A stretch of DNA of 64,000 nucleotides, from contig NZ_BCTO01000004.1 in NCBI RefSeq assembly GCF_001571325.1, positions 1 to 64,000 on the forward strand. Direction: 5' to 3'. Below are positions 1-64,000 of this stretch, piece after piece. This DNA comes from Delftia tsuruhatensis NBRC 16741. GTDB taxonomy: Bacteria; Pseudomonadota; Gammaproteobacteria; Burkholderiales; Burkholderiaceae_C. Numbering within the stretch: the first letter of the stretch is position 1; each line of letters starts with the position of its first letter. The notes beneath the pieces were generated by a model that had not been told where the DNA came from, did no database searches, and worked only from the letters and a program-made list of their open reading frames with translations. Position numbers and translations under genes: made by a program.

Positions 1-57
1 CCCCCTCCCTCGCGCAGCGAGTAGAGAGGGGGAAGCGGCAAAGCCGCTCAGGGGGTG
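1..57 (-). repeat. 3'-end intergenic repeat, copy A (cut by window edge)
   Basis: GC-rich repeat running up to the thiolase stop codon. On the sense strand of the upstream gene it begins CACCCCCTGAGCGGC two bases after the stop and can fold into short GC hairpins. Its left part shares the inserted segment with a GCGAGTAGAGAG-like core with copy D near 57600. The same family recurs at about 1333-1417 and 51589-51672. Confidence 0.7.
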
Positions 58-1254
58 CTACATCCTCTCGAAGATGCCGGCGGCGCCCTGGCCCATTCCG
101 ACGCACATCGTCACCATGCCGTAGCGCAATTGCTTGCGGCGCAACGCATGCACCACGGTAGCCGAGCGGATGGCGCCTGTGGCACCCAGCGGGTGGCCCA
201 GGGCAATCGCGCCGCCCATGGGATTGACCTTGGCGGGGTCCAGGCCCAGCGTGTTGACCACGGCCAGCGACTGGGCGGCAAAGGCTTCGTTGAGTTCGAA
301 CCAGTCGATGTCGTCCTGCTTGAGGCCCGCATAGCGCAGCGCGGCCGGGATGGCCTCGATAGGACCGATGCCCATGATGGCTGGCGGCACGCCCTTGCTG
401 GCATAGCTCACGAAGCGCGCCAGCGGCGTGAGGCCGAAGCGCTGCACGGCGGCGCCGCTGGCCAGGATCAGCGCGCCTGCGCCATCGCTGGTCTGCGAGC
501 TGTTGCCGGCCGTCACCGAGCCGCGCGCCGCGAACACGGTGCGCAGCTTGCCCAGGCCTTCCAGGCTGGTGTCGGGGCGTGCGCCCTCGTCCAGCTCCAC
601 GGTGCGCGTGCGTACCACGGGCTCGCCCTTGGCCAGGTCCAGGCTCCGGTCAGTGACCTCGATGGGCGTGATCTCGTCCTTGAACTCGCCGGCCTGCTGC
701 GCGGCCAGGGCACGGCGGTGCGACTCCAGCGCAAAGGCGTCCTGCGCATCGCGCGAGACCTTCCACTGCTGGGCCACCTTCTCGGCCGTCAGGCCCATGC
801 CATAGGCAATGCCCACGTCACCATCGCGCTCGAAGATGGACGGCGACAGCGAGGGCGCGTTGCCCATCATGGGCACCATGCTCATGCTCTCGACGCCGGC
901 CGCGATCATCACGTCGGCCTCGCCCACACGGATGCGGTCCGCCGCCATGGCCACGGCCGACAGGCCCGAGGCGCAGAAGCGGTTCACGGTGATGCCACCC
1001 ACGCTGGTGGGCAGGCCCGCCAGCACGGCGCTGATGCGCGCCACGTTCAGGCCCTGCTGGGCCTCGGGGATGGCGCAGCCGCAGATGATGTCCTCGATGG
1101 CAGCCGGGTCCAGCCCCGGCACCTGGGCCAGCGCGGCCTTCAGCGTGGTCGCCAGCAGGTCGTCGGGACGGTAGTTGCGGAAAAAGCCCTTGTGCGACTT
1201 GCCGATGGGCGTGCGCGTGGCGGCGACGATGTAGGCGTCTTGGATTTGTTTCAT
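58..1254 (-). CDS. fadA: Acetyl-CoA acyltransferase (thiolase)
   Basis: Catalyses thiolytic cleavage of 3-ketoacyl-CoA to acetyl-CoA and a shortened acyl-CoA, the last step of beta-oxidation in the cytosol. The 398-residue length is standard for thiolases. The nucleophilic Cys94 lies in NRFCASGLSA, His354 in GGAIALGHPLGATGA, and the second catalytic Cys384 in the C-terminal CVGMGQG motif. The ATG is preceded by GGAG at 8 nt. It is the last gene of a leftward operon after the fadN-type protein, separated from it by a repeat. Chain-length preference cannot be read from the sequence. Confidence 0.93.
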   Translation of the reverse strand: MKQIQDAYIVAATRTPIGKSHKGFFRNYRPDDLLATTLKAALAQVPGLDPAAIEDIICGCAIPEAQQGLNVARISAVLAGLPTSVGGITVNRFCASGLSAVAMAADRIRVGEADVMIAAGVESMSMVPMMGNAPSLSPSIFERDGDVGIAYGMGLTAEKVAQQWKVSRDAQDAFALESHRRALAAQQAGEFKDEITPIEVTDRSLDLAKGEPVVRTRTVELDEGARPDTSLEGLGKLRTVFAARGSVTAGNSSQTSDGAGALILASGAAVQRFGLTPLARFVSYASKGVPPAIMGIGPIEAIPAALRYAGLKQDDIDWFELNEAFAAQSLAVVNTLGLDPAKVNPMGGAIALGHPLGATGAIRSATVVHALRRKQLRYGMVTMCVGMGQGAAGIFERM

Positions 1255-1332
1255 GGAGATTGCTCCTCGATCTCAGTTATTCATCACCCCCGCAGCCCCC
1301 GAAAAGGGCGCGCCCCAGACAACTGGCGTGCT

Positions 1333-1417
1333 CCAGACCAGGGACAGCGAGCAAGGGCCGCCCCGCCGCGAGGCTGTCGTCCCCCTGGGGGGGAAGGCGC
1401 GAAGCGACTCAGGGGGG
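1333..1417 (-). repeat. 3'-end intergenic repeat, copy B
   Basis: Sits between the fadN-type gene and the thiolase. It contains the block GCAAGGGCCGCCCCGCCGCG also present, inverted, at 51620-51660. The CCCCCCTGAG end starts five bases after the fadN stop codon. It lies inside an operon, so it may stabilise the upstream mRNA or partly terminate it rather than mark an operon end. Confidence 0.75.
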
Positions 1418-1422
1418 ACATA

Positions 1423-3825
1423 TCAATTCCGGACGGGCTTGCCGGTGTTCAGCATTCCGAGAATGCGTTCATGCGTCTTGGGATGGCCGATCAGGTGGCA
1501 GAACGCCTTGCGTTCGAGCTTCATCAGATAGGCCTCGTCCACCAGGGTGCCCGCATCCACGTCGCCGCCGCAGACCACGTTGGCGATCAGGCTGGCCACA
1601 TGCTGGTCGAACTCGCTGATGAAGCCGCCGTCACGCATGTTGACCAGCGAGCCCTTGATGGTGGCCACGCCGCTGCGTCCCGCCACGGGGAAGCTGCGCG
1701 GCAGCGGCGCGCGCCAGCCGCCTGCGGCCATGGACTTGGCCTCGTTGATGGCGACGAAGAGCAGCTCGTCCTTGTGCGGCACGATGAGGTCGCTGTCCAG
1801 CAGGTAGCCCAGCTTGCGCGACTCGATGGCACTGGTGCCCATCTTGGCCATGGCCGCGGCCGTGAAGCCTTCGGTCAGGAAGGGCAGCAGGTCCTTGCCC
1901 GTGCTGGTGGCGGCGTTCTCTGCCGCGCGGCGCGCGATGTAGGTCAGGCCGCCCGCGCCGGGCACCAGGCCCACGCCGACTTCCACCAGGCCGATGTAGC
2001 TTTCCATGTGCGCCACGCGGCGTGCGCTGTAGACGGCCAGCTCGCAGCCGCCGCCCAGCGCCATGCCATGGATGGCCGCAACCACGGGCACCTGGGCGTA
2101 GCGGATGCGCAGCATCAGGTTTTGCAGCTCCTGCTCCACGCTTTCGATGGCGTCGGCGCCACCGATCACGAAGGCCGGCATGGTGGCTTCCAGGTCGGCG
2201 CCCACGCTGAACGGCGCATCGCCCGACCAGATGACCATGCCCTGGAAGTCGGTCTCGGCCACGTCCACGGCCTCCATCAGCGCTTCCATGACTTCGGGGC
2301 TGATGGCGTGCATCTTGTTCTTGATGCTGGCGATCAGGATCTGGCCGTCCAGCGTCCAGGTGCGCAGCGCCTTGGATTCGGCGATCGTGGTGCCGGCCGT
2401 CTTCCAGTCGGGCAGGCTGTCTTCGCCCAGCAGCTTCTCGGGGAAGATCTGGCGCTCGTAGACGGGCAGCACGCGGCGGGGCACGAACTGGCCCTTGGCA
2501 GGGCTCCACGAGCCCTGCGCCGTGTGCACGCCGCCGGCCTCGGCCACGGGGCCTTCGAAGACCCACTTGGGCAGAGGCGCCTTGCTCAATGCCTTGCCGG
2601 CATCGATGTCCTCCTGGACCATCTTCGCCACTTCCAGCCAGCCGGCTTCCTGCCACAGCTCGAACGGGCCCTGCTTCATGCCGAAGCCCCAGCGCATGGC
2701 CTGGTCCACGTCGCGGGCGGACTCCGCAATGCTCTCCAGGTGGATGGCCGCGTAGTGGAAGCTGTTGCGCAGGATGGCCCACAGGAAGCGGCCCTGCGCG
2801 CCCTCGGCATTGCGCAGCAGCTTCAGGCGCTCGGCAGCAGGCTTCTTGAGCATGCGGCCATAGACCTCGTCGGCCTTGCCGCCTGCGGGCACGTAGTCCT
2901 CGCTGTCCAGCTCGAACTGCAGGATGTCGCGGCCGACCTTCTTGTAGAAGCCCTTCTTCGCCTTCTGGCCCAGGTTGCCCAGCTCGATCAGCTTGGCCAG
3001 CACGGGCGGCGTGCCGAAGCTGGCGTAGAAGGGATCGGTCTCGGCGCTGAGGTTGTCCTGCAGCGTCTTGATCACATGGGCCATGGTGTCCAGGCCCACC
3101 ACGTCGGCCGTGCGGAAGGTACCGCTGGATGCGCGGCCCAGCTTCTTGCCGGTGAGGTCATCGACCACGTCGAAGGTCAGTCCGAAGTTCTCGACCTCCT
3201 TCATGGTGGCCAGCATGCCGGCGATGCCGATGCGGTTGGCGATGAAGTTGGGCGTGTCCTTGGCGCGCACCACGCCCTTGCCCAGGCCGCTGGTGACGAA
3301 GGCTTCGAGCTGGTCCAGCACCACGGGCTGCGTGGTCGGCGTGGCGATCAGCTCCACCAGCGGCATGTAGCGCGGCGGGTTGAAGAAGTGGATGCCGCAA
3401 AAGCGCGGCTTGATCGCGTCGGGCAGCGCCTCGGACAGCTTGGTGATGGACAGGCCCGAGGTGTTGGACGCCACGATGGCGTGCTTGGCCACATGGGGCG
3501 CGATCTTGGTGTACAGATCGAGCTTCCAGTCCATGCGCTCGGCAATGGCCTCGATGATCAGGTCGCAGCCCTTGAGCAGCTTGAGGTGCTCCTCGTAGTT
3601 GGCGGGCTGGATCAGGTCCGCGTCCTCGGCCACGCCGATGGGCGAAGGCTTGAGCTTCTTGAGGTTGGCGATGGCGCGCTCGGCGATGCCGCTTTTCGGG
3701 CCTTCCTTGGCAGGCAGGTCGAACAGCACCACGGGCACCTTGACATTGACCAGATGGGCCGCGATCTGCGCACCCATCACGCCAGCGCCGAGCACGGCGA
3801 CTTTCTTCACATTGAATCGGGACAT
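1423..3825 (-). CDS. fadN: 3-hydroxyacyl-CoA dehydrogenase / enoyl-CoA hydratase (FadN type)
   Basis: Bifunctional beta-oxidation enzyme of 800 residues: hydrates enoyl-CoA and oxidises 3-hydroxyacyl-CoA with NAD. The dehydrogenase comes first, with its Rossmann motif VLGAGVMGAQ at residues 11-20 and an HFFNPPRYMPL substrate motif near residue 150. The crotonase domain is C-terminal, with an oxyanion-hole GMALGGGCEL near residue 585. This order is the reverse of E. coli FadB and matches Bacillus FadN. With the neighbouring thiolase and 600-residue dehydrogenase the cluster resembles fadN-fadA-fadE. Confidence 0.92.
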   Translation of the reverse strand: MSRFNVKKVAVLGAGVMGAQIAAHLVNVKVPVVLFDLPAKEGPKSGIAERAIANLKKLKPSPIGVAEDADLIQPANYEEHLKLLKGCDLIIEAIAERMDWKLDLYTKIAPHVAKHAIVASNTSGLSITKLSEALPDAIKPRFCGIHFFNPPRYMPLVELIATPTTQPVVLDQLEAFVTSGLGKGVVRAKDTPNFIANRIGIAGMLATMKEVENFGLTFDVVDDLTGKKLGRASSGTFRTADVVGLDTMAHVIKTLQDNLSAETDPFYASFGTPPVLAKLIELGNLGQKAKKGFYKKVGRDILQFELDSEDYVPAGGKADEVYGRMLKKPAAERLKLLRNAEGAQGRFLWAILRNSFHYAAIHLESIAESARDVDQAMRWGFGMKQGPFELWQEAGWLEVAKMVQEDIDAGKALSKAPLPKWVFEGPVAEAGGVHTAQGSWSPAKGQFVPRRVLPVYERQIFPEKLLGEDSLPDWKTAGTTIAESKALRTWTLDGQILIASIKNKMHAISPEVMEALMEAVDVAETDFQGMVIWSGDAPFSVGADLEATMPAFVIGGADAIESVEQELQNLMLRIRYAQVPVVAAIHGMALGGGCELAVYSARRVAHMESYIGLVEVGVGLVPGAGGLTYIARRAAENAATSTGKDLLPFLTEGFTAAAMAKMGTSAIESRKLGYLLDSDLIVPHKDELLFVAINEAKSMAAGGWRAPLPRSFPVAGRSGVATIKGSLVNMRDGGFISEFDQHVASLIANVVCGGDVDAGTLVDEAYLMKLERKAFCHLIGHPKTHERILGMLNTGKPVRN

Positions 3826-3879
3826 GGATGTTCCACAAGTGGGAGGGAGGTGGCCGCTGCGGCCGCCTTCCGGAATGGT

Positions 3880-4320
3880 TTACTGCACGCGCACCCAGGT
3901 CTGGGTGCGGCCAAAGGGGCCGATGGAGCCGCGCACCTCGAGCTTGGCGCCGCCCTCGATGGGCGTCAGGCGCAGGGTGTAGGTCTTGCCGTTTTCGGGG
4001 TCGAGGATCTTGCCGCCTTCCCAGACGTCCTTGCCCTCGGCCTTCTTGGCGCCGCGGATGATCTCCAGCCCCTTGAGCGGCTGGCCCTTGCGGTCGTCAG
4101 AACACTCGGTGCAGGTGGCGGCCGGATCGGCGCCCTTGCGCAGGATCTGCTCGATGCGGCCCGTGACCACGCCGTCGTTCTCGGCCACGCGGATCTCGGA
4201 CTTGGCTTCGCCGCTCTTGTCGTCCACGCTCTTCCACAGGCCCACGGGCGTCATCTGCGCCTGCGCCGCGACGGCCGTGAGGCCCAGCACCATTGCTGCC
4301 AGTGCTTGATATGCCTTCAT
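3880..4320 (-). CDS. DUF2147 family secreted protein
   Basis: Small exported protein of 146 residues with an N-terminal signal peptide (about residues 1-22, ending AAQAQM). The start was placed at 4320 because GAAAGGGG lies just upstream; a longer frame begins at 4350. The body has the DUF2147 pattern: GLWKSVDDKSGEAKSEI near the start, GRIEQILR, and a central pair of cysteines in TCTEC. Function of the family is unknown. Its place between the acyl-CoA dehydrogenase and fadN genes ties it to the same transcript, possibly an envelope protein used during growth on fatty acids. Confidence 0.82.
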   Translation of the reverse strand: MKAYQALAAMVLGLTAVAAQAQMTPVGLWKSVDDKSGEAKSEIRVAENDGVVTGRIEQILRKGADPAATCTECSDDRKGQPLKGLEIIRGAKKAEGKDVWEGGKILDPENGKTYTLRLTPIEGGAKLEVRGSIGPFGRTQTWVRVQ

Positions 4321-4400
4321 TTCAAACCCCTTTCGCCTAGAAAGGCGCACAGACCACGCTGATGCGCACAGCCCGTGCTCCCATGTTGGAGTGAAGCCGT

Positions 4401-6206
4401 TCAGGCCAGCGCCGCGTCCGTGTCCATCAGGGACTTGCTGCCCGCGCGGGCCGTGCGCATCAGCGTCGCGGTCTCGGGGAACAGCTTGGCGAAGTAGAAA
4501 CGCGCGGTCTGCAGCTTGGCCTGGTAGAACGGGTCGGTGTTGCCCTTGGCGATTTCACGCAGCGCCACCTGGGCCATGCGGGCGAAGAAGTAGCCGAACA
4601 CCAGGTGGCCCGCCACACGCAGGTAGTCCACAGAGGCGGCGCCCACCTCGTCGGGGTTTTGCATGCCCTTGAAGCCGATCTCGGTGGTGAACTTGGTCAT
4701 CTGGTCGCCCAGGTAGGCGATGGGATTGATGAACTCGGCCATCTTCTCGTTGACGCCCTCTTCCTCCACCAGTTGCGCCACCAGCTTGCCGAACTTCTTG
4801 AGCGATGCGCCCTGGTTGCCCAGCACCTTGCGGCCCAGCAGGTCCAGCGCCTGGATGCCGTTCGTGCCTTCATAGATCATGTTGATGCGCGCATCGCGCA
4901 CGAACTGCTCCATGCCCCATTCGGTGATGAAGCCATGGCCGCCATAGACCTGCTGGCTCATGGTGGTGGCCGTCCAGCCGTTGTCGGTGATGAAGGCCTT
5001 GACGATGGGGGTCAGCAGCGCCACCAGCTCGGCGCTGTCCTTGCGCACCTTTTCGTCTGGGTGGTTGAACTCCTTGTCGATCAGGAAGGCGCAGTAGGTC
5101 ACCAGCGCGCGGCCGCCTTCGGCATAGGCCTTGGCCGTCAGCAGCATGCGGCGCACGTCGGGGTGGACGATGATGGGGTCGGCCGGCTTGTCCTTGGCCT
5201 TGGTGCCCGACAGGCTGCGCATCTGCAGGCGGTCCTTGGCATAGGCCAGGGCGTTCTGGTAGGCCACCTCGGTCAGGCCCAGCGACTGGTTGCCCACGCC
5301 CAGGCGGGCGGCATTCATCATCACGAACATGGCCTGCAGACCCTTGTTCGGCTGGCCCACCAGGGTGCCGATGGCGCCGTCGATATTGATCTGAGCCGTG
5401 GCATTGCCATGGATGCCCATCTTGTGCTCCAGTGCGCCGCAGAAGATGGGGTTGCGCTCGCCCAGCGAGCCATCGGCCTTGACCACGAACTTGGGCACCA
5501 CGAACAGGCTGATGCCCTTGGAGCCCGGGGGCGCATCGGGCAGGCGGGCCAGCACCAGATGGACGATGTTCTCTGTGAAATCGTGCTCGCCAGCGCTGAT
5601 GAAGATCTTGTTGCCGGTGATTTTGTAGGTGCCCTCGGGCGCGCCGGCCACGGGCTCGGCCTTGGTGCGCAGCAGTCCCAGGTCGGTGCCGCAATGGGGC
5701 TCGGTCAGGCACATGGTGCCGGTCCACTCGCCGCTGGTCAGCTTGGGCAGGTACAGCTTCTTTTGCTCTTCCGTGCCATGCACATGCAGGGCCTCGTAGG
5801 CGCCGTGCGACAGCCCGGGGTACATGGTCCAGGCCTGGTTGGCGCTGTTGAGCATCTCGTACAGCGCCGAGTTCACCGCAAAGGGCAGGCCCTGGCCGCC
5901 ATAGGCCGTGTCGCAGGACAGCGAAGGCCAGCCGCCTTCCACATACTTCTGGTAGGCCTCCTTGAAGCCCTTGGGCGTGGTGACCTCGTGGGTTTCCTTG
6001 TTCAGCACGCAGCCCTCGGCATCGCCGCTGATGTTCAGCGGAAACGTCACATTGGCCGCGAACTTGCCCGCCTCTTCCAGCACGGCGTTGATGGTGTCGG
6101 CATCGACCTCGGCATGCGCCGTCATCTGCCGGTAGTCATCCGTGACCTTGAACACCTCGTGCATGAGGAATTGCATGTCGCGCAGGGGCGGGTTGTAGCT
6201 GGGCAT
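4401..6206 (-). CDS. Acyl-CoA dehydrogenase, ~600-residue class
   Basis: FAD enzyme making enoyl-CoA from acyl-CoA. The start was set at 6206 (MPSYNPPLRD) because AGGAG lies 7 nt upstream; the open frame extends 80 codons further but that part reads as non-coding. The 601-residue protein has the family order: N-terminal helical domain, the CLTEPHCGTDLG flavin-binding loop, the QQVYGGHGFITEWG motif with IYEGTNGIQALDLLGRK, and a C-terminal extension as in Bacillus FadE and DmdC-type enzymes. The substrate is not determinable; operon context points to fatty acyl-CoA. Confidence 0.9.
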   Translation of the reverse strand: MPSYNPPLRDMQFLMHEVFKVTDDYRQMTAHAEVDADTINAVLEEAGKFAANVTFPLNISGDAEGCVLNKETHEVTTPKGFKEAYQKYVEGGWPSLSCDTAYGGQGLPFAVNSALYEMLNSANQAWTMYPGLSHGAYEALHVHGTEEQKKLYLPKLTSGEWTGTMCLTEPHCGTDLGLLRTKAEPVAGAPEGTYKITGNKIFISAGEHDFTENIVHLVLARLPDAPPGSKGISLFVVPKFVVKADGSLGERNPIFCGALEHKMGIHGNATAQINIDGAIGTLVGQPNKGLQAMFVMMNAARLGVGNQSLGLTEVAYQNALAYAKDRLQMRSLSGTKAKDKPADPIIVHPDVRRMLLTAKAYAEGGRALVTYCAFLIDKEFNHPDEKVRKDSAELVALLTPIVKAFITDNGWTATTMSQQVYGGHGFITEWGMEQFVRDARINMIYEGTNGIQALDLLGRKVLGNQGASLKKFGKLVAQLVEEEGVNEKMAEFINPIAYLGDQMTKFTTEIGFKGMQNPDEVGAASVDYLRVAGHLVFGYFFARMAQVALREIAKGNTDPFYQAKLQTARFYFAKLFPETATLMRTARAGSKSLMDTDAALA

Positions 6207-6268
6207 TTGTCTTCTCCTGTGTTGGCGGGGTTTGCAGTGGATGCGGTGAAAACGGTGAAACTGAAAAA

Positions 6269-6976
6269 TCAGGTCGGGCTGGCGTAGCGCGCCAGGATGC
6301 TCTCGAAGCCGTCGATGGCGCGCTGCATGGAGCCTTCGTTGCGCAGGAAGCGCGCCTCGTAATGCAGGGCCAGGATCAGGCCGTGGATCTCGAACAGCAG
6401 CTGGTTCTCGTCCAGGTCGGCACGCAGGTCGCCGCATTCGCGGCACTGCACGATGGTGCGGCGCATGGCTGCGTGCCAGGTCTGGACCGAGGCCGTCAGC
6501 GCATCGCGCACCGGCCCCGTGCGGTCGTCGAACTCCACGGCGCCGCTGATATAGATGCAGCCCGAGTCCAGCTCGATCGACGTGCGCTTCATCCAGTTGT
6601 CGAACAGCGCGCGCAGACGCGCCACGCCGCGCGGCGCCTGAAGCGCCGGGAAGAACACTTCCTGCTCGAAACGGTCGTGGTATTCATGCACCACGGAAAT
6701 CTGCAGCTCCTCGCGCGAGCCAAAATGCGCGAACACGCCCGACTTGCTCATGCCCGTCAGCTCGGCCAGAGCGCCGATAGACAGGCCCTCAAGGCCGATG
6801 TGCGTGGCCAGGTTGAGGGCAGCCTCCACAATGGTGGCCTTGGTCTGCTGCCCCTTGTGCAGCGCGCGGCGCGGCGCGGGCGCAGCGGCTTCGTGCACGG
6901 AAGAGCCGGCCTTGGGATCGGCATTGGAGTTGGCCTGAGAGCGGGCGGCGCGGCGTGGGGCGGAAACGCTGGACAT
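6269..6976 (-). CDS. TetR/AcrR regulator of the beta-oxidation operon
   Basis: DNA-binding repressor of 235 residues. A 40-residue Ala/Pro-rich tail precedes a TetR HTH (KATIVEAALNLATHIG through SIGALAELTGMSKSGVFAHF). The C-terminal ligand domain resembles TetR_C regulators of lipid metabolism. It is the first gene of the operon, 62 nt ahead of the acyl-CoA dehydrogenase. An ACGAACGTTCGT palindrome lies 18 nt upstream of its start, so autoregulation and control of the whole operon by a fatty acyl-CoA ligand is likely. The ligand is inferred from context only. Confidence 0.85.
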   Translation of the reverse strand: MSSVSAPRRAARSQANSNADPKAGSSVHEAAAPAPRRALHKGQQTKATIVEAALNLATHIGLEGLSIGALAELTGMSKSGVFAHFGSREELQISVVHEYHDRFEQEVFFPALQAPRGVARLRALFDNWMKRTSIELDSGCIYISGAVEFDDRTGPVRDALTASVQTWHAAMRRTIVQCRECGDLRADLDENQLLFEIHGLILALHYEARFLRNEGSMQRAIDGFESILARYASPT

Positions 6977-6993
6977 GCGAAATTCTTGTTAAA

Positions 6994-7005
6994 ACGAACG
7001 TTCGT
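6994..7005. promoter_or_regulatory. TetR-family operator upstream of the fad operon
   Basis: Perfect 12-bp palindrome ACGAACGTTCGT, in an AT-richer gap just upstream of the TetR start. Symmetric GAACGTTC cores are typical of TetR-type operators. Repression of the leftward operon is the simplest reading. Confidence 0.65.
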
Positions 7006-7075
7006 GCTATTTTGCATGGAAAGCTTGTCGCGGCGAAGACATGCGGGGGAAAACACCTAGCTTGTGGGCTGGCGC

Positions 7076-7099
7076 AAAAAAGCCGGCAGGTGCCGGCTT
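7076..7099 (-). terminator. Rho-independent terminator of the tail operon
   Basis: On the minus strand a 9-bp stem (7080-7088 with 7091-7099, AAGCCGGCA/TGCCGGCTT) runs into a six-T tract. It lies 22 nt after the last tail-cassette gene and marks the left limit of the cassette. Confidence 0.8.
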
Positions 7100-7120
7100 G
7101 GTTTCATTGCTTGGGGCGGG

Positions 7121-7642
7121 TCAAGCCTCCACGACAAACATCTTGATACCCTTGAACCGCATGCGGCGTTCGGGTGGGAGGTCGGCGTTAATCATTGCTT
7201 CGGTCAGCTCCCATATGCGGCTGTCTTCAAACCGAATGGAGAACGTCATAGCCCCTTGAGCCAGCGTCATTCTCAAAACCCGCTCGCGGCCATCACGACT
7301 GCGGATAAGCGATCTAAAAGATTCATCACGCTTGAGCAACGAATCTTGACGATATAGCTCAGTATGGAACGTCACGGTTGCGCCGACGGGCACAGTGATA
7401 TCTGTAAGATCCGACGATGCCACAAATCCATTTTGCACATCTGATGCAATGCCTGTGACAACAAGTCGAGGCCACTCCATTGCACCAGCCAATGCAGAAA
7501 AATCATTTCCGTCCCAGTATTTTCCAAGTTCATGCTCGTCGTATGTTGGTCGGGCAATCATGTATGGCAAATCAACAATTTCTGAAGATTGCAACAGTGA
7601 TTTACCGATATTATCTGCATCAATCTGCATGTAATAAAACAT
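7121..7642 (-). CDS. Phage tail-associated protein, unknown function
   Basis: Last gene of the tail operon, 173 residues from the ATG at 7642, which has GAAAGGG 9 nt upstream; a TTG at 7660 overlapping the previous stop is an alternative. The N-terminal part (MIARPTYDEHELGKYWDG) resembles short proteins that follow phage tail fibres, while the C-terminal half has no recognised domain. The gene is clearly AT-richer than its neighbours, as is the next one, which suggests separate acquisition. It could be a fibre tip, a fibre chaperone or a receptor-related accessory. Function is not assigned. Confidence 0.6.
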   Translation of the reverse strand: MFYYMQIDADNIGKSLLQSSEIVDLPYMIARPTYDEHELGKYWDGNDFSALAGAMEWPRLVVTGIASDVQNGFVASSDLTDITVPVGATVTFHTELYRQDSLLKRDESFRSLIRSRDGRERVLRMTLAQGAMTFSIRFEDSRIWELTEAMINADLPPERRMRFKGIKMFVVEA

Positions 7643-7656
7643 CTTTGCATGCCCTT

Positions 7657-7938
7657 TCAATTGAATTCCACGACTTCCCAGGCGATAGCTGGCGCAAAGG
7701 TTGTTGTATTGGTAATAACATACGATTCGACCACAAGTGTTGTGGAGTTTAATATCCTCACACTGACCCTGGATTCATATTGAGGAAAGAAATGTGAAGT
7801 CAATATATTTACAAATGCCTTTGCAGGATTAACAGCAGAAATGGTGACATTAACTTGTGTGGAACCAGGAGATGTAGCACCACGCTGAACATTTTTAATC
7901 CCGCCACCACCCCCAAAAAGCTGAGAAAAATTCGGCAT
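7657..7938 (-). CDS. Small phage structural protein
   Basis: A 93-residue protein starting MPNFSQLFGGGGGIKNVQRG, a glycine-run opening seen in small tail proteins of several prophages. The rest alternates beta-type segments (VNVTISAVNP, VSVRILNSTTLVVESY), suggesting a small beta-sandwich virion part. Low GC like the following gene. It starts three bases after the fibre-like gene stop and its own stop overlaps the next possible TTG start, so it is translated in the same operon. Function is not established. Confidence 0.6.
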   Translation of the reverse strand: MPNFSQLFGGGGGIKNVQRGATSPGSTQVNVTISAVNPAKAFVNILTSHFFPQYESRVSVRILNSTTLVVESYVITNTTTFAPAIAWEVVEFN

Positions 7939-7941
7939 TTC

Positions 7942-8622
7942 TTACACCCATCCTTTCGCTGAGCCGGAATACACAAGCGAGCCGGCTGCCCGCAGAACAT
8001 CGAGAGTCATCACGCCGCTCGCTCCGCGAATGAGAGCGCCGTTGGGATGGATGGCCACGGCCATCGAATCGGACAGATCCGTGATCTGGACCACATCGCT
8101 CAGTGCGGGCGCTGCCGGCAAAGTGAGCGTGAGTGCCGCTTCGATCACGTAATGCATGCGTGTCTGCGCCAGCGTATCGGAGCTGATGCGCTGGATGGGG
8201 GCCGACATGGGCGCCCCCATCACCCACCAGTTGAAGGTATCGGAGCTGGGGTCATTGCCGCCGCTGCCGGCAAGCTTGCGGCGGTAGTTGAGGCCATTGG
8301 CCGGACTCCAGACCACGGCGCCCTCCGCATAGGCTGTACCCGCAGTCCATTTCACGGCACCAGCGGCTGCCGCAGCAGCTATGGCGCTTTGCGCGGCGGC
8401 GGCCTCGGACTGCGAGGCACCGCGCGCGGCGCCCTCCGCAGATCCGGCGCGTTCCTCCACATGCAAGGCGTTGGTATAGGTCGCATCGTTCGTGGCGTTG
8501 ATCTGCTGGCGATGCGATTCGAGCTGCCCCAGCAGGGCATCGGCATGCGCGTCGAAATCGGGATCTCCGACATAGGGAGCGACGGGAAGTTGTGCAATCA
8601 GAGGTGGTTTGACAATAGGCAT
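7942..8622 (-). CDS. Tail fibre-like protein with carbohydrate-binding motif
   Basis: 226 residues. Residues 1-60 form a helical N-terminal part, followed by an Ala-rich stretch (about 60-90) typical of trimeric fibre stalks. Next comes a motif of the form W-x(4)-AYAEGAVVW...NYRRKLAGSGG...FNWWVMG, like the W/Y-rich modules (chitin-binding type 3-like) on phage fibres. The C-terminal 70 residues are a beta-rich tail domain. Its ATG overlaps the stop of the upstream gene by a single base. Likely part of the receptor-binding end of the tail; target unknown. Confidence 0.65.
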   Translation of the reverse strand: MPIVKPPLIAQLPVAPYVGDPDFDAHADALLGQLESHRQQINATNDATYTNALHVEERAGSAEGAARGASQSEAAAAQSAIAAAAAAGAVKWTAGTAYAEGAVVWSPANGLNYRRKLAGSGGNDPSSDTFNWWVMGAPMSAPIQRISSDTLAQTRMHYVIEAALTLTLPAAPALSDVVQITDLSDSMAVAIHPNGALIRGASGVMTLDVLRAAGSLVYSGSAKGWV

Positions 8623-9539
8623 TACATGGACTCCAAATCAATATGGCTGTACGAGTCTTTCGCGTTGTTGAGGTCGATGGGAAAGCGCCGGTAAGGGCCG
8701 AAGATCGACGCGGCTTCGGCATATCCATCGGTGGTGTCGTCATCCAGTGCAGCCCACAATGCCGGGGCCGCATCCAGTTCCCTGCGCAGGCGCAGTGCGG
8801 TATCGACGTTGTCCTTGGGGATGCGGACCTTGACCGAGAGCGTGGGAACGCTACGCACAGGCTGCAACTTGATGCCGCCGTACTTGTCGCGATCGACCAC
8901 CGAGAAATTCAGCGCGTCATTGCGCGGCGCCCATTCCGCATCGCCAATCCAGCTCTTCATGCCTAGTGCCGCATGCTCCACACGCACCGGGCGGCCACCT
9001 GCACGCACCAGCGTGACCACGATTTCCGCTCCGGTGAATGGAGGCAGGTCCGATATCAGAACCGTGGGAATCAGCGGAAATTCGCCAAAGAAATAGCCTG
9101 ACCAGGTGCGCGTGGCGCGCGCGTTCAGCTTGCGTTCGCGTTGGGCAACGACGGCGCCCGCGGACTTGACCTGCATCACCACCTTGTCGGCCTGTACCCC
9201 CCGCATGAACAGGGTGTCGAAGCGCTTGCCTGGGCGCAGGGTGAAGCTCAACGTCGCAGGGGCTTCGGTGGCATCGTTCGTGAGATGGCGGAACATGGCC
9301 CAGCGATTGCTGGGACGCAGGGGCATCCAGCGCCTGGCGTCCTGTTCGGGAGGCGTCGCATCGACTCCCGCAATGCTGTTCTCATAGCGCATCTGCGTCT
9401 CCAGCCGCAGAACCTGCGCGCCACGTTCATAGTGGGTTGTTGGCGACCACAGTTTCTCGCCTGCAGAGGCGTCCACTTCCGGAACACTGCAGTCGATCAG
9501 GCCAGCCGCCGTGATAGGCATGGGGGGGACAACTATCAT
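8622..9539 (-). CDS. Phage tail protein, carbohydrate-binding-like (tip/baseplate candidate)
   Basis: 305 residues from the ATG at 9539, which has GAGG 5 nt upstream; the frame is open further upstream but that part overlaps the collagen-like gene in another frame. The N-terminal part has EKLWSPTTHYERGAQVLRL followed by ARRWMPLRPSNRWAMF, the same W/Y-rich module type as in the fibre-like gene. The remainder is predicted beta-rich with FTGAEIVVTLV and a C-terminal segment rich in charged residues. No lambda L, K, I or J signature is present. It lies where tail-tip genes are expected, so a tip role is plausible but inferred. Confidence 0.6.
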   Translation of the reverse strand: MIVVPPMPITAAGLIDCSVPEVDASAGEKLWSPTTHYERGAQVLRLETQMRYENSIAGVDATPPEQDARRWMPLRPSNRWAMFRHLTNDATEAPATLSFTLRPGKRFDTLFMRGVQADKVVMQVKSAGAVVAQRERKLNARATRTWSGYFFGEFPLIPTVLISDLPPFTGAEIVVTLVRAGGRPVRVEHAALGMKSWIGDAEWAPRNDALNFSVVDRDKYGGIKLQPVRSVPTLSVKVRIPKDNVDTALRLRRELDAAPALWAALDDDTTDGYAEAASIFGPYRRFPIDLNNAKDSYSHIDLESM

Positions 9540-9546
9540 GGTTTCC

Positions 9547-10254
9547 TCAAACGATGTTCCACCAGATGTTGGTGCCGTCCTTCCAGACGCACACCAGCCG
9601 AAAGCCACCCACGGCCACGTCGCAGACGAGATGGCTGTCGTGGCCATGGATGTAGGTGCCCGACTCCTGCCGGGCAACGGTGAACTGCGCGGACGCAGGC
9701 CAGGTGAGGTGAAGATTCGTGAACTCGACGAAATCGCCGAGCGCAACCTCGCTCTTCTTGGGCAGATGCATGGTGATCGCGCCGCCACCCGTCCAGATGG
9801 CATAGCGCCCCCCGAGCTGAAGCACGCCACCATTGGCCTCGCGCAGATAGCCGGCTCTCGCCAGTTCGCGACCCCACGCCAGGGTTGGAATGGCCACCGG
9901 GCCCTGGGGTCCGGGAACGCCGGCATCCCCCTTGGCACCAGGCGTGCCCGGTAGACCCTGGGGTCCTGTTGCTCCCTGCGGCCCCTGCAGTCCCTGAGCA
10001 CCCACATCCCCCTTGGGCCCGGCAGGTCCCTGAAGTCCTTGCTGCCCCTGCAGGCCTTGCACGCCGGCCTCGCCTTGAGGACCTGTCGCCCCACGCGGAC
10101 CTGTTGCTCCCGCAGCGCCCGGATCACCCTTCGGTCCCTGCGGGCCGGCGATGGCCGCCGCAGCGATGGCATACGTGCGGCCCGTCCGGCGCAGCAGTGT
10201 CAGGTCGCCCGGCATCAACGATGCCGCTTGCTCGAGTTGATCGATCGTTGGCAT
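9547..10254 (-). CDS. Phage tail protein with collagen-like repeats
   Basis: 235 residues from the ATG at 10254, which overlaps the tape-measure stop as ATGA. Residues 1-36 are a short helical head, residues 37-120 are 28 uninterrupted Gly-X-Y triplets (GPQ, GPK, GDP and so on), and residues 121-235 form a globular C-terminal domain. Collagen triplets in phage virion proteins form trimeric rigid fibres, so this is probably a side or tip fibre with a C-terminal receptor-binding or trimerising head. The triplet region makes the locus prone to length change. Confidence 0.8.
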
Positions 10255-13200
10255 CAGAGCTCCAATACGGCGCTGCCGCCAGCCGATTGCATGGCCACGC
10301 CGCCACGCGTTACACGCAACAGCACCTCGGCCGTATCGCGCACATGCTGTTTGATGTCCTGCAAGGCAGGATCCTGCTGTTCGATAGCGCGAATCAGGCG
10401 CTCGATGGCCAAAAGCAAGGGAGTGCCAGCAGCATCCGCGCCACCGATCAGCGCCTGTCCCAGTTGGCTCTGGTTCCAAAGGCGCGCGGGTCCGGTGGCT
10501 TCGATCTCCCAACCACTTTCACCCACCATGCGCAAGCCACCACCGTGCAGGCCACCTTTCGCGAAGGCCGGAATGCCAGCGCCTTCGAACCACCTGCGCC
10601 AATCGGATTCATAAAGACCGGAAAGCTCCGCCAGATCTGCGGCGGTCAGCTTGTTGTCCTTGATCCATTGGTTCAGTCCGCTGGCGTCCCCGGTTCCGTC
10701 GAAGGCGTGATAGCCATCGTTGTACTTGTCCAGATGCGCTAAACGATCCTTGTCGGTGACTGGCTCATACCAGGTGCCACCCGAACCATCCGTGCGTGCC
10801 CGGCGGTAACGCGCATCCTGGCCCGCTCCAGGCGAAGGCGCCCCCCCAGGCCCCAGTACGGCCACATCGCCTCCCCCAGGGCCGGACTTTCCGCCGCTCT
10901 TCTCCGCCAGCAGCTTTGCCTGGAAATCACGCACCGCTTCATCGACGCTGCGCACGCTGGTGTCTATGCCACGAGCCGCGTCCAGTTGCTGCTTGGCGGA
11001 AAGGATCAATTCATCCAACCGAGCCAAGGAAGTCTCTTCGGCCGCCAATTGCTGTTCGGCCACTGACAACTGCTCCTGCCCCTTTTCACCGAGCTGTTCC
11101 AGATCTGCGGCCAGCGCTCGCCTTGCCCGCTCCTCATCGATACGACTGGTGTAGGCCGTGCGTGAAAGGCCATCGCGCGCCGCAGTGATGGCTTCGTCGA
11201 GTGCTTTTTGCTCTGGCAGGTAGCCGGTATTGCGGACAGCCGAGACTGCATCCTGGATGAACCGTCCGGCCAACGATGCATCCATTGCGGCAACCGTATC
11301 GACCTCACCCCAGAGATCACGTGCGGCACCGCGCGCCAGGTCCACCACACCACGTGCAAGCTCGACCTGCTCGCGGGCGGCATCCAGACGCGCCTGCGCC
11401 AGGGTGCGCTCCGCATCGACAGAACGCTGCAGCAGGCTCCACGCCGCATCCGTATCGGCCTCGTTCTTCTTCCTCGCCTCCTGCGCCTGCTCCTCCTGCT
11501 TGCGCTTGGCTTCCTCCGCCTGTTTGGCCGAAGCCGCCGCAGCATCCTCGGATGTCTTGGTAACGGCCTTGAACGTGTCGTTGAGCTTGAGCAGCTCGGC
11601 AGCAGTCTCGGCCGAAGATTTGCCGGTGCCGCCGATATTGCCGATCAGCTTGTCCATACCGGCAGTGAAGTCGGCCAGCGACGTGCTGGTGTTCGCCAGG
11701 TTCTCGAGATCGGCCGCGAGTTTTCCGATATCGCCAGAACCTTCTTCCAGGGTGGTGCTGGCCCAGTCCTTGAAGGCGCCAGTCTTGGCCATGTCCTTGA
11801 GGCCTTGCGTGCCCTGGACCTTGGAGATGGCGTCCTTCAATACCTTGGCATTCGCCTCCTCGGAGTTGGCTGCCTTGAGCTTGTCCTCCACCAGCGTGCG
11901 GAACCGGGCCGGGGCGTCATCGGCGTCCAGGTCGATGTCCACGCCCAGGTCCTTGAGCTTGCTGCCCATCTCGCGCTTGGCGATGGTCTTGCGCTCATCC
12001 TCGCTGTAGAAGTTCTGGTAGAAGCTGCCCGCGTTGGCATTCAGCGCCTCGATGCCGCCCGAGGCCTTGATCAGGGACTCGAAGGCCAGGTCGGTAAGGT
12101 CGGCAAAGCCCGTGATCTTCTTGCCCAGTTCCTCGAAGGAGCGGCCGATCAGGTCGATGGTCTGGAAGGCTGCCTGCAGAGCCTCGACATTGGGTGCTTC
12201 GCCCAGCGAGTCCAGCGTGGTGCGCATCCAGCTGGGCAGGTCCGCCTTCTTGAGTTCGGACACCAGCAGGGAACCGGTCTGGCCCAGGAAGGCCTTGTAG
12301 GCCTCTTCCGGGTTGTTGCCCAGCGAGCGGTTCTCGAAGCCGGCCAGGATCATGCCGGTCGTCTTGTCGATGATCTTGGCGTAGCCGTAGGCGTCCTCGT
12401 CGGTGTACTTTCCGTTGGCGGCAAAGCCGCCCACCAAGTCGATGTCGCGCACTCCGCCCGTGGCGTACTTGCCCAGGGATCCGTAGACCAGGGCCAGTCC
12501 GTCCAGACTGGTCTTGAGCTGCTTTTCGATGCCATCGCTGTGGCGGCGTGTCAGATCGTCGTACCAGTCGCCTGCCGCGCGGCCGAACAGCTGCTCGGCG
12601 GCCTTGTCGTTGCCGACGCCAGCGGTGCTGTAGGCGGCACCGGCGTGGTTGGGGCCGCGGGAGCCGAAGGACCCCGCAATGGAAAACAGTGCCATGGCCC
12701 CCGCCACCCATGGCAGGGCCGCGCCCAACATCGTCCCCAAACCCGCAGCGGTGGATCCTGCGGCGCCGGACCCGAGCAGCGTCATCCCTTGGCCCATGGC
12801 TCCACCGAAGAGGCCCAGATGCCCGCCAGCGGCGATACCTGAGCCGAATGCGGTGGCCGCCGAACTCCCGAACATTGCCCCCATGGTGGCAAAGCCGTTG
12901 CCCACTGCACCCGTGAGTCCACCGGAGAATGCGGACCAGAGGGATTGGCCCGAAGACAACAGGGCCGCTTCGCCGCCACCTGCTGCACCAGCACCACCCG
13001 GCATCTTGAATAAGTTGCCGATCATGCCTTGTATGGAGGCGATCACCGGCACGACGAACGGCTGTGCAAATGCCTTGTACATCTCGTCGGCCACCGTGGC
13101 CTTGAACGTCGCGCTCAGGTTCTTGGTGAACGTGCGCCAGCCTTCCGTACCGTTGGCCAGCATGTCTGCGAAGCCCTTGCGGAACATCTCGTCCATCTGG

Positions 13201-15197
13201 TCAACGGACTTCTGGGTTTCCTGCATGCGGGTGCGCTCGGCGACATTGGCCTTGGCCTGGTTCGCAGCGGCCGTGGCGTCTTCCTTGAGCTTCTGGGCGG
13301 CAGCGGCATCCGAGGGATTCTTGGCCGCGATGTCCTGCAGCTTTTTCTGGAGATCTATCTCGATCCTGTACTGCGCCAGGGCGATCTCCCGATCGCGCTG
13401 CGACATGGCGGCCAGGGACTGCTCGAACTGGGTCGCCTCGTTGGCCTCCTTCACGCTTTGCGCGTACTCGGCCACCATGCGTGCCGAGTCGTTATAGCCT
13501 TTGACCCTGGCGAGTTCGCGCGTGGCATCGGCCTCTTTGCCCACGGCCTCGGCGACGTCCTTCGAGCATCGGACGCTCTCTTGCTTGGCTGCGTTGTCTT
13601 GCAGTTCCGCGATGGTCTTTTCGACCTGCTCCTGCCGCAGCTGTCCCAACGCATCGCCAGTCAGACCGATCGCGAGGGTCTCCTGCCGGGCGAGTTCCAG
13701 GTTCTTTTCGGCCAGTCCGGCCTTGGTCTGGTGCTCCTTGACGAGCTGCGCCACCTCCTGCTGCCTTTTCTGCAGTTCCTGATCGCGCTTGATCTCCTCA
13801 TCGTCCTGCTGCGTTCTGGCTGGCGCGGCCGGTGGTGCGTAGCTGACGATGCGGGGCACTGCAGGCTTCTCTTTCCTCTGCGCAGGCGCATCGGTTTTCT
13901 TGCTTTGCTCCTGCGGCTGTGGCTGTCCCACCAGCGGCGGATTGATGAACCCGCGGCCGCCGCCTGCATTGCGCTGACCCTGTGCCGCCATCAATTCGCG
14001 CTGCACCTGCTGCAATTTTTCGACCAGGCGCTGGGCATCGTCATGGGCCGTGCGCACCCATACATTGCGCGATGTCGCTGCCCCCTTGGCCTGCAGCATC
14101 TCCAGTTCAGCCCTGGCGCGCGGAAGCTCCTTGGCCAGATAGGCTGCCTTTTCCGCATTCGACTGGAAGGCCGTGCTGATGTATTGCAAGCCCACCGCGC
14201 GCCCGGCGATGTTGCCCAGGCCGCTGCTGATCTGGCCCAGGAAGCCCGACCCGTTGTCACGCGCCCGCGACATGGACTCCGAAAAGGCGTTCATATCGTT
14301 GGCCGCTGCATTCATGCCAAAGGAGATCATCTGGCTGATGCCGGAATCTCCCACGGCGGACTTGAGCTTGTCCCAGGCGTTGGCCATGCGTTGGGTGCCG
14401 GCATCCAGCCTGTCCGCCGCCTTGTCCGTCCCCTCTCCCAGGGAGCTTTGCAGCGCCTGCGAGAAACGGGGCAGAAAGTCCTGCGTCACGACCTCGCCGG
14501 TCTGCAGCATCTGGGAGAACCGCTCCTGTGTCACACCCAGGGCCTGAGCGCCGACCAGCGCCGCCTCCGGGATATGTCCCAGTTTCTCGCTGAAGTCCGA
14601 CGCGCCTATCGTCCCCTTGCCCATCAGGTCGAGTACGGCTGCCAACGAGGCATTGCCCTGCTCCACGGAAAGGCCCATGGCCGCGTTGGCCGAGGCAATC
14701 CCCGTGAAGATGGTCTGCACCTGCGCGCCCTCCAGCGCCGTACCTCGCGCCTTGGTGGCGAAGTCGGCGTAGGCCTGGCCGGTGGCATTGAGCTGCAGGC
14801 CCAGCCGATCGGCCAGGGCCGTGACATAGGCCAGTTCCTGCGCGCCCTTGCCGCCGGTGGCAAGGTCCAGCCGTGTACGCAGATTCTCTGTCTGGGCACT
14901 GGCCGTGTAGAGCGCCTCTCCCACCTTGGCCGCCGAACCCGCAACTTCCAGCATGGCATTGGCGCGGCCTGCAATCTTGCCCATGGAAGTAGACAGGCTC
15001 TCGATATCGACGCTGGCACGCGCCGACACAAGCGCCGTGTCCGTTGAGGCACCTGCGAACTGCGACATGCCGGCATACGCCTGCTGCAGCTTGCCGTGGA
15101 GTTTGTCGAGCTCCTGGGAGAACTGGGCATTCTGCGCACGCAGCTCGCTCAGGCTGGGCGTCTCGGCGATGCCTATGCTTTTGACCGCTGTACTCAT
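10254..15197 (-). CDS. Phage tail tape measure protein
   Basis: 1647 residues. The N-terminal 250 residues match the lambda-type tape-measure N-terminal domain ([39 protein letters not shown]). A long Lys/Glu/Gln-rich coiled-coil zone follows (about 400-670), then a Gly/Ala-rich hydrophobic stretch (about 690-860) typical of the membrane-active part, further coiled coil (about 1290-1500), and a compact C-terminus. Known rule of about 0.15 nm per residue gives a tail near 240-250 nm, a long siphophage-like tube. Located just after the G/GT chaperone pair, the standard order. Confidence 0.92.
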
Positions 15198-15267
15198 GCT
15201 GATCTCTGTTCGGTATGCTTGACCGCTTGTGTTTGTCTTGAAAGGCCGGAGCCGAGGCCCCTATGCC

Positions 15268-15645
15268 TCAGCCCCGGTTGAGCTGGCGCAGCGCCTGCGC
15301 CTCCAGTACCTGCAATTGCGCGAAGACCTCGCCGCGCTGCGCGGCGGGCACCGCGTAGCGGCGCATCACGATCTCGACCCCGGCGTAATCCAGCCCGTCC
15401 CAGTGCCACTGGCCCCAGGGCGTGGCCGTCCTGCGCCACTGGGTGGAGCAGCCGAGGTACACGCTCCAGGCCATCGCATGCTCCGGCCACAGTTCGTAGT
15501 CCTCGGGGTGCTGCCGTTGCAGATCGCCGGGCACCATCCGGTCGGGGTCGATCCCCATCTGCGCGCACTGGGCGCGCAGCTCGTCGTCTACGAGATAGCG
15601 GTCTGCGCCGTCGAGGCCGAGGTGATGCCGGACAGCGCCACGGAG
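15268..15645 (-). CDS. Tail chaperone T extension (DUF1799-like), expressed by -1 frameshift
   Basis: Open frame in the -1 register relative to the upstream chaperone gene, giving 125 residues after the slip. It has no convincing start of its own; the first ATG is at 15558 (MGIDPDRMVPGD) without a good ribosome site. Its C-terminal half (YELWPEHAMAWSVYLGC, WHWDGLDYAGVEIVMRR) matches the DUF1799 pattern found next to phage tape measures. In lambda the equivalent T part is made only as a G-T fusion. Fusion here would be 258 residues. Confidence 0.75.
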   Translation of the reverse strand, partial: LRGAVRHHLGLDGADRYLVDDELRAQCAQMGIDPDRMVPGDLQRQHPEDYELWPEHAMAWSVYLGCSTQWRRTATPWGQWHWDGLDYAGVEIVMRRYAVPAAQRGEVFAQLQVLEAQALRQLNRG

Positions 15646-16043
15646 TTTTTTGTGGCGGCATCCCGCTGGTGCACGTTGAGTCCGTCGAACCAGGCCACGG
15701 CCATGGCCTGCTCCAGTCCCGGGTAGGCCTCCTCGGCCGCCAGGCGTTCGTCGCGGCTGTAGGGCACGGGTGTTCCTTCGTCGCCCAGCATCCCCTCCCA
15801 GCCCACAACCACTTCGTCGAGCAGTTCAGGGATGGTCATGCGCCGTACCTCCTGCGAGCCATCGGGCTGCGTGGCGGGCTTGCCGACGACGATGAGTTCA
15901 TTGATCTCGTCGCGCCGCGCCTTGCCCAGGCGCTTGAACACGACGGCAAAGTGATGGGCTCCGAACCTGCCCTCATCGACGGGCAGGTACAGCGTTGCGG
16001 GAACGGAGATGGTGGGCTTGAGCCCGGAAATCTTGACGGCCAT
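15588..16043 (-). CDS. Phage tail assembly chaperone (gpG-like)
   Basis: 151 residues, starting MAVKISGLKPTISVPATLYL. It sits between the tail tube gene and the tape measure, the fixed place of the tail chaperone that keeps the tape measure soluble during tube assembly. Codons 131-133 contain the slippery heptamer A AAA AAC followed by a possible stem-loop, so a fraction of ribosomes should shift by -1 and produce the longer GT protein. Normal termination occurs 18 codons after the slip site. Confidence 0.8.
   Translation of the reverse strand: MAVKISGLKPTISVPATLYLPVDEGRFGAHHFAVVFKRLGKARRDEINELIVVGKPATQPDGSQEVRRMTIPELLDEVVVGWEGMLGDEGTPVPYSRDERLAAEEAYPGLEQAMAVAWFDGLNVHQRDAATKNSVALSGITSASTAQTAIS
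15605..15651 (-). other. Programmed -1 ribosomal frameshift signal
   Basis: Minus-strand heptamer AAAAAAC (15645-15651) in zero-frame phase A AAA AAC, a 6-nt spacer, then an 8-bp stem GCGCTGTC/GACGGCGC with one G-U pair (15631-15638 with 15605-15612) and an 18-nt loop. Joining the frames here fuses the gpG-like chaperone to the DUF1799-like extension. Confidence 0.75.
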
Positions 16044-16086
16044 GGTGATCCTTGGATGTGTAGTTGTCAGGCAGGGAGGTGAGGCG

Positions 16087-17013
16087 TCAGATCTCGATGG
16101 ACCATTCGTCGTTGCCCGCGTCGGAGGGAATGAACGACAGGGGGATCGTGATCATCTGCACGCCATCGCTGTCGCTGTAGGTCGGCTTGCCGATCTGGGC
16201 GCGCGCGCTCTTGAAACTGACGGTGTTGGTGGCGCCGGGGCCATGCTTGAGCGTGACGGGCACGATGGCGCTGGCGCGCGCCAGGCCGATCCAGTCCTTG
16301 GTGGCCACGCTGGTGTTCTCGAAGGTGACGCTGCCCGTGGACTTTCGGTCCGTGATTTCCACGGTGTCCACGTTCATCAGGTCGCGCTTGACCACCTGGT
16401 TGCCGCACTTGAAGCTGAAGGCGCTGCAGGCCACCGCCAGGCCGTCGAGGGTCAGTTGGGTGTTGGTCTTGTTGACGCCCAGGGGAGCGACGAAGTCGCT
16501 GTAGTCCACTGCCGGCAGGGCCTCATCCACGGCGGGGACGAAGGAGCCCGTGAACTCGAACTTCCACTTGGGAATGGCCTTGGCATCGGTGCTGAACTCC
16601 ACCTCGCCGCGTGCGCCATGCATCTTGTAGAGGGTGCCGTCCACGTTGCCGTAGATGGTCACGCTCTGGATGCCGTCGGTCACGGGAGAGAAGACTGTCT
16701 TCACGCCAGTCTCGGTGCTGGCGCTGGCGGCACACGCACGCAACAGGTCGGTCACACCGGGACGCTCGCCCGCTGCGGCCACACCCGCGAATTCCACGGA
16801 GAACGCCACCTTCTGGTATTCGGTGACCAGGGTGCTGCCGCTGGAGCCGAAGAAGGGACGGATGTTGTTGCGCTCGACCACGTCGCCCTCGATGGGGGTG
16901 AGGGTCACGTCGCTGACCAGCATGGCATTGGCCGCCAGCGGTACGACGGCCGTGCCGACAACGGTTTCAACCAGGGCCAGGAGGGCCATCTTGCGCATGA
17001 TCTTTGCTGCCAT
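16087..17013 (-). CDS. Phage major tail tube protein
   Basis: 308 residues from the ATG at 17013, preceded by AAAGGA at 9 nt; a longer open frame upstream overlaps the terminator-like gene in a different frame and was not used. The sequence is beta-rich with LTPIEGDVVERNNIRPFFG near the start and VTFENTSVATKDWIGLARAS toward the end, as in tail tube proteins of siphophages that stack hexameric rings. The N-terminal hydrophobic segment (about 8-30) looks like a signal peptide but is probably part of the fold. Position before the G/GT chaperones supports the call. Confidence 0.8.
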   Translation of the reverse strand: MAAKIMRKMALLALVETVVGTAVVPLAANAMLVSDVTLTPIEGDVVERNNIRPFFGSSGSTLVTEYQKVAFSVEFAGVAAAGERPGVTDLLRACAASASTETGVKTVFSPVTDGIQSVTIYGNVDGTLYKMHGARGEVEFSTDAKAIPKWKFEFTGSFVPAVDEALPAVDYSDFVAPLGVNKTNTQLTLDGLAVACSAFSFKCGNQVVKRDLMNVDTVEITDRKSTGSVTFENTSVATKDWIGLARASAIVPVTLKHGPGATNTVSFKSARAQIGKPTYSDSDGVQMITIPLSFIPSDAGNDEWSIEI

Positions 17014-17143
17014 TTGGAAAATCCTTTGAAGAGATGAGGAAAGGTTTCGCGGCCTTGGGCGCCGTTCTCCAGCGCCGCGGACCACAGGGGTTGCGGGAAA
17101 GTTGCGAGGTGTCCGGTCTAGGCCCGGTTCGGTGGTGTGCAGG

Positions 17144-17629
17144 TCACAGGTAGCTCCAGGTTCTGAGTTGCAGGACAACGGAGTGGCAACGCACTCCCGC
17201 GAAATCCACCGGCTCGGCACGCATGACCTGCACGCCATCGGTGCTGTCGTCGCTGCCTGCCAGGGGACCGGGCTGGCACACGCCACCCAGGGTCGGATCG
17301 GCTCGCACCAGGGCGCGGAACTGCTCGACCAGGTCGTCCAGCAGCAACTCGCTGGCCTGGGCGTCGGCGATGGCCAGGTAGCCATGCAGCGTCCATTGGT
17401 GCACGCTTACCGTGCGGGCCGTGCTGCTGCCGTGCTCGACCGTGCTGCTTCTGCGCAGCCACCAGCCGCGGACATGGGCCGTGCCTGCTGCAGGCGGCGT
17501 ATACGTGAACAGGGCGGCCAGCTCGGCATCGCTGGCGGCATGGCGTTCGCGGTCCTGCACAACGCCGATCTGCGGCACCGAGGCCAGGACGGACACGATG
17601 GCGTTGCGATGCTGGGCCAGTGCATTCAT
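17144..17629 (-). CDS. Tail terminator/completion-like protein
   Basis: 161 residues from the ATG at 17629, which overlaps the stop of a preceding 35-codon frame as ATGA. Pattern RNAIVSVLASVP at the start, LDDLVEQFRALVRADPTLGG in the middle and HSVVLQLRTWSYL at the end fits small alpha/beta proteins that cap siphophage tails (lambda gpU-like place). It lies immediately before the tail tube gene. The identification rests on gene order and general fold pattern, not on a diagnostic motif. Confidence 0.6.
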   Translation of the reverse strand: MNALAQHRNAIVSVLASVPQIGVVQDRERHAASDAELAALFTYTPPAAGTAHVRGWWLRRSSTVEHGSSTARTVSVHQWTLHGYLAIADAQASELLLDDLVEQFRALVRADPTLGGVCQPGPLAGSDDSTDGVQVMRAEPVDFAGVRCHSVVLQLRTWSYL

Positions 17630-17733
17630 GGGCGCAGCACCGGAAAGGCCGCTGCCACGCTCGCCGCAGCCTCGGCCACGATGGGCCGCAGATGAGCGGC
17701 AAAGAGCAGGAACAGTTGTGCGATGGCGTACAT
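17626..17733 (-). CDS. 35-residue leader or small membrane-type protein at head of tail operon
   Basis: Short frame starting MYAIAQLFLLFAAHLRP with an Ala-rich amphipathic second half. It has the best ribosome site in the cassette (GGAG, 6 nt before ATG) and its stop overlaps the next gene's start as ATGA, the arrangement of real translational coupling. It may be a leader that sets tail-gene translation, a tiny membrane protein, or the surviving end of a deleted head-joining gene. Its ribosome site can be covered by an upstream hairpin. Confidence 0.5.
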   Translation of the reverse strand: MYAIAQLFLLFAAHLRPIVAEAAASVAAAFPVLRP

Positions 17734-17735
17734 GG

Positions 17736-17786
17736 GTCACTCCGTTGGGGGACGCAGAAAAAGATGCGTCGTTGCGATGGAGTGAC
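17736..17786 (-). promoter_or_regulatory. Nested hairpin covering the first ribosome site of the tail operon
   Basis: On the minus strand GTCACTCC (17779-17786) is an exact complement of GGAGTGAC (17736-17743), which includes the GGAG ribosome site. Inside it GACGCA/TGCGTC (17765-17770 with 17751-17756) forms a second stem with an 8-base loop rich in T. Folding would hide the ribosome site. Confidence 0.55.
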
Positions 17787-18070
17787 TGTGCCGAGGCAGG
17801 CAAAAATGAATAAGGCCTGCATATGCAGGCCCGGTTTCAGCGTCCACAGGCGCGCGCCTTCTCAGGCGCAGCGGACCTGGATGCCAGGCACATGTGCCTT
17901 GGCCCGGCACATCCCAACGGCCAGGCAAGCGCAAACGTCCTGCCGCTCCGGCAGGCACGGATGCACGAAAGAGGAGGACGAGAAAGGCTGGGAGAAGACG
18001 GAAGCGCGCAGGCTGGCCTCAGGCCTGCGGCAAAGTCTCTGGAGCGATGCCGGGCGGCGCGGCCCGGGGG
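17787..18070. other. Gene-free leader region between repressor and tail operon
   Basis: About 280 bases without a credible gene. It holds a terminator (17800-17831), a perfect 14-bp palindrome AGGCACATGTGCCT at 17886-17899 and a 7-bp hairpin CCTGCCG-CTC-CGGCAGG at 17939-17955. No clear -35/-10 pair for the tail operon was found, so its promoter may depend on an activator or lie further upstream. Confidence 0.5.
17800..17831 (-). terminator. Terminator after the repressor gene
   Basis: Minus-strand stem GGCCTGCA-TA-TGCAGGCC (17814-17831, a perfect 18-bp palindrome) followed by TTATTCATTTTTG. It separates repressor transcription from the tail operon that lies in the same direction. Confidence 0.7.
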
Positions 18071-18745
18071 CTAGAGTTCTCCGCCGTGCCAGAGGACCCG
18101 GCCGCAGATGCGCAGCCGGTTGGCCGCTTCGCCTTCCAGAACCTGGGGCGGATAGGCGGGGTTGTAGCTGACGATGCGCACACCGCCCGTGCTGAAGTCG
18201 CGCTCCAGCAGCTTGACGTAGTTCTCACCCTCCAGCTCGATCACATAGACACCATCCTGGGTCAGCGTATCGACCGAGGTGTTGACCAGCAGGATGTCGC
18301 CGTCGTTGATGCGGTCCGCCATGGATCTTCCACGGGCACGCACGATCTTGGCGTTGTGCCTGCCCAGTCCCTTGGACTGCAGCCAGGACGAACGGAAGGC
18401 GAAGCGGCCTATCACCTCGTCGGGGCCATTGACGGCCCCATGCCCTGCGCTGACGTGCGCATCGAGCATCTCGATCTGTGTGAACTCGTCTTCGGCCGCC
18501 CCACCATGCCGAGCGACAGGCTTCGCCGCGCCCGTGCCGTTGAAATACTCCAGCGGCCGGCCCGCTCGCTGCGAGGCCCGCAGCAGTTGCCGTGCTGGCA
18601 CTTCCCCGCGCTTGCGCCATGTCCGCACCGTTTCAGGCTGAACCTCCATGCCGGCCATCCAGTCGGGTCCCAAGGCTTCAGCCATGCGCGCCAGTACCTC
18701 ATCAACGTTGGATGTAAGCGCATCAGTCACAGGTTTTGCAGGCAT
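18071..18745 (-). CDS. S24-family phage repressor (CI/LexA-like)
   Basis: 224 residues from the ATG at 18745; an earlier in-frame ATG at 18778 overlaps the first operator and was not used. The N-terminal 70 residues are a phage CI-type helix-turn-helix (PETVRTWRKRGEVPARQLL). The C-terminal half is a peptidase S24 domain: probable Ala-Gly cleavage site in HVSAGHG, catalytic Ser in RARGRSMADRI and catalytic Lys in ENYVKLLERD. Family members self-cleave when RecA is activated, so DNA damage would relieve repression. The gene has its own terminator ahead of the tail operon. Confidence 0.88.
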   Translation of the reverse strand: MPAKPVTDALTSNVDEVLARMAEALGPDWMAGMEVQPETVRTWRKRGEVPARQLLRASQRAGRPLEYFNGTGAAKPVARHGGAAEDEFTQIEMLDAHVSAGHGAVNGPDEVIGRFAFRSSWLQSKGLGRHNAKIVRARGRSMADRINDGDILLVNTSVDTLTQDGVYVIELEGENYVKLLERDFSTGGVRIVSYNPAYPPQVLEGEAANRLRICGRVLWHGGEL

Positions 18746-18753
18746 GGCGAATC

Positions 18754-18782
18754 TTGACAGTGGTTCGTTATGGACCAAGAAT
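18754..18782 (+). promoter_or_regulatory. Promoter of the Mor-like activator gene
   Basis: Consensus -35 TTGACA at 18754-18759, 17-nt spacer, and a weaker -10 AAGAAT at 18777-18782. Operator 1 fills the spacer, so bound repressor would block it. Confidence 0.5.
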
Positions 18783-18815
18783 ATGGTTCAAATTGAACCG
18801 TTTCCTTTTGAACCA
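18761..18815. promoter_or_regulatory. Three repressor operators between the divergent regulators
   Basis: Three 17-bp sites of form TGGTTC-N5-GAACCA: 18761-18777 (one mismatch), 18784-18800 (last base differs, contains the palindrome GGTTCAAATTGAACC) and 18799-18815 (left arm with two mismatches). Centres are 23 and 15 bp apart. The trio resembles the three-operator design of lambda and sits between the repressor and activator starts. Confidence 0.7.
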
Positions 18816-18831
18816 AGAGCGTACAGCCAAA

Positions 18832-19344
18832 ATGCATTCCGAACACCATCCGGCATCTGTCTTCCAGGGCTTTCGGCCTGCTGCCCTGCCCCCCACCATC
18901 GGCATACCCACGCCCGGAGCAGCTGCCATTGACCCGCGCCATGGCACTTGCAGTGATCTGCTCCCGCCCCTGCTGCAGGACTTCGAGCGCCTGATCGGAC
19001 TGCAGCCCACGATGGCCTTGGTGCAGCGCTGGGGTGGGCTGCGCATCTACGTTCCCACGCCGGACAAGGTCACACCCGAGCATCCCTATGCGGCCACCAT
19101 AGGCGTGAAAGCCTTGCTCCAGCTCGCCCGTGAGTATGGAGGCCTGCCCCACTTCCAGCTGCCCAGGGCAGCGCGCGCACTGCAGGCACTACGCAACCAG
19201 CGTATCGCCGCAGACTACGCCACGGACAAGACGGCCCGGCAACTGGCTGCCGAGCATGGGATTACGGAAGGCCAGGTGGGGCGCATCGTTGCGGCGCTGG
19301 GCGTGACAGCACCGGCCAGGCGACGGCGCAATCTTGCCGGCTGA
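18832..19344 (+). CDS. Mor-family transcription activator
   Basis: 170 residues from the ATG at 18832. The C-terminal half has the Mor/Mu-C family layout: a dimerisation part (IGVKALLQLAREYGGL, FQLPRAARALQALRN) and the HTH RIAADYATDKTARQLAAEHG followed by ITEGQVGRIVAALG. Mor proteins activate middle promoters of Mu-like phages. Here it is divergent from the S24 repressor and the three operators separate the two genes. It is the natural candidate for switching on the tail operon, though its target is not shown by the sequence. Confidence 0.8.
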   Translation: MHSEHHPASVFQGFRPAALPPTIGIPTPGAAAIDPRHGTCSDLLPPLLQDFERLIGLQPTMALVQRWGGLRIYVPTPDKVTPEHPYAATIGVKALLQLAREYGGLPHFQLPRAARALQALRNQRIAADYATDKTARQLAAEHGITEGQVGRIVAALGVTAPARRRRNLAG

Positions 19345-19376
19345 GCACTGCCACCGCGAAGAAGCAAGGCCCTGGT

Positions 19377-19410
19377 CGCAAAAAAGCCACCGGCGCAAGC
19401 GGGTGGCTTT
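19377..19410 (-). terminator. Terminator of slmA, right limit of the tail cassette
   Basis: Stem AAAGCCACC/GGTGGCTTT (19383-19391 with 19402-19410). The T tract is on the minus strand, which suits slmA ending at 19447. It may also stop the convergent Mor-like gene, but with only three T residues on that side. Confidence 0.75.
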
Positions 19411-19446
19411 GCTGCAAAGCGGACCCTGGGGTCCGCTGGGCCATGT

Positions 19447-20142
19447 TCAGACCATCAAGGCCAGGCTGGCTTCCAGATGCTCGGTCGGCAGGCGGCGGAA
19501 ACCCGAGCGTGCGTAGCGCTGCAGGCGGCCCAGCGCGAACGACGTCAGCACGCTGGCGGCGACCTGGGCATCGACCGTCGGGGCGGAGGAGCCCAGCGCA
19601 CCGGCGGCGGGGCGCAGGCACTGGCGCAGCGTGGATTCGATGCGGTCGAAGAACTGGTTCATGCGGGCCTGCAGACGCTCGTGCTCGAAGACGATGGCAT
19701 CGCCCACCATGACGCGCACCATGCCGGGGTTGCGCTCGCCGAACTGCAGCACCAGCGAGATCACGCGGCTGGCCTGGCGCATGCCATCCACTGCGGGACG
19801 CTCTTCCTCAGGCACATCCCGCCCGACGATCTGCTGCACCAGCGTGAAGACGGATTGCTCGATGAACTCGATCAGTCCTTCGAACATCTGGGCCTTGCTG
19901 GCGAAGTGGCGGTACAGGGCCGCCTCGCTGACGCCCAGGTGAGCGGCCAGCGCTGCCGTGGTGATGCGTTCTGCGCCGGGCTTTTCCAGCATGGCCGCAA
20001 GCGCCTGCAGGATCTGCTCGCGCCGCTCCCCGGGTTTGGGGCGTTTGCGCGCAGGCGTGGGGGCGGAAGCGGAGGCGGCTTCGTCGGAAACGACATCAGC
20101 GCCAGGAGCGGATAAAGGCGACAGGACTTCAGACTCGGACAT
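19447..20142 (-). CDS. slmA: Nucleoid occlusion factor SlmA
   Basis: TetR-fold DNA-binding protein that blocks FtsZ ring assembly over the nucleoid. 231 residues: a 35-residue Ala/Pro/Ser-rich N-terminal extension, HTH (ITTAALAAHLGVSEAALYRHF, with ASKAQMFEGLIEFIE) and an SlmA-specific C-terminal domain (FGERNPGMVRVM, FEHERLQARMNQFFDRIE, LRQCLRP). The last motifs match E. coli SlmA closely and separate it from ordinary TetR repressors. The gene lies downstream of argB and a two-component pair, all leftward. Confidence 0.9.
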   Translation of the reverse strand: MSESEVLSPLSAPGADVVSDEAASASAPTPARKRPKPGERREQILQALAAMLEKPGAERITTAALAAHLGVSEAALYRHFASKAQMFEGLIEFIEQSVFTLVQQIVGRDVPEEERPAVDGMRQASRVISLVLQFGERNPGMVRVMVGDAIVFEHERLQARMNQFFDRIESTLRQCLRPAAGALGSSAPTVDAQVAASVLTSFALGRLQRYARSGFRRLPTEHLEASLALMV

Positions 20143-20224
20143 AAGCAGATCAACTATTTGTAAGTAATTCTCTCACAGCCCTCGGCGGCAACTCCGCACA
20201 AAGCTGTCCCCATGAGCGCAACCG

Positions 20225-21712
20225 TCAGGATCGCGTCCCTGTTGGCTGCGCTGCTACTGTTTCCGAGAGCACGGCCGGCATTTGCAATGGAAGCTCCAAG
20301 CGTACCAGCAGGCCCTTGCCCTGCGCGCCGGCGCCAAAGGCCAGAGTGCCCTGGTGCAACAGGGCGATTTCATCGGCAATCGCCAATCCCAGCCCCGTTC
20401 CATCGCCGGACGCACCCTGGGCGCGGTAAAAGCGCTGCGTGATCTGCGAGCGCTCGGCCTCGGGCACGCCGGGGCCATCGTCCTCGATCTCCAGGAAGGC
20501 CCACCCTGGCGGCTCATCCGCAGACTGCCCCGCGCCATGGTACATGCCGCAGCGCAGCGTGACGCTACCGCCGGGCGGCGTGTACTTGATGGCGTTGTCC
20601 ACGAGATTGGACACCAGTTCGCGCAGCAGCCAGCTGTGACCCCAGACACTGGCCGGAGCAACGTCAAGGCCGAAGTCCAGCCCCTTGGCGCTGGCCTGGT
20701 CGAAGAACATTTCCAGCATGCTTTCGCACAGGTCCTTGAGGTCCACCTGCTGCAGCGGCTGGACTTCGGCATTGCGGGCGTCGGCACGTGACAGCGCCAG
20801 CAGCTGGCGTGCCAGCTGCGAGGTACGCCGCGTGGCGTCGCGCAATTGCTCGATCTGCGTCACGCTGAGCACCACCTGGGCCTCGGTGCCCTTGCGCCTC
20901 GCCTCGGCCTGGGCAGCCTGCGCGCTCAGCGCCCAGGCCTCGACCTGGGCCTGCAAGGCCGCCAGCGGCGTGCGCAATTGATGGGCGGCATCGGCCACAA
21001 AGCGCCGCTGGCCTTCGGCCTGGGCGTTGACCAGTGCAAACAATCGGTTGAGCGAGCGCACCAGCGGGCGGACCTCGGCCGGAGAGCTGTGCTCAGAGAT
21101 GGGACTGAGGTCGCGCGGCGAGCGCCGCTCCACAGCCTGGGTCAGGGTCAACAGCGGCCGGAAGGCCCGGCTGACCGACCAGTAGATGGCGATGCCAGCG
21201 CCCGCGATCAGCAACACGCTGGGCAGCAGCACATGCAGCAGCAACTGGCGCACCCATTGCTGGCGTACGTCGCCACCGTCGGCCAGCACGAGCACCATTT
21301 CACCGGCGCCATAGGTTTCGGCGCGCATGACGGCCACGCGGTAGGTCAGGCCGTCATGCTCCTGGCTGTGGAACTCGGCCAGCGGCGTGGAAGGCACATC
21401 GAAGCGGATCCAGGTGTCTCCGGCAACGACATGGCCCTGCAGGTCGCCCACGGCATATCCGACGTCGTTGCCGCGCTGGCGCAAGACTTCCTCGATGGCG
21501 GGCGTCAGCGCGACCAGCGGCGGCGTTCCCTCGGCAATCGACGGTGCCAGCACGGAGTCGGCCAGCGCGGGAAGCAGGCGCAAAAGGCGCTGGTCATGCT
21601 GGGTGGAGGCCTCGTCTGCCGAGCGGTAGCCGAACCAGCCGCCCATCAGCGCCAGCAGCGTCAGCGGCACCACCAGCAGCACCAGCAGGCGAAGTCGCAG
21701 ATTGGCTGTCAT
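20225..21712 (-). CDS. Sensor histidine kinase, TctE-like
   Basis: Inner-membrane sensor of 495 residues. One membrane segment at about 7-28, a periplasmic domain of about 125 residues of the 2CSK_N type, a second membrane segment at about 155-180, a HAMP-like linker, the phosphoacceptor His in ADAAHQLRTPLAALQ, and an ATPase with NLVDNAIKYTPPGGSV (N box), EIEDDGPGVPE (G1) and GDGTGLGLAI (G2). It lies 37 nt after its response regulator. 2CSK_N kinases often sense carboxylates such as citrate; the signal here is not known. Confidence 0.9.
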   Translation of the reverse strand: MTANLRLRLLVLLVVPLTLLALMGGWFGYRSADEASTQHDQRLLRLLPALADSVLAPSIAEGTPPLVALTPAIEEVLRQRGNDVGYAVGDLQGHVVAGDTWIRFDVPSTPLAEFHSQEHDGLTYRVAVMRAETYGAGEMVLVLADGGDVRQQWVRQLLLHVLLPSVLLIAGAGIAIYWSVSRAFRPLLTLTQAVERRSPRDLSPISEHSSPAEVRPLVRSLNRLFALVNAQAEGQRRFVADAAHQLRTPLAALQAQVEAWALSAQAAQAEARRKGTEAQVVLSVTQIEQLRDATRRTSQLARQLLALSRADARNAEVQPLQQVDLKDLCESMLEMFFDQASAKGLDFGLDVAPASVWGHSWLLRELVSNLVDNAIKYTPPGGSVTLRCGMYHGAGQSADEPPGWAFLEIEDDGPGVPEAERSQITQRFYRAQGASGDGTGLGLAIADEIALLHQGTLAFGAGAQGKGLLVRLELPLQMPAVLSETVAAQPTGTRS

Positions 21713-21749
21713 GGGCGGTCAGCGCCTGGGGCCATGCGCCATGTCCGCA

Positions 21750-22469
21750 TCAGGCAACGGTATGCGAGAGTTCCAGCCGATAGCCGAAGCCCCGGATGGA
21801 GCGCAGGGCCACGCCGTGCGGCTCCAGCTTGCTGCGCAGGCGAGAGACATAGACCTCGACCGCATTGGGCGTGATCTCTCGGTCCCAGCCCGTGAGCGCC
21901 TGCAGCAGCTTGTCCTTGCTGGCCGGCTTGGGCGCGTGGATCAGCAGGTATTCCAGCACGGTCCATTCGCGCGGGCCCAGGTCGATGGGCAGCAGCTTTC
22001 CCTCGCTCTCATCGTCTTGTGCAGGCTGGCGCGCGCCGGCGCGGCGGCCTGCCGTGTCCAGCTCGATGGGACCGAAGCTGAGGACGGCCGATGTGGCTGC
22101 CTGTGACCGGCGCAGCAGCGCGCGCAGCCGGGCCAGCAGTTCAGGAAGCTCGAAGGGCTTGACCATGTAGTCGTCGGCGCCCTGGTCCAGGCCCTGCACG
22201 CGGTCCTGCAGCGCATCGCGCGCCGTCAGAATCAGCACGGGCATGGCCGAGCTCTCCACCGCGCTGCTGCGCAGGCGGCGTGTGAGCTCCAGCCCGTCGA
22301 TACCGGGCAGGCCGATGTCGATCACGGCCAGGTCGAAGGCTTCCTGGGCCAGCACCTCCAGGGCGCGCTCGGCACTGCCGACCCAGTCCACGGCATACCC
22401 CGCATCGGACAGCCCCAGCTTGATGCCGCTGGCCACCATCACATCGTCTTCCACAAGAAGCAAACGCAT
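21750..22469 (-). CDS. OmpR-family response regulator, TctD-like
   Basis: 239 residues from the ATG at 22469; a TTG six codons upstream is not favoured. Receiver domain at 1-115 with acidic pocket LLVEDD, phosphoacceptor Asp in AVIDIGLPGIDG, and Lys in DYMVKPFEL. Winged-helix DNA-binding domain in the C-terminal 90 residues (LGPREWTVLEYLLIHAPKPA, ITPNAVEVYVSRLRSKLE, IRGFGYRL). First gene of the two-component operon. Its start lies close behind the argB terminator, so its promoter overlaps that region. Confidence 0.92.
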   Translation of the reverse strand: MRLLLVEDDVMVASGIKLGLSDAGYAVDWVGSAERALEVLAQEAFDLAVIDIGLPGIDGLELTRRLRSSAVESSAMPVLILTARDALQDRVQGLDQGADDYMVKPFELPELLARLRALLRRSQAATSAVLSFGPIELDTAGRRAGARQPAQDDESEGKLLPIDLGPREWTVLEYLLIHAPKPASKDKLLQALTGWDREITPNAVEVYVSRLRSKLEPHGVALRSIRGFGYRLELSHTVA

Positions 22470-22479
22470 ATCAAACCTA

Positions 22480-22507
22480 AAAAACAAAAGCCGCCCAAAG
22501 GCGGCTT
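22480..22507 (-). terminator. Terminator of argB
   Basis: Stem AAGCCGCC-CAAA-GGCGGCTT (22488-22495 with 22500-22507) followed on the minus strand by a T-rich tract (TTTTGTTTTTT). It ends argB transcription just upstream of the response-regulator start. Confidence 0.8.
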
Positions 22508-22590
22508 GCAGCAGACCGGCCCAGGCCGTCAGACCACGCCCGGGCCATGCGCGATGGTAACGCGAACCGCAAAGTCCGCGCCATCGGGCC

Positions 22591-23481
22591 TCAATGGCTG
22601 CGGATCATGGTGCCGTAGGCCTGGTCGGTCAGGATTTCCAGCAGCATGGCATGCGGCACGCGGCCATCGATGATGTGCACGGCGTTGACGCCGGCCTTGG
22701 CGGCATCCAGGGCGCCGCTGATCTTGGGCAGCATGCCGCCCGAGATGGTGCCGTCTGCGAACAGGGCGTCGATCTCGCGCGCCGTGAGGTCGGTCAGCAG
22801 GCTGCCGGCCTTGTCCAGCACGCCGGGGGTGTTGGTCAGCAGCACCAGCTTTTCGGCCTGCAGCACGGTGGCCAGCTTGCTGGCGACCACGTCGGCGTTG
22901 ATGTTGTAGCTCTCGTTTTCCTCGCCAAAGCCGATGGGGCTGATCACGGGGATGAAGGCGTCATCCTGCAGCGCACGCACCACGCTGGGGTCGATGGAGA
23001 CGATGTCGCCCACCTGGCCCACGTCGTACTCGATGTTCGGATCCTTGTTGTCGACCATCTTGAGCTTGCGTGCGCGGATCAGGCCACCATCGCGCCCTGT
23101 CAGGCCCACGGCCTTGCCACCGGCCTGGTGGATCAGGCCCACGATGTCCTGCTGCACCTCGCCGGCCAGCACCCATTCCACGACTTCCATGGTCTCCGCA
23201 TCGGTCACGCGCATGCCCTGGATGAACTCGCCCTTCTTGCCCAGGCGGTTCAGGGCCGTCTCGATCTGCGGCCCGCCGCCATGCACCACCACCGGATTCA
23301 TGCCCACCAACTTCAGCAGCACCACGTCTTCCGCGAAGTCGGCCTGCAGGGCCGGATCGGTCATGGCGTTGCCGCCGTACTTGATGACCATGGTCTTGCC
23401 GTGGAACTTGCGGATGTAGGGCAGGGCCTGGGCGAGGATTTCGGCCTTGTCGCGGGGGGCAATCGAGAGGATATCGTTCAT
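22591..23481 (-). CDS. argB: Acetylglutamate kinase
   Basis: Cytosolic enzyme that phosphorylates N-acetylglutamate in arginine biosynthesis. 296 residues, normal family length. ATP-binding lysine and glycine motif in [11 protein letters not shown], the substrate-binding [10 protein letters not shown], and the C-terminal [17 protein letters not shown] region. Single gene with its own terminator. Its nearness to slmA is common in betaproteobacteria. Confidence 0.95.
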
Positions 23482-23590
23482 GGTGCTAGCCCTGGGGCGT
23501 GGAAGTAGTCAACAACAAGGCGGGCATTGTGCCGCAACTGCGCGGCAGTGTTGCATGCCCGGATGACGGAACGCCCATGGCGCCCGGCCA

Positions 23591-24703
23591 TCATCCATTG
23601 TTCTGCATCCAGCCCGGCAGCTTGAAGCGCACGATGGCCAGATAGGCGATCACATAGCTGACCACGAACAGCAGGCAAAAACCCACCAGAACGGGCGTGT
23701 TGCTCCAGAACAGCAATGCCGGCACCACGGTCAGCAGCGTGAAGGCCCACAGATAGGGGGAGGTCCGGTTATTGCGGCGAAGCATGCGCCGGGCCAGATC
23801 ATCGTCGAACACGCCGCGCACGATGCGCCGATAGATGAGCTGGTGGAAATGCAGGGCATCCGCCATGCCCGGCGACATGCCGCGCATCAGCTTGCGGTAG
23901 ATGGAAAACACCGTCTCCCAGACCGGATAGATCAGCAGCAGCATGGGAAACCATGGAGAGACTGCGGAATTGCGCTGCACCAGGGCGATGCTGGCCAGGG
24001 CAATCGCCAGGCCCCAGACATAGGCTCCGCCATCGCCGGCAAACATCATGCCGCGCGGGTAGTTCCAGACCAGGAAGCCGCAGGTGGCGGCGGCCAGCGT
24101 CACCAGCATGGCGGCCAGCGTGCGGTCGCCCACCTGCAAGGCCACATGGGCCAGCGCCAGGCAGATGATGGTGGCCACCATGCCAGCCAGCCCGTTGTAG
24201 CCGTCGATGATGTTGAAGGCATGGGGCAGGCCCGTCAGAGCCAGCACCGCCAGGCCCATGCCCAGCCAGGGCATGGCAGGACCCAGCGCCTGTTCCAGCC
24301 AGGGCCAGCCGAGCCGGGGCACGGTGAGGCCGCACAGCAAAACCGCCAGCACGGCGCTCAGCAGGGTCAGCACCAGCCGGTAGCGCACGCTCAGGCGCTG
24401 CGAGACATCCTCGATGATCCCCCCGACCACGGCCGGCAGCATGGCGGCCAGGCATACGACGACCCACAGCTGCATGCGCAGCGACGAAGGATCTCCGCGC
24501 ATGCTCAGCCAGGTGCCGACTCCCCAGGAGACAGCCAGCCCGAGGTACATGGGCACGCCCCCCAGCCGGGGCACCTCGCCCATGTGGAAACGCTGAGGCT
24601 TGTCGTATCCGTAGGAGGACGTTGCGGACCGCCGGGCCCAGCGCAGCAGCAGCGCACAGCCGATGAAGGAGACCATGAAGGCCAGTACCGACATCCAGAT
24701 CAC
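23591..24703 (-). CDS. WecA/MraY-like undecaprenyl-phosphate sugar-1-phosphate transferase
   Basis: Polytopic membrane enzyme (about ten segments, 370 residues) that loads a first sugar phosphate onto the lipid carrier. Motifs: VPRLGGVPMYLG near residue 45, GGIIEDVSQRLSVRYR, NIIDGYNGLAG (catalytic Asp/Asn) and AGDGGAYVWG, then HFHQLIYRR in place of the usual HxHxH. A GTG at 24703 overlapping the previous stop, with GGAG 7 nt upstream, is preferred to the ATG at 24694. It probably starts synthesis of the glycan made by the downstream cluster; the sugar is not known. Confidence 0.85.
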   Translation of the reverse strand: MIWMSVLAFMVSFIGCALLLRWARRSATSSYGYDKPQRFHMGEVPRLGGVPMYLGLAVSWGVGTWLSMRGDPSSLRMQLWVVVCLAAMLPAVVGGIIEDVSQRLSVRYRLVLTLLSAVLAVLLCGLTVPRLGWPWLEQALGPAMPWLGMGLAVLALTGLPHAFNIIDGYNGLAGMVATIICLALAHVALQVGDRTLAAMLVTLAAATCGFLVWNYPRGMMFAGDGGAYVWGLAIALASIALVQRNSAVSPWFPMLLLIYPVWETVFSIYRKLMRGMSPGMADALHFHQLIYRRIVRGVFDDDLARRMLRRNNRTSPYLWAFTLLTVVPALLFWSNTPVLVGFCLLFVVSYVIAYLAIVRFKLPGWMQNNG

Positions 24704-25473
24704 GATGGTTCTCCACGCAGGCTGCGCAGCGATGGCGCTGCCTGCGGCAGGGCCCTGGCCTTGCGGTAAGCCGGCCGGCTCCACAGCCGCAGCAGGCTGG
24801 CCACGTGCCATGCGCCATGGCGCAAGCTGCGCCGGCTCGCCCTCTGGCCCGCATGGACCACAGGCAAACCGCCGCGCCTGAGTTCTCCGCCCAGCACCCG
24901 CAGGCGAAGGCACAGATCCACATCCTCACAATACATATAGAAACCTTCGTCAAACCCACGCAGCCGCAGCCAGCTGTCCCGGCCCAGCACCAGGCAGGCC
25001 GCATTCACCCATTCCACACGCCGCTCCACGCGCCCGCGCAGCTTGCGCCGCAGCAAATTCCACAGCGATGGCAACTCCCGTTCGAAATCCTGCAGCGCGC
25101 CGTCTTCACCGATCTGCGGGGGATAGGCCAGGGCCAGTCCCGGACGGGCCACCAGCGCCAGAAGGTCTTGCAACGGCTCCTCCTGCTCGCTCCAGAACAC
25201 ATCGGGATTGATCACGCAGACAAACGGCTCCCGTGCGCTCGCCAGCGCCCGGTTGTGGTTGCAGCCGAACCCCAGAGGCTGCGCATTGCGCCGGATCTCC
25301 AGAGCAAAGGGCCAGCCGGCCACGGGCGCCTGGGGCTCCGCCTCGGGAATGTTGAGCGTCAACACCACACGGGACACCGGCGCAACGCGCGCCAAAGCCA
25401 GGCACTCAAGCAGCCTCTGGATATGAGCGCCATGTCCGTGGCTCACCACCGACACGACCAACGATGAACCCAT
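24700..25473 (-). CDS. Family 2 glycosyltransferase
   Basis: 257 residues. The N-terminal VVSVVSHGHG begins a GT-A fold; NAQPLGFGCNHNRAL and CVINPDVFW carry the nucleotide-sugar site with an NPD instead of DxD; GFDEGFYMYCEDVDLCLRL is the acceptor motif typical of WbbL-like rhamnosyltransferases. It overlaps the WecA-like gene by GTGA, so the two are translated together and probably act in sequence on the lipid-linked sugar. Donor sugar is inferred, not shown. Confidence 0.82.
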   Translation of the reverse strand: MGSSLVVSVVSHGHGAHIQRLLECLALARVAPVSRVVLTLNIPEAEPQAPVAGWPFALEIRRNAQPLGFGCNHNRALASAREPFVCVINPDVFWSEQEEPLQDLLALVARPGLALAYPPQIGEDGALQDFERELPSLWNLLRRKLRGRVERRVEWVNAACLVLGRDSWLRLRGFDEGFYMYCEDVDLCLRLRVLGGELRRGGLPVVHAGQRASRRSLRHGAWHVASLLRLWSRPAYRKARALPQAAPSLRSLRGEPS

Positions 25474-25821
25474 CAATGCCGCCCTTCAAATCTTCAAATT
25501 CCCGCACGGGAATCACGCGCCGCAGAAACGGCGGCACAGAGTATTCCGCCGACGGCCTTCGTCAAGCGTCAGCGGCCATGCCGTAATGCAAAAAAATGCA
25601 ACAGCCGCGCAATATGTCATTACCCGGCCATGCCATGCAGTCACTGCAGTGGCCGGGATTATGATGCGCGACAATCTGCCGCCCGGACTTCCGGGATTTT
25701 TTGCGCCCTGACGTGGGCGCAGCTTGCTGCCCGCTGCGGACTGGCCAAGGCCGTCTGGCATGAATGAATACGGCCGCGGCACCTGCTCCCAGCGGAGAGA
25801 TTGCCCGGCACCCTTTTTCCT
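25474..25821. other. Divergent intergenic region of the glycan cluster
   Basis: About 350 bases between two outward-reading glycan genes. It holds an imperfect dyad with arms CCGGCCA (25624-25630) and TGGCCGG (25650-25656) around TGCAGTCACTGCA, followed by a -10-like TATGAT at 25660-25665 facing right, without a good -35. No gene is supported here. Both flanking promoters are expected in this stretch. Confidence 0.45.
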
Positions 25822-28800
25822 ATGACCACACCCATTCCCGATCCCCACGTCTACCTGCGCACTGTCGATCTGAACGAGCGCACGTCGCTGTCCGTGCTGG
25901 CCGGCCATGTCCGGGCCCAGGCGCACATACTGGATCTGGGTTGCGGCAGCGGTGCACTTGGAGCCTTTCTCGCCGAGCACAAGCAATGCGTCTGCGATGG
26001 CGTCACCCTGAGCCAGGAAGAAGCCCGCCATGCAGCGCCCTTCTACCGCCATGTCCATGTGGCCGACCTGGAGGATTGCGATCTGGACCAGCTCTTCGGC
26101 GATGCGCGCTATGACTACATCGTCTGCGCCGACGTGCTGGAGCACCTTCGCCAGCCCGAGCGCATCCTGGCTGCATGCCGCAAGCGGCTGACGCCCGAAG
26201 GCCGTCTGCTGATCTCCGTGCCCAATGCAGGCTACAGCGGCCTGGTGGCAGAACTGCTGCATGGCGAATTCCGCTACCGCGAAGAAGGCCTGCTGGACCG
26301 CACCCACCTGCGTTTTTTTACGCGGCGCTCGCTGTCGCGCTTTCTGGCCGAGCAAGGCTGGCAGGTGGACGACATCGACACCATCGAACGGGCGCTCCCC
26401 GAATCCGAATTCCGCGTCGCCTACGACAGCCTGCCCCCTGCCGTTGCCCGCCACCTGCTGGCCACGCCCGATGCACTGGCCTATCAGTTCATCGCCAGTG
26501 CCGCCCCGGTAGCCCAGGCACAGGCCATCGAGCCGCCGGTGAACTATCCACAGGCACATGCCCTATTCACGGCACAGCTCTACATGGCACGCGCTGGCCG
26601 CTATGACGAAGAAAGCAAGCTCTCCACCACCGGCATCATTGGCCAGGCACGCCAGACACTGCGCTTTGCGCTGCCCGACCACAACACTTCACTGAGCCAT
26701 CTGCGTCTGGACCTGGCCGACCGGCCGGGCTTCATACACCTGCACCGGCTGGCCTTGCTCGATGCGCAAGGCGCCGTCGTCTGGCAATGGCTGCCCGAGG
26801 ATTCGGACGCCGCCCTGCTGGGGCAACGCCCGCATCATCAGCTCGTCTGGAATGGACTTCATCCGGCAGGCGCCTTCTCGCTGATGCTGCTTCTGACCGG
26901 CGATGACCCCTGGTTCGAACTGCCCATTCCCGCAGAAACCCTGGCTGCACTGCGTGGCGCCTCGCTGGAGATCGAGATGGGATGGCCCATGTCGGCCGAC
27001 TATCTGGCGCTGGCGGGCGCCGTGCAGCCGCTTGAACGGCAGATCGCGCAGGAGCGCAGCCGGGCCAATGATCTGCAGGATCAGTGGCACACACAGCGCA
27101 TGCGGCTTGAGCAGCAGCACGCGCAGGATGTCCAGCAACTGGAAGAGCGAAGCGCTGCGATCCATAGGCTGCAGCACCGCAACGCCCTCCTGGAAGACAG
27201 CCACCAGTCGCAGAGCAAGGAGCGCGCCATCTGGCAGCAAGAGGCCACCCGCGTGCAGCGGGACTTCGCGCGCCTGGAGCAGCACCTGCGCGATATCGAG
27301 AACTCCACCGTCTTCCGGGCCACGCGCCCTCTCGTCCACGCCAAGATGCGCATTGACCGCCTGCTGGGCCGCACGCCCGTGCCTGCCCCTGTCCTCCACA
27401 CACCCGTGCCCCAGCCGATGCCCCAGCAACCCGTCGATGTGATCGTGCCCGTGTACCGCGGCCTGAACGACACGCGCAACTGCATCGAATCCGTTCTGGC
27501 CAGCCCCTGCCGCACGCACTGGCAACTCGTGGTCATCAACGATGCCAGCCCGGAGCCCGAAGTCACGGCCTGGCTGCGCGAGAAGGCTGCGCAGGAGCCC
27601 CGCATCACTTTGCTGGAGAACGAGGAGAACCTCGGCTTCGTCGGCACCGTCAACCGCGGCATGGCGCTGAACACCGCCCATGACGTGCTGCTGCTCAACA
27701 GCGACACCGTGGTTGCCAATGACTGGCTGGACCGCATCCGCCAGGCTGCCTACGGCGATGCACGCATCGCCTCCGTCACGCCGTTTTCCAACAACGCCAC
27801 CATCTGCAGCTACCCGCGCTTTTGCGAGGGCAACGACCTGCCGCCCGGCATGGACACGGCCGCCATCGACGCACTGTGCGCGCGCACCAACCCCGGCCAG
27901 GTGGTGGACGTGCCGACCGGCGTGGGCTTTTGCATGTACATCCGCCGCGACAGCCTGAACGCCGTCGGCCTGTTCGACACCGAGCACTTCGGCAAGGGCT
28001 ATGGCGAGGAAAACGATTTCTGCCAGCGTGCCGCAGCCGCTGGCTGGCGCAACCTGCATCTGCTGGACACCTTCGTGCTGCACACAGGCGGCGTGAGCTT
28101 CGGAGAAAGCAAGAGCCCGCGTGAACGTGCCGCCATGGAAACCCTGCGCAGGCTGCATCCGCGCTACGAAGCCGATGTCATGGCCTTCGTCCAGGCCGAC
28201 CCTGCGCGCACGGCACGCCTGGCGCTGGATGTGGCACGCCTGCAGGCCGAGGCAGCGCAGCAGCCCGTGGTGCTGGCCGTGCTCCACGATCGGGCGGGCG
28301 GCACCGTGCGCCATGTCCGCGAACTGGCGCAGTTCCTGCAAGGCAAGGCACTGTTCCTCATGCTGTCCCCAGCCGCAGGTGGAGTCGTGGTCCTGCGCCG
28401 TGCCGAAGAGAAGGAAGCCTTCGAGCTCGCCTTCCGCATCAACGACCAGATGGAGGAGCTGGTGCAGGCCCTGCGCCAGCTGGGCGTGGTGCACGTGCAC
28501 TACCAGCATCTCCTGGGCCACAGCGAAGCCATCCTGGACCTGCCCGCACGCCTGGGAACGGCCCATGACTTCACGGCCCATGATTTCTACACCTACTGCA
28601 AGAATATCTCGCTGACCGGCATCGACAACCGCTACATCGTGCCGCCCCGCGCGGGCGAATGCGGCTGCTGCGAACCAACGGACACAGCCCCCTATGCCGG
28701 CACCGTGGCCCAGTGGCGCCACCGCAATGCGCTGCTGCTGAACAACGCGCGCCATGTGCTGGCCCCCAGCCAGGACACAGCCAGCCGGATCGCCGGCTTC

Positions 28801-29613
28801 GTGCCCGGGGCACGCGTCCAGGCCGTTGCCCACACCGACATGCCGGCACAGTTGCCGACCCCAACGGCACGCACATTGGCCGCCACGGCCCCACTCAAGA
28901 TCGTCGTGCTGGGAGCCATGAGTGCCATCAAGGGGGCCGACGTGCTTGAAGCCGTGGCTATCGAAGCCGCCAAACGCGGAGCTCCTGTGGAATTCCATCT
29001 GCTCGGCTATGGCTACCGCAGCCTGCAGACCCAGCCACGCGCACGCCTGACGGTGCATGGTGGCTACAAGGAAGAGGAATTGCCTGCGCTGCTGGAGTGG
29101 CTGCAGCCCGACCTGGCCTGGTTCCCCGCCCAATGGCCGGAGACCTACAGCTACACGCTCAGCGCCTGCCTGGCCGCCGGGCTGCCCATCGTCGCGCCCG
29201 ACATAGGGGCCTTCCCCGAAAGGCTGGCAGGCCGCGACTGGTCCTGGGTCATGCCCTGGGACGCCAGCACCGCCCAATGGCTGGACTTCTTCGCGCAAAT
29301 ACGCGAACGCCACTTCATTGAAGGACAGCTGCCGCAGCAACCGGCCGCAACAGGGAGTGCCGCCGCCCAGCCGGGAGCGGCTTTCTATGGCGACGGTTAT
29401 CTCCAGGGGCTGCAGCCGCGCGATCAGGCCCTGCTCCAGCCACTGGATGCGGCCTTCCTGGCCACACATCGCCTGCAACGCCAGGACCATGCTGCAAGAT
29501 CGGGGGCCTTGATCCTGCTGGCCCACCTGCGCTCGCTACCCATCCTGCGCGGCGTGGCCAGGCGCATTCCCGCGCACTGGCAGCGCCGGGTCAAGAATTG
29601 GCTGCAGGCCTAG
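25822..29613 (+). CDS. Methyltransferase-GT2-GT4 fusion, surface glycan synthesis
   Basis: 1263 residues from the ATG at 25822; a TTG at 25801 directly after GGAGAGA is the alternative. Residues about 30-200 are a SAM methyltransferase (ILDLGCGSGALGAF). About 405-500 is a Gln/Glu-rich coiled coil. About 535-790 is a family 2 glycosyltransferase (VIVPVYRGLNDTRNCIESVL, LLLNSDTVV, GYGEENDFCQRA). About 1020-1190 is a GT4-type domain (KIVVLGAMSAIKGADVLEA, PETYSYTLSACLAAGLPIVA). It could extend and cap a polysaccharide. Its last 78 nt overlap the convergent acyltransferase gene. Confidence 0.82.
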   Translation: MTTPIPDPHVYLRTVDLNERTSLSVLAGHVRAQAHILDLGCGSGALGAFLAEHKQCVCDGVTLSQEEARHAAPFYRHVHVADLEDCDLDQLFGDARYDYIVCADVLEHLRQPERILAACRKRLTPEGRLLISVPNAGYSGLVAELLHGEFRYREEGLLDRTHLRFFTRRSLSRFLAEQGWQVDDIDTIERALPESEFRVAYDSLPPAVARHLLATPDALAYQFIASAAPVAQAQAIEPPVNYPQAHALFTAQLYMARAGRYDEESKLSTTGIIGQARQTLRFALPDHNTSLSHLRLDLADRPGFIHLHRLALLDAQGAVVWQWLPEDSDAALLGQRPHHQLVWNGLHPAGAFSLMLLLTGDDPWFELPIPAETLAALRGASLEIEMGWPMSADYLALAGAVQPLERQIAQERSRANDLQDQWHTQRMRLEQQHAQDVQQLEERSAAIHRLQHRNALLEDSHQSQSKERAIWQQEATRVQRDFARLEQHLRDIENSTVFRATRPLVHAKMRIDRLLGRTPVPAPVLHTPVPQPMPQQPVDVIVPVYRGLNDTRNCIESVLASPCRTHWQLVVINDASPEPEVTAWLREKAAQEPRITLLENEENLGFVGTVNRGMALNTAHDVLLLNSDTVVANDWLDRIRQAAYGDARIASVTPFSNNATICSYPRFCEGNDLPPGMDTAAIDALCARTNPGQVVDVPTGVGFCMYIRRDSLNAVGLFDTEHFGKGYGEENDFCQRAAAAGWRNLHLLDTFVLHTGGVSFGESKSPRERAAMETLRRLHPRYEADVMAFVQADPARTARLALDVARLQAEAAQQPVVLAVLHDRAGGTVRHVRELAQFLQGKALFLMLSPAAGGVVVLRRAEEKEAFELAFRINDQMEELVQALRQLGVVHVHYQHLLGHSEAILDLPARLGTAHDFTAHDFYTYCKNISLTGIDNRYIVPPRAGECGCCEPTDTAPYAGTVAQWRHRNALLLNNARHVLAPSQDTASRIAGFVPGARVQAVAHTDMPAQLPTPTARTLAATAPLKIVVLGAMSAIKGADVLEAVAIEAAKRGAPVEFHLLGYGYRSLQTQPRARLTVHGGYKEEELPALLEWLQPDLAWFPAQWPETYSYTLSACLAAGLPIVAPDIGAFPERLAGRDWSWVMPWDASTAQWLDFFAQIRERHFIEGQLPQQPAATGSAAAQPGAAFYGDGYLQGLQPRDQALLQPLDAAFLATHRLQRQDHAARSGALILLAHLRSLPILRGVARRIPAHWQRRVKNWLQA

Positions 29614-30678
29614 GCGTGGCCCCGGCAACGCGCGCCATCGCTGCGCCATCCGGATACAGGGCCGCTCCACGCCAAACCATGACATCAAGGCCAGACCCAG
29701 TGTCAGGACAAGCGACAACAGCATGCAAATGCCCAGTGACCAGCCCTCGCGCAGACAAATGACTGTCATGGCCTGCTGCACAGGGAAAGCATAGATGTAG
29801 ACGCCGTAAGACAGATCGGCGCGCCAACGTTGGCTTGCAGCCACGTGGCCTGCATGTGCAAGATAAAAACTTGCACAGGCCACCAATCCCCAGACTGCAA
29901 CCTGGCGCATCCATGTGCTGGCTGTAAGCAATGCACATGCAGCCAGCATCAGCGCGGCAACGGCCATCCATGCACGATGGCGTATTCCATACGCAGCCAT
30001 CGTGCTTCCCAGAAAGAAAGGGACACCAAATCCGCAGAAATCCCGCCAGCGAAACATATCGACCAGCGGAGTGTGAATGGCGTCCAGGCCTTGATCCCAC
30101 CCCCTGAGCCTGGCCACCTGCCACAGGATTGCCAGCACGCCAGCCATCAGGGGATGGATCCAGCGCTTGCCTCTTGCCAACCATGCCAACGTCGCCAGCA
30201 CAAGGTACATCGCCAGCTCGTACCGCAAAGTCCACAGGGACCCGTTGACCGTATAGGCAAAGGGATTGGATTCGAATACGCCCGGCAGTATCTGAACCGT
30301 GGCCTGCCCTGTCATGTTGTTGAGCAGATGACTCCAGGTTTGCGGTGACTGCCAGTACTGCAGCGAATCAAGCGAGGTCATCGCCCAGCCGATGACGAAA
30401 ACAGAGAAAACCACGGCCATGATGAGGCCGGGAAAAATCCGCATCAGCCGCCTAATCCAGAAAGCCTGCCAGACAGGCTCGCGCATCCAACTCTGGCACA
30501 CCAGATAGCCGCTCATGAAAAAGAATACATAGACTGCGAGCGACCCCAGGCTGTGGCCAGCAAAGGGCTCGGCAAGACGCAGGCGGTAAAGAAACTCTCC
30601 GTGGGCCACAAACACTGCGAGCGCAGCCGTCAAGCGCAGCATGTCAAAGCGGTTTGCCCTCTCTTCAACACTGCGCAT
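29536..30678 (-). CDS. Acyltransferase 3 family membrane protein
   Basis: 380 residues from the ATG at 30678, with AAGGGAG 5 nt upstream. About ten membrane segments; begins with the family opening RFDMLRLTAALAVFVAHGEF (conserved His) and has FFFMSGYLVCQSW, the RRLMRIFPGL loop and LSYGVYIYAFPVQQAM. The family moves acyl groups (often acetyl) onto sugars of exported glycans. It is paralogous to the next gene upstream (shared PGVFxSNP, NGxLWT, SYGVY segments). Convergent 78-nt overlap with the fusion glycosyltransferase gene. Confidence 0.85.
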   Translation of the reverse strand: MRSVEERANRFDMLRLTAALAVFVAHGEFLYRLRLAEPFAGHSLGSLAVYVFFFMSGYLVCQSWMREPVWQAFWIRRLMRIFPGLIMAVVFSVFVIGWAMTSLDSLQYWQSPQTWSHLLNNMTGQATVQILPGVFESNPFAYTVNGSLWTLRYELAMYLVLATLAWLARGKRWIHPLMAGVLAILWQVARLRGWDQGLDAIHTPLVDMFRWRDFCGFGVPFFLGSTMAAYGIRHRAWMAVAALMLAACALLTASTWMRQVAVWGLVACASFYLAHAGHVAASQRWRADLSYGVYIYAFPVQQAMTVICLREGWSLGICMLLSLVLTLGLALMSWFGVERPCIRMAQRWRALPGPRLGLQPILDPALPVRGNAPGHAAQDG

Positions 30679-30689
30679 GGCACTCCCTT

Positions 30690-31733
30690 CTAGGTGCGGT
30701 ACACCAAGCGTTTGAGCCTTAGCATCGGCGACTCGACCAAGTGCCAGGACGCATAGCCAGCAACCAGCGCAAGCAGCCATGCAAGCGCCAGACTGGAGTG
30801 GAATGGCAGTTGAGGCCACAGTGCCTGAACCGCCTGCTGGATGGGACAACCCAGCACGTAGACACCATAAGAAGGATCTCCGAGTCGATGCAACCCGGAA
30901 AACACCCTAGAACGCATGGAGCCCAAGTGGATAAGCAGAGGCGGCAGCAGCAGCAGGCCGGCTGAGTGCTCCAGCTTCAGGCCAAAGAACAGCAACGCAG
31001 CCACAGGTGCCAGGATCAACAGCAAGCTCCGACCATGGGCAGCAAAGGCTGGCTGGAACAGCGCGATCAGCGCGCCATAGGCGAAATAGGCCGGGTACTC
31101 GAACCAATGGAACATGGCTCCGGCCACATCGGCGTTTCGCTGCGTCAGGAAAAAAAACAAATATCCAGCCACAGCCAAGCTGGCAAGAAACCTTGACCGC
31201 AGCATGCCCGATAGGCCTAGTGCAGCGAGCACAACGTAACACGTCAGCTCGATGGGTATGGTCCACAACGGGCCATTCATCAACCCTGGCAGCGGGTTGG
31301 AGGAAAACACGCCCGGCATGAAGGCGTAGTCCTTGACCAGCAGCAGATTGCGCCAGTGATCCAGTGTCTGCGGATGACGCCAAAACTCCTTTAACGGCAA
31401 TGAAGTAAAAGCCGGGCCAAACAGCAGCACGCCAGCCACGACAGCCACCAGCATGCCCGGCCACAAACGCAGCAGACGCTTGACCATGAAGGCCGTGGCA
31501 CGGGGATCGCGCAGCCAACTCAGCGTGACAAGAAAGCCGCTGATCGTGAAGAAAGTCATCACTGCCACGCCGCCCACCATGTCCGCATGCAGCCACGATG
31601 GCGGTATGGTGCCCGTGATATGGAAATGATGGCTGTAAATGACTGCAGATGCAGCGACTATGCGCAGTGCATCAAAGCCATTGGAATATGCAGACCGCAC
31701 GGGTGAAGAGATCGTGGGGCCCGGCTCCTGCAT
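30690..31733 (-). CDS. Acyltransferase 3 family membrane protein (paralogue)
   Basis: 347 residues from the ATG at 31733; the longer open frame upstream overlaps the methyltransferase gene out of frame. Opening NGFDALRIVAASAVIYSHHF, then FFTISGFLVTLSWLRDPRA, KRLLRLWPGM, FMPGVFSSNPLPGLMNGPLW and DPSYGVYVLGCPIQQA. Multi-pass membrane protein likely to acylate a sugar. It ends 12 nt before the second acyltransferase start and begins 7 nt after the methyltransferase stop, so the three are one transcript. Confidence 0.85.
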   Translation of the reverse strand: MQEPGPTISSPVRSAYSNGFDALRIVAASAVIYSHHFHITGTIPPSWLHADMVGGVAVMTFFTISGFLVTLSWLRDPRATAFMVKRLLRLWPGMLVAVVAGVLLFGPAFTSLPLKEFWRHPQTLDHWRNLLLVKDYAFMPGVFSSNPLPGLMNGPLWTIPIELTCYVVLAALGLSGMLRSRFLASLAVAGYLFFFLTQRNADVAGAMFHWFEYPAYFAYGALIALFQPAFAAHGRSLLLILAPVAALLFFGLKLEHSAGLLLLPPLLIHLGSMRSRVFSGLHRLGDPSYGVYVLGCPIQQAVQALWPQLPFHSSLALAWLLALVAGYASWHLVESPMLRLKRLVYRT

Positions 31734-31740
31734 GGCTGTG

Positions 31741-32601
31741 TCAGCTCTTGCCCAGCAACAGCAAAATCTCGTTGTTGCGCAGCCACTCCTCAGGGTAGCG
31801 CCCCGCCAGCGCCTCGGGAATGGCCATGTCCACCTGGCGCCGCTCCTCGCGCAACACTTCAAAGCCGGCCTGACGAGCAATATCTACGAGCTCGTCTGCC
31901 GTCAACCGGTTCAGCGCCTGGTACTCCTTGAAGACAAAGCGCTTGTAGCCATCGACACCGAAATCGGCAAAGCCGAAGTCCACCTCGGCGGCGTCCAGCG
32001 GACCCTCATGCTTTTCGATGATGCTCCACAGCTCCTCCTCCGACGCCAGCAAGTGGTGCCAGGGCACATCGTCGTAGCGGCGCAGGTGCGAGCCCCAGGG
32101 AGAATGAAACAAGGGCTCGATCTGCAGGAAGAACACGCCTCCCGGGCGCAGGCAGGCATGCAAATCGGACAGGATCGGCAGCACCTTGTCGCGCTGCACA
32201 TGCTCGAAGGTGGACCAGCTGAGCAACCCGTCATAGTTCGTATGCAGGCCGGCTAATGGCGAATTCGGCACGATGGTCTCGAAGCTCAGCGCAGCGGGAA
32301 TGCGCGACATGCCCAACTGCTCGCGTGCGATGCGGGGCAGCTTGGCGTATTCCTGACGGATATCGATGCCATGGATGGAGGTTGCGCCATGGCGCAGCAC
32401 CAAAGCCAGATCGGTGATGCCATCGCCGCAACCGAAATTCAGCAACCTGGCCTTGGACAAATCCAATGACTGTCCGAGCCAGTCATGGGCCAGATCCGCT
32501 GCATAGTTGAAATGCGCACGAAACCACTCATCGGTGATCTTGCCGGCGTCCCATGGCGCCAGGCCCAACAGTCGTTCCTGCAAACGCAGCATCCAACTCA
32601 T
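31741..32601 (-). CDS. SAM-dependent methyltransferase
   Basis: 286 residues. SAM-binding motif LLNFGCGDGITDLALVLRHG with IHGIDIR (acidic end of strand 2), then LSWSTFEHVQRD and LRPGGVFFLQIEP. Downstream motifs suit a small-molecule or sugar methyltransferase. It lies in the same leftward transcript as Wzt/Wzm and the acyltransferases, so methylation of the exported polysaccharide is the likely role. Exact acceptor unknown. Confidence 0.8.
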   Translation of the reverse strand: MSWMLRLQERLLGLAPWDAGKITDEWFRAHFNYAADLAHDWLGQSLDLSKARLLNFGCGDGITDLALVLRHGATSIHGIDIRQEYAKLPRIAREQLGMSRIPAALSFETIVPNSPLAGLHTNYDGLLSWSTFEHVQRDKVLPILSDLHACLRPGGVFFLQIEPLFHSPWGSHLRRYDDVPWHHLLASEEELWSIIEKHEGPLDAAEVDFGFADFGVDGYKRFVFKEYQALNRLTADELVDIARQAGFEVLREERRQVDMAIPEALAGRYPEEWLRNNEILLLLGKS

Positions 32602-32643
32602 GCAATCGTCCTCTCTATTCTGTCTACAACCCTGTCAACACGC

Positions 32644-33540
32644 TCACAGCCGCTGAAGCACATAGGCATCCTGGTGGTTCCAGAAATGCACAAGTGATCG
32701 ATGGCGCAGCGCATCGGTGCCCCAGGTCTCGGCAATACGGTCCAGGACGAATTGCTCGGAAGTGAACGCCGTTCCATACTCATTGGCATCGATGGCATTC
32801 GACTCGCTGGACGGTGCAAAGAAAAATCCCTCGTCATCCAGCTTCACGCTGTCGAAATCTGCGGCCTTCATGCCGTGCGTGCTGAAAACCAGCAACCCGC
32901 CCGGAACCACCGCATCACGCAACACCTGCAGCCAGCGCGCCCAGGTCGAGCGCGGCAGATGACTGAACAGCGATAGCACGAACACCAGTTCGTACTGCTG
33001 AGGCCAGCGTACCTGCTCCGGCACGCTGGCCGACGTAAAGCCCTTCACGCCGAAGGTCTGCTGCGAGAAATCCACGGCATCGACCACGATGTCCGAGACC
33101 GTGACCCGTTCCGCCCCCAGCGCCTTGACCAGGTGTCGCGTAAAGCGGCCGTGACCACTCGCGAACTCCAGGACGCTGGCTGTGCGCAGCAAAGGCTTGT
33201 CCACGGCTTCCAGCAGCAGCATCAGTTCCGACAGCGTGCGCCAACCGTCGGCGAAGTAGTCGCGCAGGGGATTGACGCTGGAAGGGTGGCCACGGAAGAA
33301 GCCGAAGATATCGTCCTGCGCAGAAATCCGGCAATCGAGTCCCGTCATGTTGGAAAACGAGCCCACCAGACCATTTGCCTCGATCAGGGAATGCGCCTCC
33401 AACAGGCTGTCGTCCATTTCGCGGGCACGAGCCAGGACCTGTGCCGCACCAGCCCGGTCGCCGCTTGCCAGCAATTGCAGGGCTTCATTCAGCAAACGCT
33501 GCCCATCGCTGATGGGAGTAGAAGAATTGTCAGATGTCAT
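32644..33540 (-). CDS. SAM-dependent methyltransferase with short helical N-terminus
   Basis: 298 residues. Residues 10-60 look like one or two TPR-type helices (LLNEALQLLASGDRAGAAQV). The catalytic core has VLEFASGHGRFTRHLVKALG as SAM motif, VTVSDIV, and VFVLSLFSHLPRSTW followed by GGLLVFSTHG. It lies between Wzt and the other methyltransferase in the same direction. A terminal-sugar methylation role would fit the Wzt design, but the acceptor is not shown. Confidence 0.78.
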   Translation of the reverse strand: MTSDNSSTPISDGQRLLNEALQLLASGDRAGAAQVLARAREMDDSLLEAHSLIEANGLVGSFSNMTGLDCRISAQDDIFGFFRGHPSSVNPLRDYFADGWRTLSELMLLLEAVDKPLLRTASVLEFASGHGRFTRHLVKALGAERVTVSDIVVDAVDFSQQTFGVKGFTSASVPEQVRWPQQYELVFVLSLFSHLPRSTWARWLQVLRDAVVPGGLLVFSTHGMKAADFDSVKLDDEGFFFAPSSESNAIDANEYGTAFTSEQFVLDRIAETWGTDALRHRSLVHFWNHQDAYVLQRL

Positions 33541-33594
33541 GGGGTATGGAATAGGGAGACAGCCGAGCCGCTTGCGCGGGCGTGGCGGAGCCGC

Positions 33595-34875
33595 TCAGCT
33601 CCAGTGGTGAGGCAGGCGCACCAGCCCAGGCAGGGGCTTGGGGAAAATAAAGCGCAGGTGCAGGAACTGGAACCATTCGTCATAGACGGCCAGCCCGGTT
33701 TCATCGAACAGAAAGGCGCTGATCACATAGTCTCCGCTGTGCAGAGGCAACTCGGGAAAGGTCAGCACAGTCTGCCAGCTTCCGTCTGGCAATTGCCGCG
33801 GTGCTGCACCATCCTCATGTGTTGCCAGCGAAGTGATGCCCACGCCCTTGGACTGCTCGATCATGAAGCCGATGTGCGGCCGCTCGTTGCCACGTCCTCT
33901 CGCAGTAATGGTCACAACCAGGTCCTGGCTCTGCAGCAACCCTGGCTGGTCACCCACAGGTTCAGCCAGATCCTTGACATCGACGGACAGGATGCAGGCT
34001 GTGCCGCTGTCCACGGCAGCGACCGGCGCGGGAGGCGCTTCATCCGCAGCTGGCGCTGGCACAGCGGGCTCTCCTTCAGCAGGCAGCATCTCGTCGCACA
34101 AAGCCCTTTGCTCGCGCTCCTGGCGCTCGCGGGTATGTGCATCGTAGGCGGCCAGCACTGGCTCGGTCGCACCGAACTGCGCCACATGGCCGCCGCGCAG
34201 CCACAGGGCTGCATCGCAAAGATGGCGGATGTGATAAGGGCTATGGGAACAAAACAGGATGGTGCAGCCGCTGTTGCGGAAGGCCATGATGCGTTCAATG
34301 CACTTCTTCTGGAAATGCTGGTCGCCTACGGCGAGCGCCTCGTCAATGATCAGCACATCGGGCTGCACGGCCGTCACCAGTGCAAACGCCAGGCGCACCG
34401 CCATCCCCGAAGAGTAGGTCTTGACCGGCCGCTCCAGTGCTTCGCCCAACTCCGCAAAAGCGGCGATTTCGGGCTCCAGCTCACGCATGCGCTCAGGGGA
34501 GATACCAATCAGGCTGCCACCGAAATACAGATTGTCGCGTCCGCTGAAATCAGGGTGAAATCCCGCTCCCAACTCCAGAATGGCCGTGACCCGACCCACA
34601 CGCTCTATTTGCCCGCAACTGGGCTGCAACGTGCCAGCCAGCAGCTTGAGCAGCGAGCTCTTGCCTGCGCCGTTGTCGCCAATCACACCAATGCACTGGC
34701 CGCGGCGCAATTCGAATGACACATCCCGCAATGCCCAATGGCTTCGGTGCGTGGCAACCCCGGTCAGCAAGGCCTTGAAGCGCGCTCGCGGCGAGGGATA
34801 AAGTTTGTATTCCTTGCCCAGATTGCGCACACGCAATACCAGGTCATCAGGCAATTCGACATGCTTGGCGTTCAT
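33595..34875 (-). CDS. wzt: O-antigen ABC transporter ATPase with glycan-binding domain
   Basis: 426 residues, longer than a plain ATPase. Nucleotide-binding domain: Walker A GDNGAGKSSLLKLLAG near residue 65, signature YSSGMAVRLAFAL, Walker B VLIIDEALAVGD. An Ala/Pro-rich linker (about 255-285) leads to a C-terminal beta-sandwich like the Wzt-C domain (PHIGFMIEQSKGVGITSL, FPELPLHSGDYVISAFL), which in E. coli O8/O9a binds the modified end of the chain before export. Overlaps Wzm by ATGA. The neighbouring methyltransferases could make that mark. Confidence 0.9.
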   Translation of the reverse strand: MNAKHVELPDDLVLRVRNLGKEYKLYPSPRARFKALLTGVATHRSHWALRDVSFELRRGQCIGVIGDNGAGKSSLLKLLAGTLQPSCGQIERVGRVTAILELGAGFHPDFSGRDNLYFGGSLIGISPERMRELEPEIAAFAELGEALERPVKTYSSGMAVRLAFALVTAVQPDVLIIDEALAVGDQHFQKKCIERIMAFRNSGCTILFCSHSPYHIRHLCDAALWLRGGHVAQFGATEPVLAAYDAHTRERQEREQRALCDEMLPAEGEPAVPAPAADEAPPAPVAAVDSGTACILSVDVKDLAEPVGDQPGLLQSQDLVVTITARGRGNERPHIGFMIEQSKGVGITSLATHEDGAAPRQLPDGSWQTVLTFPELPLHSGDYVISAFLFDETGLAVYDEWFQFLHLRFIFPKPLPGLVRLPHHWS

Positions 34876-35672
34876 AGCCAGTCCACCAATTGATCACGGC
34901 TGCGTCGCACCAAGCCATTGAGCAGCACAGCCAAAACCAGAATCCAGAGGCCCAAAGCCGCCCAGACCGCCATTTGAGGCCACAGCCCCTGCAGCAGCAC
35001 ATTCTGGTAGCCAAGAACCAACGCCGTCATGGGATTGGCCCATAGCACCCAGCGCCAGCGCTCAGGGAACAAGGCCAGCGGAAAAAGAATGGGCGAGAGA
35101 TAGATACCGACGGACAGAAAGAAGGTCACAAGCTGCCCCACATCGCGCAGTGCCGCCGTCAGAATAGCCAGCGCATAAGCCAGCAGGGCGCACAGCAGCA
35201 GCTGGCCCAGCAACAGGGGGATGAGTGCCACGAGCGACCAGGTCAAGCCGTGCTGGGGCAGATAAGCCAAGGCCACCAGCAGCAACAAGGGTCCGAAGAT
35301 CACACTGCTGGCCAGTACCGCCCGCATGGGAAACAGCACTGGCGGCAAAGGGTTCTTTTGCAGAATGCCACCCGCCTCGACCAGACTGTTCATGCCACGT
35401 GCCGTAGCATCGCAAAACGCCATCCACGGCAAGGCGCCCACAACAAGAAACGCTCCCACGGCATGCGTGGGAGCGTTGTCGCCAAGGCGCATCGAAAACA
35501 CCACGTCGAACACGAGGTAGTAGGCCGCCACGGTGAGAAGGGGCTGCAGATAGGGCCAGAGCACGCCCGCGGCCGTGCCTGCGTGGCGGGCAGCCACTTC
35601 GCGCCGGGTCATCACCCACAGCAGGCTGCGGGCCTGCCACAGCGCGCGGCATTCGCCAAGTAAAGAGTACAT
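34872..35672 (-). CDS. wzm: O-antigen ABC transporter permease
   Basis: 266 residues with six predicted membrane segments and the ABC2-type permease pattern: a cytoplasmic N-terminus (LLWVMTRREVAARHAGTAAG), NPLPPVLFPMRAV coupling region, and FFLSVGIYLSPILFPLALFP near the C-terminal half. Forms the membrane channel for lipid-linked polysaccharide with Wzt. First gene of the leftward export/modification operon. Confidence 0.9.
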   Translation of the reverse strand: MYSLLGECRALWQARSLLWVMTRREVAARHAGTAAGVLWPYLQPLLTVAAYYLVFDVVFSMRLGDNAPTHAVGAFLVVGALPWMAFCDATARGMNSLVEAGGILQKNPLPPVLFPMRAVLASSVIFGPLLLLVALAYLPQHGLTWSLVALIPLLLGQLLLCALLAYALAILTAALRDVGQLVTFFLSVGIYLSPILFPLALFPERWRWVLWANPMTALVLGYQNVLLQGLWPQMAVWAALGLWILVLAVLLNGLVRRSRDQLVDWL

Positions 35673-35862
35673 GCGTTGTTATGCGACAAGTGCCGCGCGC
35701 CAGAGACGGCGGCGGCACTTCAATTCATGCCAAACCTCGCATTTTCGCGCATCAAGATCCAGCGCGCCAGCCAATCTTCTCAAAGCTTGCAAACGCTTGC
35801 ACAACCAGCGGACCGACCTTACGCGCAGGAAGAGTTGTCACCCCTTCCTCTTCAACGCAGAT

Positions 35863-36816
35863 TCAACGCTTGGAAGAATTCTCGGAAACGAAGGCGTCGA
35901 CCGCCGAATCGTTGAACTGAGCATCCTTGCGGATCTGTTCTGCCACCTGGGCACGCACATCCTGCGCAGCAGATGCACGGATGCCCTGAACAAGCTCATC
36001 ACGTGCCTCATCAAATGTCTTGGTTCTGGCGGGTTTGCGCTCTTCAAGACGGATGATGTGGTAGCCGAACTGGGTCTGCACGACGCCACTGAGCTCACCC
36101 GGTTTTTGCAGAGCGAATGCAGCAGCCTCAAACTCAGGTGCCATGCGATCCTTACCGAAAAAGCCCAGATCACCGCCACGCGCGCCACTGCCCTTGTCAG
36201 CAGAGCGTTCCTGGGCCAATGCTGCGAAATCCGCACCATTCTTCAAGTCAGCGAGCAGGCGCTCGGCCTGGGCCTTGGCGTCCGCATCCTTGCCAGCCAC
36301 CAGAATATGGCTGGCGCGCACTTCCTCGCCCACCTTGAAGCGCTCCGGATGCGCCAAATAGATGGTGCGAGCCTGCTTCTCGGCAGCTTCCACCGTGGGA
36401 GTGTTCTTCTCATCCAATGCTGCAAGCCATGCATCAGCCAGCGCCTTGTCGCGTGCTACCTGCACGATGGCAGCCACCTTGGGATCTCGATCCAGGCCTT
36501 GCTCCTGAGCCATCTTGGCCATGGTCCGTAACACATACAGGTTGGAGGCGATCTGCTTGACGTTCTGCTGGCGAGAAAGCACCAGCGGCCGCATTTCCGG
36601 CGGCATGCGCAGCGAATCAGCCAGCATGTCCTGGCGCGTTATGGAGATTCCCTTGCCCTCCACCATCACAGGCGATGGCGACGCGGCAGTTGCAGCCTGT
36701 GACGCAGCAGGCGACGCCAAGGCCTTGGCCTTTTCCTGGGCCTGCACGCCCTGGGTAGCCATGGCCGCAGCCAGCACAAGAGAGACAGCACTCAAACGTT
36801 GGATGGAAACAGTCAT
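35863..36816 (-). CDS. Periplasmic parvulin-type peptidyl-prolyl isomerase
   Basis: 317 residues with a signal peptide (about 1-26, ending VQAQE). A helical SurA/PpiD-type N-terminal part (about 50-160) is followed by a parvulin domain (about 165-270): VRASHILVAGKDADAKAQAE, ADKGSGARGGDLGFFGKDRM, FGYHIIRLEERKP. Likely folds exported proteins. It lies immediately downstream of the gap after the large surface-protein gene, in the same direction and separated by a terminator, so a link to surface protein folding is attractive but unproven. Confidence 0.88.
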   Translation of the reverse strand: MTVSIQRLSAVSLVLAAAMATQGVQAQEKAKALASPAASQAATAASPSPVMVEGKGISITRQDMLADSLRMPPEMRPLVLSRQQNVKQIASNLYVLRTMAKMAQEQGLDRDPKVAAIVQVARDKALADAWLAALDEKNTPTVEAAEKQARTIYLAHPERFKVGEEVRASHILVAGKDADAKAQAERLLADLKNGADFAALAQERSADKGSGARGGDLGFFGKDRMAPEFEAAAFALQKPGELSGVVQTQFGYHIIRLEERKPARTKTFDEARDELVQGIRASAAQDVRAQVAEQIRKDAQFNDSAVDAFVSENSSKR

Positions 36817-36840
36817 AAGTCCTTGGTATAGATAAACGCA

Positions 36841-36868
36841 AAAAAGGCGGGAGTTTCCTCCCGCCTTT
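36841..36868 (-). terminator. Terminator of the surface-protein gene
   Basis: Perfect 11-bp stem AAAGGCGGGAG/CTCCCGCCTTT (36843-36853 with 36858-36868), loop TTTC, with a six-T tract on the minus strand. It closes the transcript of the gene ending at 36901. Confidence 0.88.
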
Positions 36869-36900
36869 GCTAGATCACACTTGCGTGTGAAAGTGCCCTA

Positions 36901-38433
36901 TTACTGCGCGCTGGCGCGGTAAGCGTGGGGCCAAGTGATGCCGTACGTGCCAGAGGTGCCAGGAGCAGCTTCGGGGTTGGTCAGCTTCAGGAATGCAGCG
37001 CCCAGCAGAGGGGTAGGAGCATTGAAGTTCACGACGCCCCAACCGTTGGTGTACGGAGCAGCGACGTTCTGACGAGCAACCGATGCAGCCAGAGCCGAGT
37101 TGTCAGCCGAGAAAGCCAGGACGCTGACTTCACCGCACAGCTGGGTACGGCTGATCGTGCCAGGCGAGAAGATAGCGCCGTCTTCTTGGAAACGCTCTTC
37201 ACGATCGAAGAAGGTCTGGCTTTGTGCTTCCACGCAGATTTGACCTGCGCTGTTCACGGTGGTGTTGCCAGCCGTGCGGAAGATGTTGTTAGCAACAGCA
37301 ACGTTGTTGTTGATGAAACGGTAGGCAGGGGTAGAACCCGGCAGAGTAACCGTACCACCAGCCAGCGAAGTGCCAGTCACATTACCAACAACCTGATTCA
37401 CTGCACCGGCAGCGTAGTTAGCTGCGATGGTGTAGCGACGAGTAGGCATGGAGAACACCCAGTCGGTCTTGGCCGAGATGGAAGCGTCCGTAGCGTACTG
37501 GTTGATCACGCTGGTGCGTGCGATAGCCGAGGTCAGCTCTTCAGCTTGAGCAGCAGCGGTCGTTGCAGCAACTTCGTAAGGCGTCGACAGGTCAGGCACG
37601 TCATAGTGCTGAGCCGGGATAGCGCCGCCCACCATCAGCGGATCAGCGGTTTCCAGCAGAGCCGTACCAGTCTTCTGGTGCGAGAACACGTTGCGCGTAG
37701 CACCGGAGGCCACGATCGCAGGCGTAGCGCCCGAGAAGGTAGTGGTCTGTGCAACGTTCATCACGTACCAAGAACCGGTCAGGCCACCCGTGGGCACCGT
37801 CAGGTCAGCAGCAGTGTTGTTAGGCAGGTTCAGGTTCGTAGCGCCGGGACCAACACCAGTCAGCGACAGGGTCGCGTTCAGGATGCCGGAAGTGCAAGGA
37901 GCCACGCCGTTGACGTGCTTGATTGCCTTGAACAGGCCCTTGTCGCCGTTGTTGTCAGGGATGTCGGCCATGTTGAGGATTTCAACGTAGCCTTCACGGG
38001 TCTGAGCAGCCTTGTCGGAAGCAGTCCAGTCGGTCTTGGCCAGACGGTCCGTCACGAACTTGACAGGCGTGCCAGCGGAGATGCGGGGCAGCGTGCAAGT
38101 GTTGTCTGCAGTCACCAGCTGGGACAGGCCGTTGGCGTCAGCCGTCACGGCAGCAGTCCAGACGTCGCCGGGCGACATGAAGACTTGGAAGTCCAGCACG
38201 TCGTCGGAGTTGGAAGCGCCGCGGAAGCGCACCTTGACAGCCTTACCGTGCACGGTGTCGGTGTTGGTCAGGTGGAACACGGTCATGTTGCCATTCTGAG
38301 CGGTGTAGTAAGGCACCATCAGGATGTGGCCCGTGCCGCTTTCGTTCACCGACAGAGCTGCCGATGCAGCACCGGCGAAGCCCAGGCCACCAACCATGGC
38401 AGCAATGCTCAGGGCCAGAACATTTTTCTTCAT
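36901..38433 (-). CDS. Abundant secreted surface protein (S-layer-like candidate)
   Basis: 510 residues from the ATG at 38433 with GGAG 9 nt upstream; the longer open frame is non-coding leader. Signal peptide at 1-26 (KKNVLALSIAAMVGGLGFAG then ASAALS). The mature part is Thr/Ala/Asn-rich and beta-type with four cysteines or so, no enzyme motif. Codon use (many GCT, GTT, GGT) differs from neighbours and fits very high expression, as do the long leader and strong terminator. Lies beside the T2SS operon, so it may be a T2SS substrate. S-layer role is inference. Confidence 0.7.
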   Translation of the reverse strand: MKKNVLALSIAAMVGGLGFAGAASAALSVNESGTGHILMVPYYTAQNGNMTVFHLTNTDTVHGKAVKVRFRGASNSDDVLDFQVFMSPGDVWTAAVTADANGLSQLVTADNTCTLPRISAGTPVKFVTDRLAKTDWTASDKAAQTREGYVEILNMADIPDNNGDKGLFKAIKHVNGVAPCTSGILNATLSLTGVGPGATNLNLPNNTAADLTVPTGGLTGSWYVMNVAQTTTFSGATPAIVASGATRNVFSHQKTGTALLETADPLMVGGAIPAQHYDVPDLSTPYEVAATTAAAQAEELTSAIARTSVINQYATDASISAKTDWVFSMPTRRYTIAANYAAGAVNQVVGNVTGTSLAGGTVTLPGSTPAYRFINNNVAVANNIFRTAGNTTVNSAGQICVEAQSQTFFDREERFQEDGAIFSPGTISRTQLCGEVSVLAFSADNSALAASVARQNVAAPYTNGWGVVNFNAPTPLLGAAFLKLTNPEAAPGTSGTYGITWPHAYRASAQ

Positions 38434-38721
38434 AAGAACTATCTCCAGTAAAAAGATAAGGTAGTTGCAACCACCACGATTGATCGCCAGGGAATCGTAG
38501 CACAGCCGGTTAAGCTCCCATACCGCTTTTCGGAGGCGCTCAAGTCTTGTTTTGAAAAAAAACAACACTTCCCTAGCGAGCACCGGGATCAGGGACGCCG
38601 CATTATCACAAACATTGGGCCATCCGCCTATCCCGCTCGGCCTGTTCCGCACATGTATCGTGCGCTGGACCAGACCACTGGCCGGCTGCCACAAGGCAAC
38701 CGACCCGTGCCTGACTTCACA
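38434..38721. other. Long leader and promoter region of the surface-protein gene
   Basis: About 290 bases without a gene. Contains an extended -10 promoter (38602-38610) giving a leader of about 160 nt, with an eight-T run near 38560 on the minus strand followed by CAAAACAAG, which can pair loosely with GTTGTTTT. No coding frame is supported. Confidence 0.5.
38602..38610 (-). promoter_or_regulatory. Extended -10 promoter, surface-protein gene
   Basis: Minus-strand TGTGATAAT, i.e. TG-N-GATAAT, an extended -10 box without a clear -35. It lies about 165 nt upstream of the start codon. Confidence 0.4.
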
Positions 38722-39150
38722 TCACTCCACAAACAGCCACCACTGGCCCTCTTCCTTGATCCAGATTTCGCTGATGGAGATGGGGACAGTAGTACGTGGC
38801 ATCACGGGACTCGACGTGGTGAAGTTCTTGCGCACTTCGCAGCGTGCCTCATCGCACTTGACCCATGCAATGTCCCCGCCTTTCAGCACCGGGATGACGC
38901 CATGGGCCAGCCGGTACTTTTCCTGATCATTGACAGCCCGGTAGCCAGGCGAGGTAAGCGCGTAGGTCTTGGCGACCTCCCCTGCCATACGCGCCTTCCA
39001 GAAGGCGTTGGACCGCTGGGTCACTGCTTCTTCAGGCGTCGTGCTGCCCATGGAGGCGCAGCCTGCCAAGACGGCAGCACAGGCCAGGCCGAGGCCCCAC
39101 TTCAGCCAGTGCAGGCGCGAGGGCACAGCATGCTTTGTCGACTTGCTCAT
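38722..39150 (-). CDS. Outer-membrane-type lipoprotein, unknown function
   Basis: 142 residues with a positively charged N-terminus, hydrophobic stretch and lipobox LAGC near residue 31. The mature part (EEAVTQRSNAFWKARMAGEV, YALTSPGYRAVN) resembles small NTF2-like lipoproteins. It follows gspD by 68 nt in the same direction and could be a late member of the secretion operon, perhaps a pilotin-like accessory, but nothing diagnostic supports that. Confidence 0.7.
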   Translation of the reverse strand: MSKSTKHAVPSRLHWLKWGLGLACAAVLAGCASMGSTTPEEAVTQRSNAFWKARMAGEVAKTYALTSPGYRAVNDQEKYRLAHGVIPVLKGGDIAWVKCDEARCEVRKNFTTSSPVMPRTTVPISISEIWIKEEGQWWLFVE

Positions 39151-39218
39151 ATGTGTTTGAACTCCAAAAAAAACGTTGGAACAACTTGAAGGCCGAATGT
39201 TCCGGCCTATGCGCGCCT

Positions 39219-41708
39219 CTAACGACGCTCGGGCGTGAGAGGACCGATTTCCACGGAGGCCTTGCCGCCGCTTTGTTCATCAAAAGGAGCCGGTGCCGAG
39301 GCCGGCGTCTTGAGCAGGGGCGTCAAGGCTCGCATTTTCTCCCTCAGGTCATCGCTGACTTCACGCACATCAATGTCGGTACGCACCACGCGAGGCGTAA
39401 TGATTACTATCAACTCGGTGCGAGCACCCGAGTTGTCGGTGGAGCCGAACAGGTTGCCGACGACAGGCAGGTCATACAAATAAGGAATCCCTGAGCGTCC
39501 AGAGCTTGAGTTTTCCTGGATCAGACCACCCATGACGATGGACTCGCCAGAACGCACAGCCACTCGGCTTGATATCTGCCGCTGCAGGAACGCACGCTGC
39601 TTGGTGACTTGGTCCTGGGCCCCGACATCGGTTACTGACTGATTGACAGTCATGGTGACGATGTTACCGGCGTTTACCGAGGGCACGACCTGCAGGTTCA
39701 CACCTGTATCCTTGTACGCGAAGTTATCTACAGCGGTTCCTGAGGTACCTGTGATTGTCGTTCCCGACTTGTAGGGCTGTTGCGTGCCCACGGCGATTGC
39801 AGCGGGGTGATTGTCGAGCACCATCAGCGTAGGGCTGGCGACGACCTTGACCTGGGTTTTACCGGCTAGAGCCGTAAGTACCGCCTTGATATTGCCCAGA
39901 GAGTTCTTGAGCGTGTAGTTGAAGCCTGCTCCGAGCGCAACACTCCCCAATCCTCCACTGTCAGCTAGTCCAGAGGCTCCGGGCGGAGCGCTGTCACCCC
40001 CGGCCCCTAGCAGCCCGCCATTGCCGCTGTAGCCCTTGTTGCCTACATCGCCGCTAAAGGCCCATTGCAAGCCATATCGCAGCGTGTCATTGAGCGTGAC
40101 CTCCACGATGCTGGCCTCGATCAGCACCTGGGTCGGTGGCAGATCAAGCTTCTTCAACGCAGCCTCGATACGCTCGAACTCCGCAGACGTCCCCCAGACC
40201 AGCACGGAGTTGTTGAGCTCATCGGCCATCACACGGATGCTGCCGATGCTGGCGGCTGTAGGCGCGGCACCAGCCTGGCCCATCGTCCCTGACTGCCCGA
40301 AGGAAGTGCTGCCAAAGCGCGTTCCGGAAGCGCTGTTACCGAAGCCGCTGTTACCGAAGCCGCTGTTACCGAAGCCGCTGTTGCCAAAACTACCGCTATT
40401 GCCAAAGCCGCTGGTATTGCCAAAGCCACTGGTACTGCCGAAACCGTTGCTGCTCCCGAACCCGCTGGTTCCCGTGGTGGAGGTGCCCAATCCCGGAGCT
40501 ACACCACTATTGGCCGTGGACCCACCACCTGTTCCACCAAAGATTCCGGACAGTACGCTTGCCAAATGCCTGGCGTTACCGTTTTGCACGCGATAGATGT
40601 TCAGTTGCGGTAGCGCACCGCCCGAACCAGGCTGATCAAGCTTGGCAATCCAGCGGCGCGCCTCGTCCAGATACGCGGCGCGCGGCGTGATTACCAGGAT
40701 GCTGTTGAGCCGTTCGATCGGCATGATGCGCAATGCTCCGAACAAGGGGTTCCCCTCCCCCAGAGCCGCTGCCGCAGGCGCAGCGCCCGCGGCAGCAGGC
40801 CTGCCCGCGGATGCGCCCCCTGGCACGGAAGCTCCCGGCTGAGCTGCCGCCCCACCGCCGCCACTCATCAACTGCAGCGCTGTGCTGACCTCCTGAATGG
40901 ATACATACTTGAGCGGGAATACCCCGACCGACATGCCTTCCAGCAAGTTCACGTCAAAGGTACGCACCATTTCCAGCCAGCCTTCGGCCTGTGCTCGCGA
41001 ACCGGACATCACCAGAACGTTGCGCACCGCATCCACGCGCAATATGGCATCGGCCGGCACCATGGGCCGCAGGATGGCGGCCATTTCGTTGGCACCGATA
41101 TAGTTCAAGGAAATGACGATGGCTCCAAAGCCAGGAGCCAGCGCAGTGGTCTGGGAAGCCTGCCGCACCGATGCTCCCAAGCTCTTGAGTACGTCGGCCC
41201 GTCCCACGTGATAGGTACCCCTGGCATCACGAACCATGGCCAGGCCATTGGCCTGCAGTGCCGTCTCCAGGAGATAGAGGGCCTGATCGCCCGGAATGTT
41301 CTTCTGCGTGCTTAGAGTCACTGTGCCATTGATGGGCGGATGCAGTACGTAGTCCAACCCAAGGATGTCGCCCAGCACCGTGCGCACGACCTGCGAAAGG
41401 GGAGCATCCTCGAAGCTCAGCTTGACAGAGGCCTCTTTCACTGCTGGCACCGGCTTGGCCTCTCCCAGCAGCTTTCCAGTGCCTGTCAGGATACGTGGCT
41501 CCGCCTTGTCCTCTTTGACAGAGCTGTCCTTGGGAGGAGCTTCCTCGTTGAAAACATAGCTCTGCGAGGCGTCCGCTCCGAAGTGGCTGACGAAATTATT
41601 CTTGGCGGGCTGGGCGCATGCCAGCAGCATTTGACAGACTGCCAACGCCATTGCGGTACGGATGGGACGGTTATGCAATTTCATGGTTTCTTGACCAGTC
41701 TTTCTCAT
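39219..41708 (-). CDS. gspD: Type II secretion system secretin GspD
   Basis: Outer-membrane channel of the T2SS. 829 residues from the ATG at 41708 (overlaps the previous stop as ATGA); the ATG at 41684 gives a more usual signal peptide with lipobox LLAC and cannot be excluded. N0-N3 domains at about 80-560 (LSFEDAPLSQVVRTVLGDIL, VGVFPLKYVSIQEVSTALQL), secretin domain at about 560-790 (VGTQQPYKSGT, QRQISSRVAVRSGESIVMGG, LPVVGNLFGS). A glycine/serine/phenylalanine repeat (FGNSG units) interrupts the N3 region around residues 400-470. Confidence 0.93.
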   Translation of the reverse strand: MRKTGQETMKLHNRPIRTAMALAVCQMLLACAQPAKNNFVSHFGADASQSYVFNEEAPPKDSSVKEDKAEPRILTGTGKLLGEAKPVPAVKEASVKLSFEDAPLSQVVRTVLGDILGLDYVLHPPINGTVTLSTQKNIPGDQALYLLETALQANGLAMVRDARGTYHVGRADVLKSLGASVRQASQTTALAPGFGAIVISLNYIGANEMAAILRPMVPADAILRVDAVRNVLVMSGSRAQAEGWLEMVRTFDVNLLEGMSVGVFPLKYVSIQEVSTALQLMSGGGGAAAQPGASVPGGASAGRPAAAGAAPAAAALGEGNPLFGALRIMPIERLNSILVITPRAAYLDEARRWIAKLDQPGSGGALPQLNIYRVQNGNARHLASVLSGIFGGTGGGSTANSGVAPGLGTSTTGTSGFGSSNGFGSTSGFGNTSGFGNSGSFGNSGFGNSGFGNSGFGNSASGTRFGSTSFGQSGTMGQAGAAPTAASIGSIRVMADELNNSVLVWGTSAEFERIEAALKKLDLPPTQVLIEASIVEVTLNDTLRYGLQWAFSGDVGNKGYSGNGGLLGAGGDSAPPGASGLADSGGLGSVALGAGFNYTLKNSLGNIKAVLTALAGKTQVKVVASPTLMVLDNHPAAIAVGTQQPYKSGTTITGTSGTAVDNFAYKDTGVNLQVVPSVNAGNIVTMTVNQSVTDVGAQDQVTKQRAFLQRQISSRVAVRSGESIVMGGLIQENSSSGRSGIPYLYDLPVVGNLFGSTDNSGARTELIVIITPRVVRTDIDVREVSDDLREKMRALTPLLKTPASAPAPFDEQSGGKASVEIGPLTPERR
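40336..40380 (-). repeat. 15-bp tandem repeat inside gspD
   Basis: Three perfect head-to-tail copies of TTACCGAAGCCGCTG (plus strand), keeping frame and coding FGNSG on the minus strand; degenerate FGNSG/FGSTSG units extend the zone to about 40300-40470. Confidence 0.9.
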
Positions 41709-42367
41709 TTCTTGGCGGGCACACTGGTTCCACCAAAGACGGCTTGCGGCTCCTCGGGCTTGGCTGAGGTATCGGAGGCGCCCTCAGGCTCCTGCGCCTG
41801 AACGGGGACCCGCAGCACGGGTGGCATCCTCATGCCGGCAGGGATGTTAGGTCCTTTGTCCACAGCAGCCTTCACCAGTTGCAACGTGCGCGTCTGTCCG
41901 TTGCTTTCCAGAACGACATTGCGGCCCTGCAGGCTTTGCAACTTCCAGCCAGCAAAATTCTGGTTGAGCAGCAAACGCCGTTCCTTGCCGTCCAGCGAGA
42001 AAATGATTCCGCTGACCTGCCCTTCAAAAATTCCAGTGACGCGGGCCTGTTGCCAGATATCAGGCGCTTCTTGTTGCGCTTTTTTCTCTGGAGCTGGCGG
42101 TGGCGGAGGTGGTGGTGGTTTGCGGCTGATGGCGAAGAGCGGCCGCTCCTGCATTTCCAGCAATTGCTGCTCGTCGCGCTTGCTCTGGTCTTCAGGTACG
42201 TTTGCAGGAGGAACGAGCGCCTTGATGTCCGCCTTAAGGGGCTGCGGCGGTATCCACGCAATGTTTTTCAGTTGCAACTCAGGCGTCAGCCATGCCCAGG
42301 CCAGCGCTCCCCCCAGCAACGCCGCAGGCAGAGCCAGTCCCGTGGTCCAAAGAATGCGCTGGTTCAC
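41705..42367 (-). CDS. gspN: T2SS inner-membrane coupling protein (XpsN/GspC-like)
   Basis: 220 residues: a membrane segment at about 7-28, a linker with eight prolines in a row (about 84-91), and a periplasmic HR-like domain (VTGIFEGQVSGIIFSLDGKE, NFAGWKLQSLQGRNVVLE). The position between gspM and gspD and the gene order match the xps cluster of Xanthomonas, where XpsN takes the role of GspC in linking the inner platform to the secretin. Overlaps both neighbours by ATGA. Naming it gspC would also be defensible. Confidence 0.75.
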   Translation of the reverse strand: MNQRILWTTGLALPAALLGGALAWAWLTPELQLKNIAWIPPQPLKADIKALVPPANVPEDQSKRDEQQLLEMQERPLFAISRKPPPPPPPPAPEKKAQQEAPDIWQQARVTGIFEGQVSGIIFSLDGKERRLLLNQNFAGWKLQSLQGRNVVLESNGQTRTLQLVKAAVDKGPNIPAGMRMPPVLRVPVQAQEPEGASDTSAKPEEPQAVFGGTSVPAKK

Positions 42368-42957
42368 GGCTTGCTCCGCAGAATGCTGAAAGTGAATTGC
42401 GCGCTGAGCTTTGGCGCCACCTTGGGATTGTTGCTTTCAAGATTGCCCAGCAGATTGAGCTGCAAGTCATCCAGCCACACGGTGGGGGAGACGTCCCGCA
42501 GGGACAGCAAGGCCAGCTGGATTGCAGGCCATCCACCTTCCGCCGTCATGGAAACTGCTATGCGCTCATACGGACCCAGACTCTGGCCCTGGTCTTCCGA
42601 CTCCGAGGAGGGCCGTACCTGGCTGCTCACCACAGAAAGGCCCGCCTTGTCGAGAAGCGCCCGCAGTCGCTGCTGCACCGCATTGCCCGTTTGCGTGCTG
42701 TCTTGCTCAGCTGGATAGATGTGCAGCGCCTTCACGGTCTCTATCTGCTCCAGCGCCTCCTGGATTTCCTGCGCCTGCTCCTGAATACCGGCAAGTCTTG
42801 CGTAGCGGGGCTCCAGGGTCTCCACTTGCTCCTGGGCCCATACATGCTTGGAGTAAACCCAGGAGCCCAAGGCGGCAAGCGGCAAAATCAGAATCAAGCC
42901 GATTCCTCCCAGCAGCAACCACTGGCGAGGCGTGAGTTTCTGCGAACCGGCGGTCAT
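42364..42957 (-). CDS. gspM: T2SS protein GspM
   Basis: 197 residues with one N-terminal membrane segment (about 13-33, LLLGGIGLILILPLAALGSW), a coiled-coil (about 40-70) and a PilO-like periplasmic fold. Part of the inner-membrane platform with GspL. ATGA overlaps with gspL and the XpsN-like gene show tight coupling. Confidence 0.85.
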   Translation of the reverse strand: MTAGSQKLTPRQWLLLGGIGLILILPLAALGSWVYSKHVWAQEQVETLEPRYARLAGIQEQAQEIQEALEQIETVKALHIYPAEQDSTQTGNAVQQRLRALLDKAGLSVVSSQVRPSSESEDQGQSLGPYERIAVSMTAEGGWPAIQLALLSLRDVSPTVWLDDLQLNLLGNLESNNPKVAPKLSAQFTFSILRSKP

Positions 42958-44084
42958 TGCGCCTCCTTGGGATCCGCATCGCCCTCAACAGACGGTTTTT
43001 CCTCTGCAGCCTTGGCCAGCAGGCCCAGCACATTGGGATCAATATTGGCTTCAAGCACAAAATTCTCCTTGCCCGATCCTGGTGCACGCGTCACCGCCGT
43101 GGGCAGACGCACATCCAGGAACCCGGGAGTCTTGGCCAGCAAGGCCACGACATTGGATGCGTTGCTGGTCAGGCCTTGGACCGTCAACTTGGTTCCTCGG
43201 AGCACTACGCGCTGGGCCGCTGAATCATCGGGCAGCACCTTGGTCAACACGGCCAGCACCTGCAGATGGTTCAGTTGCTGCTGCAGTCGCTCCTGCAGCT
43301 TGCCAAGATTCTCCCCACCTTCGACCAACGCCTGGCGCTGGGCCATGACCTCGGCCGATGTCTTCGTCAATGCGGCCAACTGCTGACTGGCATCGATGGC
43401 CCTCATCCTCAGTTGCAGTGATGGAGTAACAGCCAATGCCCCGCCCAATGCCAGCACGATGCCCAGGCCCATCAAGATCCAGTTGCGTCGCTTGGCTTCG
43501 TTGCGCAGGCGCGCAGGCTCGCCAAAGCCCGGCAAGACAACCAGCTCCGCGCCGGCAGGAGCCCAGACTTCGGGATGGCCATCTCCAGGCAACCTTGCCG
43601 ACTGAAGGCGCAGCACCTGCTCCACCTGGTTTCGCGATGCGATCACCACCTCGACCCGCTGCCGACCCTGTGCTTTCGCCAGAGGACGCTGGACATACGA
43701 CCAAAGCGTGTCCTGGGGCGCAAATGGCGTCATGGTCTGCACGTCGAGTTCAATGGCACTGCGCAGGGCTGCAGGTGCCATCGGAGGCAGCGTCAGGGAA
43801 CGCTGCAACACCTGCTCGGAATCCAGCAGCACTGCGGTATGAGTGACGCGTTCGAGCATATCGCTGGACAAATCGGTCCATTCGATGTGCATACCCTGGG
43901 CTCTGGCGCCAGCGATGGTTGTTGCATCGCCAGCCACCTTCACAAGGGTAACGGGCATGGCTCTGCGCAGCCAGGGTAGGCGCACCAGCTTGTGGAACGC
44001 ATCGTGCAGCTCCGCAGTCAGTTCGCGCAGATCCAGCCCAAACAGCTTGGCATCGGATGTCATCAGTCCCATAAAACGCCGCAT
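42954..44084 (-). CDS. gspL: T2SS protein GspL
   Basis: 376 residues: cytoplasmic actin-like N-terminal domain (about 1-205), membrane segment at about 210-232 (WILMGLGIVLALGGALAV), coiled coil and periplasmic ferredoxin-like domain. Recruits the GspE ATPase. Start uncertain: ATGs at 44084 and 44072 lack a ribosome site, while AAGGAAG lies about 40 nt upstream ahead of an in-frame ATT codon. The 105-nt gap to gspK, unusual in this operon, contains that site. Confidence 0.85.
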   Translation of the reverse strand: MRRFMGLMTSDAKLFGLDLRELTAELHDAFHKLVRLPWLRRAMPVTLVKVAGDATTIAGARAQGMHIEWTDLSSDMLERVTHTAVLLDSEQVLQRSLTLPPMAPAALRSAIELDVQTMTPFAPQDTLWSYVQRPLAKAQGRQRVEVVIASRNQVEQVLRLQSARLPGDGHPEVWAPAGAELVVLPGFGEPARLRNEAKRRNWILMGLGIVLALGGALAVTPSLQLRMRAIDASQQLAALTKTSAEVMAQRQALVEGGENLGKLQERLQQQLNHLQVLAVLTKVLPDDSAAQRVVLRGTKLTVQGLTSNASNVVALLAKTPGFLDVRLPTAVTRAPGSGKENFVLEANIDPNVLGLLAKAAEEKPSVEGDADPKEAQ

Positions 44085-44189
44085 CCGTTGAACAAAATTG
44101 CTTTCAATTCTTTCTTCCTTCTTGCTCCTGCAGCACCATTGAAACAGGCACCTGGCAGCGCCTACCCCAAGGAAATGCCCAAAGCCTCG

Positions 44190-44960
44190 CTATATACGAC
44201 CCACCCAGGACTGCGTGGCCGAAAGCAACGTCCAGGGCAACGAGCCCCGACTGCCACCGCCGATGACATCCGCGTCCCGCACCACCATGACCGATCCACC
44301 ATCGAACACCACCCGTGCGGTCAGACGATAGCGGGGACTGGAAAGACTCTCCTGAAAGGCTGCGCCGCCGGTGCCATCCAGCGCGGCCAAAAGAGCAGCG
44401 GGTGCCGCCTTGGGGTTGATGCCAGTGCGCCCATCGGTATCCGCCACGATGAAGGGTCGAATCTGTGCGTAGATGCCATAGGTCACCCCGGGAATCTGCA
44501 GCAGATCTTCGGGCGCCTCCCACGCCACGCTATTGACCACCCCTTTTCCTGCCTGACGGAACTCGACCAAGGCCTGCGCAAGCGCCGCGCCCTGCCCCAA
44601 GCCCATGCGTGTGAACAGTGATCCCAGCAATTCCGGCGAAGCCGCATTGATATTGACCAGACCGCTCCAGGGCAGAATTTCGACCTCTATTATCTGCCCC
44701 CCCCATGGAACCTGCTCCACCCTACGTTCGCTGAATTCCTGGGGCTTGAGTGCAATCTGTTGCAAAACCTGATAGATGGCTGCTTCTCCCCGGGCTCGTC
44801 CAGCAGCCATGTCGCGGGTAACACCAACCACCGAGGCCTCCTGGCGGACCACCTTGCCCAAACTGGTGGCAAAAATGGAAAGTGCTGCAACGATCCAAAG
44901 TACAAGCACCAACGCCATGCCCTGGTGTCTCTTCATCCCGCCTGCGTACTGCCGGCTCAT
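44190..44960 (-). CDS. gspK: T2SS minor pseudopilin GspK
   Basis: 256 residues, short for GspK (often about 300). Prepilin-type segment KRHQGMALVLVLWIVAALSI near residue 10 with a Met rather than Phe after the cleavage Gly; the usual Glu5 is absent, as in other GspK. The alpha-helical insert carries LVNINAASPELLGSLFTRMG. Caps the pseudopilus with GspI and GspJ. Overlaps gspJ by ATGA. Confidence 0.85.
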   Translation of the reverse strand: MSRQYAGGMKRHQGMALVLVLWIVAALSIFATSLGKVVRQEASVVGVTRDMAAGRARGEAAIYQVLQQIALKPQEFSERRVEQVPWGGQIIEVEILPWSGLVNINAASPELLGSLFTRMGLGQGAALAQALVEFRQAGKGVVNSVAWEAPEDLLQIPGVTYGIYAQIRPFIVADTDGRTGINPKAAPAALLAALDGTGGAAFQESLSSPRYRLTARVVFDGGSVMVVRDADVIGGGSRGSLPWTLLSATQSWVGRI

Positions 44961-45631
44961 CGGCGGCTCCCACCGAATACGGCGCCGCCGCTACCAGAGC
45001 TTCGGTTGGTGGCAGGAGGGGTGTAGAAGGCAATCGCCATCAACGGCCAGACACCACCGGCCGATTGCAGCTGAATCTGGACCGCAGAAGGCAGCTCCTT
45101 GTCATCAACCCACTGCGGCTGCCATTGCGCAACGCCCGATTTCGCGTTCTGGTAGCTCAGCACGAAGGCCGTGACGGCCCGCTCCAGGACATAGGATTGG
45201 CCCTGCCCCCAGTCAGGAGCGACGTCCACCCCCTTCCAGGGAGCGAAGCGCAGCACCAAAGCGTCACCGTCCAAGGCCAACTGGAAATGGGTTCGCCCAC
45301 CCATGCCAAACCGGGCCGGCATGATTCCCAGCCACTGCATTCCCTTGGGTCCGCCTTCAAAGAAATACTCGCTCTCTCCCTGCTTTCGCATACCGGTCTG
45401 CCTCTGGGCAGCGGAAATCTGCCCCAGCACAGAGCGCAAGAACCCGATCGACACCCGCTGATGGTCCATGCGGTCAAGCCGGGCATCCACACGTTCCTGC
45501 GTCTGCGAGACTGTTGACATGACCGAGGCCAACCCCAGGGTGAGCATGGACAGCAGCACCATGGCCACGAGAAGCTCTACCAGCGTAAAACCTTGCGCGC
45601 GGGCGCGAGGTGCCCTAAACATCCTCATCAC
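44957..45631 (-). CDS. gspJ: T2SS minor pseudopilin GspJ
   Basis: 224 residues. Prepilin leader ends RAQG and is followed by FTLVELLVAMVLLSMLTLG with the conserved Glu5. Beta-rich C-terminal domain typical of GspJ. Member of the tip complex. Overlaps gspI by ATGA. Confidence 0.9.
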   Translation of the reverse strand: MMRMFRAPRARAQGFTLVELLVAMVLLSMLTLGLASVMSTVSQTQERVDARLDRMDHQRVSIGFLRSVLGQISAAQRQTGMRKQGESEYFFEGGPKGMQWLGIMPARFGMGGRTHFQLALDGDALVLRFAPWKGVDVAPDWGQGQSYVLERAVTAFVLSYQNAKSGVAQWQPQWVDDKELPSAVQIQLQSAGGVWPLMAIAFYTPPATNRSSGSGGAVFGGSRR

Positions 45632-46035
45632 CTTGTCACCTCGCCAGGTTGCAGCGGCCGCTGGGGACGAAGTGTCTCGAACACCCAGCTGCGCCCCTCA
45701 GAGAGTATGGTGATGCGCAAGGCGTGCAAAGGAGCCGCCGTTTCCGGCAAATCACCTGCCGAAAATGGGGCTGAAATAATCTGCCAGGCATAGGCGCCAT
45801 CCTGCCCGGAGGCTTGGTTTCCGCCAGGATCGACCATGGGGAAAGCGTCCATCAGCGATTCGGCCAACATGGCCACGCCCTGGGTCTGCTCCAGCTTGGC
45901 CACGCCACGCGCAGAACCGCCAACGGCGCGATAGATCAAAGCGACCGATATGGCCATGATGGTCAGGGCGACCAGCAGTTCCAGCAGGGTCATACCCCGC
46001 ACCGCCGCGCGGGAGCCAGAGCGTTGCGACATCAC
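45628..46035 (-). CDS. gspI: T2SS minor pseudopilin GspI
   Basis: 135 residues. Prepilin cleavage after AAVRG, mature start MTLLELLVALTIMAISVALI with Glu5. Short beta-sheet C-terminus. Nucleates the tip with GspJ and GspK; coupled by ATGA to both neighbours. Confidence 0.9.
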   Translation of the reverse strand: MMSQRSGSRAAVRGMTLLELLVALTIMAISVALIYRAVGGSARGVAKLEQTQGVAMLAESLMDAFPMVDPGGNQASGQDGAYAWQIISAPFSAGDLPETAAPLHALRITILSEGRSWVFETLRPQRPLQPGEVTR

Positions 46036-46478
46036 AGGGTTTCTTTGGTGACCTGACCGGACAGCCAGTCCACCCGCAAGCGCACGCCACCACCGCTTTC
46101 ACCTCGTATCAACGAGATGCTGCCGCCCGTCGCGCCTCCCTCGGGCAGGAAAACAATGGTCTGACTGCCGTCGGCAAGTGCGGCGCCGGCCGCCGTGACG
46201 AGCTGCACCTTCAGGCCCTCGGGTACTTTCGCAGATGCCTGCCCGGCAATACCGTATTGCTGGCTCACCGTGTTGAAGGCAAACGCCACGGGCATGCCCT
46301 GCAGCGTCGCCTGCTGCCGCGCCTTGCGCAGCAGGGCCGTGACGTCCTGCACCGTCTGGCGGTAGGCGACGGCATCCCGCAGCTTGCCCATGGCGGGCGG
46401 CACGATGCCGATGATCGCGGCAAGGATGCCGAAGACCACCAGCAACTCGATCAGCGTGAAACCATGGGAGCGCTTCAA
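46032..46478 (-). CDS. gspH: T2SS minor pseudopilin GspH
   Basis: 148 residues. Type 4 prepilin signal MKRSHG, then FTLIELLVVFGILAAIIGIV. Beta-rich body (QKTVQDV-like helix, then sheet). Links the tip complex to the GspG fibre. Confidence 0.88.
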   Translation of the reverse strand: MKRSHGFTLIELLVVFGILAAIIGIVPPAMGKLRDAVAYRQTVQDVTALLRKARQQATLQGMPVAFAFNTVSQQYGIAGQASAKVPEGLKVQLVTAAGAALADGSQTIVFLPEGGATGGSISLIRGESGGGVRLRVDWLSGQVTKETL

Positions 46479-46530
46479 GACATATTCCCGGCACGGAGGC
46501 AGCGTTGCACTACGGCGTCAGACCAGCAAC

Positions 46531-46971
46531 TTACTTGGTGTTGCGGATATCGGAGGCCTCGCCCTCGCCACCGGGTGTGCCGTCGGAACCCAGCGAGAGG
46601 ATTTCGAGGTCGCCATTGGCAGCCGGGTAGGTGTAGCGGTAAGGATTGTTCCAGGGATCATTCGGCACGCCACCCTTCAGGTAAGGGCCTGCCCAGCCGG
46701 CGACGCCAGCGGGCTGCTTGACCAGCGCGTCCAGGCCCTGCTGCGAGGTGGGATAGCGGCCCACGTCGAGCTTGTACAGCTCCAGCGCCTTTTCGATGTC
46801 GGCAATCTGCACGCCGGCCGTCTTGGTCTTGGCTCCGCCTAACTGGTTCAGCACCTTGGGGCCGACCAGGCCGGCCAGCAGGGTCAGGATGGCCAGCACG
46901 ACCAGCAGTTCGATCAGCGTGAAGCCACGCTTGCGGGCGCGGGAGGACAGTTGCTTTTGCATGCGCATCAT
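46531..46971 (-). CDS. gspG: T2SS major pseudopilin GspG
   Basis: 146 residues. Leader up to RKRG, then FTLIELLVVLAILTLLAGLV with Glu5. C-terminal part has the GspG calcium-loop region (LKGGVPNDPWNNPYRYTYPA, LGSDGTPGGEGEASDI). Three in-frame ATGs at 46971, 46968 and 46962 make the exact start uncertain. Builds the pseudopilus shaft. Confidence 0.93.
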   Translation of the reverse strand: MMRMQKQLSSRARKRGFTLIELLVVLAILTLLAGLVGPKVLNQLGGAKTKTAGVQIADIEKALELYKLDVGRYPTSQQGLDALVKQPAGVAGWAGPYLKGGVPNDPWNNPYRYTYPAANGDLEILSLGSDGTPGGEGEASDIRNTK

Positions 46972-47003
46972 CTTCTACATACCTTTCAGACAATTCAGAT
47001 TCA

Positions 47004-48221
47004 TCAGACGGCCAGATCGTTGACGGACAGGATTCCGAGCAGGATCGACACGATGATGGAGGCGATAAGGATACCGAGGACCAGGATCAGCGCCGGCTCC
47101 AGCATGGTCAGGAGGCGTTTGATCGCGTTTTCGACCTCGCGGTTCAATATGTTGGACAGCTCCAGCATCATGTCGCCCAGGCGGCCGGTTTCCTCGCCCA
47201 CCCGCACCAGATTCAGGGCCAGGGGCTCGAATTCTCCGGTTTTCTGGGCAGCATGGGCCATGCGATGGCCTTCCTTGACCATGGGACCCATTTTTTCCAG
47301 GCGCTCGCGGATGGCGACGTTGGAGACCGTGTCGCTGGCAATGCGCAGTGCTGTCAGCAACGTGACGCCGTTGCCCAGCAGCGTGCCCAGCGATCGGCTG
47401 AACAAGGTGAGCTGGTACTTGCGCACCACGCCCCCCAGGCCCGGCAGGCCCAGCAGCCACGATTGCCAAGTCTGGCGGCCCTTGGGGCTCTTGGCCCAGC
47501 GGGAAAAGGCCCAGCCCAGCGCGCCCAGCACGATGAACACCGCCCAGCCGTAGCTGCGAAACGCATGGCCCAGCCCCATCACGAACTGCGTGGGAAAGGG
47601 CAGCGCGTCGCCCATGTCGTTGAAGAGCTGCTCGAACTGCGGGACCACGAAGCCCAGCATGGCCACCAGGGACAGCACGGCCACGCCCAGCAGGATGGCC
47701 GGATAGATGGTGGCCGAGACCACGCTGTCGCGCAGGGCACGCTGGCGCGCCATGTGTTCCACCAGCCGGTTGAGCACGCCCGACATCTGGCCGCTGGCCT
47801 CGCCCGAGCGCACCATGTTGATATAGAAGTCGCCGAACAGGTCATGGTGCTTGCCCAGCGCCTGGCTCAGCGGCATGCCGGCCTTGACGCTGTCGAGCAC
47901 GGACTGGAGCATGGCCTGCATCTGCACCTTGTGGCTCATCTCCACCAGGACCTTGAGCGCATTGTCCAGCGACAGGCCGGCACGCATCATGATGGCCAGT
48001 TCGGTGGTCATGCCCTGGATGTCGTCGGCCTTGATGCGGCCTTTCTTGAGCGCACGCGCCGCCAGCGGCACATTGCCCAGGCTTGCGGCTTCCTCGACCT
48101 TGATGGGCGACAGGCGGCTCTTGCGCAGGTGCACCACCACCTCGGCCACGGCCGCAGCGGAAAAAGTGCCCTTGACCATCTGACCGCGGCTGTCCACGGC
48201 CTCCCAGCTGTAATCAGGCAT
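47004..48221 (-). CDS. gspF: T2SS inner-membrane protein GspF
   Basis: 405 residues, normal for the family. Two repeated cytoplasmic helical domains (about 65-190 and 270-390) each followed by membrane segments near 170, 220 and 375. Motif FGDFYINMVRSGEASGQMSG and its second copy NLVRVGEETGRLGDMM. Forms the platform on which GspE acts. Overlaps gspE by eight bases. Confidence 0.93.
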   Translation of the reverse strand: MPDYSWEAVDSRGQMVKGTFSAAAVAEVVVHLRKSRLSPIKVEEAASLGNVPLAARALKKGRIKADDIQGMTTELAIMMRAGLSLDNALKVLVEMSHKVQMQAMLQSVLDSVKAGMPLSQALGKHHDLFGDFYINMVRSGEASGQMSGVLNRLVEHMARQRALRDSVVSATIYPAILLGVAVLSLVAMLGFVVPQFEQLFNDMGDALPFPTQFVMGLGHAFRSYGWAVFIVLGALGWAFSRWAKSPKGRQTWQSWLLGLPGLGGVVRKYQLTLFSRSLGTLLGNGVTLLTALRIASDTVSNVAIRERLEKMGPMVKEGHRMAHAAQKTGEFEPLALNLVRVGEETGRLGDMMLELSNILNREVENAIKRLLTMLEPALILVLGILIASIIVSILLGILSVNDLAV

Positions 48222-49941
48222 CGCTCTGGTCCTGGGTCACGCGCAGCACTTCGTCCAGCGTGGTGACGCCCGAAGCCACCTTGCGCAGGCCGTCGTCATA
48301 GAGGCTCAGCATGCCGCTCTTGGCGGCCATGGCATGCAGGGCGTTGGCATCCTGGCCTTCGATGATGGCGCGGCGCAGCGGCTCGTCGATGACCATGAGT
48401 TCGTGGATGCCGGTACGTCCCTTGTAGCCCGTGCCGCGGCAGTGCTCGCAGCCGACGGCGCGGTAGATGGGCGAGCCCTCGCGCAGAAAGCGCTTGAGGC
48501 CGCTGCCCTCGATGGCGGCCGTCGGCAGTGTGTCGGGCTGCTTGCAGCGCGAGCACAGCGTGCGCACCAGCCGCTGGGCCAGCACGCCGTTGACCGAGGA
48601 GGTGATCAGGTAGCTCTCCACCCCCATGTCGCGCATGCGGGTGACTGCGCCTGCGGCGGTGTTGGTGTGCAGCGTGGACAGCACCAGGTGACCTGTCAGG
48701 GCGGACTGCACGGCGATCTGCGCGGTTTCTCCGTCACGCATTTCGCCGATCATGATGATGTCCGGGTCCTGGCGCAGGATGGAGCGCAGGGCGTTGGCGA
48801 AGGTCAGGTCGATCTGGGGATGGACCTGGATCTGGTTGATGCCGTCGAGCTGGTATTCGACCGGGTCCTCGACGGTGATGATCTTGTTGGAAACCGCGTC
48901 GATCTTGGACAGGGCTGCATACAGCGTGGTGGTCTTGCCAGAGCCCGTGGGGCCCGTGACCAGCACAATGCCGTGCGGCTTGGCCAGCAGCGTGTTGAAT
49001 TTCTCGAGCGTGTCCGCCTCGAAGCCCATGCTTTCCAGGCGCAGCCTCACGCTGGCGCGGTCCAGCACCCGCATGACGATGCTCTCGCCATGCACCGTGG
49101 GCGCGGTGGAGACGCGCAGGTCCAGTTCGCGGCCCTTGGCGCGGGTCTTGATGCGGCCGTCCTGCGGCAGGCGGCGCTCGGCAATGTCCAGATGGGCCAG
49201 CAGCTTGACGCGCGAGCCGACGGCGGCGCTCAGGCGCGGCGGCACGAGTTCGGCCGCGTGGATCACGCCGTCCATGCGGTAGCGCACCTGCAGGCCGGCT
49301 TCAAAGGGCTCGAGGTGGATGTCGGAGGCGTGCAGCTCGATGGCGCGGGAAATGATGCCTGTGACCAGGCGGATGACAGGCGCCTCGCTGGCCAGGTCCT
49401 TCAGATGTTCGACGAAGTCGCCACCCGTGGCGTCCGATTCCCAGTCCTGGCCTTCTTCCCCTTCGGGTTCCTGGCCTGCTTCGGACAGTGCCTTGCGGAT
49501 GTCGGCCTCCAGCGCCAGCACGGGCTTGATCTGCAGCCCCGTGGCCAGGCGCAGCGCCTTGGTGATGAAGGGGTCCTGCGGCACGGACATGGCCACTTCG
49601 AGCACGCCGTCCTGCAGCGAAATGGGGCAGACGCACTGCGCATCCAGAAAACTGGCCAGCAGGCCAGGCACGTCGGGCAGCAGGTCGGGAAACTCTTCCG
49701 CACGCAGCCAGCGCATCTGCAGCTGCTCGGCCAGCGCCTGGGCCACGTCGGTTTCCGCCACCACACCCAGCTGTACCAGCACCTGGCCCAGGTAGCCGCC
49801 CAACTCCTGCTGCGCCTGCAGGGCGTTTTGCAGATCGCGCTCGTTCAGCTTGCCGGCGGAAAGGAGGCGTTCGCCCAGCCGCCCCTTGATCGGGGCTTCG
49901 ACAGCGGCAATCGGTTCCATGAGGTGATTGGTGGAAGACAT
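48214..49941 (-). CDS. gspE: T2SS ATPase GspE
   Basis: 575 residues. N1 domain (about 20-150) binds GspL; catalytic core has Walker A GPTGSGKTTTLYAA, Asp box EDPVEYQLDGINQIQVHPQ, Walker B GEMRDGETAQIA and the His box HLVLSTLHTNTA. Four-cysteine zinc site: CSRCKQ then CEHCRGTGYKGRTGIHE. Powers pseudopilus assembly. First gene of the leftward operon E-F-G-H-I-J-K-L-M-N-D. Confidence 0.95.
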   Translation of the reverse strand: MSSTNHLMEPIAAVEAPIKGRLGERLLSAGKLNERDLQNALQAQQELGGYLGQVLVQLGVVAETDVAQALAEQLQMRWLRAEEFPDLLPDVPGLLASFLDAQCVCPISLQDGVLEVAMSVPQDPFITKALRLATGLQIKPVLALEADIRKALSEAGQEPEGEEGQDWESDATGGDFVEHLKDLASEAPVIRLVTGIISRAIELHASDIHLEPFEAGLQVRYRMDGVIHAAELVPPRLSAAVGSRVKLLAHLDIAERRLPQDGRIKTRAKGRELDLRVSTAPTVHGESIVMRVLDRASVRLRLESMGFEADTLEKFNTLLAKPHGIVLVTGPTGSGKTTTLYAALSKIDAVSNKIITVEDPVEYQLDGINQIQVHPQIDLTFANALRSILRQDPDIIMIGEMRDGETAQIAVQSALTGHLVLSTLHTNTAAGAVTRMRDMGVESYLITSSVNGVLAQRLVRTLCSRCKQPDTLPTAAIEGSGLKRFLREGSPIYRAVGCEHCRGTGYKGRTGIHELMVIDEPLRRAIIEGQDANALHAMAAKSGMLSLYDDGLRKVASGVTTLDEVLRVTQDQSDA

Positions 49942-50119
49942 TGCCGCGGATTATCCACTGTCGCCGCATCCCCCGCCAAAGGCATAGCATGCGACACCCA
50001 GGGGCGCCGCCTTCCCGTCATCAACTGTTACGCGCGCAATCGTGCGGCGCGATGCTGCGCTGCACGATGAAAAGTGGCCTCAGGCGGTTTCAGGCGTTGT
50101 CAGGTGGTTCAAGGCGGCT

Positions 50120-50932
50120 TCAAGCCGCCTTCACCGCCTCCGCGGGCAGGCCGCTGGCATCGCCCCAACGGCGCTGGGCCATGACCAGCAGCCCCTCGAA
50201 GATGAGGTTGTCCACCAGTTCGAAAGGCCGCGTCATGCTGGGCACCATCTTCCAGCCGGCGCCGCCGGCCATGACGCAGGCAGGCTCCATGCTGCAGTGC
50301 ATGTAGAGATGCTGGTACATGCGCTCCACGGCACCGGCGATGGCGTAGGTGCCGCCGCTGGTCAGGGCGTCGCTGGTGTTGGTGGGAAATGGCGTGACCG
50401 CGCCCGTGGGCACATGCAGGCCGGCCGTGCCGCTTTCCAGGGCGCGCAGCATGATGCCGTGGCCCGGAAGAATCAGCCCGCCCATGAAGTGGCCATGCTG
50501 GTCCAGCGCGTCCACGGTGACGGCCGTGCCGACCATGACCACGATCAGGGGCCGCTCGGGGCCGCGCTGCAGGATGTGCTGGCGCGCACCGATCATGGCC
50601 ACCCAGCGGTCCGCACCCAGGCGCGACGGAAAATCGTAGCCATTGGTGACGCCGGCCTCGGCTGCGCTGGGCACGGCCCACTGCGGCTCGAAATCCCAGC
50701 CCAGCATCATGTCGATCTGGTCGTGCACGCGCCGTCGCGCCGTGTCGCCAGCCACCACGCAGCCCAGCATGCGCGTGGGCGTGGGCAGGTCGCTCCACGG
50801 CCCTTCGGCCAGGTGCTCGATGTGCTCAAGGAACTCGGCGCCGTGCGCCAGCAGGGCAGCGCCAGGCCGATGCGCGTCGTACATCGCCCATTTCAAGCGG
50901 GTGTTGCCGATGTCTATGGCCAAAAAAGTCAT
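50120..50932 (-). CDS. coaX: Type III pantothenate kinase
   Basis: 270 residues from the ATG at 50932; the open frame extends 28 codons further. First step of coenzyme A synthesis from pantothenate. ASKHA-fold motifs: [14 protein letters not shown] at the start, [12 protein letters not shown] in the middle, [20 protein letters not shown] with the pantothenate pocket [11 protein letters not shown]. No strong ribosome site is visible. The often adjacent birA is not in this window. Confidence 0.92.
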
Positions 50933-51117
50933 GGGCGGGATTATCGGAGTTTTCCGGAGGATAGCGTCAGCCATGGACGACAACTGAGTGAGGACGTGAA
51001 CGCAAGAATGGCGCAAATGTCAAAAATCCGGGAGCGCTCCTGCCCGGCAGCGCGCGCTGCCACTGTTAGGCGTTACATTGGCCTTTCCGTTTTTCCACCC
51101 ACCAACAGGAGTCACCC

Positions 51118-51588
51118 ATGGGACTTTTCAGTTTCATCAAGGAAGCCGGCGAAAAGCTGTTCGGCGGCAGCGCCGCACAGGCAGCCGAGCCTGCGCAAGA
51201 CCTGAATGCCAAGGCGGCCAAGGCCATCGAGACCTATATCGGCACGCAGAACCTGGGCGTCAGTGACGTGAAGGTGCAGTTCGACGGCTCGCAGGGCAAG
51301 GTCACGGTGCTGGGCACGGCACCTACCCAGGCGGCCAAGGAAAAGGTGACGCTGTGCTGCGGCAACGTCTCCAGCGTGCAGTCCGTGGACAACCAGATGA
51401 CGGTGACCAACCCCGAGCCCGAAGCCCAGTACCACGACGTGGTGCGCGGCGACACGCTGTCGGCCATTGCAAAGAAGTTCTATGGCGATGCCAACAAGTA
51501 CCCGGTGATCTTCGAGGCCAACAAGCCCATGCTGAGCCACCCCGACAAGATCTACCCCGGCCAGAAGCTGCGCATTCCGGCAATCTAA
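51118..51588 (+). CDS. BON-LysM protein (Kbp/YgaU-like)
   Basis: 156 residues with AGGAG upstream. BON domain at about 25-95 (LGVSDVKVQFDGSQGKVTVL), LysM at about 105-154 (YHDVVRGDTLSAIAKKFYGD, PVIFEANKPMLSHPDKIYPG). Same architecture and length as E. coli Kbp/YgaU, a cytoplasmic potassium-binding protein. Opens with GLFSFIKEAGEKLFG, typical of that family. Single gene, ended by a repeat and a terminator. Confidence 0.9.
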   Translation: MGLFSFIKEAGEKLFGGSAAQAAEPAQDLNAKAAKAIETYIGTQNLGVSDVKVQFDGSQGKVTVLGTAPTQAAKEKVTLCCGNVSSVQSVDNQMTVTNPEPEAQYHDVVRGDTLSAIAKKFYGDANKYPVIFEANKPMLSHPDKIYPGQKLRIPAI

Positions 51589-51672
51589 GCCCCCCTGAGC
51601 GGCGTCGCCGCTTCCCCCTGAGGGGGACGACACCCTCGCGGCGGGGCGGCCCTTGCTCGGTGTCTCTGACCT
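51589..51672 (+). repeat. 3'-end intergenic repeat, copy C
   Basis: Begins directly after the LysM gene stop as GCCCCCCTGAG and, reading in reverse complement, matches copy B over about 80 bp, including the CAAGGGCCGCCCCGCCGCGAGG block. Orientation relative to its upstream gene is the same as in copies A, B and D. Confidence 0.8.
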
Positions 51673-51718
51673 GGCTCATGCCAGTTCTGGATGCCGCGAA
51701 TTAGACCTACCCCGCTCC

Positions 51719-51746
51719 GAGAAAGGCCGCAATAGCGGCCTTTCTC
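51719..51746. terminator. Bidirectional terminator between convergent genes
   Basis: Perfect 12-bp stem GAGAAAGGCCGC-AATA-GCGGCCTTTCTC. It separates the rightward LysM gene from the leftward maleate isomerase gene ending at 51757. Confidence 0.8.
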
Positions 51747-51756
51747 AATGAAAGAT

Positions 51757-52515
51757 TCAGTATTTACCGCTCAACAGCGCACCGAACCCCGGAACGGCTG
51801 TCGGCAAGCCCAGGCGCTTGAGCATCATGAACGTCGTGGCCACCGAGGAAGACAGTACCGGCAGGCCCACGCGGTCCTCGATGGGCTGCACCGAGGCCAG
51901 CGAGGGCATCTGCACGCAGGCCGAGGCGATGACCGCGTCGGCATTGGCCGTGTTCAGGCGCCGCGTGATCTCGATGGGTGCGCGCGCATCCTGGGCGCCC
52001 ACCTGCAGGTTGTCGGCAATCTCCAGCGAGATGCTGTCCACCACTTCGATGCCTTCGTTCTCTATGTAGTCGATGACCAGCTGCGTCAGCGGCTTCATGT
52101 AGGGCGCCAGCAGCGCCACCTTCTTCGCGCCGATGGCGTGCAGGCCATCGACCAGGGCGCCGGCGCTGGTGACCACAGGCGCGGGGCCGCCGTTGTCCAC
52201 GGTGCGCTGGTGCAGGCGCGTCTCGGAGACACGGTGGTAGCCGCGCCCCATGCTCATGATGGCCACCAGGCAGGCATAGCCGAGCACATCGACACGCGCA
52301 TCCGACAGTTCCAGCGCGCAGCGGTCGCTGTCGCCGTCCATGGCAGCCAGCTCCTCCTTGGTCACATGCTTCATGCGCATGCGGCTGGAGTGAAAGGTGA
52401 AACGCTCGGGCGCCAGGGCCTCGCGGGCCCGCAGGATGGCGGGGATCTCGGTCTCCATCGTGGTGTTGGAGCTGGGCACGATCTGCCCGATACGGAAATG
52501 GTTTTTGGCTGTCAT
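51757..52515 (-). CDS. Maleate isomerase family protein (Asp/Glu racemase fold)
   Basis: 252 residues from the ATG at 52515, with GGA 5 nt upstream. Converts maleate to fumarate in the characterised members. The two catalytic cysteines are in LGYACLVAIMS (near residue 80) and IASACVQMPSL (near residue 195). PSSNTTMETEIP is the substrate loop. It begins one base after the stop of the Bug-type binding protein, so uptake and isomerisation of a dicarboxylate are probably co-expressed. Arylmalonate decarboxylase relatives are a less likely alternative. Confidence 0.82.
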   Translation of the reverse strand: MTAKNHFRIGQIVPSSNTTMETEIPAILRAREALAPERFTFHSSRMRMKHVTKEELAAMDGDSDRCALELSDARVDVLGYACLVAIMSMGRGYHRVSETRLHQRTVDNGGPAPVVTSAGALVDGLHAIGAKKVALLAPYMKPLTQLVIDYIENEGIEVVDSISLEIADNLQVGAQDARAPIEITRRLNTANADAVIASACVQMPSLASVQPIEDRVGLPVLSSSVATTFMMLKRLGLPTAVPGFGALLSGKY

Positions 52516-52516
52516 G

Positions 52517-53491
52517 TCAATCCATCGTGATGTGGTTGGCCTTGATGACCTTGCCCCAGTGGTCCGTCTCGCGCTGGACCAGGGCGGCCAGCGCCTGCGG
52601 GCCGAGGAATCGCGGCTCCACGCCCTGCAGGGCCGCGCGCTTTTGCACGTCAGGCGACTCCAGGGAGGTCTTGAGCGCGTCCGACAGCCTGGCGATGGCG
52701 TCGGGCGGCGTGCCCGCAGGCGCGAACAGGCCGACCCAGGCCTCCAGCTCGAAGCCCGGCAGGCCCGCTTCTGCGGTGGTGGGCACATCGGGCAGCATGG
52801 GATGGCGCGTCTTGCTGGTCACGGCCAGGGCCCTGAGCTTGCCCGTCTGCACATGGCCCAGCACCGAAGGCGGCGTGGTGATGAACATCTGCACCTGGCC
52901 GCCCAGCACGTCCTGGATGGCCGGGCCGGACCCCTTGTAGGGCACATGCGTGATCTGGGTCTGGGTCACCTGGGCGAACACGGCCGTGCCCACGTGCGAC
53001 AGCGAGCCATTGCCCTGCGACGCATAGTTGACCTTGCCCGGGTTCTTGCGCAGGTAGGCAATGAATTCCTGCAGACTGTTCGCCGGCACCGAAGGATGGA
53101 CGGCGATCACATTGGTGGCGGCCACGATCAGTCCCACGGGCACCAGCTCGGACTGGGCCCAGGGCAGCTTGGGAAACAGCGCCGGATTGCCCACGTGGTA
53201 GGCCGAATACGAAGCCAGCAGCGTGTAGCCGTCCTTGGGTGCCCTGGCCACCATCTGGTAGGCAATGTTGCCGCTGGCCCCGCCCCGGTTGTCCACCACG
53301 ACCGACTGCCCCAGCAGGCGCGACATCGGATCGGACGCCAGGCGTGCCGCCGTGTCCACCACGCCGCCGGGCGGATTGGGGACCACGAGGGTGATGGACT
53401 TGGCTGGAAAGGCCTGGGCCTGGACGGTTCCTGCGCCCAGCAGGGCGGCCGCTGCCAGGCCGGCGGCCTGCAGCACAATGCGTCGATTCAT
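52517..53491 (-). CDS. Bug-family (TTT/TctC) periplasmic binding protein
   Basis: 324 residues from the ATG at 53491 with GGAG 6 nt upstream; an ATG four codons earlier has a poorer site. Tat or Sec-type signal with NRRIVLQAAGLAAAALLGAG. Typical Bug motifs: ITLVVPNPPGGVVDTAARL, VVVDNRGGASGNIA, and VTHVPYKGSGPA-like ITHVPYKGSGPAIQDVLGGQ. No TctA/TctB membrane genes are present here, so it is an orphan binding protein, common in this family. Ligand probably a carboxylate. Confidence 0.92.
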   Translation of the reverse strand: MNRRIVLQAAGLAAAALLGAGTVQAQAFPAKSITLVVPNPPGGVVDTAARLASDPMSRLLGQSVVVDNRGGASGNIAYQMVARAPKDGYTLLASYSAYHVGNPALFPKLPWAQSELVPVGLIVAATNVIAVHPSVPANSLQEFIAYLRKNPGKVNYASQGNGSLSHVGTAVFAQVTQTQITHVPYKGSGPAIQDVLGGQVQMFITTPPSVLGHVQTGKLRALAVTSKTRHPMLPDVPTTAEAGLPGFELEAWVGLFAPAGTPPDAIARLSDALKTSLESPDVQKRAALQGVEPRFLGPQALAALVQRETDHWGKVIKANHITMD

Positions 53492-53596
53492 GCTTGTCTC
53501 CATGTTCTCTTTGTACCGGCGCATTCTTGCGGGCCTGCTCGCGGTCGAACAGCCGTATCTCGTTGATCCATCCTTCGTCTCTGGTGGAGGATGCGA

Positions 53597-54532
53597 ATGA
53601 TCAACCTGCACCGATTCGATCTGCTGACGCTGCGCCTGTATGTGGCCGTGGTCGATGCCGGCAGCCTGACGGCGGGCTCGCGCACGCTGGGGCTGTCACT
53701 GGCAGCCGCCAGCAAGCGCGTGGCCGAGCTGGAGCAGCACTGCGGCGTGACCCTGCTGGTGCGCAGCAAGCGCGGCGTCACGCCCACGCCCGCCGGCCAG
53801 AGCATGTACCACCATGCCGTGGACGTGGTGGCCCGGCTTGAACATCTGGCCCTGGCCATGGACGACTTTCGCAGCGGCGCCACGGGCCAGTTGCGCCTGT
53901 GGGCCAACAACTCGGCGTTCGCAGGCTTTCTGCCCCGGCTGCTGGCCGACTTCATGGCGGCCCACCCGGGTGTCTCGGTGGACCTGGAAGACGCGCTGAG
54001 CGAGGAGTCCGTGCGCGCCGTGCTCAGCGGCGTGGCCGAGCTGGCCATCATCGGGGAGAACACGCCCCTGGAAGGGCTGAGCACCCAGGTCTGCGATGTG
54101 GACGAGCTGGTGCTGGTCATGCCGCGCGGCCATGCGCTGGACACGGACGACGACTCCCCCGTGCCCCTGGCCACCGTGCTGGACCACGACTTCGTGAGCC
54201 TGGCCCGCTCCACCTCGCTGATGCAGCGCATTGCGGCCGAGGCCGAATCCATCAACCGGCCCGTGCGGATCCGCATCCAGGTGCGCAGCTTCGATGCCAT
54301 GTGCCACATGGTCTCGGTGGGCCTGGGCCTGGCCATCCTGCCGCGCGCGGCCACCGCGCCGCACCTGGCCGCGCGGGCACTGCGGCTGCGCCCGCTGGGG
54401 GCGCTCAACACCCGGCGCCGGCTGCTGCTGGCCATGCGCTCGCAGGCCACGCTGTCAGGACCGGCCCAGGCCCTGGTGGACATGGTGGCCGCCCGGGCGG
54501 CGGCGCTGGGGTTCGCGCAGCCGCAGCGCTGA
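53597..54532 (+). CDS. LysR-family regulator
   Basis: 311 residues from the ATG at 53597, placed 6 nt after GGAGG; another ATG at 53591 sits directly on that site. N-terminal HTH (DAGSLTAGSRTLGLSLAAAS, KRVAELEQHCGVTLLVRSKR) and a substrate-binding domain (LRLWANNSAFAGFLPRLLAD, LILP-type end). Divergent from the Bug/maleate isomerase operon across a 105-bp gap, the normal layout for control of the neighbour. The effector is likely the same carboxylate. Confidence 0.9.
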   Translation: MINLHRFDLLTLRLYVAVVDAGSLTAGSRTLGLSLAAASKRVAELEQHCGVTLLVRSKRGVTPTPAGQSMYHHAVDVVARLEHLALAMDDFRSGATGQLRLWANNSAFAGFLPRLLADFMAAHPGVSVDLEDALSEESVRAVLSGVAELAIIGENTPLEGLSTQVCDVDELVLVMPRGHALDTDDDSPVPLATVLDHDFVSLARSTSLMQRIAAEAESINRPVRIRIQVRSFDAMCHMVSVGLGLAILPRAATAPHLAARALRLRPLGALNTRRRLLLAMRSQATLSGPAQALVDMVAARAAALGFAQPQR

Positions 54533-54554
54533 GCGACGCCAGGTCGGCGCCGGC

Positions 54555-54995
54555 TTACTGGCGCCAGGGCAGGCCGCGCAGGCGCCAGCCGCCGACATGG
54601 CCGCGCTGGCCGTTGGCGTCCACATCGCCCTCGAAGCCTTCGAGGATGTTGTAGGCCTCGATGCCCAGTTGCGCTGCGCGCTGGGCAGCGGCCACCGAGC
54701 GCACGCCGCTGCGGCACAGCAGGACCACCTTGCCGCCCTCAGGCACGGCGGCGCGCAGCTGGCTGTCGAAATCGGGGTTCATGGCCATGGACGGCCACTG
54801 CTTCCAGGCCACGGCCACGGCGCCGGGTACGCGGCCCACCCACTCGCGCTCGGCATCGGTGCGCACGTCCACCAGCGCGGCTTCGCCGGATTGCAGCCAT
54901 TGCCAAGCAAGTTCGGGAGGAATGTCGCCGGCATAGCCCTGTGCGGGCTGGACGGTCAGGGGAATGGCTGCGGGAACGGGAGCGTTTGCGGACAT
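54555..54995 (-). CDS. Rhodanese-like sulfurtransferase
   Basis: 146 residues from the ATG at 54995. Single rhodanese domain: ALVDVRTDAEREWVGRVPGA, then catalytic Cys in VVLLCRSGVRSVAAA, followed by YNILEGFEGDVDANGQRGHV and GWRLRGLPW. Transfers sulfane sulfur; physiological acceptor unknown. Its upstream region contains a perfect tandem 22-bp repeat. Confidence 0.88.
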   Translation of the reverse strand: MSANAPVPAAIPLTVQPAQGYAGDIPPELAWQWLQSGEAALVDVRTDAEREWVGRVPGAVAVAWKQWPSMAMNPDFDSQLRAAVPEGGKVVLLCRSGVRSVAAAQRAAQLGIEAYNILEGFEGDVDANGQRGHVGGWRLRGLPWRQ

Positions 54996-55033
54996 GGATG
55001 GGCTTTCTTGATAGGACGCGGTTGTGTGCCCGG

Positions 55034-55077
55034 CAAGAATAACCGTCCAGCCCGACAAGAATAACCGTCCAGCCCGA
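55034..55077. repeat. Two perfect 22-bp tandem copies
   Basis: Unit begins CAAGAATAACCGTCCAGCCC plus GA; copies at 55034-55055 and 55056-55077. Lies in the short gap between the rhodanese gene start and the peptidase gene stop. Confidence 0.9.
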
Positions 55078-55107
55078 CCGGCGCCGCCTCGCCGGTGCCC
55101 GAGTCGC

Positions 55108-56034
55108 CTATTCCCAGGGCGGCAGCAGCCTGTCGCGCAGCACCTGGCGCTGCGCCTCCCAGCCCGGCATCACGCTGGCCACCGTGGCCCAGAAGCGCGG
55201 GCTGTGGTCCATGTGGCGCAGGTGGGACAGCTCGTGCACGACTACGTAGTCGATGACCTCGGGCGTGTGCTGCATGAGCCGCCAGTTCAGGCGGATGGCC
55301 CCTGCGGTGTTGGCGCTGCCCCAGCGCGTGCGCGCGCTGGTCAGGCGCAGGCTGGTCCATTGCACGCCCAGCAGCGGCGCATGGCGCTGCAGGCTGGCCG
55401 TGAACCAGGAGCGGGCCTCGCGCAGCATCCAGGCCTGCACGCAGGCACGCACCTCGGCAACTGATGCGTCTGGCGCCAGGGGCAGGTGCAGGGACTGGCT
55501 GCCGTCGGCCGCCTGTTCGCGGTGGACCTGGCGGGTGCGCAGCGGCTGGGCTTCGCCACCGGTGAGAAGCAGTGCCAGGGGACGCCCCAGATAGTCGATC
55601 TCGCCGCCGTGCTCCCACCGGATGCGTGCCGACTGCTGGGCCCGCTGGCGCTGCCCGGCCTCCTGGAGCTTGCGCAGTATCCAGCCCGACTTCGCATCCA
55701 GTGCCTGCCCGATGGCCGTCATGCTCACCCATGCGGGCGCGCTGACCACCAGCCCCTGCGCGCCGATGGTGAAGCCTATGGTGCGCCGGCGCGACCGCTG
55801 CAACCGAAAGTGCAGCACCTGCCCCTGGAGAACCGCCTGCTGGTTGGCTTGCGGATGAACGAAGGAACTGTGCACGGAGCCGGCGGGCGGGGTGGGTGCA
55901 GGTGCAGGTGCAGGCAAAGCCTGCGGCGCTTCGGGTTGAGCGGATCGCTCACGGCGCGGCCTCAGCCCGCCGTCCTTTCTTTCCACGGCGGGCGGCACCA
56001 ACCAGTCCCAGGAACGCTGTGCCGTGTCCGCCAT
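55108..56034 (-). CDS. YgjP-like metallopeptidase domain protein
   Basis: 308 residues. A Pro/Ala-rich first 60 residues leads to the DUF45 domain: LRRTIGFTIGAQGLVVSAP-type opening (RRRTIGFTIGAQGLVV), TSARTRWGSANTAGAIRLNW, and zinc motif VVHELSHLRHMDHSPRFW (HExxH with downstream His). Resembles SprT/YgjP proteins, some encoded next to type I restriction or in lone operons. Ends near the tandem repeat. Substrate unknown. Confidence 0.82.
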   Translation of the reverse strand: MADTAQRSWDWLVPPAVERKDGGLRPRRERSAQPEAPQALPAPAPAPTPPAGSVHSSFVHPQANQQAVLQGQVLHFRLQRSRRRTIGFTIGAQGLVVSAPAWVSMTAIGQALDAKSGWILRKLQEAGQRQRAQQSARIRWEHGGEIDYLGRPLALLLTGGEAQPLRTRQVHREQAADGSQSLHLPLAPDASVAEVRACVQAWMLREARSWFTASLQRHAPLLGVQWTSLRLTSARTRWGSANTAGAIRLNWRLMQHTPEVIDYVVVHELSHLRHMDHSPRFWATVASVMPGWEAQRQVLRDRLLPPWE

Positions 56035-56047
56035 GCCGACTCCTGCC

Positions 56048-56788
56048 TCAGGCGCGGTAGGCCTCGGGGTCGAGGCGCTGCATCTCGGATTCGATCCAGT
56101 TTTCGACTTCCACCATCAGCTCCTCGTGCTTGCGGCCCACGGAAGGGATGGGCTTGCCGATGGAGACATCGACCACGCCCGGGGTCTTGATGAAGGCCTT
56201 GCGCGGCCAGCACTTGGCCGAGGTGACGGCAATGGGCACCACGGGCACGCCGGTCATGATGGCCAGGCGCGTGGCGCCGGTCTTGTACTCGCCGCGTTCG
56301 CCGCGCGGGATGCGCGTGCCTTCGGGGAACATGATGACCCAGGTGCCCTGGGCCAGCAGGCGCCGGCCCTGCTCCACGACCTTGTGGAATGCGCGCGAGC
56401 CGTGCTTGCGGTCGATATGGATCATGTCCATGCTGCCGATGGACCAGCCGAAGAAGGGCACCATGAGCAGTTCCTTCTTGAACACATAGGCCAGCGGGCG
56501 CGGCATGATCGCCGGCATGAGGAAGGTCTCGTAGGTGGATTGGTGCTTGACCAGCAGCACCACGCCCTGCTTGGGATCGGTGGGCAGGTTCTCCATGCCC
56601 TGCACGCGGTGGCGCACGCCCATGATCACGCGGGCGCTGTCCACCGACAGCTTGAGCCAGGCGCGCGCCACGGCATAGACGCGGCGCGGCCCGCCGCCCA
56701 GCCAGCGCGTGAGCAGCACGGCCAGGGTGTAGGGGATCACGGTGATGCCCATCCAGAGCATGTGGAGGGTGGAGCGGATCAGGGACAT
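56048..56788 (-). CDS. plsC: 1-acyl-sn-glycerol-3-phosphate acyltransferase
   Basis: 246 residues, membrane-associated by a first segment (about 8-35). Makes phosphatidic acid. Block I appears as VKHQSTYETF (His with Glu replacing Asp, common in this subgroup), block III as IMFPEGTRIPRGERG, and block IV VPIAVTSAKCW. Part of a leftward row with gmhB-like and glyS/glyQ genes upstream. Confidence 0.9.
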   Translation of the reverse strand: MSLIRSTLHMLWMGITVIPYTLAVLLTRWLGGGPRRVYAVARAWLKLSVDSARVIMGVRHRVQGMENLPTDPKQGVVLLVKHQSTYETFLMPAIMPRPLAYVFKKELLMVPFFGWSIGSMDMIHIDRKHGSRAFHKVVEQGRRLLAQGTWVIMFPEGTRIPRGERGEYKTGATRLAIMTGVPVVPIAVTSAKCWPRKAFIKTPGVVDVSIGKPIPSVGRKHEELMVEVENWIESEMQRLDPEAYRA

Positions 56789-56930
56789 GGCGGCAGTGTG
56801 GTGCAGAAAGCGGCGCAGCGGCCGGGCGGCTGGCCCGGGCCTTGCGCCCTCAGGAATCGGAATTCACAAAGATAGCATTGTGCGCAGGACAGCAGGCCGG
56901 CGGCGCATGGACAAAGCGCCGTTCAGGCGT

Positions 56931-57500
56931 TCAGGGAGCCGGTGCGGCATCTGCCGGAACCAGCGCATCGGCCAGCGCGGCCAGGCTGGCATGGCGCCGG
57001 GTGCCGGCAGGCAATCCGGGCGGAAGTTCGCCGTCCAGAGACACTCCGGCGCTGGCGCCCGTGCAGACCAGGTGCAGGCGTGCGCCCATGGCCGCTCCGG
57101 CCTGCAGGTGGGCCACGCAGGAACCTATGACCCACAGCTGCTGCCCCTCGACGCCGAAGCGCTCGGCAATCTGCTCGAACAGCGCCGTGCCGGGCTTGCG
57201 GCAATGGCATTCCTCGTCCGGGGCATGGGGGCAGTAGAAAACCGCATCGACGCGCGCGCCTGCCGCCGCCATTTCGCGATGCATGCGCGCGTGCACGGCA
57301 TTGAGCTCGGTCACGTCGAACAGGCCCCGGCCCAGGCCTGGCTGGTTGGTGGCGACCACCACATGCCAGCCCGCCCGGTTCAGGCGCGCCACGGCTTCCA
57401 GCGCACCGCGCTGGGCCTTCCAGGCCTCGGCCGAGCCGATGAACCCCTCTTCACCGATCTGGTTGAGGGTTCCGTCACGGTCCAGGATCGCAATTTTCAT
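56931..57500 (-). CDS. gmhB: D,D-heptose 1,7-bisphosphate phosphatase-like HAD protein
   Basis: 189 residues. HAD motif I is ILDRDGTLNQ near residue 5, motif II VVVATNQPGLGRG, and the GmhB zinc loop is CPHAPDEECHCRKPG (shortened between the ligand pairs). The usual motif IV GDSxxDL is replaced by IGSCVAHLQAGA, so two acidic Mg-binding residues are missing. It may be a weak or altered phosphatase, or depend on another residue. Normal role is in lipopolysaccharide heptose synthesis; the neighbour plsC is also lipid-linked. Confidence 0.8.
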   Translation of the reverse strand: MKIAILDRDGTLNQIGEEGFIGSAEAWKAQRGALEAVARLNRAGWHVVVATNQPGLGRGLFDVTELNAVHARMHREMAAAGARVDAVFYCPHAPDEECHCRKPGTALFEQIAERFGVEGQQLWVIGSCVAHLQAGAAMGARLHLVCTGASAGVSLDGELPPGLPAGTRRHASLAALADALVPADAAPAP

Positions 57501-57535
57501 GGTCGGGTCCCAAGAATGTCAGAACTCAATTGCGC

Positions 57536-57677
57536 GCGTCCCAAGACGAGGGACACCGAGGAAGGGCCTAGGCCGGCCGCGCCGCCCCGCACCGAGGGTG
57601 CCGTCCCCCTCCCTTGCGAAGCAAGTAGAGAGGCGCCGTGCCACGGGGGGAAGGCGCGAAGCGCCTCAGGGGGTGCT
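57536..57677 (-). repeat. 3'-end intergenic repeat, copy D
   Basis: Longest copy, about 140 bp between glyS and the gmhB-like gene. It has the GACACCGAG-AAGGGCC block of copies B and C and an inserted CCCTCCCTTGCGAAGCAAGT segment shared in part with copy A. The CACCCCCTGAG end starts six bases after the glyS stop. Confidence 0.75.
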
Positions 57678-57681
57678 CCAT

Positions 57682-59793
57682 TCACGCCAGTCGCGAAAGG
57701 TCCGCCACGCGGTTCATGGCTTCGTGCAACGTGGCCAGCAGGCCCAGGCGGTTGGCCTTGAGCGCCGGGTCTTCGGCGTTGACCATCACATGCTCGAAGA
57801 AGGCATCGACCGGGGCGCGCAGCGCGGCCAGGGTCTGCAGGCTGGCCGTGTAGTCGCCGGCAGCAAACTGCTGCTGCGCCTTGGGCGCCACCGATTGCAG
57901 GGCTGCGTACAGGTCCTTCTCGGCCACCTCGGCCAGCACGGCCGCGTCGACCTGGGCCTGCACGGCCTGGTCGGCCTTCTTGAGGATGTTGCCCACGCGC
58001 TTGTTGGCGGCGGCCAGGGCCGGTGCCTCGGGCAGCTCGCCGAAGGCGCGCACGGCCTCCAGGCGCTTTTGCACGTCGGACAGGCGCTGCGGGCGCAGGG
58101 CCAGCACGGAGTCCACTTCCTGGGCCGAGAAACCCTGCTCGCGCAGGTTGCCGGCCAGGCGGTCGTAGATGAAATCGGCCAGTTGGGGCGTGGCGTCCTC
58201 GATCTTGTCGCCGAAGGCGGGCAGCACGCTGACCAGCAGGGTTTCCAGGTCCAGCGCCAGGTCCTTCTCGACCAGCATGCGGATCACGCCCAGGGCGTGG
58301 CGGCGCAGCGCGAAGGGGTCGCGGTCGCCCGTGGGCAGGTTGCCGATGCCGAACATGCCGACCAGGGTTTCCAGCTTGTCGGCCAGGGCCACGACCACGC
58401 CGGCGTTGCCGCGCGGCAGTTCGTCGCCCGCAAAGCGGGGCTTGTAGTGGTCCTCGATGGCATCGGCCACGGCCACGTCCAGGCCGTCGTTGAGCGCGTA
58501 GTAGCGGCCCATGGTGCCCTGCAGTTCGGGAAACTCGCCCACCATGTCGGTCACGAGGTCGGTCTTGGCCAGTTGCGCGGCCAGGTCGGCCTGCTGGGCC
58601 AGGCCCGTGTCGCCCAGCTGGCGGGCAATGCTCTTGGCGATGGAGCGCACGCGCTCCACGCGCTCGCCCTGGGTGCCGAGCTTGTTGTGGTAGACCACCT
58701 TGCCCAGCCCGTCCACGCGCGAGGCCAGGGTCTTCTTGCGGTCCTGGTCGAAGAAGAACTTGGCGTCGGCCAGACGCGGGCGCACCACGCGTTCGTTGCC
58801 GCCGATGACGGCGCTGGCATCCTGGGGGCTGATGTTGCTGACCACCAGGAACTGGTGGGTCAGCCGGCCGGCGGCGTCAAGCAGCGGGAAGTACTTCTGG
58901 TTGGCCTTCATGGTGAGGATCAGGCATTCCTGCGGCACGTCGAGGAATTCCTTCTCGAACTCGCAGACCAGCACATTGGGGCGCTCGACCAGGGCCGTGA
59001 CTTCGTCCAGCAGGGCCTCGTCCTCGATGGGACGGACACCGCCGCCCACGCGCTCGGCAGCGGCCTGCAGCTGGCGCGCGATCTCGGCACGGCGCTCGGC
59101 GAAGCTGGCGATGACGGCGCCTTCCTCGCGCAGCTGCGCGGCGTAGTCATCGGCGGAGCGGATGACCACGGGATCGACCGCCGCCTCGAAGCGGTGGCCA
59201 TGCGTGGCCGTGCCGGCCGTCAGGCCCAGGGCCTTGACGCCGATCAGCACCTCGGTGCCGTGCAGCACCACCAGGCCGTGGGCCGGGCGCACGAAATGGA
59301 CGCTGCTCCAGCCGTCGGCCAGCTGGTAGCGCATGACCTTGGGGATGGGCAGCCGGGCAATGGCTTCGTCCAGCGCCTTTTGCACGCCGTCGGCCAGCAT
59401 CACGCCGCGCACGGTGGAGGCGTGGAACAGGGCCTCGGCCTTGCCTTCGCCCTGGCGGGTCAGGCTGGCAACGGCTTCTTCGCCGGCGCCCAGGGCGGCC
59501 AGCTTCTTGATCAGTGCGGGCGTGGGCTTGCCGTCGGCGTCCAGGCCCACGGAGACGGGCATGAGCTTTTGCGACACGGCCTTGTCCTCGGCCTGGGGCA
59601 GGACTTCGGTGATGTGGGCGGCCAGGCGGCGCGGCGAGGCATAGGCCGTCAGGCGCGCTTCGCTGGAGGCCAGCAGGCCCTGGGCCTTGAGCTGCTCGAA
59701 CAGCACGCCGGCAAAGGCGTCGCCCAGCTTTTGCAGCGCCTTCGGGGGCAGCTCTTCGACAAACAGTTCAACAAGAAGATTCGATGCGTTCAT
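57682..59793 (-). CDS. glyS: Glycyl-tRNA synthetase beta subunit
   Basis: 703 residues from the ATG at 59793. Charges tRNA-Gly with GlyQ in the bacterial alpha2beta2 enzyme. Opening motif LLVELFVEELPPKALQKLGD and the HD-type and anticodon-binding regions (ECLILTMKANQKYFPLLD, LADKLETLVGMFGIGNLPTG) are typical. It follows glyQ by 34 nt. An open frame continues 67 codons upstream into glyQ, but not as coding sequence. Confidence 0.95.
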   Translation of the reverse strand: MNASNLLVELFVEELPPKALQKLGDAFAGVLFEQLKAQGLLASSEARLTAYASPRRLAAHITEVLPQAEDKAVSQKLMPVSVGLDADGKPTPALIKKLAALGAGEEAVASLTRQGEGKAEALFHASTVRGVMLADGVQKALDEAIARLPIPKVMRYQLADGWSSVHFVRPAHGLVVLHGTEVLIGVKALGLTAGTATHGHRFEAAVDPVVIRSADDYAAQLREEGAVIASFAERRAEIARQLQAAAERVGGGVRPIEDEALLDEVTALVERPNVLVCEFEKEFLDVPQECLILTMKANQKYFPLLDAAGRLTHQFLVVSNISPQDASAVIGGNERVVRPRLADAKFFFDQDRKKTLASRVDGLGKVVYHNKLGTQGERVERVRSIAKSIARQLGDTGLAQQADLAAQLAKTDLVTDMVGEFPELQGTMGRYYALNDGLDVAVADAIEDHYKPRFAGDELPRGNAGVVVALADKLETLVGMFGIGNLPTGDRDPFALRRHALGVIRMLVEKDLALDLETLLVSVLPAFGDKIEDATPQLADFIYDRLAGNLREQGFSAQEVDSVLALRPQRLSDVQKRLEAVRAFGELPEAPALAAANKRVGNILKKADQAVQAQVDAAVLAEVAEKDLYAALQSVAPKAQQQFAAGDYTASLQTLAALRAPVDAFFEHVMVNAEDPALKANRLGLLATLHEAMNRVADLSRLA

Positions 59794-59827
59794 GGTCTGG
59801 TGTTCTCTCGGTGCAGCGGTGTCCGCC

Positions 59828-60766
59828 TCAGGCGGCCTTCTTGCCCTGTTGTTCGGCGGCCTTGGCCAGCTCGGCCAGCACTTCGTCGGCATGGGCCTTG
59901 GGCGCCATGGGGAAGCCCAGGCGCGCACGGCTGTCCATATAGGCCTTGGCCACGGCGCGGGCCAGGTTGCGGATGCGGCCGATGTAGGCGGCACGCTCCG
60001 TCACGCTGATGGCGCCGCGCGCATCGAGCAGGTTGAAGGTGTGGGCGGCCTTGAGCACCTGCTCGTAGGCCGGCAGCGCCAGCTGTTCGCCGATCAGGTG
60101 GTTGGCCTGCTTTTCGTGGGCGCTGAAGGCGGTGAACAGGAAGTCGGCGTCCGAGTGCTCGAAGTTGTAGGTGGACTGCTCCACCTCGTTCTGGTGGTAG
60201 ACGTCGCCGTAGCTCAGGCCGTCGGTCCAGGTCAGGTTGTAGACGTTGTCCACGCCCTGCAGGTACATGGCCAGGCGCTCCAGGCCATAGGTGATCTCGC
60301 CGGTGGCGGGCTTGCAGTCGATGCCGCCGACCTGCTGGAAGTAGGTGAACTGGGTCACCTCCATGCCGTTGAGCCAGACTTCCCAGCCCAGGCCCCAGGC
60401 GCCCAGCGTGGGGTTTTCCCAGTCGTCCTCGACAAAGCGGATGTCGTTCTTCTTGAGATCGAAGCCCAGGGCCTCGAGCGAGCCCAGGTACAGCTCCAGG
60501 ATGTTGTCGGGCGCGGGCTTGAGCACGACCTGGAACTGGTAGTAGTGCTGCAGGCGGTTGGGGTTGTCGCCGTAGCGGCCGTCCTTGGGGCGGCGGCTGG
60601 GCTGCACGTAGGCGGCCTTCCAGGGCTCGGGGCCCAGGGCGCGCAGGAAGGTGGCGGTATGCGAGGTGCCCGCGCCCACTTCCATGTCATAGGGCTGGAG
60701 CAGCGCGCAGCCCTGGTCGGCCCAGTAGGACTGCAGCTTGAGGATGATTTGTTGGAAAGTGAGCAT
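59828..60766 (-). CDS. glyQ: Glycyl-tRNA synthetase alpha subunit
   Basis: 312 residues from the ATG at 60766. Catalytic subunit with class II motifs; signature region [40 protein letters not shown] and [20 protein letters not shown]. Operon glyQ-glyS as in most proteobacteria. Confidence 0.96.
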
Positions 60767-61124
60767 GACTTGTTTCAGGCGTCGCACGCAGGCCGGGGCC
60801 GCGCCGGTGAATGAGAGGCGGCTCGCGCCGCGCAAACGACGATTTTAAGGCGCCGCCCGGCCCTGCGCCGTGGCGCGGGCCTGCGGCCCCACGGCAGACG
60901 CTCCACAGGGCGATCTGCATCAAAAAACGGAGCAGGCGACACATGCCGGCAAAGGCCGTGGCGCGCGAAGACCCGAAAGCCCGCCTTGCACGACGCATCC
61001 GGATCATTTTTTGACAATTCACCGGGGCAGCGGCCGGTGGCCGTTCTCCCCGCCGCCATGCACGCCGCCTAGAATGGCCCATTGACCTTTTTTGTCGTGG
61101 ACCACCACCGTTTCGGAGCCTGCC
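60767..61124. other. Divergent intergenic region between glyQ and the SPFH gene
   Basis: About 360 bases. A consensus -35 TTGACA occurs at 61011-61016 reading right, but no matching -10 at normal spacing; a TAGAAT at 61070-61075 could serve as -10 without a good -35. No gene is supported. Promoters of both flanking genes are expected here. Confidence 0.45.
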
Positions 61125-62237
61125 ATGAACCTGATGAACATCATCACCAAGCAACTGATAGAGATCATCGAGTGGACCGATGACTCGCGCGACACGCTCT
61201 CCTACCGCTGGCCCGACGACGACAAGGAAATCAAGAACGGCGCCCAGCTCATCGTGCGCGAGTCGCAGCAGGTGCAGTTCGTCTCGGCCGGCCAGTACGC
61301 CGACCTGTTCAGCCCCGGCAAGCACACGCTGACCACGCAGAACATTCCCATCCTGTCCACCATCCAGGGCTGGAAGTACGGCTTCAACTCGCCGTTCAAG
61401 TGCGATGTCTACTTCATCAACACGCGGCTGTTCACGGGCAACAAGTGGGGCACCTCCAACCCCGTGATGGTGCGCGACCAGGACTTCGGCGCCGTGCGCC
61501 TGCGCGCCTTCGGCACCTATGACTTCCGCATCGTCGAGCCGGCCAAGTTCCTCAAGGAAGTGGCCGGCACGGACCAGAACTTCCGCATCGACGAGTTCGC
61601 CGACACCATGCGCTCGCGCATCATCAGCGTGTTCACCGAGTCGCTGGCCAAGGCCCGGGTGCCCGTGCTGGACGTGGCCCAGCGCTATGGCGAGCTGGGC
61701 GATGCGCTGCTGCCGCTGATCAACCCGGCCATGACGGACAAGTACGGCCTGGAGATCACCAGCTTCGTGCTGGAGAACGTGTCCGTGCCGCCCGAGGTGG
61801 AGCAGGCCATCGACAAGCGCTCCAGCATGACGGCCATCGGCAACCTCAACGACTACGTCAAGTACCAGATGGGCCAGGCCATGACCACGGGCGGCGAAGG
61901 CGCTGCCGCAGCCACCCTGCCCGCCACCATGGCCATGGGCTTCGGCATGGCGCAGGAGATGATGAAGAGCATGCAAAACGGCGGCGGCGCCGGTGGCGCA
62001 CCGGCCGGCCAGGCCTCCGACCCGTTCTCGCCTGCCGCCGCCCAGGCCGCCCAGGCGCCGGCAGCACCCGCCGCCGGTGGCCTGCAGGTGCTGACTCCGG
62101 CACAGGCGGCCCAGGTGCTGGGTGTCAGCGAGGCCGATGTGCTGGCCGAGATCCAGGCCGGCAACCTCAAGGCGCGCCAGATCGGCAGCCAGTGGCGCAT
62201 TGCGCAAGCCGCACTCGATGACTTCCTGCGCGGCTGA
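61125..62237 (+). CDS. SPFH/band-7 protein with C-terminal HTH (excisionase-type)
   Basis: 370 residues from the ATG at 61125 with GGAG 7 nt upstream. SPFH domain at about 20-260, of the COG4260 'virion core' type (MVRDQDFGAVRLRAFGTYDF, VSVPPEVEQAIDKRSSM). A Gly/Ala/Gln-rich linker (about 270-320) leads to a helix-turn-helix of the MerR/excisionase type at about 320-370 (LTPAQAAQVLGVSEADVLAE, IGSQWRIAQAALDDFLRG) instead of the usual zinc ribbon. The zinc-ribbon protein follows as a separate gene. Membrane-scaffold role is inferred. Confidence 0.85.
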   Translation: MNLMNIITKQLIEIIEWTDDSRDTLSYRWPDDDKEIKNGAQLIVRESQQVQFVSAGQYADLFSPGKHTLTTQNIPILSTIQGWKYGFNSPFKCDVYFINTRLFTGNKWGTSNPVMVRDQDFGAVRLRAFGTYDFRIVEPAKFLKEVAGTDQNFRIDEFADTMRSRIISVFTESLAKARVPVLDVAQRYGELGDALLPLINPAMTDKYGLEITSFVLENVSVPPEVEQAIDKRSSMTAIGNLNDYVKYQMGQAMTTGGEGAAAATLPATMAMGFGMAQEMMKSMQNGGGAGGAPAGQASDPFSPAAAQAAQAPAAPAAGGLQVLTPAQAAQVLGVSEADVLAEIQAGNLKARQIGSQWRIAQAALDDFLRG

Positions 62238-62310
62238 CATTTCCGTGGTTTGACCCTTTGCGGCGCCAGGCCCTGCCTGGCGCCGCGTCCCGTTTTCCAG
62301 GACCGATGCC

Positions 62311-63486
62311 GTGAGCGCGCCCTCCTCCAGTTCCTCCAGCACCTCGACTTCCCCCGCCTCCGGTTCCTGGGAGGCCGCTGCCGCCGCGCCGGCCATGGTG
62401 CGCAAGCACCCCTGCCCCGAATGCGGCGCCAACCTCGAATGGAATGCCCAGGCCCAGGCGCTCAAGTGCCCGTACTGCGGCACCACGGTGCCCTGGAGCG
62501 AGGAAACGCGCGAGGAACTGGGCCGCGATGTGGTCGAGCAGGACCTGGCCGAGGCGCTGCGCAACCCAAAGTCCGGCCGGGGCTGGGGCACGGAGGACCG
62601 CTACGAGGTCCAGTGCCAGAACTGCCGCGCGATCTCGGTCTTCGTGAACCGCACCGTGGCCCAGCGCTGCGACTTCTGCGGCTCGCCCTCCATCGTGGCC
62701 CACGAGGGCCAGGGCGATGCCATCACGCCGCAGAGCATCCTGCCCTTCAAGATCAGCGACGGCCAGATCCGCGACCGCATACGCCAGTGGTACGGCAGCC
62801 GCTGGTTCGCGCCCAACCGCCTGAAGTCCGCCGCGCTGACCGACACGCTGCACGGCGTGTACCTGCCGTACTGGACCTTCGACGCCCACGCCAGCGCCGA
62901 CTGGCAGGCCGAGGCGGGCTTCTACTACTACACCACCGAGTCCTACCGCGACAGCAACGGCAACGTGCAGACGCGCCAGGTGCGCCATGTGCGCTGGGAG
63001 CCGGCCTCGGGCAGCCTCGCCCATTTCTTCGACGACGAGCTGGTGCCCGGCACCGTGGGCGTGCACGCCAACCTGCTGCGCCAGGTGGAGCCCTTCCCCA
63101 CCACCACCGACCTCAAGCCCTACACGCCCGAGTTCGTGCGCGGCTGGACGGTGGAGCGCTACCAGATCGACCTGGGCAAGGCCGCGCAGGTCAACGTGCA
63201 GGACATGGACGAGCAGCTGCGCGCCCTGTGCGCGCGCCAGGTGCCCGGCGACACCTACCGCAACCTGCAGATGCAGCGCGAGTACCAGGGCCGCACCTTC
63301 AAGCACATCCTCGTGCCGGTCTGGCTGGTGGGCTACACCTACGGCAGCAGGACCTTCCAGATCATCGCCAACGGCTACACGGGCCAGATCGCGGGCGAGC
63401 GCCCCTACAGCGCCCTCAAGATCACGCTGGCCGTGCTGGCCACGATCATGGTGCTGGCGCTGCTGTGGGTGATGTTCGGCCAGTAA
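62311..63486 (+). CDS. Zinc-ribbon membrane protein, partner of the SPFH gene
   Basis: 391 residues from a GTG at 62311 (AGGA 8 nt upstream; the ATG at 62305 leads to a stop). Ser-rich tail (1-30), first zinc ribbon CPECGANLEW...CPYCGTTV (about 35-60), second CQNCRAIS...CDFCGSPS (about 101-125), a large beta-rich domain, and a C-terminal membrane segment (about 370-390). Resembles E. coli YdjG-like and COG proteins found with SPFH/YdjI partners. Probably acts at the membrane with the upstream protein. Confidence 0.82.
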   Translation: MSAPSSSSSSTSTSPASGSWEAAAAAPAMVRKHPCPECGANLEWNAQAQALKCPYCGTTVPWSEETREELGRDVVEQDLAEALRNPKSGRGWGTEDRYEVQCQNCRAISVFVNRTVAQRCDFCGSPSIVAHEGQGDAITPQSILPFKISDGQIRDRIRQWYGSRWFAPNRLKSAALTDTLHGVYLPYWTFDAHASADWQAEAGFYYYTTESYRDSNGNVQTRQVRHVRWEPASGSLAHFFDDELVPGTVGVHANLLRQVEPFPTTTDLKPYTPEFVRGWTVERYQIDLGKAAQVNVQDMDEQLRALCARQVPGDTYRNLQMQREYQGRTFKHILVPVWLVGYTYGSRTFQIIANGYTGQIAGERPYSALKITLAVLATIMVLALLWVMFGQ

Positions 63487-63502
63487 GTAGGCCGGCTGCC
63501 GC

Positions 63503-64000
63503 TCACCACGCGCTCCAGACCTCCTCGGCCAGACCGAACGCCGTGCTGGCGCCGGACCCACCCGTCACAGCGACCACGCGCGTGGCCTCGTCGGGCGCAT
63601 GCACCACGCAGGGCGCGTCCTGCGCACTCGGGTAGACGCCCACCCAGCGCTCCACCACCTGGGCATCGCGCAGGTGCAGGGCCTCGTTCATGTGGCGCAG
63701 CATCAGCCGGTCCACGGCTTCGCTGGCAAAGGGCTGGGGCGCTGCGCCGTAGTGGTGGGAGTCGCCCACCACCAGGCTGCCGTCGGCGCTTTGCACGGCG
63801 ATCAGGTGGATGCCGTGGGCCAGGCTCTCGCCCTCCTCCCGCTCCAGTTCGGCGCGCAGCGCGGCGGCTTCGGGCAGGGCGCTGTAGCCCTCGTATCTGA
63901 CCATGCTCAGGTCCCCCATGACCGAGCCCTTGAGCTGCAAGCTCGGCTGCGGCCGCACGCGCAGCATCTGCAGCTGGCACAGCTGGATGCGGTGCGGCGT
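63503..64000 (-). CDS. FAD-dependent oxidoreductase, TIGR03364-like (truncated at window edge)
   Basis: Only the last 165 residues are in the window. They contain the C-terminal FAD segment VVAVTGGSGASTAFGLAEEV and the family pattern VRPQPSLQLKGSVMGDLSMV, YPSAQDAPCVVHAPDEATR, as in the DAO-fold oxidoreductases grouped as TIGR03364. Some members lie near phosphonate genes. The N-terminal dinucleotide-binding part is outside the window, so the call is provisional. Confidence 0.75.
   Translation of the reverse strand, partial: TPHRIQLCQLQMLRVRPQPSLQLKGSVMGDLSMVRYEGYSALPEAAALRAELEREEGESLAHGIHLIAVQSADGSLVVGDSHHYGAAPQPFASEAVDRLMLRHMNEALHLRDAQVVERWVGVYPSAQDAPCVVHAPDEATRVVAVTGGSGASTAFGLAEEVWSAW

Follow-up and report, generated by a model that had tools for sequence, protein, structure and literature searches.

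Gene content of the tail island

The window (64,000 nucleotides of contig NZ_BCTO01000004.1 of Delftia tsuruhatensis NBRC 16741) contains an island of about 12 kb that encodes a siphophage tail without a head and is flanked by two chromosomal TetR-type genes. The block outlined in a preliminary description (7076–19410) is real, but its edges moved to about 7062–19381 when set against the empty site of genome G002. The island flanks align to locus L135, where an SlmA-like TetR gene and a TetR gene lie 190 bp apart, and inspection of the ends against the empty site revealed no clear target-site duplication. Every gene named in that description is there, at about the place it had been given, and the open reading frames (ORFs) were compared with Pfam and PHROG families.

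The tail operon lies on the minus strand. The gene at 17144–17629, earlier called tail terminator-like, keeps this label by its position and its homologues in head-bearing phages but has no significant family match (phrog_4204, E 0.087). Family matches bear out the calls of a tail tube (16087–17013; PF18906, 3e-10; phrog_290, 8e-24), a G tail assembly chaperone (15588–16043; phrog_569, 2e-6, and position) followed by the T part of the G/GT chaperone (DUF1799, 15268–15558; PF08809, 6e-27), and a mosaic tape measure of 1647 amino acids (10254–15197; PF20155, i.e. TMP_3, 9e-20). A -1 frameshift joining G to the DUF1799 ORF, with a predicted fusion product of 258 amino acids, is supported by the A AAA AAC slippery heptamer (15645–15651, minus strand) lying in phase at 15651. 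This heptamer was in phase at all 16 loci tested and is kept in 10/10 island copies.

Behind the tape measure follow the collagen-like fibre gene already proposed (9547–10254; PF01391, 2e-15) and a tail-tip protein of phrog_6278 (8622–9539; 4e-44), predicted to fold as a jelly roll resembling F5/8C and CBM32 domains (model pLDDT 83; fold matches). Lambda-type tip genes were indeed not recognised in the island, which has the phrog_6278 tip instead. Such a protein also follows the tape measure in head-bearing relatives and in the isolated phages DMCA and CGphi29, whereas RcapMu has a J-like tip. Next come F4 (7942–8622; weak phrog_31104 and phrog_6278 matches), a fibre-like protein with relatives of 30–99% identity in most other islands, and F3 (7657–7938), a putative adhesin with constant first residues (MPNFSQLFGGG) and an exchanged body, which would bind the receptor. 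A hydrophobic overlapping ORF of 63 amino acids without a Pfam match is also present here (7809–8000). The last gene, F2 (7121–7642; phrog_31598, 2e-6), perhaps an accessory protein or fibre chaperone, has relatives of 60–64% identity in L047, L050 and L051, is reduced to a fragment in L002 (genome G001) and is unmatched in L004 (G033); it seems dispensable. The operon closes with a terminator-like hairpin (7080–7099), whose stem, listed on the plus strand, ends in a T run when read on the minus strand.

The adhesins fall into four classes among nine islands (9/11 copies were compared; L046 and L048 end before the adhesin). The C-terminus of the tape measure is exchanged in six of the nine copies compared, with only 25–60% identity to the window over alignment columns 1300–1700, and this C-terminus, the tip and the adhesin vary together as a cassette, in a manner that by analogy resembles the exchange of tailocin specificity parts.

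Regulatory switch and late-operon leader

The switch proposed earlier, i.e. an S24 repressor, three operators and a Mor-like activator, was recovered in all its parts. The repressor (18071–18745, minus strand; family match 8e-20) was scanned from 18757, although its likely start is the ATG at 18745. Residues Ser145 and Lys182 (numbered from the 18757 start), which we take to be the S24 Ser/Lys pair, are present in 6/6 aligned repressors, and an A-G dipeptide in five of them (absent in L159). Searching PDB sequences for relatives of this protein gave no match at 0.001. Three operator-like 15-mers (18800–18814, 18785–18799 and 18762–18776, together spanning 18762–18814) recur in 8/8 islands and, with substitutions, in all three Mu-like phages inspected, and they are overlapped by a sigma-70-like promoter match on the plus strand that points toward the Mor gene (18754–18782, 10/12). 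The Mor-family transcription activator (18832–19344, plus strand; PF08765, 4e-9; phrog_836, 4e-23) is 74–76% identical to Mor of the L110 group of Mu-like phages.

A structured late-operon leader RNA is predicted at 17731–17836 (minus strand), with three hairpins: a terminator-like one, a second one, and one that covers the ribosome site. Rfam gave no match at the leader in three sources, and both the leader core pattern and the leader model match are single in G000. By eye, no firm Mor box was seen before the tail operon among 27 leader-upstream stretches, and the promoter-like motif that precedes the leaders of head-bearing phages was not recognisable before the island leader. A leader ORF of 35 amino acids (17626–17733, minus strand) overlaps the start of the tail terminator gene (ATGA); the idea that it is a tiny holin was dropped because L004 does not conserve it. 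Lysis genes acting in trans behind another copy of this leader were likewise rejected, as the leader occurs once in G000.

Missing modules and relationship to Mu-like phages and tailocins

Family scans of the named ORFs recognised no gene for head, packaging, transposition or lysis in the island, and 14 reference proteins of such functions had no match in 11 islands at E 1e-3, in line with the absence of capsid, portal, terminase, holin and endolysin genes reported before. The earlier caveat on lysis also stands: no holin, endolysin or spanin was recognised with a limited set of queries that covers holins unsystematically, and one lysozyme relative occurs elsewhere in G000 (C40), with none in G001, G002 or G052. 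MuA and MuB genes were found in none of the 11 islands, and a search run without a positive control gave no MuA match in five genomes (G000, G001, G002, G052 and G033). A PF05065 capsid search of 19 genomes or records matched three (G000, G001 and G462), none at the island, and is uninformative for comparison because head-bearing Mu-like records were unmatched too; it was replaced by tblastn with the terminase and portal of L110 and phage Aval.

Besides the regulators, leader and tail found in the island, Mu-like phages (families checked on L110 and, for some, on L166 and L152) carry transposase and packaging genes and, in those where they were seen, genes for lysis. Relative to the island, the Mu-like prophage L166 has a repressor of 73% identity, a terminator of 65%, a tube of 57% and G and DUF1799 proteins of 56%; prophages L110, L112 and L113 have the operators, a repressor of 67–68%, the Mor noted above and a terminator of 45–47%; and L151 and L152 (Paracidovorax valerianellae) have a tube of 83%, a terminator of 67% and a Mor of 62%. 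The late leader is common to all of these and the island, whereas MuA, terminase and portal matches are found in all three sets of phages but not in the island. The island tube, chaperones and tape measure are unmatched in the L110 group, and the island repressor in L151/L152, so the best relatives of the parts are spread over different phages. The L110 gene labels MuA, AAA protein (MuB-like), lysozyme, Rz-like spanin, Mor, terminase and portal were upheld; a protein labelled Gam was rejected as such and is DUF3164. All eight non-island records that match the tail terminator also match terminase and portal. Among 20 tube-bearing loci (L162–L181), seven have a match to one of the reference terminases, portals or capsids and 13 have none, which may reflect divergent heads or cut contigs and is not taken to mean that these 13 are headless.

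With a repressor, Mor, late leader and tail of Mu-like lineage, the island is, judged from its genes, derived from Mu-like transposable siphophages. It looks like such a phage minus two gene blocks, the first apparently made up of the transposition genes that lie between repressor and Mor, the second of the lysis, packaging and head genes that lie between repressor and tail. The phage late-operon leader now stands before the tail operon.

The isolated transposable siphophages RcapMu and RcWaterboi (Rhodobacter) have tubes of 35–36% and DUF1799 proteins of about 30–32% identity to those of the island and a similar C-terminal stretch in the tape measure. A -1 frameshift is annotated in RcapMu, as proposed for the island. 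Unlike the island, both have head, packaging and lysis genes, and in both the tape measure is followed by a large tip protein.

F-type pyocins have the repressor/activator pair PrtR/PrtN, where the island has the S24 repressor and Mor. The F-type pyocins of Pseudomonas aeruginosa are lambda-related (PMC12090994), in contrast to the Mu-like origin of the island. They share with it a headless non-contractile tail gene set with a variable, in the island putatively receptor-binding, end. The island differs from them in having no recognised lambda-type tip genes or lysis cassette, and its TMP_3 tape measure, phrog_6278 tip and Mor plus S24 repressor place it outside their family. BceTMilo of Burkholderia cenocepacia, a tailocin of the same order, has RecA-dependent induction and a CI-like repressor but, unlike the island, is contractile and P2-like, with holin, spanins and an integrase gene (PMC5411513). 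A literature search returned no Delftia, Comamonas or Mu-like/transposable-phage tailocin among the matches listed, and a tailocin origin from a Mu-like phage is apparently unreported so far.

Conservation and candidate function

One and the same pair of genes flanks the island in G000, G001 (L002) and G033 (L004), and L046 agrees at the one flank available; G002 and G052 lack the island. In L160 the distal neighbour is an IPTL-CTERM gene in place of the TetR gene; G000 and G001 match this gene weakly and in part, G002 and G052 not at all. The ORFs of the regulators, terminator, tube and chaperones are undisrupted in 10/11 copies, without the pervasive frameshifts that would speak against a functional tail; the exception is L004, where the tube is cut and G is missing. 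The selection analysis proposed earlier gave pooled pN/pS values (without L004) of 0.017 for the tube, 0.029 for the repressor, 0.11 for DUF1799, 0.12 for G, 0.21 for the terminator, 0.24 for Mor and 0.48 for the tape measure. Between G000 and G033, dS was 0.26–0.75 in the island and 0.25–0.54 in the flanks; synonymous divergence from this distant copy roughly equals that of the flanks, which suggests that the island has long been inherited vertically and was lost from some strains.

We consider it fairly likely that a siphophage tail of a Mu-like transposable phage was domesticated here, with a flexible (F-type) tailocin as the likeliest form. The domesticated-tail reading already offered is supported by the lack of head or integrase genes in same-site copies of relatives (L002, L004/L143) and by core genes unshifted in 10/11 copies. 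As in F-type tailocins, siphophage tail genes occur without head, packaging or replication genes, the core tail genes are intact and under purifying selection (10/11 copies, not L004) and a variable, putatively receptor-binding end sits on a constant tail; lysis genes, also typical of such loci, were not found.

Tail length follows a rule of about 0.15 nm per tape-measure residue. We infer that the S24 repressor, bound to its three operators, silences the divergent Mor gene until DNA damage leads to RecA-stimulated self-cleavage; Mor would then be made and activate the late promoter region, so that the old phage leader and then the tail genes are transcribed. The G/GT frameshift and tape measure would build a tail of about 250 nm ending in the phrog_6278 tip, the fibres and the strain-variable adhesin, which would bind related strains bearing the receptor and kill them. 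Tailocins are described as released by lysis. With no lysis gene recognised in the island, release would have to rely on lysis functions encoded at other places in the genome, on a lysis gene that escaped recognition or on a non-lytic route. The chances seem even that this is the first flexible tailocin lineage from a Mu-like phage, with two blocks lost, a c-repressor/Mor pair replacing PrtR/PrtN, an undescribed leader hiding the ribosome site before the tail operon, and release without its own lysis cassette.

A domesticated tail used for something other than killing, for example for adhesion, to exclude phages or to provide incoming phages or satellites with tails, would suit the missing lysis cassette and the 49–52% relatives of the tip genes in one phage contig (L056), but is rather unlikely, as divergent adhesin classes on a constant tail fit the target-range exchange of known tailocins. 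A decayed prophage remnant kept by chance is unlikely too. The missing lysis and head genes, the F2 fragment in G001, the cut tube and missing G in G033 and the absence from G002 and G052 would all agree with it, yet plain decay is probably not the explanation, because core ORFs are intact in 10/11 copies at pN/pS of 0.02–0.24, with strong purifying selection on tube and repressor; moreover the slippery site is conserved and tape measures are open (1574–1671 amino acids) in all ten copies without a contig-end cut. Purifying selection, tip cassette variation and rough co-divergence with the flanks speak for a functional tail rather than a prophage in decay. Recent movement between strains as a mobile satellite or phage fragment is very improbable, for although IMG/VR lists island copies as viral contigs and L160 has its different distal neighbour, no transposase or integrase was recognised in the block, the MuA search (without positive control) was empty in 5/5 genomes, the three copies that have both flanks share one site, as does L046 at its single flank, dS is roughly that of the flanks, and 50,697 phage and 72,556 plasmid records gave no match at megablast sensitivity.

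If the tailocin reading is right, transposable phages, besides P2-like and lambda-like ones, have also been turned into tail weapons, and Delftia gains a candidate antibacterial particle, strain-specific and with no fewer than four adhesin classes in nature. How tails leave the cell becomes a directly testable question, given that no lysis genes were recognised, and head-bearing prophage, headless island and empty site form a natural series along which domestication can be followed step by step.

Make-up and origin of the tail island

We regard the island at 7062–19381 of the window (contig C4 of the 6.6 Mb genome G000, taken to belong to the Delftia group) as very probably a domesticated Mu-like siphophage tail and as probably a working tailocin, with killing and release both putative. 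The tail genes, S24 repressor and Mor-like activator that the preliminary description had placed in one block were all found: a tail operon on the reverse strand (terminator-like, tube, G, DUF1799, tape measure, collagen-like, phrog_6278 tip, F4, F3 and F2 genes), the repressor ahead of it and a divergent Mor-family activator. The same island is present in Delftia acidovorans NBRC 14950 (L002, equated with genome G001 through its coordinates), and scans of viral contigs (yielding 27, 14 and 24 loci) contained it in eight short contigs (L046–L053, 6.6–14 kb), the large records carrying Mu-like phages. Neither the phage nor the plasmid collection searched gave a match to the island at the DNA level.

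The best single relative, L166 (genome G439; repressor 73%, MuA 65%, terminator 65%, tube 57%, G 56%, DUF1799 56%), also carries a terminase and a portal, both families being confirmed. The L110/L112/L113 phage group resembles the island in its repressor (67–68%), Mor (74–76%) and terminator (45–47%), with no match to the island tube, chaperones or tape measure, and a Paracidovorax valerianellae prophage (L151/L152) in its tube (83%), terminator (67%) and Mor (62%), with no match to the repressor. Since these relatives match different parts, the nearest kin of the island genes are scattered over distinct Mu-like phages, a common pattern among mosaic phages. Tubes of the isolated phages RcapMu and RcWaterboi (35–36%) and c repressors of MP29- and JBD26-type Pseudomonas phages (32–34%) are also related. 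A second prophage on contig C38 of G000 (L144, L145) encodes a 38–40% tube relative, together with Phage_capsid and portal/terminase matches.

Mu-like relatives have their transposition block between repressor and Mor; in the stretch from repressor to tail they carry the genes for lysis, packaging and head. All these blocks are missing from the island. Families confirmed in L110 comprise the Mu transposase C-terminal domain, AAA, DUF3164, lysozyme, Rz-like spanin, Mor and S24, alongside a terminase (phrog_38, 9e-123) and a portal (phrog_10963, 8e-61), and in L152 transposase and portal. Terminase and portal were matched in all eight non-island records with a tail-terminator match, one of which (G463) was the source of the queries. 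Fourteen reference proteins from the transposition, lysis, packaging and head blocks matched none of the eleven island copies (the window, L002, L004 and L046–L053; E 1e-3). This agrees with the lack of head and packaging genes noted in the preliminary description; as far as the searches reach, no head or integrase gene was seen in the same-site copies of relatives (L002, L004) either. The lysis cassette described as missing was likewise not recognised, by limited family scans and reference-protein queries that included no systematic holin search.

A tailocin review relates Pseudomonas F-type tailocins to lambda, gives tailocins probably many separate origins and has them leave the cell by lysis (PMC12090994); BceTMilo is described as a contractile tailocin of P2-like type that comes with holin and spanins (PMC5411513). 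Among the matches listed in the open-licence literature there was no flexible tailocin of Mu-like origin, nor a flexible one in Delftia.

Intactness of the tail and variation at its tip

The repressor, Mor, terminator and DUF1799 genes are full length in all eleven copies and the tube and G genes in ten, so that pervasive tail-gene frameshifts across strains were not seen. The exception, L004 (L143:6386–7416 in the metagenome-assembled G033), has a cut tube gene and no G, reflecting either real decay or misassembly. The tape measure is open in ten copies (1574–1671 amino acids), the L046 contig stopping inside it. Without L004, pooled pN/pS was 0.017 for the tube, 0.029 for the repressor, 0.112 for DUF1799, 0.120 for G, 0.210 for the terminator, 0.243 for Mor and 0.484 for the tape measure.

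Comparison of nine copies with the window shows a mosaic tape measure. The middle (columns 700–900) is 40–54% to the window in all nine, whereas the end (columns from 1300) is 97–100% in L002 and L053, 74–89% in L004 and 25–60% in the six others, falling to 0% in the last columns; in L049 and L051 the N-terminal part is also divergent (19–75%). The same six copies have divergent phrog_6278 (23–32%) and F4 proteins (30–43%, partial in L049). The nine putative adhesins (F3) form four classes by BLAST, each keeping a short N-terminus and exchanging the body. L053 is 100% identical to the window in tube, terminator and G, yet the two adhesins (273 versus 93 amino acids) share only 10 residues. Adhesins tested gave one marginal Pfam match (BNR_3, E 0.009, L052) and one weak PHROGs match (L049).

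The predicted structure of the phrog_6278 protein (pLDDT 83, pTM 0.77) matches a viral protein along its length (TM 0.82), and part of it resembles F5/8C and CBM32-like jelly rolls (best E 4.5e-4), at a TM of only 0.2–0.3 by query and at most 0.6 by single-domain target. The protein also follows the tape measure in the isolated phages DMCA and CGphi29, unlike the arrangement in RcapMu, which has a J-like protein. As the preliminary description said, no lambda tip genes are recognisable; the order shared with DMCA and CGphi29 makes such a tail a plan in use. Near the end of G, A AAA AAC lies in phase in all 16 loci inspected (10 islands, 6 relatives), giving predicted G–DUF1799 frameshift fusions of 246–272 amino acids.

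Leader RNA and switch

A 106-nt stretch before the tail operon, 17731–17836 (-), matches the late-operon leader of Mu-like phages, and its 20-base core recurs unchanged in three phage records (L112/L148, L147 and L150). None of 200 shuffles folds as well as the window leader (z -5.3), and z is -2.8 to -5.2 for three phage leaders. An alignment of 14 sequences supports three hairpins, of which the last covers the ribosome site; one hairpin is terminator-like. Cells are paired in 95.7% of cases versus 90.6% in shuffles, five pairs changed on both sides, and the covariation score was reached by none of 500 shuffles; the count of further pair types was not above shuffles (187/500). No two-sided change falls within helix 3 in this alignment; in L134, misaligned there, an A–U to G–C change is visible by eye. 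With the leader model, G000 has a single copy, and 12 of 399 family genomes (G000 included) give a match. One phage can have as many as three copies, which judging by position precede its lysis, head and tape-measure parts. Besides the window, the leader occurs in L112, L113, L123, L130, L133, L134, L147, L151 and L166; Rfam gave no match at it in three sources.

Three operator-like sites between repressor and Mor overlap a sigma-70-like promoter match towards Mor, itself weak evidence because the scan finds about as many in shuffles (3 matches versus 2.4). Ser145 and Lys182 of the repressor (scanned numbering) are invariant in six of six aligned sequences and an A–G dipeptide is present in five; we take these to be the S24 catalytic and cleavage residues, and the repressor is likely to cleave itself.

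Genomic site and age

In G002 the site is empty, the two flanking genes lying 190 bp apart, and G052 has 2.8 kb there. In G032 (L137:5800–17700) unrelated cargo of about 11.9 kb occupies this position, which points to a possible exchange hotspot; that cargo starts with an apparent Xre/RES toxin–antitoxin pair, by eye. Among G000, G001 (D. acidovorans) and G002, only G002 lacks the island, although G001 is nearer to G002 than to G000 in two flank genes (dS 0.12 versus 0.18 for HK; 0.06 versus 0.13 for the SlmA-like TetR) and equidistant in the other TetR gene (0.09 each). Between G000 and the more distant G033, dS is 0.26–0.75 in the island (Mor and repressor highest) versus 0.25–0.54 in the flanks. 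These distances suggest an old, vertically inherited island lost in G002, a picture that recombination of flanks or regulators could blur. A single fixed site would be at odds with L160 (1–1476), where a gene for an IPTL-CTERM protein (PF18203), instead of the TetR gene, adjoins the distal island end; this gene is matched no more than weakly and in part in G000 and G001, and not at all in G002 or G052.

A contractile sheath (PF04984) was not found in G000, G001 or the incomplete G033 and was present in G002 and G052, both without the island, five genomes being too few to judge. In another genus (G349), relatives of these two TetR-type genes flank a leader-like match (38 bits; L212:13454–13554) with no tail-gene match between them, perhaps what is left of an island since lost.
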